From contig JANYBJ010000004.1 in NCBI GenBank assembly GCA_025360845.1, positions 1-38,922 on the forward strand: DNA of 38,922 nucleotides, given 5' to 3'. The position numbers were made by a program, and so were the translations under genes. Position 1 is the first letter of the stretch. The number at the start of each line of letters is the position of its first letter. This DNA is from a bacterium. GTDB lineage: Bacteria > Verrucomicrobiota > Kiritimatiellia > RFP12 > UBA1067. Under the pieces are notes generated by a model. That model was not told the origin of the DNA, made no database searches, and was given only the letters and a program-made list of their open reading frames with translations. Positions 1 through 38,922 of the stretch are shown piece after piece.

Positions 1-2793
1 GGCCGCTTCTGGCACGCGGTCACGCCCTCCAACAGCGTGCTGTTCACGTGGCAGGACGTGTTCGCGGGAAACGACACGAACTCGCCCGTGACCTTCCAGG
101 CCGAGCTTTTCTGGAACGGCGATTTCACCTGCCGCTACGCCTTCCCCTCCAACACGCTCGCCTCGCTGTATTCCTCGGACTTCACGAACTTCGTGATCGG
201 CGCCCAGAACAACGGCGGCGGCGAGACCTACGCCCTGAGCGACACCAACCTGCTCGTGAACGGCCTTGAGCTGCGCTGGCGGGCCTTCGGCATCCTCGAC
301 CCCGGAGGTCGAGGACCACGACGGCGACGGCGTCTCCACCTATGACGAGGTGATGGTCTACGGCACCGACCCGCGCCGCGCCGACACCGACGGCGACGGC
401 CTGTCCGACGCCGTCGAGCTGGCGTCCGGCTCGATCACCTCCGCCACCGACCCCGACACGGACCATGACGGGATGGCCGACGGCGCGGACCCCGAGCCGG
501 CGACCTGGAACGACGCCGAAGCCGACGCGGACGGCGACGGCTTCCCGCTGTGGCAGGAGCTTTTCTACGGCACGAGCGACACGGTGTCGAACGGCGTGCC
601 GCCGAACTGCCGGCTGGTCACTTTCACGGTTTCCGGGAACGTCCCGCCAGCCGCGGTCCTCTCCGTCGGCGGGTTCCCGGTGATGGCCGCGGCCCACCGG
701 CAGTTCAGCCTGTGGCTCCAGAAGGACACGGTCCGCCCGCTGGCCCTCGGCAACGCGCCGGGCGTCCATGTGGCCGTCACCGCTCAGGACTGCGTCGCTC
801 TGAGCGGGGCCACGGGCGGCTTCAGGTCCGGCGGCACCGGTCCGGGCACGGCGTCCCTGGCGGTCCCCGAGGTGAAGCTGGGGGCGGGCGGCGTCCTCTG
901 CCTGCACCGGGGCGAGACCGGCATGGCCGCGCGGGTGACGGCGGACCTGCCCGGCACCTTCGCCTGGTACCTCAATTCGCGCTATCTGGAGGGTGTCGGC
1001 AACGGCCCGGCCATCGGCACGAACGCGGTCGCGGCGGGCACCCGGCTGGCCGGGCCCAACGGATCTGCTGGCGGAAGGCATCGAGCCCAGCGAATACTTC
1101 GGCGACGCCGTCGCCGCCTTCAGCCACGAGCTCCACCCGACCGACACGCAGTGCGTCTTCTACACGGTGGCCGACGTGCGGCTTGATCCGGACACGATCA
1201 GCGCCGAAGGCCGCTACCTGATCCGCGGCAGCGGCGTCTGCACGGCCCGCGTCTCCGCGGTGACCGAATCCTGGCTCGAAGAGGGAACCGTCAGGCTCAC
1301 GTCCGACGGCGGGCTGTTCTTCAGCGGCACGCCGGGCGCGCCCGCCGCCTCCGCGCTGACATTCCAGACTAACGGCCCGCCCGGCTCCGTGGACGCCGCC
1401 CGCGATTTCTGGCTGGGCGCGACCAACAGCGGGCCGCAGACGCTGACCTACGAGCTGCTGGACCCTTACGGCTCAACCTTCCTCTCGACCAACCTCGCGG
1501 TCGAGGCGGTCATGGTCAAGCTCGCGACCAACGCGTACTATGTGGCTTACGGATCTGCCGCCCTTCTCGGCGTTGACCTCGCACCCGTCAGTTACGACCC
1601 GTCCGGTTATCTGCTCTATCTCGATGGCGAGTTGTGCGACGGGGGCTGGCCGCAGTGGTACGTGGACACAAGTTGCCTGACCGCCGGAGTGCACACACTG
1701 ACAGTGCAGTCATGGTCTTTGCCCGGATCTGGAAAACTCGGCCACACTCACTGTTGTCAAGTTATCATCTGTTTCCGCAACAGGTGCTATAAAGGTTACA
1801 AACGTTATTGGAAACGCAGATATCATTCATTTTGCAACCCCCAAAGGAGATAATCTTGACAACGTAACGTTGACTGCTGTTATCTCGCCTGATACTCCCG
1901 AGACGCATGCGCTAATTGACTGGGAAGGTGCCAGCGAAGACCCAAACCACCCATTGCAAGCAACAGTGTCAAAAGGAACATCTGCGAAACATGAAGTTAA
2001 AATCAAGCTGGCTGGAGGAGGTTATATTTCAAGAGAAATCGATGTTTGGGTTATATGGGCGACAGGTACTGGAATAAAAACAATTGCGGAACATGTTGTC
2101 CGCGGGAATATTTACGACCAGCATTCGCCGCCACAGGCCGGTATCGGAACGCAAATTAGCTGTGGATGGGTCTTTGAGTTTACAATTGAACCGTCGTCAA
2201 TTCTGACGGCATCTAATCGCCCCGATTTTTCAGGGTCGAACACTGTGAGTCCTCCAAACGGGCTTCATATCATGACGGGAAGCTTGCTGAGTGATGGTGC
2301 GAACAAGAAATGGGATGTCTCGCGAAGGATGAGAATTAAGTTGTTTTCTCCTGCCGTCGGCACTGCTTGGTTTGACGATCCTGGAGGCACAATATATGAC
2401 GATCTTCCAAGCGCCGCTATACTCAAAGAAGATTATCCCGCCAATTCAGTAGTTGGAAACGATGATACACTGCCGGACGATGAAAATAATATACCGGACG
2501 CAAACGGAAAGGTGGAATCGACAGACGTTGTCGGCAATCCAACAGTTCGTGATGCCGGTGGTAATGTTGGAAATTCATTTGAATTTCGTGCGCATTTCGG
2601 TGAGTTCCTCAGATTGGAAATAGAAGGGGGTTGGTCCCGTATTTCAGATTTCGTGAATTGGCGCGTGCACGGGAAATTGAAAAAGGCATCAGAAGCCTTG
2701 GATGGACAGGACTATAATTCGGATGGAGACCTGCTTGACGAATTATGGATCAATGATGGTTCAGTTAGTGACAACTCAAACACTGGATGGTAA
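1..2793 (+). pseudogene. Large secreted TSP3-repeat protein, 5'-truncated by window edge and broken by three frameshifts
   Basis: The reading frame is open from base 1 and continues an upstream gene. It moves from frame 1 to frame 2 near 301-305, to frame 3 near 1061 and back to frame 1 near 1725. Removing one base at each point restores a single protein of about 930 residues ending at the TAA at 2791-2793. The early part looks like a beta-rich surface domain. Positions 311-540 encode three acidic DxDxDG calcium-binding stretches of thrombospondin type 3 style (DHDGDG, DTDGDG, DADGDG). The rest has no motif I can name. Proteins of this style are common secreted or surface proteins in Kiritimatiellota and Verrucomicrobiota. 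The breaks may be real decay or read errors, since each is a single extra base. The part after about 1740 is visibly A+T-richer. Exact role unknown. Confidence 0.7.
1726..2793 (+). CDS. A+T-rich C-terminal module of the broken secreted protein
   Basis: This is the last in-frame piece of the gene that begins outside the window. The frame can be followed upstream of its first ATG (1870) to about 1726, where it joins the preceding piece if one G is removed. About 355 residues, no membrane segment, many Thr, Ser and Asp. A second acidic stretch near the end (YNSDGDLLDEL) resembles a DxDxDG-type loop. Codon use and base composition differ from the G+C-rich part before it and match the small gene that follows. 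I do not recognise a catalytic motif. It could be a conserved C-terminal domain of this protein family or an exchangeable tail. Confidence 0.5.
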   Translation, partial: DLENSATLTVVKLSSVSATGAIKVTNVIGNADIIHFATPKGDNLDNVTLTAVISPDTPETHALIDWEGASEDPNHPLQATVSKGTSAKHEVKIKLAGGGYISREIDVWVIWATGTGIKTIAEHVVRGNIYDQHSPPQAGIGTQISCGWVFEFTIEPSSILTASNRPDFSGSNTVSPPNGLHIMTGSLLSDGANKKWDVSRRMRIKLFSPAVGTAWFDDPGGTIYDDLPSAAILKEDYPANSVVGNDDTLPDDENNIPDANGKVESTDVVGNPTVRDAGGNVGNSFEFRAHFGEFLRLEIEGGWSRISDFVNWRVHGKLKKASEALDGQDYNSDGDLLDELWINDGSVSDNSNTGW

Positions 2794-2812
2794 AACAATC
2801 TAAGAGGATCTT

Positions 2813-3376
2813 ATGAGCTCTTGTACAAAGACCATGTTCCAGAACATTATTAGCGTCATATCTTTTACAGTCGTAATTCTGATGCCTCATGCATGTTTTT
2901 CGGATGAAACCGTGTTTACTGATTTTCTGAACTCTTACCGGTCAAATGTTTTGAAAGATCTGATTAAATCACAATATGTGGAATTGACTGGGGCCGATAT
3001 GGTAAAAGCCCAGAATGCAGTGGATGTTTTCAGAGATCTTCAGGGCACGGAGGTCTTGTATAACTCGGTAAAAAAAATATCAAACTATAAGCTGAAGTCA
3101 TACGTTGTAGTCTCGTTAAGAGGGCTCGTAAAAAAAGGGGATGTGAATGCTGTAAAACAACTTCTTTCAAATTTAGAAATGTCCTTTTCACTGACTTCGG
3201 GCGGCACTGAGACTGCGCTTTTGCGAGACCAATTTAGGGTTAATTTAGTCGAACTTGTTGCAGAAGTGTCCGGAGAGAGCAAAATACTCAACGCGCCTAA
3301 GAATGATAACGGGTATGAAAATACCATAACAATTATCAAAGAGTGGTTAGCAAAGGCTCCTGTTAAAGAAAAATAA
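2813..3376 (+). CDS. Small secreted protein of unknown function
   Basis: 187 residues. The start is set by AAGAGGA about 7 bases before the ATG. Residues 8-30 form a hydrophobic signal sequence ending around HACFSD, so the mature protein is probably periplasmic, or surface-bound if the Cys is lipidated (the context is not a clean lipobox). The remainder is predicted mostly helical, Lys/Val/Leu rich, with no motif I recognise. The gene lies 19 bp behind the broken secreted-protein gene, shares its low G+C content, and probably sits on the same transcript. A partner of the upstream C-terminal module is possible but not shown. Confidence 0.75.
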   Translation: MSSCTKTMFQNIISVISFTVVILMPHACFSDETVFTDFLNSYRSNVLKDLIKSQYVELTGADMVKAQNAVDVFRDLQGTEVLYNSVKKISNYKLKSYVVVSLRGLVKKGDVNAVKQLLSNLEMSFSLTSGGTETALLRDQFRVNLVELVAEVSGESKILNAPKNDNGYENTITIIKEWLAKAPVKEK

Positions 3377-3403
3377 TAAACGAATGAGAAAAAGGCTCCA
3401 TAC

Positions 3404-4647
3404 ATGCCGAAACCGTTGACAGAAACGTATCTTGCCGGAATGGCCACCATCCGCGCCACGCGTGCGGGTACTAAAGAGACGTCGCTTTATACGCCGCTGG
3501 CGAACCTTCTCAATGCCGTCGGCGATGAACTTTCGCCCTAGAAGAGCGACTGGAGCAGTATTTCGATGCGTCGGTTCAGATGGGCGATATCACGCAACGC
3601 TTCCCAAGCATCATGACTTCGACCGCCCGCTATGACGCGGAGAAGACACGCGTGCAGTTGGTCAAACGCGGTTTCCTTCGGGAGAACGTGGTGCGCTACC
3701 TGTACCGGCCTTTCGATGTGCGCTGGCTTTACTGGGAACCGGAAGGAAAGTTGCTGGATGAGAAGCGTCCCGAGTATTTTCCACAGCTATTTGAGGGTAA
3801 CATCTGGCTTGAGGCGCGGCAGCAGCAGCCGATGGCGAAGTTCGACCGGGGACTCTACACGACGGTTCTGGGCGACAACTTCGGCAACGGGCTGTCCAGT
3901 TTCTTCCCGCTATACAAGAAAAACGTTGCCGGCGATTTGTTCGAGGCTCCGCAAAGCAGCGACAAGCCCCAGCCGAACCTGGCCGATACAGCCAAGGAAA
4001 TGCTGGCGGGGCTGGAAGGCACGCCCGAGGAGCTGTTCTTCCACATTCTGGCGGTTCTGCACACGCCCAAGTACCGTGAAGAAAACGCGGACGCGTTGCG
4101 GCGCGACTGGCCGCGCATCCCGTTTCCGGAGACGCGCGAACGGTTGTCGGCCTCCGCCGCGCTGGGGCGGCAAGTGGCGGCGTTGCTGGATTCCGAGACG
4201 CCGGTACCGGGTGTGACATGTGGCAAGTTGAGCGACGTGTTGAAGCCGATGGGTGTATTGAAGCATCGCGAAGGGCGTGCAGTTCGGTCGGAGGAATTGG
4301 CGGTGACGGCGGGGTGGGGTCACGCGGGCAAAGGCGGCGTGACCATGCCGGGCAGGGGCAAGACCGAAGAACATGAAGACGGTTCGGTGGATGTGTTTCT
4401 TAACGGCGATGTTTACTGGGCGAACGTGCCCGGCACGGTTTGGGAGTACACCAGCGGTGGGTATCAGGTGGTCAAGAAGTGGCTCTCGTATCGCGAACAG
4501 CCTTTGCTGGAGCGTCCGCTGCAGGACGGAGAGGCGCGTTACGTCTCAGAAATGATCCGCCGTATCGCGGCGTTGCTTGACCTCGGTCCAGTACTCGATG
4601 CCAACTACGCGGAGTGCTATCTCCCGTCACGTTCGTCACGTTCTTGA
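3404..4647 (+). pseudogene. Remnant of a type ISP restriction-modification enzyme with the central domains deleted
   Basis: An N-terminal piece (3404-3541, 45 residues starting MPKPLTETYL, stop TAG at 3539) is followed in another frame by a C-terminal piece (from about 3538 to 4647). The first resembles the start of single-polypeptide type ISP enzymes. The second matches their C-terminal target-recognition domain, with the stretches RPFDVRWLYWEP, LLDEKRPEYF, EARQQQPM and GDNFGNGLSSFFPLY. In intact enzymes the nuclease, helicase and N6-adenine methylase modules lie between these parts, with several hundred residues. All are absent here and the join changes frame. A 355-residue product from an ATG-type start at 3580 could still be made but could not cut or methylate. 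The family call is from recognisable C-terminal phrases; the internal deletion is directly visible. Confidence 0.75.
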
Positions 4648-4719
4648 ACTTTAATCTAGACTGTGTTGGTGAAGAAAAGTAAAGTATTCCGAGGTAATTG
4701 AATTTGAAGAGGAAGGCTT

Positions 4720-5454
4720 ATGGATGTTGTCAGACTGGATGGGGTCTCGAAAGCGTTCGGCGCGGTCCGTGCGGTCGACGGACTTTCACTGTCGATCAGA
4801 CAGGGCGAGGTCCTCGGTTTTCTCGGCACGAATGGCGCCGGGAAGACCACGACGATCAAGATGCTGCTCGGCTTCTTCCGTCCCGATTCGGGCCGCTTGA
4901 CCGTCTGGAACGGGGACCCGTGCGAGCCCGCGACGCGGCGCATGATCGGCTACATGCCGGAGACCGCCTACTACTACCCGTATCTGAACGTCCGCGAGCT
5001 GCTGGCGTTCTATGGCGGGTTGTGCGGGATGCCCAAGCCGCTGGTCCGCACGCGCTCGGACGAGCTGGTCGAGCGGGTGGGGCTGGCCGGGGCGGGAAGC
5101 CGTCTGTTGCGCACCTACTCCAAAGGCATGTTGCAGCGGGCCGGTATCGCGCAAGCGCTGCTACACGATCCCTCGCTGTTGATTTTGGACGAGCCGTTCA
5201 CCGGGCTCGACCCGCTGGCGCGCATCCAGCTCAGGGATCTGATTCTGGAGCAGAAAAAGCTGGGCAAGACGGTCTTCTTCTCCTCGCACGAGCTGTCCGA
5301 GGCGGAGCTGATCTGCGACCGTGTGGCGATCCTCAAACAGGGCGCGCTGGTCTGGTCCGGCACGGTGCATGACGTGGCCGGCGACGGCCAGCAGAATCTC
5401 GAGCGCATCTTTCTCAAGATGTTGGGCGATGTCGCCAGGAAGGAGGCGCCATGA
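4720..5454 (+). CDS. ABC-2 type exporter, ATP-binding subunit
   Basis: 244 residues, the usual size for a NatA/NosF-like ATPase that drives an ABC-2 permease. Walker A is at residues 36-44 (GTNGAGKTT), the signature is in YSKGMLQR, Walker B is LLILDEPFTGLDP, and the switch His is in SSHELSE. The Q-loop region reads YMPETAYYYP, so the usual glutamine is replaced by Pro-Glu, as seen in several ABC-2 ATPases. The ATG at 4720 has AGAGGAA 6-8 bases upstream. The stop overlaps the permease start (ATGA at 5451), so the two are translationally coupled. Substrate unknown. Confidence 0.93.
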   Translation: MDVVRLDGVSKAFGAVRAVDGLSLSIRQGEVLGFLGTNGAGKTTTIKMLLGFFRPDSGRLTVWNGDPCEPATRRMIGYMPETAYYYPYLNVRELLAFYGGLCGMPKPLVRTRSDELVERVGLAGAGSRLLRTYSKGMLQRAGIAQALLHDPSLLILDEPFTGLDPLARIQLRDLILEQKKLGKTVFFSSHELSEAELICDRVAILKQGALVWSGTVHDVAGDGQQNLERIFLKMLGDVARKEAP

Positions 5455-6233
5455 GTGTCAGGGTCCTTCAGCTCAAGGCTTTGGCGGGCTTGTCGGTGCT
5501 GGAACTCTACCGCCGCAAGGATCTGATCGTCGTGTTCGTGCTCAGCGCGGTGATCCTCCTGCCGCTCGCGCTCTTCAGCCCCTTCGGACTTTCCGGCGCG
5601 AGCCGGTATGTGAACGAGCTGGCGCTGCTGCTGGTGTGGCTCTTTTCCGCCGTGATCGGCCTGGGTGTTTCGGTGCGGCTGTTTCCGCCGGAGTTCGAGA
5701 GCCGGACGATCTATCCGATGCTGGCCAAACCCGTGGCGCGCGGCACGGTCCTGGCGGGAAAATATCTCGGGGCGCTGGCCGCGTCGGTTTCGGCGCTGGC
5801 GGTGTTCTATCTGGCGTTTGGCTTGCTGGTCGGGCTGCGGCAGGGGGTCTGGTTCCCGATGATCCTCCTTCAGGCCTTTGTGCTGCACGTCGGCTTCATG
5901 GTGGTGGTCACGGCGCTCGGGCTGACTGGCTCGCTCTTCCTGACGCCTTCGGCCAACCTGACGGTGTGCGGGCTGCTGATCGTCGGGATGCTGTTCTTCG
6001 GGCAGCGGCTTCCCGCGTTGGCGGCGGCGCAGCCGCTGCCGGGGAAGTGCGCGTTGACCGTGCTTCACTGGATCGGTCCGCACATGGAGTTCTTTGATTT
6101 GCGGCAGCGCGTGGTGCATGATTGGCCGGCTCTCGGCTGGGGCGTGTGTGCCGCGGTCTTAGCGTATGCCGCGGTCTATGCGGCGGTGTGTCTGGCGCTG
6201 GCCAGGTGCGTGTTTGACAAAAAGAGGTTCTGA
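5451..6233 (+). CDS. ABC-2 type exporter, membrane subunit
   Basis: 260 residues with about six hydrophobic membrane segments: near 25-45, 55-80, 110-135, 140-165, 170-190 and 225-250. The phrase FPPEFESRTIYPMLAKPV between segments two and three is typical of ABC-2 permeases, where a short amphipathic helix follows (SRTI..LLAKPVSR in relatives). It pairs with the ATPase it overlaps by 4 bp. The following TPR gene starts 1 bp after its stop. Exported substrate not deducible; the metal-binding-like loop in the next protein allows a metal-related role only as a guess. Confidence 0.9.
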   Translation: MSVRVLQLKALAGLSVLELYRRKDLIVVFVLSAVILLPLALFSPFGLSGASRYVNELALLLVWLFSAVIGLGVSVRLFPPEFESRTIYPMLAKPVARGTVLAGKYLGALAASVSALAVFYLAFGLLVGLRQGVWFPMILLQAFVLHVGFMVVVTALGLTGSLFLTPSANLTVCGLLIVGMLFFGQRLPALAAAQPLPGKCALTVLHWIGPHMEFFDLRQRVVHDWPALGWGVCAAVLAYAAVYAAVCLALARCVFDKKRF

Positions 6234-6234
6234 C

Positions 6235-7065
6235 GTGGTTGTCAACAGCATACAGAGTCCCCGGACGTGGCTGCTGGTTGCCGGTGCCGGAGTGGCGGTG
6301 GCACTGGGGCGGCTGCTCCCGGTTCTGTTTGGCGCCGGAATGCCTCAGGTTCCGGGTGAAGACGTCCTGGCGTTGGTCCTCGGCGATGCGCGGCAGCAGC
6401 TCAGCGTGGTGATGATGGACAAGGTCGAGGAGTACTACCACGGCGGCGTGCGCGACAGTGTGTGTGAGGAGGGGGGGCTGTCCGGGGAGGGCCGCGGGCT
6501 CGAAGAGGAGCATGACCACGAACACGAGGTGACACCGCCGGGAGGTGTGACCGACGCATGGGGTTGGATCAACCGGCAGGTCCACACGCAAGTGGACCGG
6601 CATTTGGAGCGTGAACGCGGGGTCGAGCTGTTGCCGTGGCTCTGGGCCGCCTGTCGCGCGTCGCCTAAAAACGTGCAGGCTTTCGCACAGGGCTCCTATG
6701 TGCTTTCAAACATGGCCGGTAAGCCGGAAGAGGGCGTGCGGCTGCTGGAGGAGGGCATCCGGAACAATCCGGCCAGCGCGGAGCTTGACCTTTCGCTGGG
6801 CGAGTTGCTGTTCAACACCTTTCATGACGTCAAACGCGCGGAGCCCTGGTTCCTTTCGGCGCATCGGAAGTGCCAACCCGCCGACGGTCCTGCCGGTGAA
6901 GAGGCGCGGCTGCTGAAAGTGCGGGCGCTTTTTTATCTCGGCTATCTGGCCAAGCAGAGGGGAGAGTGGGACCGTCTGAGCGCGTATGTCGAAGAGGCTG
7001 AAGCGCTGGCTCCCGGGCATAAGAGTACCCGCGACCTTCGGGATTTTCTTACGAAGCGGAAATGA
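6235..7065 (+). CDS. Membrane-anchored TPR protein with a His/Glu-rich loop
   Basis: 276 residues from a GTG at 6235, one base after the permease stop. An upstream in-frame ATG at 6166 would overlap the permease by 68 bp and is unlikely. Residues 10-30 are a hydrophobic anchor or signal segment. Around residues 80-100 there is an acidic and His-rich run (EEEHDHEHEV) of the kind that binds transition metals. From about residue 140 the chain has tetratricopeptide-like helical pairs, including AELDLSLGELLFNTFHDVKRAEPWF and a repeat near the end. It is probably a periplasm-facing scaffold working with the ABC exporter. Its stop overlaps the next start by ATGA. Confidence 0.75.
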   Translation: MVVNSIQSPRTWLLVAGAGVAVALGRLLPVLFGAGMPQVPGEDVLALVLGDARQQLSVVMMDKVEEYYHGGVRDSVCEEGGLSGEGRGLEEEHDHEHEVTPPGGVTDAWGWINRQVHTQVDRHLERERGVELLPWLWAACRASPKNVQAFAQGSYVLSNMAGKPEEGVRLLEEGIRNNPASAELDLSLGELLFNTFHDVKRAEPWFLSAHRKCQPADGPAGEEARLLKVRALFYLGYLAKQRGEWDRLSAYVEEAEALAPGHKSTRDLRDFLTKRK

Positions 7066-7655
7066 GCCGAACCTTCACAGAGGCGCGGCACGCCTGTTTC
7101 GCCGTGGTGGATTTCGAGACCACCGGCGCGGTGGCGGGCTATCCGGTCGAGCCGTGGCAGCTCGGGATCGTGCGGGTGCGCGACGGACGGGTGTCTGCGG
7201 ACGAGTCCTTCGGGTCTCTGCTGCGCGTAGGCGATCGGCCTTTCAATCCGCATGCGCCGGGCCGCCACGCGCAACTCCGCCGGGAACTGGCCGCCGCGCC
7301 GACGCCGGGCGAGCTGTGGCCTGAGCTGGCCACGTGGGTGACGGGCGTTCCGCTTGTGGCGCACAACGCGGGCACCGAGCGCACGATGTTGAACAAGCTC
7401 GCGCCGCTGCACCGGCTGGGGCCGTGGGTCGATACGCTCGCGCTGGTGCGCCGGGCCTATCCGGAGCTGGCCTCCAAGGCGCTGGAGGACGTCGTGACGG
7501 CCTTGGGGTTGACGGAGCGGGTGCGGGCGCTGTGTCCGGGACGCGCGGCGCACGACGCGCTCTACGATGCCTTCGCGTGCGCGGTTGTCGTGGAGTATTT
7601 TTTGGGGCTGCCCGGCTGGGAGCGCGTGACGGTCGAAGCGCTGGCGGGGAAATGA
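7062..7655 (+). CDS. DEDDh-family 3'-5' exonuclease (DnaQ-like)
   Basis: 197 residues. Exo I motif VVDFETTG near residue 16 supplies the Asp and Glu. Exo II is VAHNAGTER near 107, with Glu where most relatives have Asp. Exo III is AAHDALYDAFA near 168, with the catalytic His and Asp. This is the fold of the proofreading subunit of DNA polymerase III and of free-standing exonucleases, but there is no polymerase-binding tail, so it may be a repair or RNA-trimming enzyme. It overlaps the TPR gene by 4 bp. A perfect 12-bp inverted repeat covers its stop codon. Confidence 0.85.
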   Translation: MSRTFTEARHACFAVVDFETTGAVAGYPVEPWQLGIVRVRDGRVSADESFGSLLRVGDRPFNPHAPGRHAQLRRELAAAPTPGELWPELATWVTGVPLVAHNAGTERTMLNKLAPLHRLGPWVDTLALVRRAYPELASKALEDVVTALGLTERVRALCPGRAAHDALYDAFACAVVVEYFLGLPGWERVTVEALAGK

Positions 7656-7679
7656 GGGCGACCGGCGGGTCGCCCTCAT
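7652..7679 (+). other. Perfect stem-loop over the exonuclease stop codon
   Basis: ATGAGGGCGACC at 7652-7663 and GGTCGCCCTCAT at 7668-7679 are exact inverted copies around a GGCG loop. The left arm contains the TGA stop of the exonuclease. The ribosome binding site of rdgB (AGGAG) begins directly after the right arm. There is no U-run, so it does not look like an intrinsic terminator. It may separate or stabilise the two messages. Confidence 0.6.
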
Positions 7680-7692
7680 AGGAGAATCGTTC

Positions 7693-8289
7693 ATGAAGCT
7701 TTTGGTTGCGACGCGGAACAAACACAAGCTCGATGAGATCCGGCAGATCTTCGCCCTGCCGGGGTTGGAGCTGCTGTCGGCGGACGAGGTGCCGGGGCTG
7801 CCGGAGGATGTCGTGGAAGACGCCGACACCTTCGAAGGCAATGCGCTCAAGAAGGCGAGGGAGCTTTGTGCGGCCTCGGGCCTCTGGACCCTGGCGGACG
7901 ATTCGGGGCTGGAGGTGACGGCGCTGGACAACGCGCCGGGCGTGTACTCGGCGCGGTACGCGGGCGAGCCGTGCAGCTATCCGGCGAACAACGCCAAGCT
8001 GCTGCGCGAACTCGCGGGCGTGGCGGACCGCCGCGCGCGTTTCCGCTGTGCGATCGCCCTCTGCGCTCCGGACGGACGCGAATGGACGGTGGACGGCAGC
8101 TGCCCCGGCCGGATCGTCCGCGAGGCGCGCGGAGCGAACGGGTTCGGCTACGACCCGCTCTTTGTGCCAGACGGCTTTGAGCACACCTTCGCCGAACTGG
8201 ACGGCGCGACCAAGAACCGCATCTCCCACCGCGGCCACGCGCTCGGGAACGCCGCCGCCGCATGGCACGCGCTGCTGTGCAGGCCGTGA
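7693..8289 (+). CDS. rdgB: dITP/XTP pyrophosphatase
   Basis: 198 residues, normal for the RdgB/HAM1 family, which hydrolyses dITP, XTP and related damaged purine nucleotides to monophosphates in the cytoplasm. Family landmarks are present in order: ATRNKHKLDEI at the start, DADTFEGNALKKA, LADDSGLEV, SARYAG, GANGFGYDPLF and KNRISHRGHAL near the end. The start ATG has AGGAG about 9 bases upstream. It is the last gene of the run that begins at 4720 and is followed by a strong terminator. Confidence 0.96.
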   Translation: MKLLVATRNKHKLDEIRQIFALPGLELLSADEVPGLPEDVVEDADTFEGNALKKARELCAASGLWTLADDSGLEVTALDNAPGVYSARYAGEPCSYPANNAKLLRELAGVADRRARFRCAIALCAPDGREWTVDGSCPGRIVREARGANGFGYDPLFVPDGFEHTFAELDGATKNRISHRGHALGNAAAAWHALLCRP

Positions 8290-8312
8290 TGATCCTTGCT
8301 TGAGGGAGACAA

Positions 8313-8342
8313 AAAAGGCCGGGCAGTCATGCCCGGCCTTTT
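8313..8342. terminator. Bidirectional intrinsic terminator between rdgB and the TRL-like gene
   Basis: AAAAGGCCGGGCA and TGCCCGGCCTTTT form a 13-bp perfect stem with a GTCA loop. The A-run on the left and T-run on the right give a poly-U tail for transcripts from both sides, which suits two converging genes. Confidence 0.9.
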
Positions 8343-8365
8343 GTCTTTCGCAACCGACGAATCGC

Positions 8366-8689
8366 TTATTCGCCGTAGACGATGGTGATGGTCTCGTTGT
8401 AGAGGAACAGGATGTTCTTCACGCTGTAGTCCACATGATGCACCTTGGTGATGCCGCCGTTCTTCATGGCCGTGCCGATCGAGGCGTCGCCGGTATTGAA
8501 GAGGATGACGCCCATGGATTTGGCTTCGCCGCGTTTGATGGGACGGACAGCGTTATCGACGATCGGATCCGAGGCGATGTGATCCAGAGTGATCGGCGCC
8601 ATCGAGACGCCCTTCATGGGGATGACGCCGCAACCGGTCATCACGACGGCGGTGGCGCACAAGGCACTGAGGACGAGTAGCTTCTTCAT
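8366..8689 (-). CDS. TRL-like family lipoprotein
   Basis: 107 residues. The start is taken at MKKLLVL because GGAGG lies 8 bases upstream; an ATG 15 bases further up overlaps this ribosome binding site. A signal peptide ends in a lipobox (VVMTGCG, Cys about residue 19), so the mature protein is anchored in a membrane. The rest fits the TRL-like (tRNA-associated locus) family: KRGEAKSMGVILFNTGDASIGTAMKNGGI, then KVHHVDY and a C-terminal strand ending IVYGE. The family's function is unknown. It stands alone between a terminator and the alkaline phosphatase gene. Confidence 0.8.
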   Translation of the reverse strand: MKKLLVLSALCATAVVMTGCGVIPMKGVSMAPITLDHIASDPIVDNAVRPIKRGEAKSMGVILFNTGDASIGTAMKNGGITKVHHVDYSVKNILFLYNETITIVYGE

Positions 8690-8822
8690 GATCTGAACCT
8701 CCATTAGCAGCGTTTAAGAAAACGGTTACAGTGAACCGCGTTTAGGATTGATGAAATAGTGACACACTCTTCAAGCGAATGCAAGGAGAGATGAAAGCAT
8801 GTCGGGATGCCGGGTTGTCGAT
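8690..8822. other. Intergenic region upstream of the TRL-like gene
   Basis: 133 bp between two minus-strand genes. It must hold the promoter of the TRL-like gene, but I see no convincing -35/-10 pair. There is also no clear hairpin terminator directly after the alkaline phosphatase stop at 8823. Confidence 0.4.
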
Positions 8823-10625
8823 TCATTTCGAAGTGTTTTTAACAGGCTCCGGAAGGGTGAGCTGCCAGAGGCGGGCGATGGTCTTGGCGATGTCGGTGTT
8901 GTCGATTTTGCCGCTGAACAGGTGGGCGCCGGGGCCGTAGGCGTAGAATTTGACGGGCACCCCGGTGTGGCTGGTGGTGGCGTAGTTCATCACAAGCTTG
9001 CCGGGCGGGGTATTGGTCACGCCGCACGTCAGCCCGCCGGTCTCGTGGTCGGCCGTGACCAGCACGAGGGTGTCGCCCTGTTTGCGGGCGAAGGTCAGTG
9101 CGCGCTTCACGGCCCAGTCCACTTGGAGCGTGCCGCGCACGGTCAGCTCGGGCTTGTTGCCGTGGCCGCCGGCGTCGGTGATGGCGCACTCCACCATCAG
9201 GAAGAAACCCTTGTCGTTTTTGCCCAGGCGCGCCAGGGCGATCTCGGTGAGTTTGCCGAGGCTCTTCTCCGGTTCGAGCGTGGGGGCGTCCATGAAGCCG
9301 AGAACCCGTTTGTCAGCGCTCGCCTTCGCGAAAGACCTGGGCGTTTCCGCGACCACATACCCGCTGGCCTTCATCTCGTTCAGCAGGTTGCGCGCATCCT
9401 TGCGCTCCCCCTTTTTGTCCTTGGGAAGAAACCACGCTTTGCCGTTGGCGTTGCCGATGAGGACATCGAAAGAGCTGGCGGCGGCGTCGTCCGCCACGCC
9501 CTGATACGAGTTCCGGCTGATCTCGTGCGCATAGAAACCGGCGGGGGTTGCGCCGGTGATGGCGTCCGAGGTGATGAGTCCGACGGCGCGCCCGTCCCGG
9601 TGCGCGAGGTCGGCGAAGGAGGTGACAAGGGCTTTGGCCGGGTCGAGGCCGAGATACCCGTTGTTGGTCTTATAGCCGCAGGCGAAAGCGGTGGAGGCGG
9701 CGGCGGAATCGGTGACGTTGGAACTGGCCGAGCGTGTGGTGCAGAGGCTGGCGACGGGCAGTTGCTCCAAGACGAGGCGGCCTTCGGCCGCGTGCTGGTA
9801 GAGCGAGGTGAGTTTGAGCGCGCCGGGCCCCATGCCGTCGCCGATGATCAGGACGATGTTCTTGGGCGCGGACGCGTTGGTCGCCGGGTCGAGCGGAGCG
9901 TCGAGGGTCGGCGCGACAAATTTTTTGGTGAGCGTCAGGTCGGGCTTGAGCGGCACGAGCGGCGTCTCGTCGCCGAGGCTGGCGGCGACGACCATCCAGG
10001 CGCTCTCTTTGGCCGCAAGCCGAAGGGTTCTGATGGCTTGGTTCTTAAGCGGGAAGCGTGAGAGAAAAAGGGAGACCTGCGTGTTGGCGTTGTAGGCGGT
10101 CCATACGCGGGCGGCGTTCGTGAAACTCTCGGGGCTGGACCAGTCGCCGACGTCGCGCCCGAAGCGCACGTGGATCTCGGACGACGTGCCGTCGGCATAC
10201 TCGACGGTAAGGGCGCCGGTCATTTTTCGCGACTGGGCGGGCGGACACCAGGCGGCGGCGTGAAGCAGGTAGAGGCATGCGCCTTTCAACTCGGGAACAG
10301 AGATGACGGCTTTGCCGGGAAGGTAGGGGCGCTGCGGTCCTCCCAGAACGATGCAGGCCTTGCCGCCGGACGCCCGCTCATTGAGGATGTTGAAAGGCAC
10401 GCCGGAAAGCGAGAGCTTGCCGGGCTTGAGGACGTGCAGGTCGTTGCCCCCTTGATCGGTCCAGCCGCCCTTTTGGTCCTCGGCCTTGGAATCGGAGAAG
10501 CCGGTGTTGGCGGCGTCGTCGAGAGCGAGCGGCGTGAAGACGGGCGCCGCTGCTGCGACAGTTGCGAACAGAGTCGCCGAGGCCAACAAACGGGAAGCGA
10601 AACGAAGCGCGGAAGACAGGGACAT
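8823..10625 (-). CDS. Secreted alkaline phosphatase with an extra N-terminal domain
   Basis: 600 residues from the ATG at 10625, chosen because a signal peptide follows at once (hydrophobic core at residues 10-25, cut near AAAA-PVF); an upstream in-frame start would bury it behind 50 charged residues. Residues 30-240 look like a beta-sandwich domain not found in E. coli PhoA. The phosphatase domain starts near 255 with NIVLIIGDGMG (metal Asp263), has the nucleophile context VTDSAAASTAFACG (Ser307), ATPAGFYAHE, and TADHETGG with zinc ligands near the end. It should release phosphate from monoesters in the periplasm or outside. The ribosome binding site is weak (AAAGGA). No Pho box was recognised. 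Total length exceeds PhoA (about 470). Confidence 0.92.
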   Translation of the reverse strand: MSLSSALRFASRLLASATLFATVAAAAPVFTPLALDDAANTGFSDSKAEDQKGGWTDQGGNDLHVLKPGKLSLSGVPFNILNERASGGKACIVLGGPQRPYLPGKAVISVPELKGACLYLLHAAAWCPPAQSRKMTGALTVEYADGTSSEIHVRFGRDVGDWSSPESFTNAARVWTAYNANTQVSLFLSRFPLKNQAIRTLRLAAKESAWMVVAASLGDETPLVPLKPDLTLTKKFVAPTLDAPLDPATNASAPKNIVLIIGDGMGPGALKLTSLYQHAAEGRLVLEQLPVASLCTTRSASSNVTDSAAASTAFACGYKTNNGYLGLDPAKALVTSFADLAHRDGRAVGLITSDAITGATPAGFYAHEISRNSYQGVADDAAASSFDVLIGNANGKAWFLPKDKKGERKDARNLLNEMKASGYVVAETPRSFAKASADKRVLGFMDAPTLEPEKSLGKLTEIALARLGKNDKGFFLMVECAITDAGGHGNKPELTVRGTLQVDWAVKRALTFARKQGDTLVLVTADHETGGLTCGVTNTPPGKLVMNYATTSHTGVPVKFYAYGPGAHLFSGKIDNTDIAKTIARLWQLTLPEPVKNTSK

Positions 10626-11055
10626 AGTGATCCTTTTCGGTTCGAGGGAAGAGCCGTTAGAAAGTGGAAACAGTTTAACACAGCGCCCTGATTTGCGACG
10701 CGGGAAAGATGATTTGAAAAAATAAATTCTGCATGAACGCGCCAGACGTGCCAATGAACAGCGCCGTGTCGGCAAATTTTATTCTTGTCAGCGCGCGCGA
10801 GGTTTGAGCTGAAAAGAAACGCTAAAAATTGCCATTTTTGCTGGCGTTTTACGCGATTTTAACACTTTTCGACGTGTCACTTTGTCGCCCCCAAATAGTT
10901 CGCGGCAAAACATTTTTCACATTTTTCAAAAACGGTTCTTGCAATTTTCGGAACAACGATTACATTATCGCTAAAACAACATTTTGCTGCATTGTTTTTG
11001 TGATGCATCGAGTGTTGTTTGTAACAGGTTCATTACAACAGAAAGGATCAGCGCA
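10626..11055. promoter_or_regulatory. Divergent A+T-rich control region between alkaline phosphatase and histone-like gene
   Basis: 430 bp without a gene, with T-rich and A-rich runs from about 10775. For the plus strand, TTGCAA at 10939-10944 with CATTAT at 10963-10968 (18 bp apart) or TACATT at 10961-10966 (16 bp) is a fair sigma70-like promoter, which would give a leader of roughly 80 nt. Nothing comparable was identified for the minus-strand gene. Confidence 0.4.
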
Positions 11056-11256
11056 ATGGCCACAGCAAAGAAAGCAGCTCCTGCTAAGAAGGCGGCTCCC
11101 GCCAAGAAGGCGGCTCCGGCGAAGAAAGCAGCTCCTGCTAAGAAGGCGGCTCCTGCGAAGAAAGCGGCTCCCGCGAAGAAAGCAGCAGCGCCTGCTAAGA
11201 AAGCGGCTCCCGCCAAGAAGGCAGCTCCTGCGAAGAAGGTTGCTGCTAAGAAGTAA
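11056..11256 (+). CDS. Lysine/alanine-rich histone H1-like peptide
   Basis: 66 residues: a MATAKK start, then nearly perfect repeats of the hexapeptide AAPAKK, ending VAAKK. The sequence has only A, K, P, V, T and M. It is strongly basic and resembles the C-terminal tails of eukaryotic histone H1 and bacterial relatives (HctB, AlgP), which bind and compact DNA. It has no globular domain. The ATG has AGAAAGGA about 8 bases upstream, and a strong terminator follows 21 bp after the stop, so it is a single-gene unit. Codons of the repeats vary (GCT, GCC, GCG; AAG, AAA), which argues for selection on the protein. DNA binding is inferred from composition. Confidence 0.85.
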   Translation: MATAKKAAPAKKAAPAKKAAPAKKAAPAKKAAPAKKAAPAKKAAAPAKKAAPAKKAAPAKKVAAKK

Positions 11257-11277
11257 TGACTCGCACGTAAAGAAAGA

Positions 11278-11314
11278 ACACTCCTGCGGCTTGGGCTGCA
11301 GGAGTGTTTTTTTT
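11278..11314 (+). terminator. Intrinsic terminator after the histone-like gene
   Basis: ACACTCCTGC and GCAGGAGTGT form a 10-bp stem around GGCTTGGGCT, followed by eight T residues. The purM gene converges on it from the other side and ends 24 bp later. Confidence 0.92.
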
Positions 11315-11338
11315 GTGGCGAGAAGAACGGGCGAAGCA

Positions 11339-12391
11339 TCAGCGGTCGCGGTAGATGACCTTCTTCTGGCCTTTCTCGATGCGGCCGACAATGACCGGCG
11401 ACTGACGCAGGCCTTTGAGCAGATTCATGGCCGCGGTCGCATCCTTCTCGCGGACAACGATGACGTAGCCGATGCCCATGTTGAAGACGCGATACATTTC
11501 GTCGTGGTCGACTTTTCCCTGACGCTCGATGAAAGTGAAGACCGTGGGCGCTTTCCAACTGTTGCGGTCGATGATCGCGTTGCAGTTCTCCGGCAGCACG
11601 CGCGGGATGTTGTCCACAAATCCGCCGCCGGTGATATGCGCCATGCCGCGTACGGGCACCTTGTCCATGAGGGCCATGACCGGTTTCAGGAAGCTTCGGT
11701 GAACGGCGAGCAGCGTGTCGGTGACGGTCATGCGGGTGCCGGGGATGAAGTCTTGGGGGGTGAGGCCGCACTGGTCGAAGATCACCTTGCGCGCGAGCGA
11801 GAAGCCGTTGGTCTGGAGCCCGCCGGAGGGCAGCCCGATGATCACGTCGTCCGCTTTGATGTCCTTGCCGGTGATCAGTTGCTTCTTCTCGACCGTGCCG
11901 ATGATCGTGCCCACGAGATCGTACTCGCCCAGCGGGTAAAGGCCTGGCATTTCGGCGGTCTCGCCGCCGAGCAGCGCGCAGCCGTTTTCCTTACAGGCTT
12001 TGCAGAGCCCCGAGATCACGTCCGTGAAGATCGCGGTGTCGAAGCGCGAAGCGCCGATATAGTCGAGGAAGAAGAGCGGCTTGGCACCCTGCACCAGAAT
12101 GTCGTTGACGCAGTGGTTGACGATGTCTTGGCCCACGGTGTCGTGCCGTTTGGCCAGAGCGGCCACTTTGAGCTTGGTGCCGACGCCGTCGGTGCTGGCC
12201 ACCAGCAGGAACTCCTTGCCGGGAGAGTGGAAAAGCCCGCCGAAACTGCCGATTCCGCCGATGACACCCTTGGTGGTGGTGGCGGCAACCATCTTCTTGA
12301 TGATCTCAATGCCAGACATTTTCGAGTCGATATCCACTCCGGCCTGAGCGTACGCGGAGACTTTTTGAACGTGGGCTGGCTGTTTAATCAT
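11339..12391 (-). CDS. purM: Phosphoribosylformylglycinamidine cyclo-ligase (AIR synthetase)
   Basis: 350 residues, the standard length. It catalyses the ATP-dependent ring closure of FGAM to AIR, step five of purine synthesis, in the cytoplasm. Landmarks: GVDIDSK near the start, GGIGSFGGLF, STDGVGTKLKVA, the metal/phosphate region QDIVNHCVNDILVQGAKP, LGGETAEMPG, GLPSGGLQTNGFSLAR and AHITGGGFVDNIPR. The ATG at 12391 has GAGG close upstream. It stands alone on the minus strand, divergent from the mla operon, and no other pur gene is in the window. Confidence 0.97.
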   Translation of the reverse strand: MIKQPAHVQKVSAYAQAGVDIDSKMSGIEIIKKMVAATTTKGVIGGIGSFGGLFHSPGKEFLLVASTDGVGTKLKVAALAKRHDTVGQDIVNHCVNDILVQGAKPLFFLDYIGASRFDTAIFTDVISGLCKACKENGCALLGGETAEMPGLYPLGEYDLVGTIIGTVEKKQLITGKDIKADDVIIGLPSGGLQTNGFSLARKVIFDQCGLTPQDFIPGTRMTVTDTLLAVHRSFLKPVMALMDKVPVRGMAHITGGGFVDNIPRVLPENCNAIIDRNSWKAPTVFTFIERQGKVDHDEMYRVFNMGIGYVIVVREKDATAAMNLLKGLRQSPVIVGRIEKGQKKVIYRDR

Positions 12392-12502
12392 CCTCGTGCC
12401 TCATGATCGGTTGAATAGTTTCAAGAAAACGCCGCAAAATAGCACTTTTGGCTTTGCAATTCCAGTCAAAACTGAAAGTAATGACGGGAGGTGTCGGGGA
12501 TG

Positions 12503-12531
12503 TTGAGGTTAAAGGGCTCTCCTGTTATACT
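12503..12531 (+). promoter_or_regulatory. Sigma70-like promoter of the mla operon
   Basis: TTGAGG at 12503-12508 and TATACT at 12526-12531 are separated by 17 bp, an excellent match to the bacterial consensus. The expected start near 12538 leaves a leader of about 23 nt before the ATG at 12561, which has no clear Shine-Dalgarno sequence. Confidence 0.7.
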
Positions 12532-12560
12532 CTTCATCTCCGTTTGCGACACCTGTCCTT

Positions 12561-13649
12561 ATGAACATCATCCTTCCAGAAACCTGTTCCGCAGAGAGCG
12601 TGGCGACGCTTTGGAGGGACGTCATGCCCGGCGTGGCGGATTTGGGCAAAGGGGACTCGTTCTCCCTCGACGCCGACCGTGTGAAGCTCTGCGACGGTGC
12701 GGGCGAGGCGCTGATCGTCGAACTTTACCGCCGGTCCGCCCTGCAGGGCTTTGCGATCGCCTGCTCGGATAAGCGGCAGGTCGTGTCGCGGACGCTGGGA
12801 CTGTTTCATGTCGAGCGGTTTAGCGAAGATCCCGCATTGGCCGATCCCTTGCGCAAAACCTGTACCAGCGTCCAGCTGGGACAGGCCGTCGTCAGAATCG
12901 GCGCCGACATCGGCGAGCAGATGGCTTTCTTGGGCGAAGTGTCGGTCGCGGCCTTCACGTTGCTGGTGCGCCCCGGGCGGCTGCGGTTGCGCGACACGAT
13001 GCTGCATTTCGAGCGGGCGGGGATCGACGCCCTGCCCATCACCGTGCTGATCGGGTTCCTGCTCGGGCTCATTCTGGCCTTCCAATCGGTCGCGGCGCTC
13101 CGTCAGTTCGGGGTGGAGGTCTATGTCGCGGACCTGATCGCGATCGGCCTCTTCCGCGAGCTGGGGCCCCTGATCACGGCGATCATTCTGGCGGGGCGCT
13201 CGGGCTCGGCCTTCGCCGCGGAGATCGGCACGATGAAGGTGAACGAAGAGATCGATGCGCTCACCACCTTCGGGTTGCCGCCGGTCGTCTTTCTGGCTTT
13301 GCCGCGTGTGATCGCCGCCACGCTGGTGATGCCGATCCTCACCATTTTCTCGGTTCTCGCGGGTCTGGTCGGCGGGGTCATCGTGCTCGGTTCAGTGAAC
13401 GTGCCGGCCGCCACCTACTGGCAGCATGTGATCGCCTCTTCGTCGCTGAACAACATCCTTCTGGGGCTTCTCAAATCCGCGGTTTTTGGTCTGCTGGTCG
13501 GCCTCGTGGGCTGTTCGCACGGGCTCCAGACCGGGCGCACGGCCGATGCGGTGGGCCGCGCGGCTACCGCCGCCGTAGTGGGCAGCCTGATCCTGATCAC
13601 CATTTTCGATGGCATCTTTGCCGTTCTGTTTTTCCTTCTCGGAGTCTGA
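12561..13649 (+). CDS. mlaE: MlaE-family lipid transport permease with N-terminal STAS domain
   Basis: 362 residues, about 100 longer than E. coli MlaE. Residues 1-100 look like a STAS domain (DSFSLDADRVKLCDGAGEALI), the role played by the separate MlaB protein in E. coli. The MlaE permease follows from about 110, with hydrophobic segments near 155-180, 190-215, 245-290, 300-325 and 335-360, and the family phrases ELGPLITAIILAGRSGSAFAAEIGTMKVNEEIDAL. It forms the inner-membrane channel of a phospholipid transporter. The ATPase gene starts 3 bp after its stop. The symbol indicates family; transport direction and exact lipid are not known. Confidence 0.92.
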   Translation: MNIILPETCSAESVATLWRDVMPGVADLGKGDSFSLDADRVKLCDGAGEALIVELYRRSALQGFAIACSDKRQVVSRTLGLFHVERFSEDPALADPLRKTCTSVQLGQAVVRIGADIGEQMAFLGEVSVAAFTLLVRPGRLRLRDTMLHFERAGIDALPITVLIGFLLGLILAFQSVAALRQFGVEVYVADLIAIGLFRELGPLITAIILAGRSGSAFAAEIGTMKVNEEIDALTTFGLPPVVFLALPRVIAATLVMPILTIFSVLAGLVGGVIVLGSVNVPAATYWQHVIASSSLNNILLGLLKSAVFGLLVGLVGCSHGLQTGRTADAVGRAATAAVVGSLILITIFDGIFAVLFFLLGV

Positions 13650-13652
13650 CCC

Positions 13653-14423
13653 ATGGCCGAAGAAACCGTCATCGACGTCATGAATGTGGATGCGGGGTAC
13701 GACAGCCCCGTGCTGGAGAACGTCAGTTTCACGGTGCGCAAAGGCGAGGTGTTTGTGATTCTCGGCGGCTCGGGGTGCGGCAAGAGCACCTTGCTCAAAC
13801 ACATGATCGGCCTCACGCCGCCGCTCAAAGGCGAGATCCGCATCATGGGCGACCGCATCGACGGCGGGCCGCAGGAGGAGCGCGAACGCGCCCAGCGGCG
13901 CTTCGGCGTCACCTATCAAAGCGGCGCGCTCTTCGGCTCGATGACCCTGCTCGAAAACGTCTGCCTGCCGCTGGAGTCCTTCACGGACCTGCCGCGTGCG
14001 GCGCGGGCGTTGGTGGCCGAGATGAAGTTGGAGTTGGTCGGACTGAAAGAGTACGCCTCTTTTTTCCCGTCCGATCTCAGCGGCGGCATGAAGAAGCGCG
14101 CGGCCATCGCGCGGGCCATGGCGTTGGACCCTGCGATTCTGTTTCTGGACGAGCCCTCCGCCGGCTTGGACCCCGTGACCTCCGCCGGCCTGGACCACCT
14201 GATCTTGCGCATGCGCGCGACGCAGGGCATCACGGTCGTCATGGTCACACACGAACTGGCCAGCATTTTTGCGGTGGCGGACCGGTGTATCATGCTGGAC
14301 AAACCGTCGCGCAGCCTGATCGCGGAAGGGCCTCCCGCGACGCTGCGCGACCATCCGCCCAATGCGGTCGTGCGGGCCTTTTTCAACCGCGAGGTTGCGG
14401 AGACAAGCAGGCATGAGAATTGA
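13653..14423 (+). CDS. mlaF: MlaF-family ATP-binding protein
   Basis: 256 residues. Walker A is at 38-46 (GGSGCGKST), the signature in DLSGGMKKRAAIARA, Walker B in AILFLDEPSAGLDP and the switch His in VTHELASI. The LSGGMKKR form of the signature and the SAGLDPVTSAGLD stretch are typical of the Mla/Ttg2 ATPases. It energises the MlaE-type permease encoded 3 bp upstream. MlaD follows 13 bp downstream. Confidence 0.94.
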   Translation: MAEETVIDVMNVDAGYDSPVLENVSFTVRKGEVFVILGGSGCGKSTLLKHMIGLTPPLKGEIRIMGDRIDGGPQEERERAQRRFGVTYQSGALFGSMTLLENVCLPLESFTDLPRAARALVAEMKLELVGLKEYASFFPSDLSGGMKKRAAIARAMALDPAILFLDEPSAGLDPVTSAGLDHLILRMRATQGITVVMVTHELASIFAVADRCIMLDKPSRSLIAEGPPATLRDHPPNAVVRAFFNREVAETSRHEN

Positions 14424-14436
14424 GCAGTGACCCACT

Positions 14437-15555
14437 ATGAACGAGAATAAAGCCAACTACGCAAAGATCGGGTTCTTTGTCTTGAGCGGGATCGCGATGA
14501 TCCTGCTGGTGATCGGAATCGCCGGAGCGCGTGTCTTTAACAAGCAGGTGGTTCTGGCCGAAACCTACTTCACTGAATCGGTCACCGGTTTGGATATCGG
14601 CTCGCCCGTGAAGTACCGCGGCGTGCCGGTCGGCGAGGTGAAGCGCATCGGTTTCGTTTACAGCGAGTACGGCACCAAGTCGCTCGGCGCGCTGACCCAT
14701 GACGGCGCCCGCCAGATCTTGGTGGTCATGGCCCTCGACCCGGAGAAATTCGGGCTGCTGCAGGCGCAAGAGGCGAATATGGTGCTGAACAAACTGGTCG
14801 AGCAGGGCCTGCGCGTCAAGCTCGCCTTGTCGGGCGTGACGGGCCTCGCCTTCCTCGAATTGGATTATTTCCGCGCCGACTACGACGAGGAGCGCATGAA
14901 TCCGATCGCCTGGCATCCGCACAACCCCTACATTCCCTCGTCGATCAGCATGATGTTCACATTGAAGAAGGCCGTGGACGATGTGTTCGTCAAGCTGAGC
15001 AACGTCGATATCCAAGCGCTCGGCGACGAACTGATCGCCACACTCTATATGGTCCAGAACAAACTCAGTACGGCGGATGTTGCCGCGCTCAGCAAAGAGG
15101 CGACCTCGCTGCTGGTGGAACTGCGCGAGACCAACCAGGCGATCAAGAAGCTGGTGGGGTCCCCCGAGCTCGATGGGGTGCCGTCCGACATCGCCGCCAC
15201 CGTGGGCAGCGCCCGCCGCACCGCGGAGGGGGTTGAAAAGCAAATCCAGCCGATCGCTCGGTCGCTTCAGGAGCTGACTTCCCGCGCCGGCAGCCTGGTG
15301 GGAGAGATCAGCAGCCTGATGACCAACAACAGCTCGCGCGTCGAACAGACCGTGGCCTCGCTGAACCAGACCGCGCAGACGCTGAACCACACGGCCCTGT
15401 CGCAGCAGGGTTCGCTCTCCGAGCTGCTGCAAAATCTGCGCAGCGCCTCCACGGGGCTTGACCGGATCGTCAGTGACCTGAGCGCCAATCCTGCGGCGCT
15501 GCTCTTCGGACAGCCGCCCGCGCCGTTGCCGGAAACCAAGCGGAATGTCCAATAA
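14437..15555 (+). CDS. mlaD: MlaD-family MCE protein, periplasmic lipid-binding subunit
   Basis: 372 residues. One N-terminal membrane helix (residues 11-31) anchors it. The MCE domain spans roughly 36-125 (SVTGLDIGSPVKYRGVPVGEV, LRVKLALSGVTGLAFLELDYF). A long helical, coiled-coil-prone stretch follows to the end, rich in Gln, Ser and Thr. E. coli MlaD is about 180 residues, so this is the longer form found in other phyla, where the helical tail may extend across the periplasm. It presents lipid to the MlaFE complex. Confidence 0.92.
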   Translation: MNENKANYAKIGFFVLSGIAMILLVIGIAGARVFNKQVVLAETYFTESVTGLDIGSPVKYRGVPVGEVKRIGFVYSEYGTKSLGALTHDGARQILVVMALDPEKFGLLQAQEANMVLNKLVEQGLRVKLALSGVTGLAFLELDYFRADYDEERMNPIAWHPHNPYIPSSISMMFTLKKAVDDVFVKLSNVDIQALGDELIATLYMVQNKLSTADVAALSKEATSLLVELRETNQAIKKLVGSPELDGVPSDIAATVGSARRTAEGVEKQIQPIARSLQELTSRAGSLVGEISSLMTNNSSRVEQTVASLNQTAQTLNHTALSQQGSLSELLQNLRSASTGLDRIVSDLSANPAALLFGQPPAPLPETKRNVQ

Positions 15556-15573
15556 CGAACAAGGAATCCAGCC

Positions 15574-16215
15574 ATGAAGACGCGCCCCCGCCTTATCCCG
15601 ACCATCGCCCTGGCCCTGCTGTTGTCCTCCGGATGCCTCGGTGGAAAGAGCGCCCAGATGCAGGCCGCAGCCCAGAAAAGAACCTATGTGCCGGTCGCAT
15701 CGGCCGCGCAGCCCGTGACCCCCGCGCCGGGGTTCGCGGCCGTCAAAATCCGCCCGTTCCGCGCGCTGCCGCCCTTCGACGCGCGTGCCTTCATCGTGCG
15801 CCGCGCCGGCGGAGAGTTCGCGGTTGACTTCTATAACGGGTGGATTGTCGCGCCGCAAGAGCTGGTTCGCGTGCAGACCCAGCGCTATCTGGAAGAAGCC
15901 GGCCTTTTCGCAGCCGTGTACGATGCGGACTCCGGCACGCTCGCGCCGCTGAGTGTCGAAGGGGTTGTCAGCGAACTCTATCTCGACTACGCGGGTGCGG
16001 AACCTGCGGCGGTGGTGACGCTGCGGCTGCTGGTCTTGAATGAACGCGCCTCCGATTTCACCGTCCTCTTTTCCGCCGAAAAAAGCGCCCGGGTGACGTT
16101 CAAGACCGAAGACTCGAACGCCCCCGCACAGGCCTTCGGCGCCGCCCTCACGCAGACGCTCGACGCGTTGACGCGCGCGCTGGCCGCCGCGCCCCTGCCT
16201 AAAACCGCACGTTGA
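15574..16215 (+). CDS. ABC-type transport auxiliary lipoprotein (PqiC/LbcC-like)
   Basis: 213 residues with a signal peptide ending in a lipobox (LLLSSGCLGG, Cys at about residue 21). The body reads FAAVKIRPFRALPPFDARAFIVRRAGGEFAVDFYNGWIVAP, a clear match to the auxiliary lipoprotein family that accompanies MCE transporters. It is most likely an outer-membrane lipoprotein that receives or hands over lipid from the MCE protein. It is the last gene of the operon, 18 bp behind mlaD. A perfect inverted repeat covers its stop codon. Confidence 0.9.
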   Translation: MKTRPRLIPTIALALLLSSGCLGGKSAQMQAAAQKRTYVPVASAAQPVTPAPGFAAVKIRPFRALPPFDARAFIVRRAGGEFAVDFYNGWIVAPQELVRVQTQRYLEEAGLFAAVYDADSGTLAPLSVEGVVSELYLDYAGAEPAAVVTLRLLVLNERASDFTVLFSAEKSARVTFKTEDSNAPAQAFGAALTQTLDALTRALAAAPLPKTAR

Positions 16216-16234
16216 GCGTTTGAACGCTCAACGT
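16209..16234 (+). other. Perfect inverted repeat over the stop codon of the mla lipoprotein gene
   Basis: ACGTTGAGCGTT (16209-16220) and AACGCTCAACGT (16223-16234) are exact inverted copies with only TG between them. The TGA stop lies in the left arm. There is no T-run, but it marks the operon end and could act as an RNA 3' stabiliser or a weak terminator, or be a protein-binding palindrome. Confidence 0.55.
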
Positions 16235-16298
16235 TCAATTATGTTTCCCCGTGTGGACGGCCCGGCGGAACCTCGCCCCTCCCGACGGCGGGCGAAGA

Positions 16299-16331
16299 CG
16301 CTTGACCTTGCTGGACAAGCGGATGTATTTT
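16299..16331 (+). promoter_or_regulatory. Promoter and possible operator of the vapBC pair
   Basis: TTGACC at 16302-16307 and TATTTT at 16326-16331 are 18 bp apart. The expected start, near 16338, falls on or next to the ATG at 16339, so the vapB message may be leaderless; there is no Shine-Dalgarno sequence. CGCTTG (16299-16304) and CAAGCG (16316-16321) form an inverted repeat over the -35 region, a plausible VapBC autorepression site. Confidence 0.5.
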
Positions 16332-16338
16332 ATATGGC

Positions 16339-16542
16339 ATGAAAACAACAATTGATATTCCTGAAAGGCTTCTGGAGGATGCCATATCTTTCTCTGGGAG
16401 CCGTACCAAGCGGGAGGTTGTCGTGACGGCGCTGACCGAGTTCAATCAGCGTCACCGGATGACGCGGTTAGTAAAAGCGTTTGGCACATGCGACCGCTTC
16501 ATGACGGCGAAAGAGCTGGCAGAGACCCGGTCGGAGGGGTGA
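16339..16542 (+). CDS. vapB: VapB-type antitoxin
   Basis: 67 residues. The N-terminal half (MKTTIDIPERLLEDAISFSG, then TKREVVVTALTEF) is a ribbon-helix-helix DNA-binding fold of the short VapB type found in Actinobacteria, Verrucomicrobia and others. The C-terminal half is the expected toxin-binding tail. It should neutralise VapC and repress its own promoter. The end of the gene carries the GGAGGGG ribosome binding site for vapC, which starts one base after its stop. Confidence 0.88.
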   Translation: MKTTIDIPERLLEDAISFSGSRTKREVVVTALTEFNQRHRMTRLVKAFGTCDRFMTAKELAETRSEG

Positions 16543-16543
16543 T

Positions 16544-16921
16544 ATGATCCTCGTGGACAGTTCAGCGTGGATACACTGTTTCCGTCCCGAAGGGGATACG
16601 CCGATCCGGGAACGCGTTCAAACCGCTTTGGAGACGGGCGAGGCGGTCTGGTGCGATATGGTCAAGTTGGAGTTGTGGAACGGTGCGCGGGGGGATAAGG
16701 AAAAACGCGTGCTCAGAGAACTGGAGTCCGCCCTTCCGCTGGTCGCTTGTTCTTGTGAGGTTTGGGAAGAGTCCTATCGCATCGCCCGCGCTGTTCGCGG
16801 GAAAGGCCAGACGGTTCCCGCCACGGACCTGCTGATTTTTGCCTGCGCCCGCGTTCACCACGCGACGCTCCTTCATGCGGACCGCCACCTCGGCTGGCTG
16901 ACGCATCATGTCATGACGTAA
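16544..16921 (+). CDS. vapC: VapC toxin, PIN-domain ribonuclease
   Basis: 125 residues. The PIN acidic residues are visible: Asp5 in MILVDSSAWI, Glu in DMVKLELWNG near 45, Asp in PATDLLIFA near 95 and Asp in LHADRHLGW near 115. VapC enzymes cut specific RNAs, often tRNAs, when freed from VapB. It converges on the AraC-type gene with only 2 bp between the stop codons. All catalytic residues are present, so the pair looks intact. Confidence 0.92.
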   Translation: MILVDSSAWIHCFRPEGDTPIRERVQTALETGEAVWCDMVKLELWNGARGDKEKRVLRELESALPLVACSCEVWEESYRIARAVRGKGQTVPATDLLIFACARVHHATLLHADRHLGWLTHHVMT

Positions 16922-16923
16922 TC

Positions 16924-17829
16924 CTACTCGACGTCTTTCGGCTTCATGGCGTTGCGGAAGGCGCGGGGGGTCAGACGGTACAGGGCGCTGAACTGGTGAT
17001 TGAAGTGCGAGATGTTGTTGTAGCCGGAAGAGAGGGCGATCTCGCTGACAGACAGGTCGGTTTCGATCAGCTGGCGGCTGGCGAAATTCAGCCGCACCTC
17101 GGTGACGAACCGGGTGAAGGTCTTTCCGGTATGCTTCTTGAAATGCCGCTCGAACGTCGCCTTGCACATCTTGGTCTCGCGGAGGACATCGGTGAAGGAC
17201 AAGTCCTCCTGAAAATTGTGGAACACCAGGTAGATGGCTTTCTGAAGGCTCCGGTAAGTGGACTGACGGAGGGGCGGGACAAAGGTTGTGGTGGAGATCG
17301 TTTTCCGACACCTCGGCGCGGCTTTGTTGAGCGCTTCCAGGATTTGCATGAACCGCACCAGCCTGCCCAGACCGCCGCAGGAGACGGCGGCGCGGATCAG
17401 CTCCGCGACTTCCGGAACCACAGGTCCGGACAGGTGGATGCCGCGCCGCGCGTCGTTCCAGAGCTCACGCAGCTCCCGCGTTTCCGGCAGCAGCCAAAAG
17501 GGGTGCTCGGGCTCGAAATCGAACTGGATCGCGAAGCCGGAGGAGAGGTGGCGCATGTGCCAGTAGTGCGGCAGGTTGGGCCCGATCAGCACGAGGTCGG
17601 GCGCTTTGAAGTGGGTGATCGAGTCGCCGATGAACAGCGTGCCCGAGCCCTGGACGATCAGCGTCAACTCCATCTGCGAGTGGTAGTGCCACTCGTGTCC
17701 CGAGCCGATGAACGGGCGGTTCGTCCCGTCGGCCGCGATGACCTCGACCTCGTGGATGTTGTTTTTCCACTGCAGCAGCCGGAAAGACTCGCCCGGCAAA
17801 AGCTGGATTTTCTCGACTTTCGGTTTCAT
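16924..17829 (-). CDS. AraC-family transcription regulator
   Basis: 301 residues. The N-terminal half is a cupin-like sugar-sensing domain (GHEWHYHSQMELTLIVQGSGTLFIGD, then DLVLIGPNLPHYW). The C-terminal 100 residues hold two helix-turn-helix units of AraC type (CKATFERHFKKHTGKTF, then SVSEIALSSGYNNISHFNHQF, with RLTPRAFR at the end). It is divergent from the GH92 gene with a 113-bp gap, so it very likely controls the GH92/GxGYxYP unit in response to a glycan breakdown product. Confidence 0.92.
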   Translation of the reverse strand: MKPKVEKIQLLPGESFRLLQWKNNIHEVEVIAADGTNRPFIGSGHEWHYHSQMELTLIVQGSGTLFIGDSITHFKAPDLVLIGPNLPHYWHMRHLSSGFAIQFDFEPEHPFWLLPETRELRELWNDARRGIHLSGPVVPEVAELIRAAVSCGGLGRLVRFMQILEALNKAAPRCRKTISTTTFVPPLRQSTYRSLQKAIYLVFHNFQEDLSFTDVLRETKMCKATFERHFKKHTGKTFTRFVTEVRLNFASRQLIETDLSVSEIALSSGYNNISHFNHQFSALYRLTPRAFRNAMKPKDVE

Positions 17830-17942
17830 GAAAGCGCCCTAATTGATGCCATAGTACAAAAGTTTGAGTCCTGAGACAAAGACTTTAGGGGTTCTTTGCC
17901 CTATCATGCCCTCTGTAATCGATTGCCATAAGGAGTACTCTG
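17830..17942. promoter_or_regulatory. Divergent control region of the GH92 locus
   Basis: 113 bp shared by the AraC-type gene and the GH92 gene. AAGGAG stands 7 bases before the ATG at 17943. Expected to contain the regulator's binding site and two promoters. I cannot pick a convincing -35/-10 pair for either side. Confidence 0.45.
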
Positions 17943-20177
17943 ATGAACAAAGCCATCTTCACGTTGTTTGCCGTCCTGGCACTGGGCGGATGCAAGACGG
18001 GTGAGCCGTCGGACCCCAAGTCGAATCTGGCTGCGGTGAATCCGATGATCGGCGCCGTGGGCGTCATCCTCGAGCCGACGCGTCCCACCGTACACCTGCC
18101 GAACAGCCTGATCCGCTCGTATCCTGCGAAGAACGACCAGTTGGACGATCAGATCCACTATTTCCCCCTCACCGTGGCCTCGCACCGGATCGCGTCGGTC
18201 TTCGCCTTCATGCCGGTGAGCGGTCCTTACGACGAAGCCATCTGGGGCAAACGCACCGGGTTTGAGCAGGAAGAGGCGACGCCCTACTGTTACTCGGTGC
18301 GGCTGGAGGAGCCGGGGGACACCCTCGCCTTCTCGCCAGCCGCGAAGAGCGGGTATTTTCAGGTGAGCTTCGGCGGCAAGCGCGACCACTATCTGCGCTT
18401 GGGGAACATCAATCCCGAAGGCGACATTCAGGTCAAGCCGCCGCGGGTGATCACCGGCACCGAACAGTTCCAAGGGATGCGTGCGTACTTCTACGCGGAA
18501 ACGGATGCCGACATCTCCGAGGTCAAATACCAGAACCCCGCCGACAAGAAACACGTGCTCGCCAAGGTCGGCGCGGACGCCATGCGGGTCGGGTTCAGAT
18601 ACGGCATCTCCTACATCAGCGTCGAGCAGGCGAAGCGGAATCTCGAATTGGAAATCCCCGCCTGGGGCTTTGAAACCGTCAAAAATCAGGCGCGTCAGGC
18701 CTGGCTTGATGTCATGTCGCAAATCCAGGTCAAGGGCGGCACGCCTGCCCAAAAGCGCGTGTTCTATACCGCCCTGTACCGGTGCTACGAGCGCATGGTG
18801 GACATCAACGAGCACGGCCAGTATTACAGCGCTTACGACGGCAAGGTCCATTCGTCTCCCGAGCCGTTCTTCGTGGACAACTGGCTGTGGGACACCGCCA
18901 TCGGCCTGGAGCCCCTGCACATGATCCTGAACCCGGACAGGGAGCAGGCGAAGATCCGGTCGTTCATCTCGATGTATGAGCAAAGCGGCTGGATGCCCTC
19001 CTTTGCCGTCGTGTTCGGCGACTGGCCCGCGATGACCGGCAACAACGCCGCGATCTGGATGACGGACGCGTGGTTCAAAGGCCTCCGCGGCTTCGATTTC
19101 CGCAAGGCTTACGAGGGCGCGAAAAAGAACTCGCTGGAAGCGACCCTCCTGCCGTGGCGCAACGGCCCCGCGACCTCGCTCGACCAGTTCTACAACGCCA
19201 AAGGGTATATGCCGGGGCTGCGGCCGGGCGAGCCGGAGACGGTTAAAGAGGTGGAGGCCAACTGGGAGAAACGTCAGTGCGTGTCGGTCACGCTGGACAA
19301 CAGCTACAGCGACTGGTGCATCGCCCAGCTGGCCGCTTTCGATCAGAACGAGGCGGACCGGCAACTGTTCTTAAAGCGCGCGGCAAATTATAAAAACGTT
19401 TATCGCTCGGATAAGGGGTTCATGTGGCCGAAAGACGCGGAAGGCAAGTGGATCGATCCGGTTGACCCGAAGCTGGCGGGACGCGAGTACTATACGGAAA
19501 ACAACGCCTACACGTACAACTGGGATGTCAAACATGACCTGGCGGGGCTGATCAAGCTGATGGGAGGCAGACCGCAGGCGGAGGCCAAGCTCGACCAGCT
19601 TTTCAGAGAGGACCTGGGGCTGCCGAAATTCAAGTTCTGGACGACCCAGCCGGATTCATCGGGGCTGGTGGGCCAGTTCGTGATGGGCAATGAGCCCAGC
19701 ATGCACATTCCTTATCTGTATAACTATATGGGCGCTCCCTGGAAAACCCAGAAGCGCATCCGGATGCTCTTGGACACCTGGTTCACCGACGGCCTGTTCG
19801 GCGTTCCGGGCGACGAGGACGGCGGGGGCATGTCCGCGTTCGTGGTGTTTTCCATGATGGGGTTCTTCCCGGTGACTCCCGGGATACCGGTCTACACCAT
19901 CGGCAGTCCCGTGTTCGAAGAAATCAGCGTCCGGCTGGACAACGGAAAGACGTTCACGGTGAAGGCGCGTAACGCTTCAGCGGCGAACAAGTACATTCAG
20001 AGCGCCTCCTTGAACGGCGCGCCTTTGAGCAGACCTTGGTTCACGCATGCCGATTTGTTGGGCGGCGGAACACTGGAGCTGACCATGGGGAACCTCCCCA
20101 ATAAGCAGTGGGGCAGCCGCGAGTCGGACGCTCCGCCTTCGTCCATGGAGTATCAGCCCGGCCGGGCTGCGAGGTAA
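17943..20177 (+). CDS. GH92-family alpha-mannosidase-like lipoprotein
   Basis: 744 residues. A lipoprotein signal (LAVLALGGCKTG, Cys at about residue 17) places it at a membrane, probably facing outward. An N-terminal beta-sandwich of about 250 residues is followed by the helical catalytic domain. Family stretches: VNPMIGA near the start, FVDNWLWDTAIGLEPL, GDWPAMTGN, GNEPSMHIPYLYNYMGAPWKTQ and PGDEDGGGMSAFVVFSMMGFFPV. GH92 enzymes are calcium-dependent exo-mannosidases acting on alpha-1,2, -1,3, -1,4 or -1,6 links, often on N-glycans. GNEPSM differs from the common GNEPSH/GNEPSHH form and SAFVVF from SAWYVF, so this is a divergent member. Linkage specificity cannot be read. The next gene starts 4 bp later with its ribosome binding site across this stop codon. 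Confidence 0.9.
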   Translation: MNKAIFTLFAVLALGGCKTGEPSDPKSNLAAVNPMIGAVGVILEPTRPTVHLPNSLIRSYPAKNDQLDDQIHYFPLTVASHRIASVFAFMPVSGPYDEAIWGKRTGFEQEEATPYCYSVRLEEPGDTLAFSPAAKSGYFQVSFGGKRDHYLRLGNINPEGDIQVKPPRVITGTEQFQGMRAYFYAETDADISEVKYQNPADKKHVLAKVGADAMRVGFRYGISYISVEQAKRNLELEIPAWGFETVKNQARQAWLDVMSQIQVKGGTPAQKRVFYTALYRCYERMVDINEHGQYYSAYDGKVHSSPEPFFVDNWLWDTAIGLEPLHMILNPDREQAKIRSFISMYEQSGWMPSFAVVFGDWPAMTGNNAAIWMTDAWFKGLRGFDFRKAYEGAKKNSLEATLLPWRNGPATSLDQFYNAKGYMPGLRPGEPETVKEVEANWEKRQCVSVTLDNSYSDWCIAQLAAFDQNEADRQLFLKRAANYKNVYRSDKGFMWPKDAEGKWIDPVDPKLAGREYYTENNAYTYNWDVKHDLAGLIKLMGGRPQAEAKLDQLFREDLGLPKFKFWTTQPDSSGLVGQFVMGNEPSMHIPYLYNYMGAPWKTQKRIRMLLDTWFTDGLFGVPGDEDGGGMSAFVVFSMMGFFPVTPGIPVYTIGSPVFEEISVRLDNGKTFTVKARNASAANKYIQSASLNGAPLSRPWFTHADLLGGGTLELTMGNLPNKQWGSRESDAPPSSMEYQPGRAAR

Positions 20178-20181
20178 CCAC

Positions 20182-23136
20182 ATGATGCGTTCGACGTGTT
20201 TGCTGCTCGGCGCCCTGCTGCTCTGCGCCGCTCCGGCGCGGAGTCAGACGGCACCCGCCGGTTTGCCGGACTCCATTGCGTGCGAGGTCCGGTCAGCGGC
20301 GGCTCTTCCCAAGGGAACGTACACCGAATGGCTCGCGCTGGAGGCCGAGGGGAACGTTTACGCCCACCTCACAGGCCGGGTCATTGCGGATGCTCAGGCG
20401 AGCGGCGGACAGACCTGGGGAGGCGATGTCGAAACCGACAAGCCCGGTTGCCTGCTCTACGGCCCCTACACTGAAACGAAGGCCGGAGATTACGTGGCCT
20501 TCTTCCGTGTCAAAACGTCGGATGAGGCGTTCGACGACAAGGTGGGCAAATTGGATGCGTATGCGCCAGACGGAACGAATGTCTTGGCCGCGCAGGACAT
20601 TCTCGTTAGCGAGCTGTCCGCAAAACGCTATGTGCAGGTGCCGCTCGCGTTCCACCACCCCGGGGGGAGGCTCGAATGCCGCCTGTTCTGGGACGGCGAC
20701 GGCTCGCTACAGGTGGACAAGGTGACGCTCTTCAGCCTTGCAGGCGGGCACTTGGACACGGCGCGCACACCGAAAAGAGGTCCGCTGCCTGTCGCGTCGG
20801 GCGAACCCAAGGATCTGGCATATGAGGCCCGAAGGCACTCCGCTGATCTGTTTCCCAAGTCAAAGACGCCGGACTCGGACCTGCTCGTGTTCGACCTGAG
20901 AACGCAAACGCGCGATTGGCAGTTCCTGCTGTACAGCTTGCAGGGGCTTGTGAACCGCGAAAAACCGCGCATCTACTACCTCACAAACGACAAGGACCAG
21001 CAGTGGCTCGACTGGATGCTCAAGCGGGGCTGGATCAAATCAACGGAGACGCTGACGACGCCGGAAGAGCTTGTTTCCCGGTTCCGCGGCAGTGTGAAAG
21101 GGGTCGTCGTTCCGGATTCCAGCCTGCCGGCCACGAAGAATGTGGCGACCATGATTGCCGGCGTGGAGGATGGGCTCGTTGTCTCGCCGAGGCTGGCGAA
21201 TAAGCTGTCGTTGCCCGTCCTTGCCGACCTGCGGGGCAGATGGAAGACCAGTGTGGAGGCCTATCGCTGGGCGCTTGACAACCTTTGGCCGCGGATGAAC
21301 CGCGATGTGCTGGCCTGCCTGTGGCCGGACAGCATGGAGCTGCGCGACTATCTTGTTGAGAACAAGATCTTCATCTTCTGGATCCCCGGACAGATTGACG
21401 GCGTAAGCACGTATTCCACGCCGAACGAGGAAATGCGTTTTGCCGAGGAGCTTCTCGCGCGAACGCCGGCCAACACGCCGATCATGGGCTACTCCTGGGC
21501 GGGCCAGGACCTCGGCATCGGTGAAGGCGGAGGGGTGACTCTGTTCTCCGAGTTCGGCAAGTTCCTCGTGGGCTCCGTGGGCTCTTCGGACCTGAGCGTA
21601 CACTCCGGTCTTCGCGTCGAAAAGTTCCGGCAGCCCGTAAGCCCGGCGCCCAAGCTGGAGCAGGGCAAAGTCTATGTCTGCTTCGCGATCTCCGACGGGG
21701 ACAACCTGCCCGTGGTGAGTTGCAGCAACTGGCCGCAGCTGTGGGCCGACAAAACACGGGGCGACATGCCTCTAGGCTGGACGATCTCGCCGGCAGCCTC
21801 TCTGCTGATCCCCGGCATCGTGGATTACTACTATGCCACCGCCACCTCCAACGACACGTTTATGGCCGCGGTGTCGGGCGTCGGATACTGCTATCCAGAC
21901 GTCTACGCCCAGCGGTTCCGCGACTCCGATCGCACACGCGTCCTGGACGGCTTCCTTGATTTGACGGACACCGCGATGCGCAAAATGGATCTTCGCGCCG
22001 TGTGCCCCTCGCTGGGAGGCGGAGCGATTCACCGCTTCGCGGAGCGCATCTCCTCTGCCCAGTCTGTTTTCCCCGACTACGGGCGCAACGTGAGAACCTA
22101 CGAGGCTGCGACGTTTGCCAGCGCGCGCGGCCTCCCGGTTTTCCGCGCCGCCACGACATGGGACCAAGGCGCAGCCAAAGAGGAGCAGGTCACGTCGCTG
22201 GTCTCCCAGGTTCGCGAGATGGCCGCCATGAACCGGCCGGCCTTCCTCCACGTGTTCATCTGCAACTGGTTCTGGGACCTGCCCGCGATGAAGGAGGCGC
22301 TCAGGCGGCTCGGCCCGGATTACGTGGCCGTCGGGCCGGACCAGCTTGCCGCGCTCAGCAGGCAAGACATGGAGCGCAAGCAGGTTCAAATCCAGACGCA
22401 GCCGGGCTCTGTCTGCTTTGAGGGTCAGCGCGCAAGCCTGACCGCCACCATCCAGAACACCTCCGCGCGGGCCATCGACGTCAGCGTGACGGTGGCGGGC
22501 GGCCTAGACCAACCCGTGGTGGAGCCCGGCCGGAAGCGTCTCAAGCCCGGCAAGGAGTTTTCCGCCGAGATTTCCGGCGTTCCCAATGGGGAGAGTGTCC
22601 GCCTGAACGTGGCCGGCCCGTTTGGCGTCCGGGAGCGCGTTTCCAGCGTCTGCCGGGTGCGGTCCGACGAGCTGGCGGGTCCGGTTCCGGAGAAGAGCGG
22701 TCTGTCCTGCGCGAGCCTGTACGAGGCGGAGTTCTTGAGCCACCAGTCCGGCCAGGCGGAAAAAGACGCGGGGGCGAGCGGCGCCACGGTTTGGGTCGCA
22801 CGCAAAGCGGAAGCCGCTCCCGGCTGCATCGTCTACGGCCCTTACGCGCCCATGGAGAAAGGCAAGTACCTGGCGCTGTTCCGCCTGAAGCGGACAGGCG
22901 AGTGCACGGGGCAGGTTGCGCTGCTCGACACCTGCGTCGGCGGCGGCAACCCGCAGACCGGCAAGCTCGAAGTCGGCGCCGCAGACCTGCCGCTCAACGC
23001 GTGGCGCTGGTTCCCGATCGTCTTTCAGCATCCGGGCGGACCCCTTGAGACCCGCGTCCAGTGGTCCGGCAGCGCCTCCCTTGCGGTCGACGCCATCGGC
23101 GTGTGGAAGATCACGCACGAGGCAGGAGGCATCTAA
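20182..23136 (+). CDS. Secreted GxGYxYP-family protein with matching N- and C-terminal beta domains
   Basis: 984 residues with a signal peptide (LLGALLLCAAPARS-QTAP). The core, about residues 230-745, is the GxGYxYP family. Its N-terminal part reads VFDLRTQTRDWQFLLYSLQGLVNREKPRIYYL, and the name-giving motif is GVGYCYP at 566-572. The family is linked to carbohydrate use and is thought to be a glycoside hydrolase, but activity is not established. Residues about 35-190 and 845-980 are similar to each other: both have GCLLYGPY or GCIVYGPY, an AFFR or ALFR strand, FHHPGG or FQHPGG, and a final VDKV or VDAI strand. They look like duplicated carbohydrate-binding-type sandwiches. It follows GH92 by 4 bp and is surely co-transcribed. 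Confidence 0.88.
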   Translation: MMRSTCLLLGALLLCAAPARSQTAPAGLPDSIACEVRSAAALPKGTYTEWLALEAEGNVYAHLTGRVIADAQASGGQTWGGDVETDKPGCLLYGPYTETKAGDYVAFFRVKTSDEAFDDKVGKLDAYAPDGTNVLAAQDILVSELSAKRYVQVPLAFHHPGGRLECRLFWDGDGSLQVDKVTLFSLAGGHLDTARTPKRGPLPVASGEPKDLAYEARRHSADLFPKSKTPDSDLLVFDLRTQTRDWQFLLYSLQGLVNREKPRIYYLTNDKDQQWLDWMLKRGWIKSTETLTTPEELVSRFRGSVKGVVVPDSSLPATKNVATMIAGVEDGLVVSPRLANKLSLPVLADLRGRWKTSVEAYRWALDNLWPRMNRDVLACLWPDSMELRDYLVENKIFIFWIPGQIDGVSTYSTPNEEMRFAEELLARTPANTPIMGYSWAGQDLGIGEGGGVTLFSEFGKFLVGSVGSSDLSVHSGLRVEKFRQPVSPAPKLEQGKVYVCFAISDGDNLPVVSCSNWPQLWADKTRGDMPLGWTISPAASLLIPGIVDYYYATATSNDTFMAAVSGVGYCYPDVYAQRFRDSDRTRVLDGFLDLTDTAMRKMDLRAVCPSLGGGAIHRFAERISSAQSVFPDYGRNVRTYEAATFASARGLPVFRAATTWDQGAAKEEQVTSLVSQVREMAAMNRPAFLHVFICNWFWDLPAMKEALRRLGPDYVAVGPDQLAALSRQDMERKQVQIQTQPGSVCFEGQRASLTATIQNTSARAIDVSVTVAGGLDQPVVEPGRKRLKPGKEFSAEISGVPNGESVRLNVAGPFGVRERVSSVCRVRSDELAGPVPEKSGLSCASLYEAEFLSHQSGQAEKDAGASGATVWVARKAEAAPGCIVYGPYAPMEKGKYLALFRLKRTGECTGQVALLDTCVGGGNPQTGKLEVGAADLPLNAWRWFPIVFQHPGGPLETRVQWSGSASLAVDAIGVWKITHEAGGI

Positions 23137-23198
23137 AGACCTGTCCCGAATGGCGCTAAGTTAACCGGACTTTCGCTATTCGACCTTGAAAACGGGTT

Positions 23199-23570
23199 TT
23201 GTGTTACTTCTCCATCGCCCAAGAGGGTGGTATCGATGTTGCCTATCGAATGCTGGATAAACCCGATATCGTCCAAAGCGACGAGCGTTTTGCGATTTAT
23301 GCGCACGGCATGCTTCCTCTAATAGAAAAAAAGGATGAGAAGATTAGTTTGGCGGCCGCTTCAGTACTTCGGAAAGCCGCGCTACTCGAAGACGCAGAGA
23401 GTGCGGCTACGTACATCGACCGGTACCTTTTGATGGCAGATCCGACATGGACGAACGATGTCGCCCGAAAAGTGTTCGCGGATCGGTTTGTCAAACGTCC
23501 GGCCATCATGCCGTATTTCCGCGAAGTCCAGCAGAAGATCGGCAAGCCGGAAGCGGATGCCGCAAAGTAG
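23199..23570 (+). pseudogene. 5'-truncated helical-repeat protein fragment (copy 1)
   Basis: A frame of 123 residues that begins only at a TTG with no ribosome binding site, so it is probably the tail of a longer gene that lost its start. The sequence is alpha-helical, HEAT- or ARM-like in appearance (ISLAAASVLRKAALLEDAESAATYIDRYLL). No motif identifies a function. Its last 50 residues recur downstream in a second, shifted copy. Whether it is expressed is unclear. Confidence 0.45.
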
Positions 23571-23591
23571 ACGGTGCTGGTATGTTAAACA

Positions 23592-23766
23592 GATTGAGGA
23601 TGTCGAAGACAATGCAACTTACATCGACCGGTACCTTTTGAAGGCGGATCCGACATGGACGAACGATGTCGCCAGAAAAGTATTCGCGGACCGTTTCGTC
23701 AAACGCCCGGCCATCATGCCCTATTTCCCTGACGTCCAAAAGCAGATCGGCAAGCCGAAGGAGTGA
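23592..23766 (+). pseudogene. Duplicate 3' fragment of the same gene family (copy 2)
   Basis: From about 23592 the sequence encodes VKQIEDVEDNATYIDRYLLK and continues to the stop with about 85-90 percent identity by eye to the end of copy 1. The offset is 208 bp, so the two copies are in different frames. Only about 57 codons of real similarity remain and there is no start of its own. Most likely a leftover from unequal exchange within a tandem gene array. Confidence 0.5.
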
Positions 23767-24163
23767 CGCGAGATGCCGTCCCCTGTGGTTCTTTCTTGTG
23801 GCATGGAGTTATTTCATAGGCCTTTTTAATTTTCCGTTTTTTTTGGCGGTGAACAAATGGTGTACGAATGGCTTTGTCCGTGTAAGTTTATAGTGTCTTT
23901 TCCCAATAAAAACGGCCTGTCTTGAGGGCTTTGATGGTGTACGTCCCCATCGTTATACATCAAGCCGCGCAATGACAGGCGGGCCTCCACCGCCGTCAGT
24001 ACCGCCCCGCCGAAATCCAGATAGCCGCGCTTCGGACAGTCAGATAACAGTTTTGTCATCTGGAAAAGCTGTTGTCTGTCATCTTCATTTCGTACTCTAA
24101 ATGAAAAAGCAGGCGGTAGAGAGCCGTACGGTGGCCAAAAAGCCTGGCGAAAGGACAAACTCC
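23767..24163. other. Gene-poor stretch before the PqqD/ATP-grasp operon
   Basis: About 400 bp with no gene I can support on the plus strand. A minus-strand open frame (23826-24158) includes a plausible-looking stretch, RQQLFQMTKLLSDCPKRG, but has no recognised family and may be a remnant or chance. The stretch contains an imperfect long inverted repeat (23915-23980). The operon promoter should lie here; no strong consensus was seen. Confidence 0.4.
23915..23980. repeat. Long imperfect inverted repeat
   Basis: Outer arms GCCTGTC (23915-23921) and GACAGGC (23974-23980) match exactly. Inside, GGCTTTGATG pairs with CATCAAGCC apart from one bulge, and GTGTACG with CGTTATAC with small gaps. Folded, the 66 nt form a long hairpin with several bulges. 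It may be a small structured RNA, a mobile-element end or a folded leader. No family recognised. Confidence 0.4.
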
Positions 24164-24844
24164 ATGAAGAAGCCCCTGCTCGGAATCATCACGTCACTCG
24201 TGTTCTCGGCTGCACACGCCGCCGACCCAGCGCATGATAATGCGCTTGCCGCCGCTCTCAAGGCTTCTTACGAGGCGGAGGCTCAGAAGGAGTATAAGGA
24301 CGCCATCAAGGCCCTCGTCATACCGGCCGCGTCTGGCAGCTACATCGCCCAGTTGCGTCTGGGCTGGCTTGGCTACTGCGAGAAAGAGTGGGATGAAAGC
24401 AGCTCGCACTACAAGCAGGCCGCGCAGCTCGCGCCGTTCGCCATCGAGCCGCTGCTGGGACTGATGCTGCCGCAGCAGGGCGCAGGCAAGAACGACGACG
24501 CGCTCCACACGGCTCAAATCATTTTCCGGCACGATCCGAACAATTACACGGCGCTCTCCCGTTCCGCTTGGATATATTACTTGCAGCGGGATTACAAGCA
24601 GGCCGCCATGATGTATCACAAGCTGGTGACCCTTTACCCGTCCGATACGGAGATGCTGCTGGGGCTAGGCTTCTCGCTGAAGCTCGGAGGCGACCGGAAA
24701 GAGGCGGCCCAATACTTCAACACCGTCTTGCTTCTGAGTCCAGATAACACCCGTGCGGCAGAAGGTCTTCGTGAGGCTGCCGACAAAGGCAACGGCGTCA
24801 AAGGCGAACTGTCTCCCGGCCCCGGGCCCAAGCCGCGCCGCTAG
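24164..24844 (+). CDS. Periplasmic TPR-repeat protein, first gene of the operon
   Basis: 226 residues from the ATG at 24164, chosen because AAAGGA lies 8-9 bases upstream and a clean signal peptide follows (MKKPLLGIITSLVFSAAHA). An upstream in-frame ATG at 24101 would add a charged leader. The mature part has at least four tetratricopeptide-like helix pairs: near 25-60, 75-105, 115-150 and 150-185 (NYTALSRSAWIYYLQRDYKQAAMMY, then TEMLLGLGFSLKLGGDRKEAAQYF). The tail is Pro/Gly/Lys rich. Likely a periplasmic scaffold or peptidoglycan-associated adaptor. The PqqD-type gene follows after 35 bp. Confidence 0.82.
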   Translation: MKKPLLGIITSLVFSAAHAADPAHDNALAAALKASYEAEAQKEYKDAIKALVIPAASGSYIAQLRLGWLGYCEKEWDESSSHYKQAAQLAPFAIEPLLGLMLPQQGAGKNDDALHTAQIIFRHDPNNYTALSRSAWIYYLQRDYKQAAMMYHKLVTLYPSDTEMLLGLGFSLKLGGDRKEAAQYFNTVLLLSPDNTRAAEGLREAADKGNGVKGELSPGPGPKPRR

Positions 24845-24879
24845 GCGAACCATCGAGCGTGACAACAGGTGAGGATCCC

Positions 24880-25116
24880 ATGCATAAGCTTTCGCGACTG
24901 GCCATCAACGAAGAGGGTTTTGTTTTCAATCCTACGACGGGCGACAGTTTCCAGGTCAGCGAGACCGGCCTTGTCATTCTCGGCAAATTGAGGGACGGCC
25001 ATTCGGACGAGGCGATTGCCCAAGCGCTTGCGGAAAAATATGAGGTGAGTCTGGAGGACGCGCAGCGCGATGTGGCGGACTTCCGTGCCAGCCTGAAGAA
25101 TCTCAACTTGATCTGA
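24880..25116 (+). CDS. PqqD-family peptide-binding chaperone
   Basis: 78 residues from the ATG at 24880, which has GGTGAGG at the right distance; an earlier in-frame GTG (24859) overlaps that site. The pattern FVFNPTTGDSFQVSETGLVILGKL followed by DEAIAQALAEKYEV and a final FRASLKNLNLI is typical of PqqD-type winged-helix proteins. These bind leader peptides of ribosomally made peptides and present them to modifying enzymes. No PQQ genes, radical SAM enzyme or obvious precursor peptide lie in the window. It sits 8 bp before the ATP-grasp gene, which suggests it works with that ligase. Confidence 0.85.
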   Translation: MHKLSRLAINEEGFVFNPTTGDSFQVSETGLVILGKLRDGHSDEAIAQALAEKYEVSLEDAQRDVADFRASLKNLNLI

Positions 25117-25124
25117 GGTGCGTC

Positions 25125-26165
25125 ATGGACGAACTCTACATCGGCGTGTCAGGCATCAATGCGATTGATAATCCGGGCCCCGGCATTGGCGTCGCCCGCA
25201 GCCTCAAAGAAGATCCGGATCTCGCCGTGAACATCGTTGGCCTCGCCTACGACGCCATGGAGCCAGGCATCTATATGGATTGGGTCGTGGACAAATCGTT
25301 TATTCTTCCTTATCCATCCGGCGCCGGCGAGGCCTTTGTCGAGCGGCTGCTCTTCATCAAGCGGAACCACGGACTCGATGTCGTCATCCCGAATCTCGAC
25401 GCTGAACTGCCGCTTTACATCAAACACGCCGCCATGCTCGCCGACCACGGCATTCTCACCTTCCTGCCAAGCATGGAGCAGTTCCGGCTGCGCGGCAAAG
25501 ACCGGCTGCTCGACATCGCCTCGAAGATCAGCATCTCGCTGCCGTGTACCAAGATTGTGAACAGTTTGGACGGCCTGCTGCAGGCCCTCAAGGAGGTCGG
25601 TCTGCCCGCGATGGTGAAAGGCAGTTTTTACAAAGCCTATAAATGCCACACCGTTGCGGAGGCCGTATCGCACTATCACGATCTGGTTGCAGAGTGGGGG
25701 TACCCCATTATTGTCCAGCAGGTTGTTACGGGTGACGAAATGAACATTGTCGGACTCGGTGACGGCGAGGGCAACTCGCTCGGGCTCGTCGGCATCAAGA
25801 AATTATCGGTCACCGCGCTTGGAAAAATTTGGACCGGAGTCACGGTGAAGAACCAGAAGATGCTGGCGGCGGTGGCTGGTTTCATCCGGGAATTCAAGTG
25901 GCGCGGGCCGTTTGAGCTGGAGTGCATGGTCAATGGCGAGGAGGTATTTCTCATCGAGATCAATCCGCGTTTTCCGGCGTGGAGCTACTTTGCTACGGGC
26001 GTTGGCCTCAATTTGCCGTCACGCCTGGTTCGGCGATGCCTTGGCTTACCTGTGCCGCCTGTACCCGACTACGACGCCGGCAAACTCTTTATCCGCTACA
26101 CCTACGAACTTGTGACCGACATGGCGAATTTCCAGAAAGCGGTCACGCGAGGAGAGGCACCATGA
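25125..26165 (+). CDS. ATP-grasp family ligase
   Basis: 346 residues. The N-terminal part (GVSGINAIDNPGPGIGVARSLKE) is a pre-ATP-grasp fold like that of carbamoyl-phosphate-synthase relatives. The nucleotide-binding half includes LPAMVKGSFYKAYKCHT, PIIVQQVVTGDEMNIVGLGD, then GPFELECMVNGEEVFLIEINPRFPAWSYFATG. That last stretch carries the Glu and Asn metal ligands of the ATP-grasp active site. Such enzymes join a carboxylate to an amine through an acyl phosphate. The substrate cannot be told. The next gene starts within its stop codon (ATGA), so the two products are made in step. Confidence 0.9.
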   Translation: MDELYIGVSGINAIDNPGPGIGVARSLKEDPDLAVNIVGLAYDAMEPGIYMDWVVDKSFILPYPSGAGEAFVERLLFIKRNHGLDVVIPNLDAELPLYIKHAAMLADHGILTFLPSMEQFRLRGKDRLLDIASKISISLPCTKIVNSLDGLLQALKEVGLPAMVKGSFYKAYKCHTVAEAVSHYHDLVAEWGYPIIVQQVVTGDEMNIVGLGDGEGNSLGLVGIKKLSVTALGKIWTGVTVKNQKMLAAVAGFIREFKWRGPFELECMVNGEEVFLIEINPRFPAWSYFATGVGLNLPSRLVRRCLGLPVPPVPDYDAGKLFIRYTYELVTDMANFQKAVTRGEAP

Positions 26166-27523
26166 AACCCGCTTACGAGAAACCGGTTATCAAGAAGCTG
26201 CACAACGGGCTGATGAACAAGTTCGGGTACAGTCCCGCCTACGCCCGCAAGGTGCGCACCGACATCGACGGCGTGCCTGTCGCCGACCTCGTCGAGAAGT
26301 TCGGCTCGCCGCTGTTTGTCTATTCGGAGCGCATCCTCCGGCAGAAATACCGCCAAATGCACACGGCGTTCTCGACGCGCTATCCGAATGTCGTTTTCGG
26401 ATGGTCCTACAAGACCAACTATCTCAACGCCATCTGCGCGCTTATGCACCAGCAAGGCTCGATTGCCGAGGTGGTGTCCGGCATGGAGTACGAGAAAGCG
26501 CGTGCGCTCGGTGTTCCAGGTGAAAACATCATCTTCAACGGACCTCACAAAGCGCAGGCCGCACTGGAAACGGCTGTCCGCGAGGGTGCGATGATCAATG
26601 TGGACCACCTCGATGAGATCTACGCCCTTGAACGGGTCGCTCAAAAGCTCGGGCGGCAACTCCATGTGGGCCTGCGCTTGAACCTCGACGCTGGCGTGTA
26701 TCCGCAATGGTCGAGGTTCGGGTTTAACCTGGAGAGCGGCCAGGCCTTGGAGGCTGCCAAACGCATGAAGTACGGCGGCAAACTGGTGCTTAGCGGACTG
26801 CACTGTCACCTCGGCACCTTCATCATGGATGCGGGCGCTTACGCGCGGCAGGTCGAGAAGATGGTCGCTTTCGGGTGTGAGCTCGAAAAGGCCTTCGGCT
26901 ATTCCATCGAGTATCTCGACATCGGCGGCGGGTTCCCGTCGAAGAGCCGGCTCAAGGGCGTCTACCTGCCGCCCGAAGTCGCGTTGCCTGCCATTGATGA
27001 GTATGCGGAGGCCATTGCACAGGCGTTGACCAAGGCGTTGCGACCGGGCGATTTTCCGAAGCTGATTCTCGAGTCCGGTCGCGCGCTGGTGGACGAAGCC
27101 GGTTTCCTGATCACCACCATCACAGCCACGAAGCGCCTGCCAGACGGCACGCGCGCCTACGTGGCCGACGCCGGCGTGAACCTGCTCTTCACGGCGAACT
27201 GGTTTAAATTCAACATTGAGATGGACCGTGAAGTCGGCGGCGTCAACGAGCAGAGCGTCATCTATGGCCCGCTCTGCATGAACATTGACGTGGTGGACGA
27301 GAGCGTGCTTCTGCCGCCGCTCTCATGCGGGATGCGGCTGACGGTTTCGCCGGTGGGCGCCTATAACCACACGCAGTCCTTGCAGTTTATTGAATATCGG
27401 CCCGCCTCGGTGCTCATCGGCGAACGCGGCGAAGTGGACCTCATCCGCGAGGCCGAGGACCTGGCCGACATCACGCGGCGGGAGCGGATGCCCAAGCGGT
27501 TCGCGCAGGAAGAAGTCGGATGA
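26162..27523 (+). CDS. Fold-type III PLP enzyme, diaminopimelate-decarboxylase-like
   Basis: 453 residues with all the parts of an active DAP/ornithine decarboxylase-type enzyme. The PLP lysine is Lys84 (WSYKTNYL), His216 is in GLHCHLGTF, the phosphate-binding glycines are at 255-257 (DIGGGFPSK), ESGRALVDEAG begins at Glu304, and the second-subunit stretch CMNIDVV has Cys372 and Asp376. It should remove a carboxyl group from a D- or L-amino acid end, or racemise it. Differences from LysA (YKTN instead of AVKAN, CMNID instead of CESxD) and its partners argue against plain lysine synthesis. It overlaps both neighbours by 4 bp. Confidence 0.88.
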   Translation: MKPAYEKPVIKKLHNGLMNKFGYSPAYARKVRTDIDGVPVADLVEKFGSPLFVYSERILRQKYRQMHTAFSTRYPNVVFGWSYKTNYLNAICALMHQQGSIAEVVSGMEYEKARALGVPGENIIFNGPHKAQAALETAVREGAMINVDHLDEIYALERVAQKLGRQLHVGLRLNLDAGVYPQWSRFGFNLESGQALEAAKRMKYGGKLVLSGLHCHLGTFIMDAGAYARQVEKMVAFGCELEKAFGYSIEYLDIGGGFPSKSRLKGVYLPPEVALPAIDEYAEAIAQALTKALRPGDFPKLILESGRALVDEAGFLITTITATKRLPDGTRAYVADAGVNLLFTANWFKFNIEMDREVGGVNEQSVIYGPLCMNIDVVDESVLLPPLSCGMRLTVSPVGAYNHTQSLQFIEYRPASVLIGERGEVDLIREAEDLADITRRERMPKRFAQEEVG

Positions 27524-29586
27524 AGGCACACCTCAAAGCTTTCTTTTGCAGCTACGCGGACGTTTTCTTCCTGCCGGCTGTCTCGCTTGGCGTGATCATC
27601 TTCACGTTAACGCTGGTCTACCCGGCCATGGCGCTGGCGGGAATCATCGCCGTCGCGGCAGCGTATGGCTTTGCGCGGCTGGTTCGGATGGAAAAGCAGT
27701 TCTTGGAGTCCGGCTACTACACCTACAATCCGTTGCTGGTCGGGTTGTCGCTCGGGTACCTGTTCCAGTTCAGCGCGCTGACCGCCTTCTTCATCGCGTG
27801 CGCCGGCGTGATGACGTTCCTGGTCACCGTCTTTCTTTCGAATGTGTTCCTGACCTATTTGAGGCTGCCGATTCTGAGTCTGCCGTTTGTGGTCGTCAGT
27901 TCGGTCGCCTACCTCGCGTCGGCACGCTATTCGGACCTGGCGGTTCGGCTGCACGCCGACACCGCGATCCTGACGACGGATTTCGGCATGCCTTTCTGGC
28001 TGTCCGGCTTCTTCAAGGCGTTCGGCGCGGTGCTCTTCATGCCAAGCGTTGTGGTGGGGGTCGTGCTGAGCGTCGTGGTGCTGCGCCATTCACGCGTGCA
28101 GTTTCTGCTGGCGCTGCTCGGCTATTACACCGGCGCGGCAATCCGCGCGCTCATGGTCGGCTCGGCCGCGCTGGCCTTTGCGGACCTCAACAACTTCAAC
28201 TTCATCTTCATCGCGATGGCGGTGGGCGGCGTGTTTCTCATCCCGTCGCGCACCAGCTACCTGCTCGCCCTGATCGCGGTTGCCGTTTCCACGATGCTGA
28301 TGGATGCGGCCACCGGGTTCTGGTATTACTACGGCATTCCCGTGTTCACGCTGCCGTTCAACGTCGTGACGCTCGGCATGCTTTACGTGCTGGCGCTGAT
28401 GCGGCATCCGATGGTTGTCACGAGCATGGGTCGCACGCCGGAGGAGACGCTTGAGATTCACCTCGCCAACCGTCTCCGTTATCCAGGCCAGGAGCGCACG
28501 CTTTTCCTGCCGTTCGCAGGCAAGTGGACGGTGTGGCAGGGCTTCGACGGGCAGTGGACGCACAAGGGCAGCTGGCGTTACGCCTACGATTTCGTCATCA
28601 CCGACGAGCAGGGCAAGATGCATGGAGGCGAGGGCGTGCGGCTCGACGACTACTACTGCTTCAACAAGCCGGCGCTTTCGCCGGTGCGCGGCCGCGTCGC
28701 GCAGATTGTGGACGACCTGCCCGACAGTCCCATCGGCGGAGCTGACGCGGCCAACAACTGGGGCAACGTCGTCATCATCGAGGATCCGCGCGGCTTCTTC
28801 GTGGAGCTGTCGCACTTCGCCGAAAAAACCGTCCGCGTGAAAAAGGGCGAGTGGGTCGAGCGCGGCACGGTGCTGGGCTTGTGCGGCAACAGCGGATACT
28901 CGCCGCAGCCGCACATCCACGTGCAGATACAGTCTGCTGAAGCCATTGGCGCGGCATCGTTGCCGTTCAGCTTCGTCAGTTACGCTGAAGGCGGCGAGTT
29001 CCATTCGAATAACCTGCCGCAGGAGCAGCACAAGGTGGAGCCGCTCTACCGCGACAAACGCCTCGACAACATCACCAACTTCGTGCTCGATGACGAACTG
29101 CACTATCACGTCTTGCGCGACGGAAAAGAGGCAGGCGACCTTAAACTGAAAGTGAAGATGGCGTCGGACGGCTCGTTCTATTTCGAGTCGCCGCGCGGCC
29201 AGCTCTATTTCGGCAAACACGAAGGCACCTTCTATTTTTATCGCGTCACCGGCGAGGACAAATGGCTGCGTCTGCTTTTCCTCGCATTGCCCCGGATGCC
29301 GCTGGCCTACCGTGAAAAGCTGACGTGGCATGACTATGTGCCGGCGGGGCTGGTCATATCCGGCTTGCGCGGAGCGGTGGTGGGCTTCCTCAGTTCCTTA
29401 TGTCCTAGGCTGGCCACGGTGAAAGTGACGCAGACCTTCGTGAGCGAGAGCCGCATCGCGACCCTTGTGGCCGTCGGCGTGTTGCACCAGCGCCGGTGCG
29501 CTTCGGTTGAGTTGGACCGGCAGAAGGGGTTTGCCGCGGTGACCGTGGATGATGTGACACTCAGGAGGGTGAGCCACGAGCCTTGA
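27520..29586 (+). CDS. Urea-transporter-like membrane domain fused to an M23 metallopeptidase
   Basis: 688 residues. Residues 1-300 have about ten hydrophobic segments. They resemble the urea transporter family: YTYNPLLVGLSLGYLF early, and YYYGIPVFTLPFNVVTLGMLYVLAL at the end, like the GxPVLTxPF region of true urea channels. Residues 320-480 form an M23 (LytM) peptidase domain. His348 and Asp357 lie in HKGSWRYAYDF, His432 in LSHFAE, and His465/His467 in PQPHIHVQIQ, so the zinc ligands are present. A beta-rich tail follows (500-688). M23 enzymes cut peptidoglycan cross-links, so the protein could couple a channel to the cell wall. Urea transport itself is not claimed. It overlaps the PLP enzyme gene by 4 bp. 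Confidence 0.85.
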   Translation: MKAHLKAFFCSYADVFFLPAVSLGVIIFTLTLVYPAMALAGIIAVAAAYGFARLVRMEKQFLESGYYTYNPLLVGLSLGYLFQFSALTAFFIACAGVMTFLVTVFLSNVFLTYLRLPILSLPFVVVSSVAYLASARYSDLAVRLHADTAILTTDFGMPFWLSGFFKAFGAVLFMPSVVVGVVLSVVVLRHSRVQFLLALLGYYTGAAIRALMVGSAALAFADLNNFNFIFIAMAVGGVFLIPSRTSYLLALIAVAVSTMLMDAATGFWYYYGIPVFTLPFNVVTLGMLYVLALMRHPMVVTSMGRTPEETLEIHLANRLRYPGQERTLFLPFAGKWTVWQGFDGQWTHKGSWRYAYDFVITDEQGKMHGGEGVRLDDYYCFNKPALSPVRGRVAQIVDDLPDSPIGGADAANNWGNVVIIEDPRGFFVELSHFAEKTVRVKKGEWVERGTVLGLCGNSGYSPQPHIHVQIQSAEAIGAASLPFSFVSYAEGGEFHSNNLPQEQHKVEPLYRDKRLDNITNFVLDDELHYHVLRDGKEAGDLKLKVKMASDGSFYFESPRGQLYFGKHEGTFYFYRVTGEDKWLRLLFLALPRMPLAYREKLTWHDYVPAGLVISGLRGAVVGFLSSLCPRLATVKVTQTFVSESRIATLVAVGVLHQRRCASVELDRQKGFAAVTVDDVTLRRVSHEP

Positions 29587-29608
29587 CTCAAACCGTCTGC
29601 CAGGCGCG

Positions 29609-30508
29609 TTGACGCCCGCGTTCGTGAGCCGCCTCATCCTGTGGATAAAGGCCGCCGCGCTCCTGCGCCTGACGTGCGGCACGCACGTCGCCTTTGCCGC
29701 AAATCAGGTCGGCCTCTCCGCCTACAGTTCCGAAATCGCCGCGTATTGCGCCTATCTCAATTACCACGACACCGCTTCCAAAGACCACTCATACTTGGCC
29801 GGCGCCTATGCGTCTCTTGGCTGCGGTATGGAGCACCTGTTGGAAGCCGAGGCGGACACGATACGGAAGTGCTATCGCGGATATCCGTCCCTGAGTCAAA
29901 ACGACACCACAATCGCCTATGCCAATTTCAGCGTCCCGCACCTCAAGTTGCGCATCGGCGGACACTTTGTCGACAGTGAAGATCCCTATACCGACCAAGG
30001 CCGGGTCGCGTTTGGCGGCGCAGAATACTACGTGGCCAGGCGCTGGTCCGCCGGCGTGGACAGCGCGTACACGAAGTACCCGAATTTTCAAACCGGACTC
30101 GAGGTTGTCCAGCTCACGCCGCATGTGGGCGTCACGTTCGGGCGGGGCGGGCAGCATCTCTGGAACAATGACCTGCGGGGGTACTGGATTCACCTGAGCC
30201 GCGACTTTGACGGGCTAGGCGATGATTTTGTCTCAGCCGAGGACAGGATCTCGTTCATCTGGCAGCGCTGGACGTTCTCGACAGTTGGCTGGGCCGGTGA
30301 GCAACTCTTCGCCGTTCGCAACGAAGGCTTCGCGCTCTACAATACGGGCGAGGAACACAAAGCCGGTTATGGCGCGGAAGTCAGCTACGCGTTCTCAGAA
30401 CACCTCGCCCTCAAAGTGCGGGCCAACCGGGAGGAGTTCAGGGACATTGCCTCCACACCCCATGCCTCTTCGGACATGTATTTGGCGATGTTAAGCCTGC
30501 GATTCTAA
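29609..30508 (+). CDS. Outer-membrane beta-barrel-like protein
   Basis: About 299 residues. No ATG fits. TTG at 29609 or GTG at 29624 are the candidate starts, both leading into a signal sequence (LILWIKAAALLRLTCGTHVAFA-ANQ). The mature chain is made of alternating short strands rich in aromatic residues and Gly, with Asp/Asn turns (HLKLRIGGHFVDSEDPY, GRVAFGGAEYYVARRWSAGV), and it ends in a phenylalanine (AMLSLRF), the usual C-terminal mark for outer-membrane barrel insertion. Likely a porin- or receptor-like partner of the operon. It lies 22 bp after the fusion gene. Exact start uncertain. Confidence 0.75.
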   Translation: MTPAFVSRLILWIKAAALLRLTCGTHVAFAANQVGLSAYSSEIAAYCAYLNYHDTASKDHSYLAGAYASLGCGMEHLLEAEADTIRKCYRGYPSLSQNDTTIAYANFSVPHLKLRIGGHFVDSEDPYTDQGRVAFGGAEYYVARRWSAGVDSAYTKYPNFQTGLEVVQLTPHVGVTFGRGGQHLWNNDLRGYWIHLSRDFDGLGDDFVSAEDRISFIWQRWTFSTVGWAGEQLFAVRNEGFALYNTGEEHKAGYGAEVSYAFSEHLALKVRANREEFRDIASTPHASSDMYLAMLSLRF

Positions 30509-30526
30509 CCGCGAAAGAAACACGTT

Positions 30527-31957
30527 ATGAAAAAATACACAGACCTCCTGCTTATCGTGGCTTGCTTGTTCTCCGTGCGGCCCGCCTGCGCCCAAGTGCC
30601 CCAGCTCCTCAACTACCAGGGCCGTGTCACCGTCGGCGGCACGAATTTCGATGGCACGGCCCAGTTCAAGTTCGCCCTCGTCAACGCGACCGGCAGCACC
30701 AACTACTGGAGCAACGATGGTCGCGTCACGGGCCAACCCGTAACCGCCGTCGCACTCAGTGTCACCAAGGGCCTCTACTCGGTGCTGTTGGGCGACACCG
30801 GTGTGGCTGGCATGGGGTATGCGGTTTCGTCCCTCATCTTCACGAACTCCGAGGTGCGTCTGCGGGTGTGGTTCAACGACGGAGTGACCGGTTTCCAGCA
30901 GCTCACGCCGGACCAGCGCGTTGCCGCCGTCGGTTATGCGCTGGTGGCTGCGAACGTGGATCCCGCCGCAGACGTTCGCGGCCAGCGCCTGCTCATCGGT
31001 GCGGGTCATGTCTTGAGCGGGACAAACGCGACGATCGCCGGAGGTTATCTGAACGTCGCAACGAACAGCTACGCTGCCGTCGGAGGCGGGTTGGGCAATA
31101 TGGCCGGCGGCAGTGGCGCTACCGCCAGCGGCGGCCTTACAAACACGGCTACAGGCTTCGCGGCAACAGTCTCGGGAGGCGAGTGGAACTGGGCCAGCGG
31201 TGCGGCTTCCTTAATCGGTGGCGGCTACGGGAATTTGGCCAGCGGCGTGGAATCGGTTGTCGGAGGCGGCGAAATGAACGGCGCGTCAGGGGTCATTTCG
31301 TTCGTGGGGGGCGGATATGGCAATATCGCCAGCGGCTATGCTGCGGCGATCCCTGGCGGTTATGCCAATCTGGCCAGCGGGCCGTATTCATTTGCCGCAG
31401 GCGCAGGGGCTGTGGTGACGAATATTGGGGCGTTCGTCTGGGCCGACGCGTCCAGCACAAACGCGGTTCGCTCCACCGTCAACAACCAGTTCACTGCCCG
31501 TTGTGCCGGCGGTGTGCGTTTCTACGCCAACTCCAATGCCACTGTCGGCGTGCAACTGGTTGCGGGCGGCAACGCTTGGAGCGCCACCAGTGACCGTACC
31601 CTCAAGGAGAACTTCCGGCCTGTCGATACCCGCGCCGTACTGGCAAAGGTGGCGGCGACACCCGTGACGGAGTGGAACCTGATCTCACAAGATCCCGCCA
31701 TCCGCCACATCGGGCCGATGGCGCAGGACTTCAAGGCCGCGTTCGATGTCGGCGAAGATGACCGCCATATCAGCACCTCCGACGCAGACGGCGTGGCTTT
31801 CGCCGCGATCCAAGGACTGGATGACGTCATGAAAGAAAAGGAGGCGCGTATCGCGGAATTGGAAAGGCGTCTGAACGGGTTGGAAGCCAAGTTGCAACAA
31901 CTCGGTCGCCTTCTCGAACAGGCACCCCATACCCGTATCCGGGAGCAAACAGAATGA
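30527..31957 (+). CDS. Secreted fibre-like protein: YadA-head repeats and S74 chaperone domain
   Basis: 476 residues. Signal peptide LLLIVACLFSVRPACA-QVP. Residues 25-150 form a beta domain beginning PQLLNYQGRVTVGGTNFDGT, seen in many secreted proteins of this phylum. Residues 160-300 hold about eight short repeats of the type GGGYGNLASG, as in trimeric YadA heads. A peptidase S74 (intramolecular chaperone) domain begins near 354 with SDRTLKENF and includes GPMAQDF. The final 50 residues are a coiled coil (KEKEARIAELERRLNGLEAKLQQL). Expected to form a trimeric surface fibre. S74 also occurs in phage tail spikes, but no phage genes are nearby. It starts 18 bp after the barrel gene and its stop overlaps the next start. 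Confidence 0.85.
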   Translation: MKKYTDLLLIVACLFSVRPACAQVPQLLNYQGRVTVGGTNFDGTAQFKFALVNATGSTNYWSNDGRVTGQPVTAVALSVTKGLYSVLLGDTGVAGMGYAVSSLIFTNSEVRLRVWFNDGVTGFQQLTPDQRVAAVGYALVAANVDPAADVRGQRLLIGAGHVLSGTNATIAGGYLNVATNSYAAVGGGLGNMAGGSGATASGGLTNTATGFAATVSGGEWNWASGAASLIGGGYGNLASGVESVVGGGEMNGASGVISFVGGGYGNIASGYAAAIPGGYANLASGPYSFAAGAGAVVTNIGAFVWADASSTNAVRSTVNNQFTARCAGGVRFYANSNATVGVQLVAGGNAWSATSDRTLKENFRPVDTRAVLAKVAATPVTEWNLISQDPAIRHIGPMAQDFKAAFDVGEDDRHISTSDADGVAFAAIQGLDDVMKEKEARIAELERRLNGLEAKLQQLGRLLEQAPHTRIREQTE

Positions 31958-32859
31958 ACGCGCCACCGCAAGTCCGTTTGAGCGTAATAGCCCTCGCTGT
32001 CACACCGGTACTGCTGGTGGCACCTTCCGTTTTGTTCGCCGCTGGTGCCGCCTCGGTACTCGACTCCGGCGGCAAGCGCGTGGTCAGCGCCACGTACAGC
32101 ATGGATGGCAGCCTCGCCAGTCTGGGTGGCATCACCGCAGCGGCCTCGCCGCAAGTGGTCGCTAGACACGGCTACGCGGGCCAACTCTACGATGTGCAAA
32201 GCCTCGCCATCAGCGCTTCGGCGGGTACGGTCAATGAAACCGGCACGAGCCAGCTTAGCGCCAAGGCAAACTTGGACGATTCCACTTTTCTTTCGCTTGC
32301 CGCAACCAGTGTCGTATGGAGTGTGGCGAGTGGCCCCATCGCTTCCATCAGTATCAGCGGCCTCGCGACCGCTTCCAACGTGTACCAAGACACTGCGGCC
32401 ACGGTGCGCGCTGATTATCAATCCAAGGTCAGCACCCTGCCTCTCACGGTCCTCAACGTGGGCAATGACGATTACGGGCTCTATGCTCAAGACGGCCTGG
32501 ATGACGCCTGGCAAGTCCGCTACTTCGGAGTCAACAACCCTCAAGCCGGCCCGGATGCCGACCCTGATGGCGAGGGCGTGAGCAACTACAAGGAGTTTAT
32601 CGCCGACACGAACCCGACCAATGCGCTCTCCTTCTTTCACATCCTGAACATCGCTCATGCCGCGGGCTTCAGCGTCTTCTTCCAATCCTCTGCGGATCGG
32701 AAATACACGCTTTATTACGCGACCAATCTGGCTTCTTCGGCATGGACGAACATTCCGTCTCAGACCGAAATTCCCGGCAGCGGCGGGGTGGGGGTGCTGA
32801 CTGATCCTTCACCCGCCGGCAGATATCGGTATTATCGTGTCGGAGTCAGGTTGCCGTGA
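31954..32859 (+). CDS. Secreted protein with Ig-like domain and calcium-type segment, last gene of the operon
   Basis: 301 residues with a signal peptide (PVLLVAPSVLFA-AGA). Residues 30-75 contain a strand-rich part (KRVVSATYSMDGSLASLGG) that recurs in secreted proteins of Verrucomicrobiota. Residues 75-165 resemble a bacterial Ig-like domain. Around 180-215 lies DDAWQVRYFGVNNPQAGPDADPDGEGVSNYKEF, a single DxDxDG segment. The C-terminal 80 residues are beta-rich (KYTLYYATNLASSAWTNIP). Coupled to the fibre gene by an ATGA overlap. Role unknown; possibly surface attachment. Confidence 0.78.
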   Translation: MNAPPQVRLSVIALAVTPVLLVAPSVLFAAGAASVLDSGGKRVVSATYSMDGSLASLGGITAAASPQVVARHGYAGQLYDVQSLAISASAGTVNETGTSQLSAKANLDDSTFLSLAATSVVWSVASGPIASISISGLATASNVYQDTAATVRADYQSKVSTLPLTVLNVGNDDYGLYAQDGLDDAWQVRYFGVNNPQAGPDADPDGEGVSNYKEFIADTNPTNALSFFHILNIAHAAGFSVFFQSSADRKYTLYYATNLASSAWTNIPSQTEIPGSGGVGVLTDPSPAGRYRYYRVGVRLP

Positions 32860-33206
32860 GAGCAAAGGGAGCGGAAATGTGGCGTGCCGCGGCAGATGAT
32901 GACAGAGCCGTTATTCTGTGAGGCGGTTGTCTGTCATAATCCTGTGATACAACTGTATTCATATGAAAGCCGTCTGCCTGACAGCGCTCCATGCCCAGAG
33001 GCCCACGCCGAATCTGAATTACGACGCGACCAAGCCGACCAAGCGTAAGGATGGCGGAAAGCGAAAGGCGAGGCCATGATGTGTTGGCACGGCTATTTAC
33101 GGGCTGCACTGATCAGCATCGGGCAAGCGGCGCAGCGGCAGACGAAAGGCCCGCTCGCAAGAGCGCATCGCGGCAACCTGTCCAGGCCTCAATATGCAAT
33201 GAAGTC
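32860..33206. other. Intergenic stretch after the operon
   Basis: About 350 bp with no supported gene. GTTGT and ACAAC around 32930-32956 form short imperfect arms, not a convincing terminator. Open frames across it have no recognisable sequence. It is probably old debris joined to the pseudogene that follows. Confidence 0.4.
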
Positions 33207-33711
33207 CCCGCGCATCCGTTCGACCTGATCTTGGGCCGGCCCGGTTCGAAGTCGGTCACAGTCAGTGTGCTGACGACATCAAGGGTTGCATTGCCTTCGG
33301 GACGCGAGAGGGTGACCTAGCCTCCACAACACCCTCACATGTTTTTCTGAAAGGTGAGCCGGAAGAAATCGGTCTGTCCGGGCTTTTGCCGAATACCCGA
33401 TACGTTTACCAGTTCCGTTCGGCGCGGACCAACAGCGCGGAGTTCAGCTTTCAATCGGCCCGTCCACCGGGCAGCGCCTTCACCTTTACGGTCACGGCTG
33501 ACTCGCATCTCGACGAGCACACCGATCCGCTGACCTATCGGCAGACGCTGGCGAACGCGCTCGCCTGCTGCAGGACGACTACGCATGGGAGTGGGGCGAT
33601 GCGCTGTTCGTCGTGCTCGATCCGTACTGGCACACGCGGAAACCGCGCGGGCCAAGCGACAGTTGGAAGGGCTCGCTCGGCAGCGAACAGTATCAGTGGC
33701 TCACTCGTACA
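33207..33711 (+). pseudogene. Decayed metallophosphoesterase gene with frameshift and internal deletion
   Basis: Three pieces of one protein lie in three frames. 33207-33270 encodes PAHPFDLILGRPGSKSVTVSV. 33272-33567 encodes DDIKGCIAFGTREGD, then GLLPNTRYVYQFR and FTVTADSHLDEHTD (a metal-site Asp-x-His). 33568-33711 encodes QDDYAWEWGDALFVVLDPYWH and GSEQYQWLTRT. This is a secreted metallophosphoesterase of the purple-acid-phosphatase style with a fibronectin-like front. The part that normally supplies the middle metal ligands (after TLANAL) and the C-terminal HH/HGH region are missing. It cannot be active. Confidence 0.7.
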
Positions 33712-33846
33712 CAATTCCTCCACGCCGCAAACCATGAGCCCGCGAAAGGCGGAAGATGTTGGAACAGTTGGAACAGTTGCTCGGATACGCACACTGACGG
33801 CTTGAACCGCGCAGCCCCTTCGCCTATACTGGACCCCATTCTCTTC

Positions 33847-33934
33847 GGAGGGGTGTCTGAGTGGTTTAAAGAACCGGTCTTGAAAACCGGCGAGCCGCAA
33901 GGTTCCGGGGGTTCGAATCCCTCCCCCTCCGCCA
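33847..33934 (+). tRNA. tRNA-Ser (anticodon UGA)
   Basis: An 88-nt cloverleaf with the CCA end encoded. Acceptor arm GGAGGGG pairs with CCCCTCC, the D arm follows TGTCTGAGTGG, the anticodon loop CTTGAAA (anticodon TGA at 33881-33883) sits on a CCGGT/ACCGG stem, and there is a long variable arm (GCGAGCCGCAAGGTTCC) typical of serine tRNA. The T arm is GGGGGTTCGAATCCCTC. Reads UCA and other UCN codons. Confidence 0.96.
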
Positions 33935-33944
33935 ATTGAAAGAT

Positions 33945-34862
33945 ATGAAAATTAACCGACTGCTCCCCGTCATTGGATTTCTGGTCACGGTATTATTTCA
34001 AGCAGCGGGTCTGCTCGCTGCCGAAGCGGTGACGAATTCAGTCAAGCCGGGCTACGGGTTCATCGCCTGCGATGTGGACACCTGCGAAATCACCACGTTC
34101 AACGCGGCAGGTGAGCCGGTGTGGGGCTATTCGGAGGTGCGCCCGATCGACGCGTGGCCGATGTCCGGCGGCTCCGTGCTGGTCGCCTACCTGCCCTCGC
34201 CCCGCACCGGCGATAAAGGCGGCGTGCGCCTGATCGGCTCCGACAAGCAGACGGTCTTCGACTATCCCTACAACGATGAGATCATGTCCTGCCAGCCGAT
34301 GACCAACGGCAACATCCTGGTCAACGAATGCGTCGCGGGCCGCGTCACCGAGATTGACCGTCAGGGGAAGGCGCTCCGCAGCTTCGATGTCCTGGCGAAG
34401 GGCAAGGGGCATCAGACGGCCCGCCTCATCCGGCTGACGCCGCAAGGCACCGTTCTCGTGGGCGAGTGCTATTCGAACAAACTCCGCGAATATGACTTCA
34501 AGGGAAATATGCTGAAGGAGTGGGATCTGCCGATGGCCTACAGCGCGAGCCGCCTCGCGAACGGCAACACGCTCATCTCGGGCTACAAGCCGGCGCAGGT
34601 GGCGGAGGTCGATCCGTCCGGAAAAACCGTCTGGACGCTGACGCCGGCCGATCTTCCCGCCGAACTCAACATCGGCAGCTTCTGCGAGTCCACGCGCCTC
34701 GCCAGCGGCAACACGCTCATCGCCTGCGCTTCGCGCTCCTCCAGCCCGGGCGCGCGCGTGGTCTACCTTGAGGTCTCTCCCGACAAGCGCGTCGTCTGGA
34801 AACACATGGACCCTTCCCGCACCCGCGAAACCACGTCCCTCAAGCCGATCTCAGAGCCATGA
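33945..34862 (+). CDS. Secreted beta-propeller (NHL/PQQ-like repeat) protein
   Basis: 305 residues from the ATG at 33945, only 10 nt after the tRNA CCA end. Signal peptide LLPVIGFLVTVLFQAAGLLAA. The mature chain consists of about six repeats of the style MTNGNILVNECVAGRVTEID, RLANGNTLISGYKPAQVAEVD and RLASGNTLIACASR, each followed by a short strand with Gly and Trp. This matches beta-propeller proteins such as NHL or arylsulfotransferase-like repeats. No catalytic motif seen. Probably a periplasmic binding or signalling protein. The leader is so short that the message may be released by tRNA 3'-end processing. Confidence 0.82.
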   Translation: MKINRLLPVIGFLVTVLFQAAGLLAAEAVTNSVKPGYGFIACDVDTCEITTFNAAGEPVWGYSEVRPIDAWPMSGGSVLVAYLPSPRTGDKGGVRLIGSDKQTVFDYPYNDEIMSCQPMTNGNILVNECVAGRVTEIDRQGKALRSFDVLAKGKGHQTARLIRLTPQGTVLVGECYSNKLREYDFKGNMLKEWDLPMAYSASRLANGNTLISGYKPAQVAEVDPSGKTVWTLTPADLPAELNIGSFCESTRLASGNTLIACASRSSSPGARVVYLEVSPDKRVVWKHMDPSRTRETTSLKPISEP

Positions 34863-34898
34863 GGTGGGGTCCGCGGGACGAAGGTGTTTTACGATCGG

Positions 34899-34925
34899 GG
34901 GGGCTTGATTGTGCGTCAATCCCCC
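34899..34925. terminator. Stem-loop between converging genes
   Basis: GGGGG-C-TTGA (34899-34908) pairs with TCAA-T-CCCCC (34916-34925) with one mismatch and a 7-nt loop. It stands in the gap between the propeller gene and the kinase gene, which converge. There is no clear U-run, so the terminator role is inferred from place and stem strength. Confidence 0.4.
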
Positions 34926-34937
34926 ATTCAGCCGCCG

Positions 34938-36443
34938 CTACTTGAGAAGCTTTGTGAAGCGTAAGTAAACAACATCCCACGCCGCCGTATTTTGCGGTTT
35001 GAAGGTCGCGATCGGGAACGCCGACTTGATGAACGGCATCGCGGCCTTGAGGTCCGGGATGATGCCCGCGCCGACCGCCTGCACCATGAGGTTGCCCACC
35101 GCCGTGGCCTCCTTAGGCCCCGCCAGCACCGGCACGCCGATCGAGTCTGCCGTGAACTGGTTGAGCAGCGGGTTGTTGCTGCCGCCGCCCACGATGTGGA
35201 CCACTTCCGTCTCGGTGCCGGTCACGCGGTTGATCGTCTCGTTCACATAGCGGTACTTGAGCGCCAGGCTCTCGTAGACGCAGCGCAGGATCGTGCCGCG
35301 GTCGGCAGGCGCGGTCTGGCCGGTCTCGGCTATGAACGCGCGGATCGCCTGTTCCATGTTCGCCGGGTTGTAGAAACGCTTGTCGTCGGGGTCGATGAAG
35401 GCGGAGAAGGCCGTCGCGGCGGGGGTGATCTTGTCCACCTCTTCCCAGCCCATGCGCTTGCCGTCGGCGATCTCCCACACGCGCAGCAGCTCCTGGACGA
35501 TCCAGGTGCCCATGCAGTTGCGCAGGAAGCGCGTGTTGCCGATGCCGCCCTCGTTGCTGAGGCCGAGGCTCATGGCTTCGGGCGTGGTGATCGGCTTCTT
35601 GATGAGCTTGCCCACCAGCGACCAGGTGCCGGAGCTGATGATCAAGGCCTTCTTGGCGTTCTTCACCGGGGCCGCCGCGAAAGCGCTGGCCGTGTCGTGC
35701 GAGCCGACCGCGATCAGGTCCACCTCGTTCAGGCCGCAGTGCGCCGCCAGGCCGGGCTGGAGCTTGCCGATCTTGGTGCCGGGCGCCACGATCTCGGGCA
35801 TCAGCTTCTTGGGAATGCCCATCGCCTTGAGCATCTCGCTGCTCCACTTGCCTTTCTTGGCGTCCATCATCTGCGTGACGCTGGCGAAGGTCGAGTCCAC
35901 CTGCGTGCAGCCGCCGAGGTAGTAGTAGAACAGCGCCGGGATCGGCAGATAGACCTTGGCCAGCTTGAGCAGCTCGGGGCGCCGCGTGGCCACCCACAGG
36001 AGCTGGTTGGACTGGTTGAAGGGCTGGAAGTGGTTGCCCGTGACCGCATACACGCGCGTGGCGTCGATGCGGGCCTTGACCTCGTCGCACATCGTGTCGA
36101 GCCGATGGTCGCGGTAGCAGTAGACCTTGCCGAGCACGTCGCCGTCCTGCGTCAGGAAGTGGCCGTCCGCGCCCCAGGTGTCGATGCCGATGCCGTCCAG
36201 GGTGGCACCGAACTGCCGCCGTGCGGCCTGAAGCCCCTTGACGATGTTCTGGTAGATGGAGGTGTCGTCCCAGTACGTGCGCTCGTTGACCGCGCCCGTG
36301 CGGTCCGGCAGAAAGAAGGAGACTCCCTCGTGCGCGAAGCGGTGAACCTCCTCCATGCGGAACGTGCCCGCACCGAAAAACCCGATGAAGCACTTGCCTC
36401 CGGACGCGCCCAGATCCACAGCGAACAACTTCTTCTCGACCAT
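34938..36443 (-). CDS. rhaB: FGGY-family carbohydrate kinase, rhamnulokinase type
   Basis: 501 residues. The start MVEKKLFAVDLG at 36443 is chosen because GGAGGGG lies just upstream; a further in-frame start at 36488 lies beyond it. Family stretches: AVDLGASGGKCFIG, GIDTWGADGHFL, YRDHRLD, GSHDTASAFAAAP (catalytic Asp), SSGTWSLVG, NEGGIGNTRFLRNCMGTWIVQE and VGGGSNNPLLNQFTAD. The NEGG...RNCMG region is typical of RhaB, which phosphorylates L-rhamnulose. SGGK replaces the usual SSGR at the first motif, so a related deoxy-sugar cannot be excluded. No isomerase or aldolase gene lies in the window, so it stands alone on the minus strand. Confidence 0.82.
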   Translation of the reverse strand: MVEKKLFAVDLGASGGKCFIGFFGAGTFRMEEVHRFAHEGVSFFLPDRTGAVNERTYWDDTSIYQNIVKGLQAARRQFGATLDGIGIDTWGADGHFLTQDGDVLGKVYCYRDHRLDTMCDEVKARIDATRVYAVTGNHFQPFNQSNQLLWVATRRPELLKLAKVYLPIPALFYYYLGGCTQVDSTFASVTQMMDAKKGKWSSEMLKAMGIPKKLMPEIVAPGTKIGKLQPGLAAHCGLNEVDLIAVGSHDTASAFAAAPVKNAKKALIISSGTWSLVGKLIKKPITTPEAMSLGLSNEGGIGNTRFLRNCMGTWIVQELLRVWEIADGKRMGWEEVDKITPAATAFSAFIDPDDKRFYNPANMEQAIRAFIAETGQTAPADRGTILRCVYESLALKYRYVNETINRVTGTETEVVHIVGGGSNNPLLNQFTADSIGVPVLAGPKEATAVGNLMVQAVGAGIIPDLKAAMPFIKSAFPIATFKPQNTAAWDVVYLRFTKLLK

Positions 36444-36613
36444 AACCCCTCCGTTTTTAAACCAACAAATTGACAAGTATATTACCACACACCCTTTGGA
36501 TTACTCAAGCCGGGTCTCGGGGGCAATTTCGACCGGGGCGACACCCTGACGCCCATCGATCCGAGTCGGGTCAGGCCGATTCACGTCGGCACGGGTTCAA
36601 ATCCATTCGCGCC

Positions 36614-36643
36614 TTGTCTCCCCCTTTCTTCTTCCGGTATAAT
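36614..36643 (+). promoter_or_regulatory. Promoter of lpxI, probably giving a leaderless message
   Basis: TTGTCT at 36614-36619 and a perfect TATAAT at 36638-36643 are 18 bp apart. The expected start is 36650-36651, at the ATG of lpxI (36651). No Shine-Dalgarno sequence fits between the -10 box and the ATG. Confidence 0.65.
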
Positions 36644-36650
36644 CCGCCGC

Positions 36651-37505
36651 ATGGTTACGGCAAAGGACGCGACAGAAAAGCTCCTCATTCTCGCGGGCAG
36701 CGGCACCTATCCCGCGTGCATCGCGGTCGGCGCGCGCAAGGCCGGGGTGCGGCACATCACCGTGCTGGCGATCCGCGGCATGACCGGGCGCGCGACCCTC
36801 GCGCTGGCGGACGAGGCCGTCTGGTTCGGCGTGGGCGAGATGCGCGCGATCTTCGACTGGGCGGCCAAGCAAGGGTTCACCTGCGGGATCATGGCCGGAC
36901 AGATCCACCCGCTGGCGCTCTTCAGGACCCGCTTCGACGACCTCGCCCGCTCGTGGCTGAACGGGCTGCCGGTCAAAAACGCGCACACGATCTTCGGCAA
37001 GCTGGCTGTGGAAATCGAGAAGATCGGCATCCGCGTCCTGCCCGCTTCGTGTTACATGGACGACTGCATCCCCGGCGCGGGTGTGCTGACGAAGCGCTTT
37101 CCCGACGCGCGTGAGCAGAGCGACATCTCGTTCGGTCACGACGTGGCGAGCCGCATCTGCGGACTCGACGTGGGCCAGACCCTGATCGTGAAAGACGGCG
37201 TGATCTTGGCGGTCGAGGCGTTCGAGGGGACCAACGCGACGATCCTGCGCGGCGGCAAAATGGGCGGCAAAGGGTCGGTCGTGGTCAAAGTGGCCACGCA
37301 GGGCCACGACATGCGCTTCGACATTCCCGTCATCGGCGAAGGCACCATCTCCGTCCTGCGTAAAGCCGGCGTCTCGGCCCTCGCCTTTCAGGCCGGGCGT
37401 CTGGTCATGCTTGAACGCCCTAAGGTGATCGCGGCCGCCGACAAGCTGAACATCGCGGTGGTCGGCCTCGACAGCGGTTTGCCCTCCGCCCCTCTGCGTC
37501 CCTGA
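36651..37505 (+). CDS. lpxI: UDP-2,3-diacylglucosamine pyrophosphatase
   Basis: 284 residues, normal for LpxI, which replaces LpxH in many alpha-proteobacteria, Verrucomicrobiota and others. It converts UDP-2,3-diacylglucosamine to lipid X and UMP, the step before LpxB. Landmarks: LLILAGSGTYPACIAVGA, RSWLNGLPVKNAHTIFG, VGQTLIVKDGVILAVEAFEGTNATILRGG and KVATQGHDMRFDIPVIGEGTI. lpxB follows on the same strand after 58 bp, so consecutive lipid A steps are adjacent. The start is set by the promoter just in front; this ATG is the first one possible. Confidence 0.94.
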   Translation: MVTAKDATEKLLILAGSGTYPACIAVGARKAGVRHITVLAIRGMTGRATLALADEAVWFGVGEMRAIFDWAAKQGFTCGIMAGQIHPLALFRTRFDDLARSWLNGLPVKNAHTIFGKLAVEIEKIGIRVLPASCYMDDCIPGAGVLTKRFPDAREQSDISFGHDVASRICGLDVGQTLIVKDGVILAVEAFEGTNATILRGGKMGGKGSVVVKVATQGHDMRFDIPVIGEGTISVLRKAGVSALAFQAGRLVMLERPKVIAAADKLNIAVVGLDSGLPSAPLRP

Positions 37506-37519
37506 CTCATCTTTCCTTG

Positions 37520-37561
37520 TTTATCCTTTATCCTTTATCCTTCATCCTTTATCCTTCATTC
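37520..37561 (+). repeat. Heptanucleotide tandem repeat directly before lpxB
   Basis: Six units of TTTATCC or the variants TTCATCC and TTCATTC fill 37520-37561 and end two bases before the ATG of lpxB. The repeat occupies the place where a ribosome binding site would be, and its plus strand is pyrimidine-rich with no Shine-Dalgarno sequence. Slipped-strand changes in unit number are likely. Confidence 0.85.
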
Positions 37562-37563
37562 TT

Positions 37564-38715
37564 ATGAATCCCTTCCGCATCCTGATCTGCGCAGGCGAAG
37601 TGAGCGGCGACATGCACGCCGCTGCGCTGATGCGCGCGCTGCGCTCGCGCATCGGCGGCCCCGTTGAATTCCGCGGGTTCGGCGGCGACGCCATGAAGGC
37701 CGGTGGCGCGGAGCTGCTCTACCACACCGACCGGATCGCGATCATGGGTGTCACTCCGGTGATCAAGAACCTGCCCTTTCTGCTCGGCATGATCAGTCAC
37801 ATGAAGCGCGAGATCCTCGCGTGGAAGCCGGACCTCGTGCTGACCGTCGACTATCCGGGCATGAACCTGCGGCTGGCCGAGTTCGCTCACGGCCACGGCT
37901 TCAAGACCGTTCACTACATCTGTCCGCAGGTGTGGGCGTGGCACCGGTCGCGCATTCCGAAAATCGCGCGCTATCTCGATCTGCTGCTCTGCATCTTTCC
38001 CTTCGAGCCCGCCCTTTTCCGGGCAACGCCGCTCAAGGCGGTGTTCGCGGGCCATCCGCTGGTGGACCGCGCCGCCGAGAGCCGCGCCGCGCCGCCCGCC
38101 GCGCTGCCGTGGCAGGGGCGCTGCCGGGTCGCCCTGCTGCCGGGCAGCCGCACGAGCGAGATCACGCGCATCCTGCCGCGCCTCTTGGCCTCCGCCGTGT
38201 TGCTCGAACAGAAACTCGGCGGCGACTGCGCGTTCCTCATTCCCGCACCGACACCCAAGATGCGTGCGCTGGGCGAGGCCGCGGCGGCCGCGGCGCCGGT
38301 GAAACCGCGGCACCTCGCTTTCGTCGACGGCCAGGCGCGGCAGGTGCTGCTTCAGGCGCAGGCCGCGGCCGTGGCCTCGGGCACCGCCACGCTGGAGGCC
38401 TGCCTCATGCGCTGCCCCACGGTTTTGGTCTACACCGCAAGCACGATCACGTACCTGGCCGCAAGGCTGCTCGTCAAAGGGGTCAGGCATCTGGGCCTGG
38501 CGAACATCATCGCCGGCAAAGAGGTGATGCCGGAGCTGCTGCAGCATGACTTCACGCCGGAGCGCCTGGCCGGGCAACTGCACCGTTATCTCACGGACGA
38601 GGACCTTCGGGCCGTGACCCTGCGAGAGCTGGACGCGACCAATGCCCTGCTGGGCTCCGGCAACGCCTCGGGCCGCGCCGCCGAGGCGATCATCGCGGAG
38701 CTGGGCCTTTCGTAA
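37564..38715 (+). CDS. lpxB: Lipid-A-disaccharide synthase
   Basis: 383 residues, the standard length for this GT19 enzyme, which joins lipid X to UDP-2,3-diacylglucosamine at the inner membrane. Landmarks: ILICAGEVSGDMHAA at the start, EFRGFGGDAMKAGG, MGVTPVIKNLPF, LVLTVDYPGMNLRLAEFA, HYICPQVWAWHRSRIPKIAR, FAGHPLVD, LLPGSRTSEI, SGTATLEACLMRCPTVLVY and GLANIIAGKEVMPELLQ. The active-site His/Arg regions known from E. coli are all present. Start at 37564 is fixed by the GEVSGD motif. It lies behind lpxI. Confidence 0.97.
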   Translation: MNPFRILICAGEVSGDMHAAALMRALRSRIGGPVEFRGFGGDAMKAGGAELLYHTDRIAIMGVTPVIKNLPFLLGMISHMKREILAWKPDLVLTVDYPGMNLRLAEFAHGHGFKTVHYICPQVWAWHRSRIPKIARYLDLLLCIFPFEPALFRATPLKAVFAGHPLVDRAAESRAAPPAALPWQGRCRVALLPGSRTSEITRILPRLLASAVLLEQKLGGDCAFLIPAPTPKMRALGEAAAAAAPVKPRHLAFVDGQARQVLLQAQAAAVASGTATLEACLMRCPTVLVYTASTITYLAARLLVKGVRHLGLANIIAGKEVMPELLQHDFTPERLAGQLHRYLTDEDLRAVTLRELDATNALLGSGNASGRAAEAIIAELGLS

Positions 38716-38724
38716 TGCGGTCTG

Positions 38725-38922
38725 CCAGTGGTGCAGGCGCGACCCCGCGCCGCACCCCGGCCACCGCTGCCGGTGCGGGTCGCCCCGGCACCACGGACAC
38801 GCCCGCCAGTGGTGCAGGCGCGACCCCGCGCCGCACCCCGGCCAACGCTGCCGGTGCGGGTCGCCCCGGCACTACGGACACGCCCGCCTGTGGTGCAGGC
38901 GCGACCCCGCGCCGCACCCCGG
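38725..38922. repeat. 81-bp tandem repeat running off the window
   Basis: Two full units (38725-38805, 38806-38886) and the start of a third (38887-38922). Units 1 and 2 differ at two positions. Each unit contains GGTGCAGGCGCG paired with CGCGCCGCACC (one bulged A) and a second stem, GGTGCGGG with CCCCGGCACC. The 81-bp period is 27 codons, and all frames are nearly open because of the base composition. On the minus strand it would encode a Pro/Ala/Val-rich 27-residue repeat overlapping the end of lpxB. Coding is not established. Confidence 0.85.

Follow-up and report, generated by a model that had tools for sequence, protein, structure and literature searches.

A conserved four-gene cassette in which a lasso-type RRE is predicted to bind the N-terminal tail of a PLP-dependent decarboxylase

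The window analyzed here, a stretch of 38,922 nucleotides from a Verrucomicrobiota contig (JANYBJ010000004.1), harbors eight ORFs on the + strand between positions 24164 and 32859, with intergenic gaps of 35, 8, -4, -4, 22, 18 and -4 bp. ORF coordinates confirmed every gap given in an earlier, sequence-only reading of this DNA, and strand and gaps support its proposal of a single operon. The genes are as follows, end coordinates including the stop codon.

24164..24844, +: TPR protein of periplasmic type, accessory (Pfam TPR families; gene-order tally)
24880..25116, +: PqqD, lasso-B1-type RRE, core gene 1 (PF05402, 3.4e-12; nearest solved structures; pocket mapping)
25125..26165, +: ATP-grasp ligase of the CPSase-like PRK12767 type, core gene 2 (PRK12767, 2.1e-22)
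26162..27523, +: tailed PLP-dependent decarboxylase, core gene 3 (Orn/DAP/Arg decarboxylase, 1.4e-34)
27520..29586, +: UT-M23 fusion, core gene 4 (UT, 6.1e-57, and Peptidase_M23, 7.5e-10, in a single frame)
29609..30508, TTG start, +: outer-membrane barrel-like protein, accessory, frequent (weak OMP_b-brl match; adjacency across many phyla)
30527..31957, +: S74-chaperone fibre protein, local Verrucomicrobiota addition, non-core (PF13884, Peptidase_S74, 6.1e-12)
31954..32859, +: last gene, putative secreted protein, non-core (present in 3 loci)

The order and strand of the PqqD, ATP-grasp, PLP decarboxylase and UT-M23 genes are kept in 73 of 83 UT-M23 loci, a count in which a few loci are duplicated (same contig fetched twice). 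Carriers belong to the Verrucomicrobiota, Aquificota, Bacteroidota, Gammaproteobacteria and other groups. As pairwise distances among the four families also correlate at 0.82 to 0.90 (Mantel p 0.001), the four genes form a genuine cassette whose conserved order is not due to chance. The sequence-only reading would have fallen had these genes not stayed together in other genomes, and it survives on this point. Its further proposal that the pathway is undescribed is also supported: no NCBIfam equivalog was reached, and a literature search returned nothing joining the four families.

UT-M23 stands alone in four Aquificota genomes, all of which encode the tailed decarboxylase elsewhere, adjoined in three of the four by PqqD and ATP-grasp genes. 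The tailed enzyme was absent from 25 genomes sampled among those without UT-M23, in which LysA-type matches begin at model position 32 at the earliest; one exception, genome G917, has UT-M23 and no detected tailed enzyme. Among the genomes sampled, 42 of 136 from the Aquificota and 33 of 394 from the phylum of the Balneolaceae locus carried the UT-M23 marker. The cassette was absent from the other close relatives of the source genome that were searched. A recent transfer into the source genome alone was considered. However, the ATP-grasp tree groups the window with L002, L044 and L003 in a small starred clade, and two of these three loci are known to come from Verrucomicrobiota, so that retention in scattered lineages or exchange among members of the phylum is equally likely.

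Barrel and/or TPR genes accompany 67 of the 73 cassettes; the remaining six lack both, which rules them out as obligatory parts. Elsewhere the TPR gene is mostly downstream of the barrel gene, and it is upstream in the window and a few other loci. The fibre and the last gene, found in 4 and 3 loci respectively, are ruled out as core parts; the fibre, previously assigned to an envelope-handling system, is thus a local addition, as is the last gene. The C-terminal region of the last gene recurs at 14 other places in the genome.

The solved structures nearest to PqqD are the lasso RREs TbiB1 (5.7e-10) and TfuB1 (1.3e-9), and the cassette protein qualifies as a B1-type RRE. Its predicted leader cleft is lined by F24, V26, I33, L50, Y54, V56, D64, F68, L72 and L77. 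Of the 12 PbaB1 cleft positions, ten are chemically matched in cassette PqqD, and I44 of PbaB1 is replaced by T29 in the window protein. The view of PqqD as a peptide-binding adaptor is therefore supported, in the form of a lasso-type RRE that has kept its leader pocket. RREs of this type normally have precursor peptides as clients (PMC7470986). Also as first read, the operon has no PQQ gene or radical SAM enzyme: cassette PqqD reached 16.2 bits against a cut-off of 46 for the PQQ_PqqD equivalog model, and none of the eight genes gave a radical SAM match. Nor did the operon yield any Pfam or NCBIfam match to a lasso B2 leader peptidase or an asparagine-synthetase-like cyclase.

Analyses of the decarboxylases revealed an N-terminal tail that opens with [Y/W/F/L]xxPx[I/L/V/M] in 77 of the 77 tails examined, the P being invariant. 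A GxxNKFG-like second motif follows at fixed spacing, with no indel between the motifs in the 77 tails; its K is conserved in 73/77 and its G in 70/77. This conserved tail had been missed in the sequence-only reading. The relevant features of the window are these.

26174..26191, +: RRE-binding-type motif YEKPVI, tail residues 5-10 (motif in 77/77)
26192..26227, +: spacer and second tail motif, residues 11-22, ending NKFG (rigid spacing in 77 tails)
25069..25071, +: codon of PqqD D64, predicted tail-Tyr/Trp-binding Asp (tail-type correlation; pocket mapping)

Numbered as a lasso leader, the tail places Y at -17, K at -2, F at -1 and G at +1; in lasso leaders, the Tyr of YxxPxL is at -17 and the cut falls before +1 (PMC10368454). 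The tail is disordered in the structure model (pLDDT 27-42), and a variable linker separates it from the enzyme. The PLP enzyme was the sole significant match of a tail-profile search in the genomes checked, and the tail motif is absent from LysA-like paralogues.

Position 64 of PqqD is occupied by D in 62/63 cassettes whose tail has Tyr or Trp versus 0/10 whose tail has Phe or Leu, making it the PqqD column best separated by tail type (0.98, versus 0.51 for the next). The Phe/Leu-tail cassettes constitute two separate clades. On the ATP-grasp tree D64 was lost at least twice independently, these two to three changes being fewer than an independent-pairs test needs. Locus L045 has a Tyr tail yet N64, so the Asp is not universal. 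D64 maps to D70 of LppB and Q79 of PbaB1 (PMC13381572). On this sequence evidence we consider it likely that PqqD docks on the decarboxylase tail.

Alternatively, the tail might itself be a substrate, as in RiPP pathways, the enzyme bearing its own leader (Y-17 to F-1), with cleavage at F21-G22 (e.g., by the M23 domain) or modification of its Lys or Asn yielding or activating something. The exact lasso leader spacing with NKFG at the lasso leader cut site (PMC10368454) and the intact M23 active-site residues are consistent with this idea. However, what follows the tail is the linker and an enzyme rather than a core peptide, the tails of L046-L048 have P in place of the second-motif K and A/S in place of the G, and the cassette has no lasso protease or cyclase gene. 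We regard this reading as unlikely.

The decarboxylase itself, with invariant residues K84, H214, R307, C372 and D376, is a type III PLP decarboxylase by its fold, PLP lysine and catalytic Cys. It was initially described as DAP-decarboxylase-like and has a LysA-like fold, but the enzyme falls below the cut-off of the LysA model TIGR01048 (223 bits versus 297.9) and its nearest solved relative is an N-citrylornithine decarboxylase. Indeed, FslC is the nearest solved enzyme by sequence (206 bits, versus 154 for LysA) and also the best structural match (7kh2). The active-site motif reads GPLCMNID, versus CESSD in LysA, and CMxxD is common to FslC. In the ATP-grasp ligase, E266, E278 and N280 are invariant (alignment A3).

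This relationship would suit a siderophore or metallophore pathway, in which the ATP-grasp enzyme takes the place of an NIS synthetase and the conjugate is decarboxylated by the FslC-like enzyme, which shares CMxxD. The score against the FslC model NF041039 is nevertheless far under the cut-off (220.9 bits versus 500), and receptor, ABC uptake and NIS genes are not recurrent in the cassette, leaving such a product improbable.

A small-ORF screen around the 73 cassettes collected 1563 ORFs, of which 19 carried the motif versus 22.8 expected after shuffling, and no small ORF was widely conserved nearby; the search for conserved small frames that the sequence-only reading had proposed thus came back empty. 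A lasso precursor with a YxxPxL leader was not found either, the motif occurring on the PLP enzyme only and small ORFs being at background, which argues against a separate precursor peptide. A graspetide system does not fit, as the ATP-grasp is PRK12767/CPSase-like and the screen gave no precursor. A conventional RiPP pathway would require that the precursor be unlinked or missed and the tail be coincidental. The usual clients of such RREs favor it, but the screen, the exclusive match of the tail profile to the PLP enzyme and the joint change of tail residue and D64 make it very improbable. Because no precursor peptide is conserved nearby, the decarboxylase's own tail is the most likely predicted ligand of PqqD, and the location of the RRE-binding motif on the enzyme would explain the missing precursor.

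The fourth core protein comprises a urea-channel domain, an M23 peptidase domain and a beta-rich C-terminal domain (AlphaFold model, mean pLDDT 87.9).

27538..28389, +: UT channel domain (Pfam UT, 193.5 bits versus 25)
28537..28944, +: M23 domain with H348, D357, H432, H465 and H467 (Pfam, 39.3 bits versus 28.7)

In structure the fusion matched the UT fold 3k3f (E 3.2e-14), followed by M23/LytM folds, and its channel domain is 25% identical to dvUT. The So-site E187 of dvUT corresponds to A170 and is A/S/T/V/L in all loci; the position of dvUT Q24, an equivalence aligned by eye, is mostly E. Given these differences from the dvUT site, the permeant may be something other than urea. The M23 domain retains its zinc and catalytic residues, with H348, D357 and H432 present in 23/23 loci and H465 and H467 in the 22/22 that reach them. 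UT-fold topology places the C-terminus inside, and the M23 domain is therefore predicted to be cytoplasmic. The fusion also has soluble M23 relatives that seem to be exported, which is odd beside a cytoplasmic M23. No description of this channel-hydrolase architecture was found in the literature.

M23 domains are mostly murein hydrolases, and the fusion had first been thought to handle, with barrel and fibre, a peptidoglycan-like or peptide substrate across the envelope; the peptidoglycan view is weakened by the predicted cytoplasmic location of the peptidase. Peptidoglycan or envelope remodelling with a DAP-derived product and a periplasmic M23, although suggested by the LysA-like fold and the barrel and TPR genes of many loci, is most unlikely given the sub-threshold LysA score, the active-site motif, the M23 topology and the cassettes devoid of barrel and TPR.

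The cassette, the tail motif, the lasso-type pocket, the linked D64 change and the intact catalytic residues are supported by sequence, and they suggest a model whose binding event, chemistry, transport direction and product we infer. The lasso-type RRE would bind, as a strand in its cleft, not a precursor peptide but the flexible decarboxylase tail (YEKPVI ... NKFG). Docking would gather the decarboxylase and the ATP-grasp ligase into one assembly, which probably also includes the cytoplasmic part of UT-M23. The ligase would join a carboxylate to an amino acid, and the decarboxylase would remove a carboxyl of the conjugate, as N-citrylornithine decarboxylase does; both substrates are guesses. 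On the cytoplasmic side, the zinc M23 domain may trim or hydrolyze a peptide or amide bond, and the small polar product may leave through the UT channel and then through the barrel/TPR pair where present. As an explanation of the whole, an RRE-held enzyme-channel module has about an even chance of being right. That an RRE taken from peptide biosynthesis reads a decarboxylase tag and couples enzymes and channel-peptidase as an export metabolon, spread over phyla, falls slightly short of that, and the complete pathway, a module making and exporting a small molecule, is put forward tentatively.

RREs are the chief handle for finding RiPP pathways. If the model is true, a widespread RRE with an enzyme ligand would change the reading of orphan PqqD genes and would represent a natural means of tagging enzymes, one whose structural code is known. 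The docking claim concerns two small soluble partners.

The cassette shares features with several known systems. Butirosin biosynthesis offers a likeness in its pairing of an ATP-grasp ligase with a type III PLP decarboxylase, BtrJ being the ligase that partners BtrK on a tethered amino acid, and BtrK was among the structure hits; there, BtrI is an acyl carrier protein, whereas the cassette has an RRE and a channel and no carrier protein. Among solved enzymes, the decarboxylase is closest to FslC from rhizoferrin synthesis, but identity is ~30% and no citrate synthetase partner is present here. The UT domain has the fold of the urea channels dvUT and UT-B but is fused to M23 and beta domains, and its So-site differs as described above. 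The closest parallel to the RRE is provided by the lasso B1 proteins TbiB1, TfuB1 and PbaB1, with the same RRE type, [Y/W]xxPx[I/L/V] motif, +1 spacing, pocket and Tyr-binding Asp; in the cassette, however, the motif is on an enzyme and not on a precursor, and the B2 protease and lasso cyclase are missing.

The eight open reading frames and seven gaps (35, 8, -4, -4, 22, 18 and -4 bp) described in the sequence-only reading were recovered exactly, and its gene families were borne out by Pfam and NCBIfam. The host assembly comprises 5.17 Mb in 326 contigs. The features concerned are as follows:

24164-32859, + strand: eight-gene operon
30527-31957, + strand: S74 fibre gene, present in four loci
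31954-32859, + strand: last gene, present in three loci; its C-terminal region, perhaps a sorting or surface domain, is repeated at 14 further genomic sites, often within very large ORFs
23199-23766: YIDRYLL.ADPTWTNDVARKVFADRFVKRPAIMPYF-encoding segment in two successive copies in different frames, a local duplication directly upstream of the operon
33847-33934: tRNA-Ser(tga), ~1 kb 3' of the operon; may serve as an insertion landmark
2001-4000: G+C of 0.47, versus 0.58-0.67 in the rest of the window

The core genes encoding PqqD, ATP-grasp, the PLP decarboxylase and the urea-channel/M23 fusion (UT-M23) also stay together in other genomes, a test suggested in the same reading: they lie in that order on one strand in 73 of 83 loci (a few being one contig counted twice), accompanied in 67 of the 73 by a barrel and/or TPR gene. 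Several of the ten loci without the full order are at contig ends. The cassette is split in four Aquificota genomes, with the tailed PLP gene elsewhere, adjoined by PqqD and ATP-grasp in three; in genome G917, UT-M23 is present and a tailed PLP enzyme was not detected. Distance matrices among the four families showed correlations of 0.82-0.90. A UT-M23 scan of one genome per species yielded 18 loci, labeled Verrucomicrobia, Persephonella, Thiotrichaceae/Thiomargarita, Wallbacteria, Calditrichota, Desulfobacterales, Aminicenantes, Fibrobacter and Balneolaceae. By profile search, UT-M23 was detected in 42/136 genomes of the phylum of the Persephonella locus, 16/369 of the class of the Thiomargarita locus, and 33/394 and 13/245 of the phylum and class, respectively, of the Balneolaceae locus. 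Within the window's phylum 15/388 genomes gave matches, only six of which covered both UT and M23. Three divergent cassettes of the window's class (L046, L047 and L048) are devoid of barrel and TPR; read by eye, their neighbors upstream of PqqD resemble an ECF-type sigma factor and a zinc-ribbon (possibly kinase-like) protein, with an FHA-like gene also upstream in L046.

The catalytic domain of the PLP enzyme is preceded by a tail of ~29 residues, which is kept across phyla despite AlphaFold pLDDT values of 27-42, versus 77-95 across most of the first 140 residues of the domain. Its first block reads [Y60/F9/W7/L1]xxPx[I/L/V/M] in 77/77 tails, with Pro in all 77, and its second G(71)xxN(65)K(73)F(64)G(70), of 77; no indels separate the two blocks in any tail, and a variable linker follows the second. 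For LysA-like paralogues of carriers and LysA of non-carriers, the profile match mostly begins at ~position 32 or later, and no other significant copy of the tail was found where its profile was searched. The discrete lasso-type RRE consensus is [Y/W]xxPx[L/V/I/A/F/Y] (PMC13381572), and the lasso leader motif is placed at -17 to -12 (PMC10368454); the motif-to-+1 spacing is the same in the decarboxylase tail. In most Gammaproteobacteria loci (L165-L171) Trp replaces the tail Tyr (WxxPx[I/L]), like the Y/W choice known for lasso leaders; PqqD has a shortened C-terminus there.

The first solved structures matched by the PqqD profile were the lasso RREs TbiB1 (5.7e-10) and TfuB1 (1.3e-9), with the PqqD of PQQ ranking lower. 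The cleft of the lasso-type RRE PbaB1 could be mapped directly onto PqqD, because chain 9x90_B keeps the PbaB1 numbering of PMC13381572 at all cleft positions.

Cleft positions of PbaB1 and their PqqD counterparts
Y39-F24, L41-V26, I44-T29, I48-I33, L65-L50, Y69-Y54
V71-V56, E75-D60, Q79-D64, F83-F68, L87-L72, L92-L77

In LppB, the Tyr-binding Asp occupies the position of PbaB1 Q79 (PMC13381572). The corresponding PqqD residue 64 is Asp in 62/63 cassettes whose tail carries Tyr or Trp, as against 0/10 with Phe or Leu, separating the tail groups better than any other column (0.98 versus 0.51 for the next best). The ATP-grasp tree places the linked loss in two separate clades; this number of events is too small for formal testing, and the link is thus taken as strong but not conclusive. 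Motif-bearing small ORFs near cassettes were not above background.

The decarboxylase keeps K84, H214, R307, C372 and D376, and its nearest relative by sequence (206 bits versus 154 for LysA) and also by fold is N-citrylornithine decarboxylase. GPLCMNID stands at the site of the CESSD motif of LysA. The ATP-grasp protein, of CPSase-like type, retains its acidic/Asn metal site. The UT-M23 model was good, with UT first and M23/LytM next among fold matches, and the five zinc and catalytic residues of M23 show no variation among loci reaching them. As both termini of UT proteins are inside, and given the distribution of charge (a loop between the repeats that is acidic and variable, a basic N-terminus and a basic segment past the last helix), M23 is predicted to face the cytoplasm. 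The So-site Glu of the urea channel dvUT (E187, numbering from F80A mutant 3m6e) is replaced by A/S/T/V/L in the cassette UT domains, and the permeant may therefore be other than urea. Soluble M23 proteins at L035-L042 carry an M23 domain of the kind found in UT-M23 (E 1e-28 to 1e-45); at least some begin with signal-like sequences, such that relatives of the predicted cytoplasmic M23 appear exported. At G1039:C1:2246024-2247996, the UT and M23 halves are in two overlapping frames, possibly a broken or split fusion.

Taken together, the tail and cleft sequences indicate that the PqqD RRE probably docks on the decarboxylase tail. The docked RRE would gather the ligase, the decarboxylase and the membrane channel-peptidase, and the assembled system would make a small amide or amine and then export it; this complete pathway is proposed tentatively. 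For the explanation as a whole, we consider the chances to be even, a grade set between those for docking and pathway.

No description of the cassette as a system was found in the family libraries or the open-access literature searched. Its component families are already known, and we rate the system as a whole as apparently new. This novelty is qualified by a recognition step taken over from RiPP pathways. Without a precursor, B2 or cyclase, the cassette does not belong to the lasso systems, but it resembles their RRE-leader recognition in its working.
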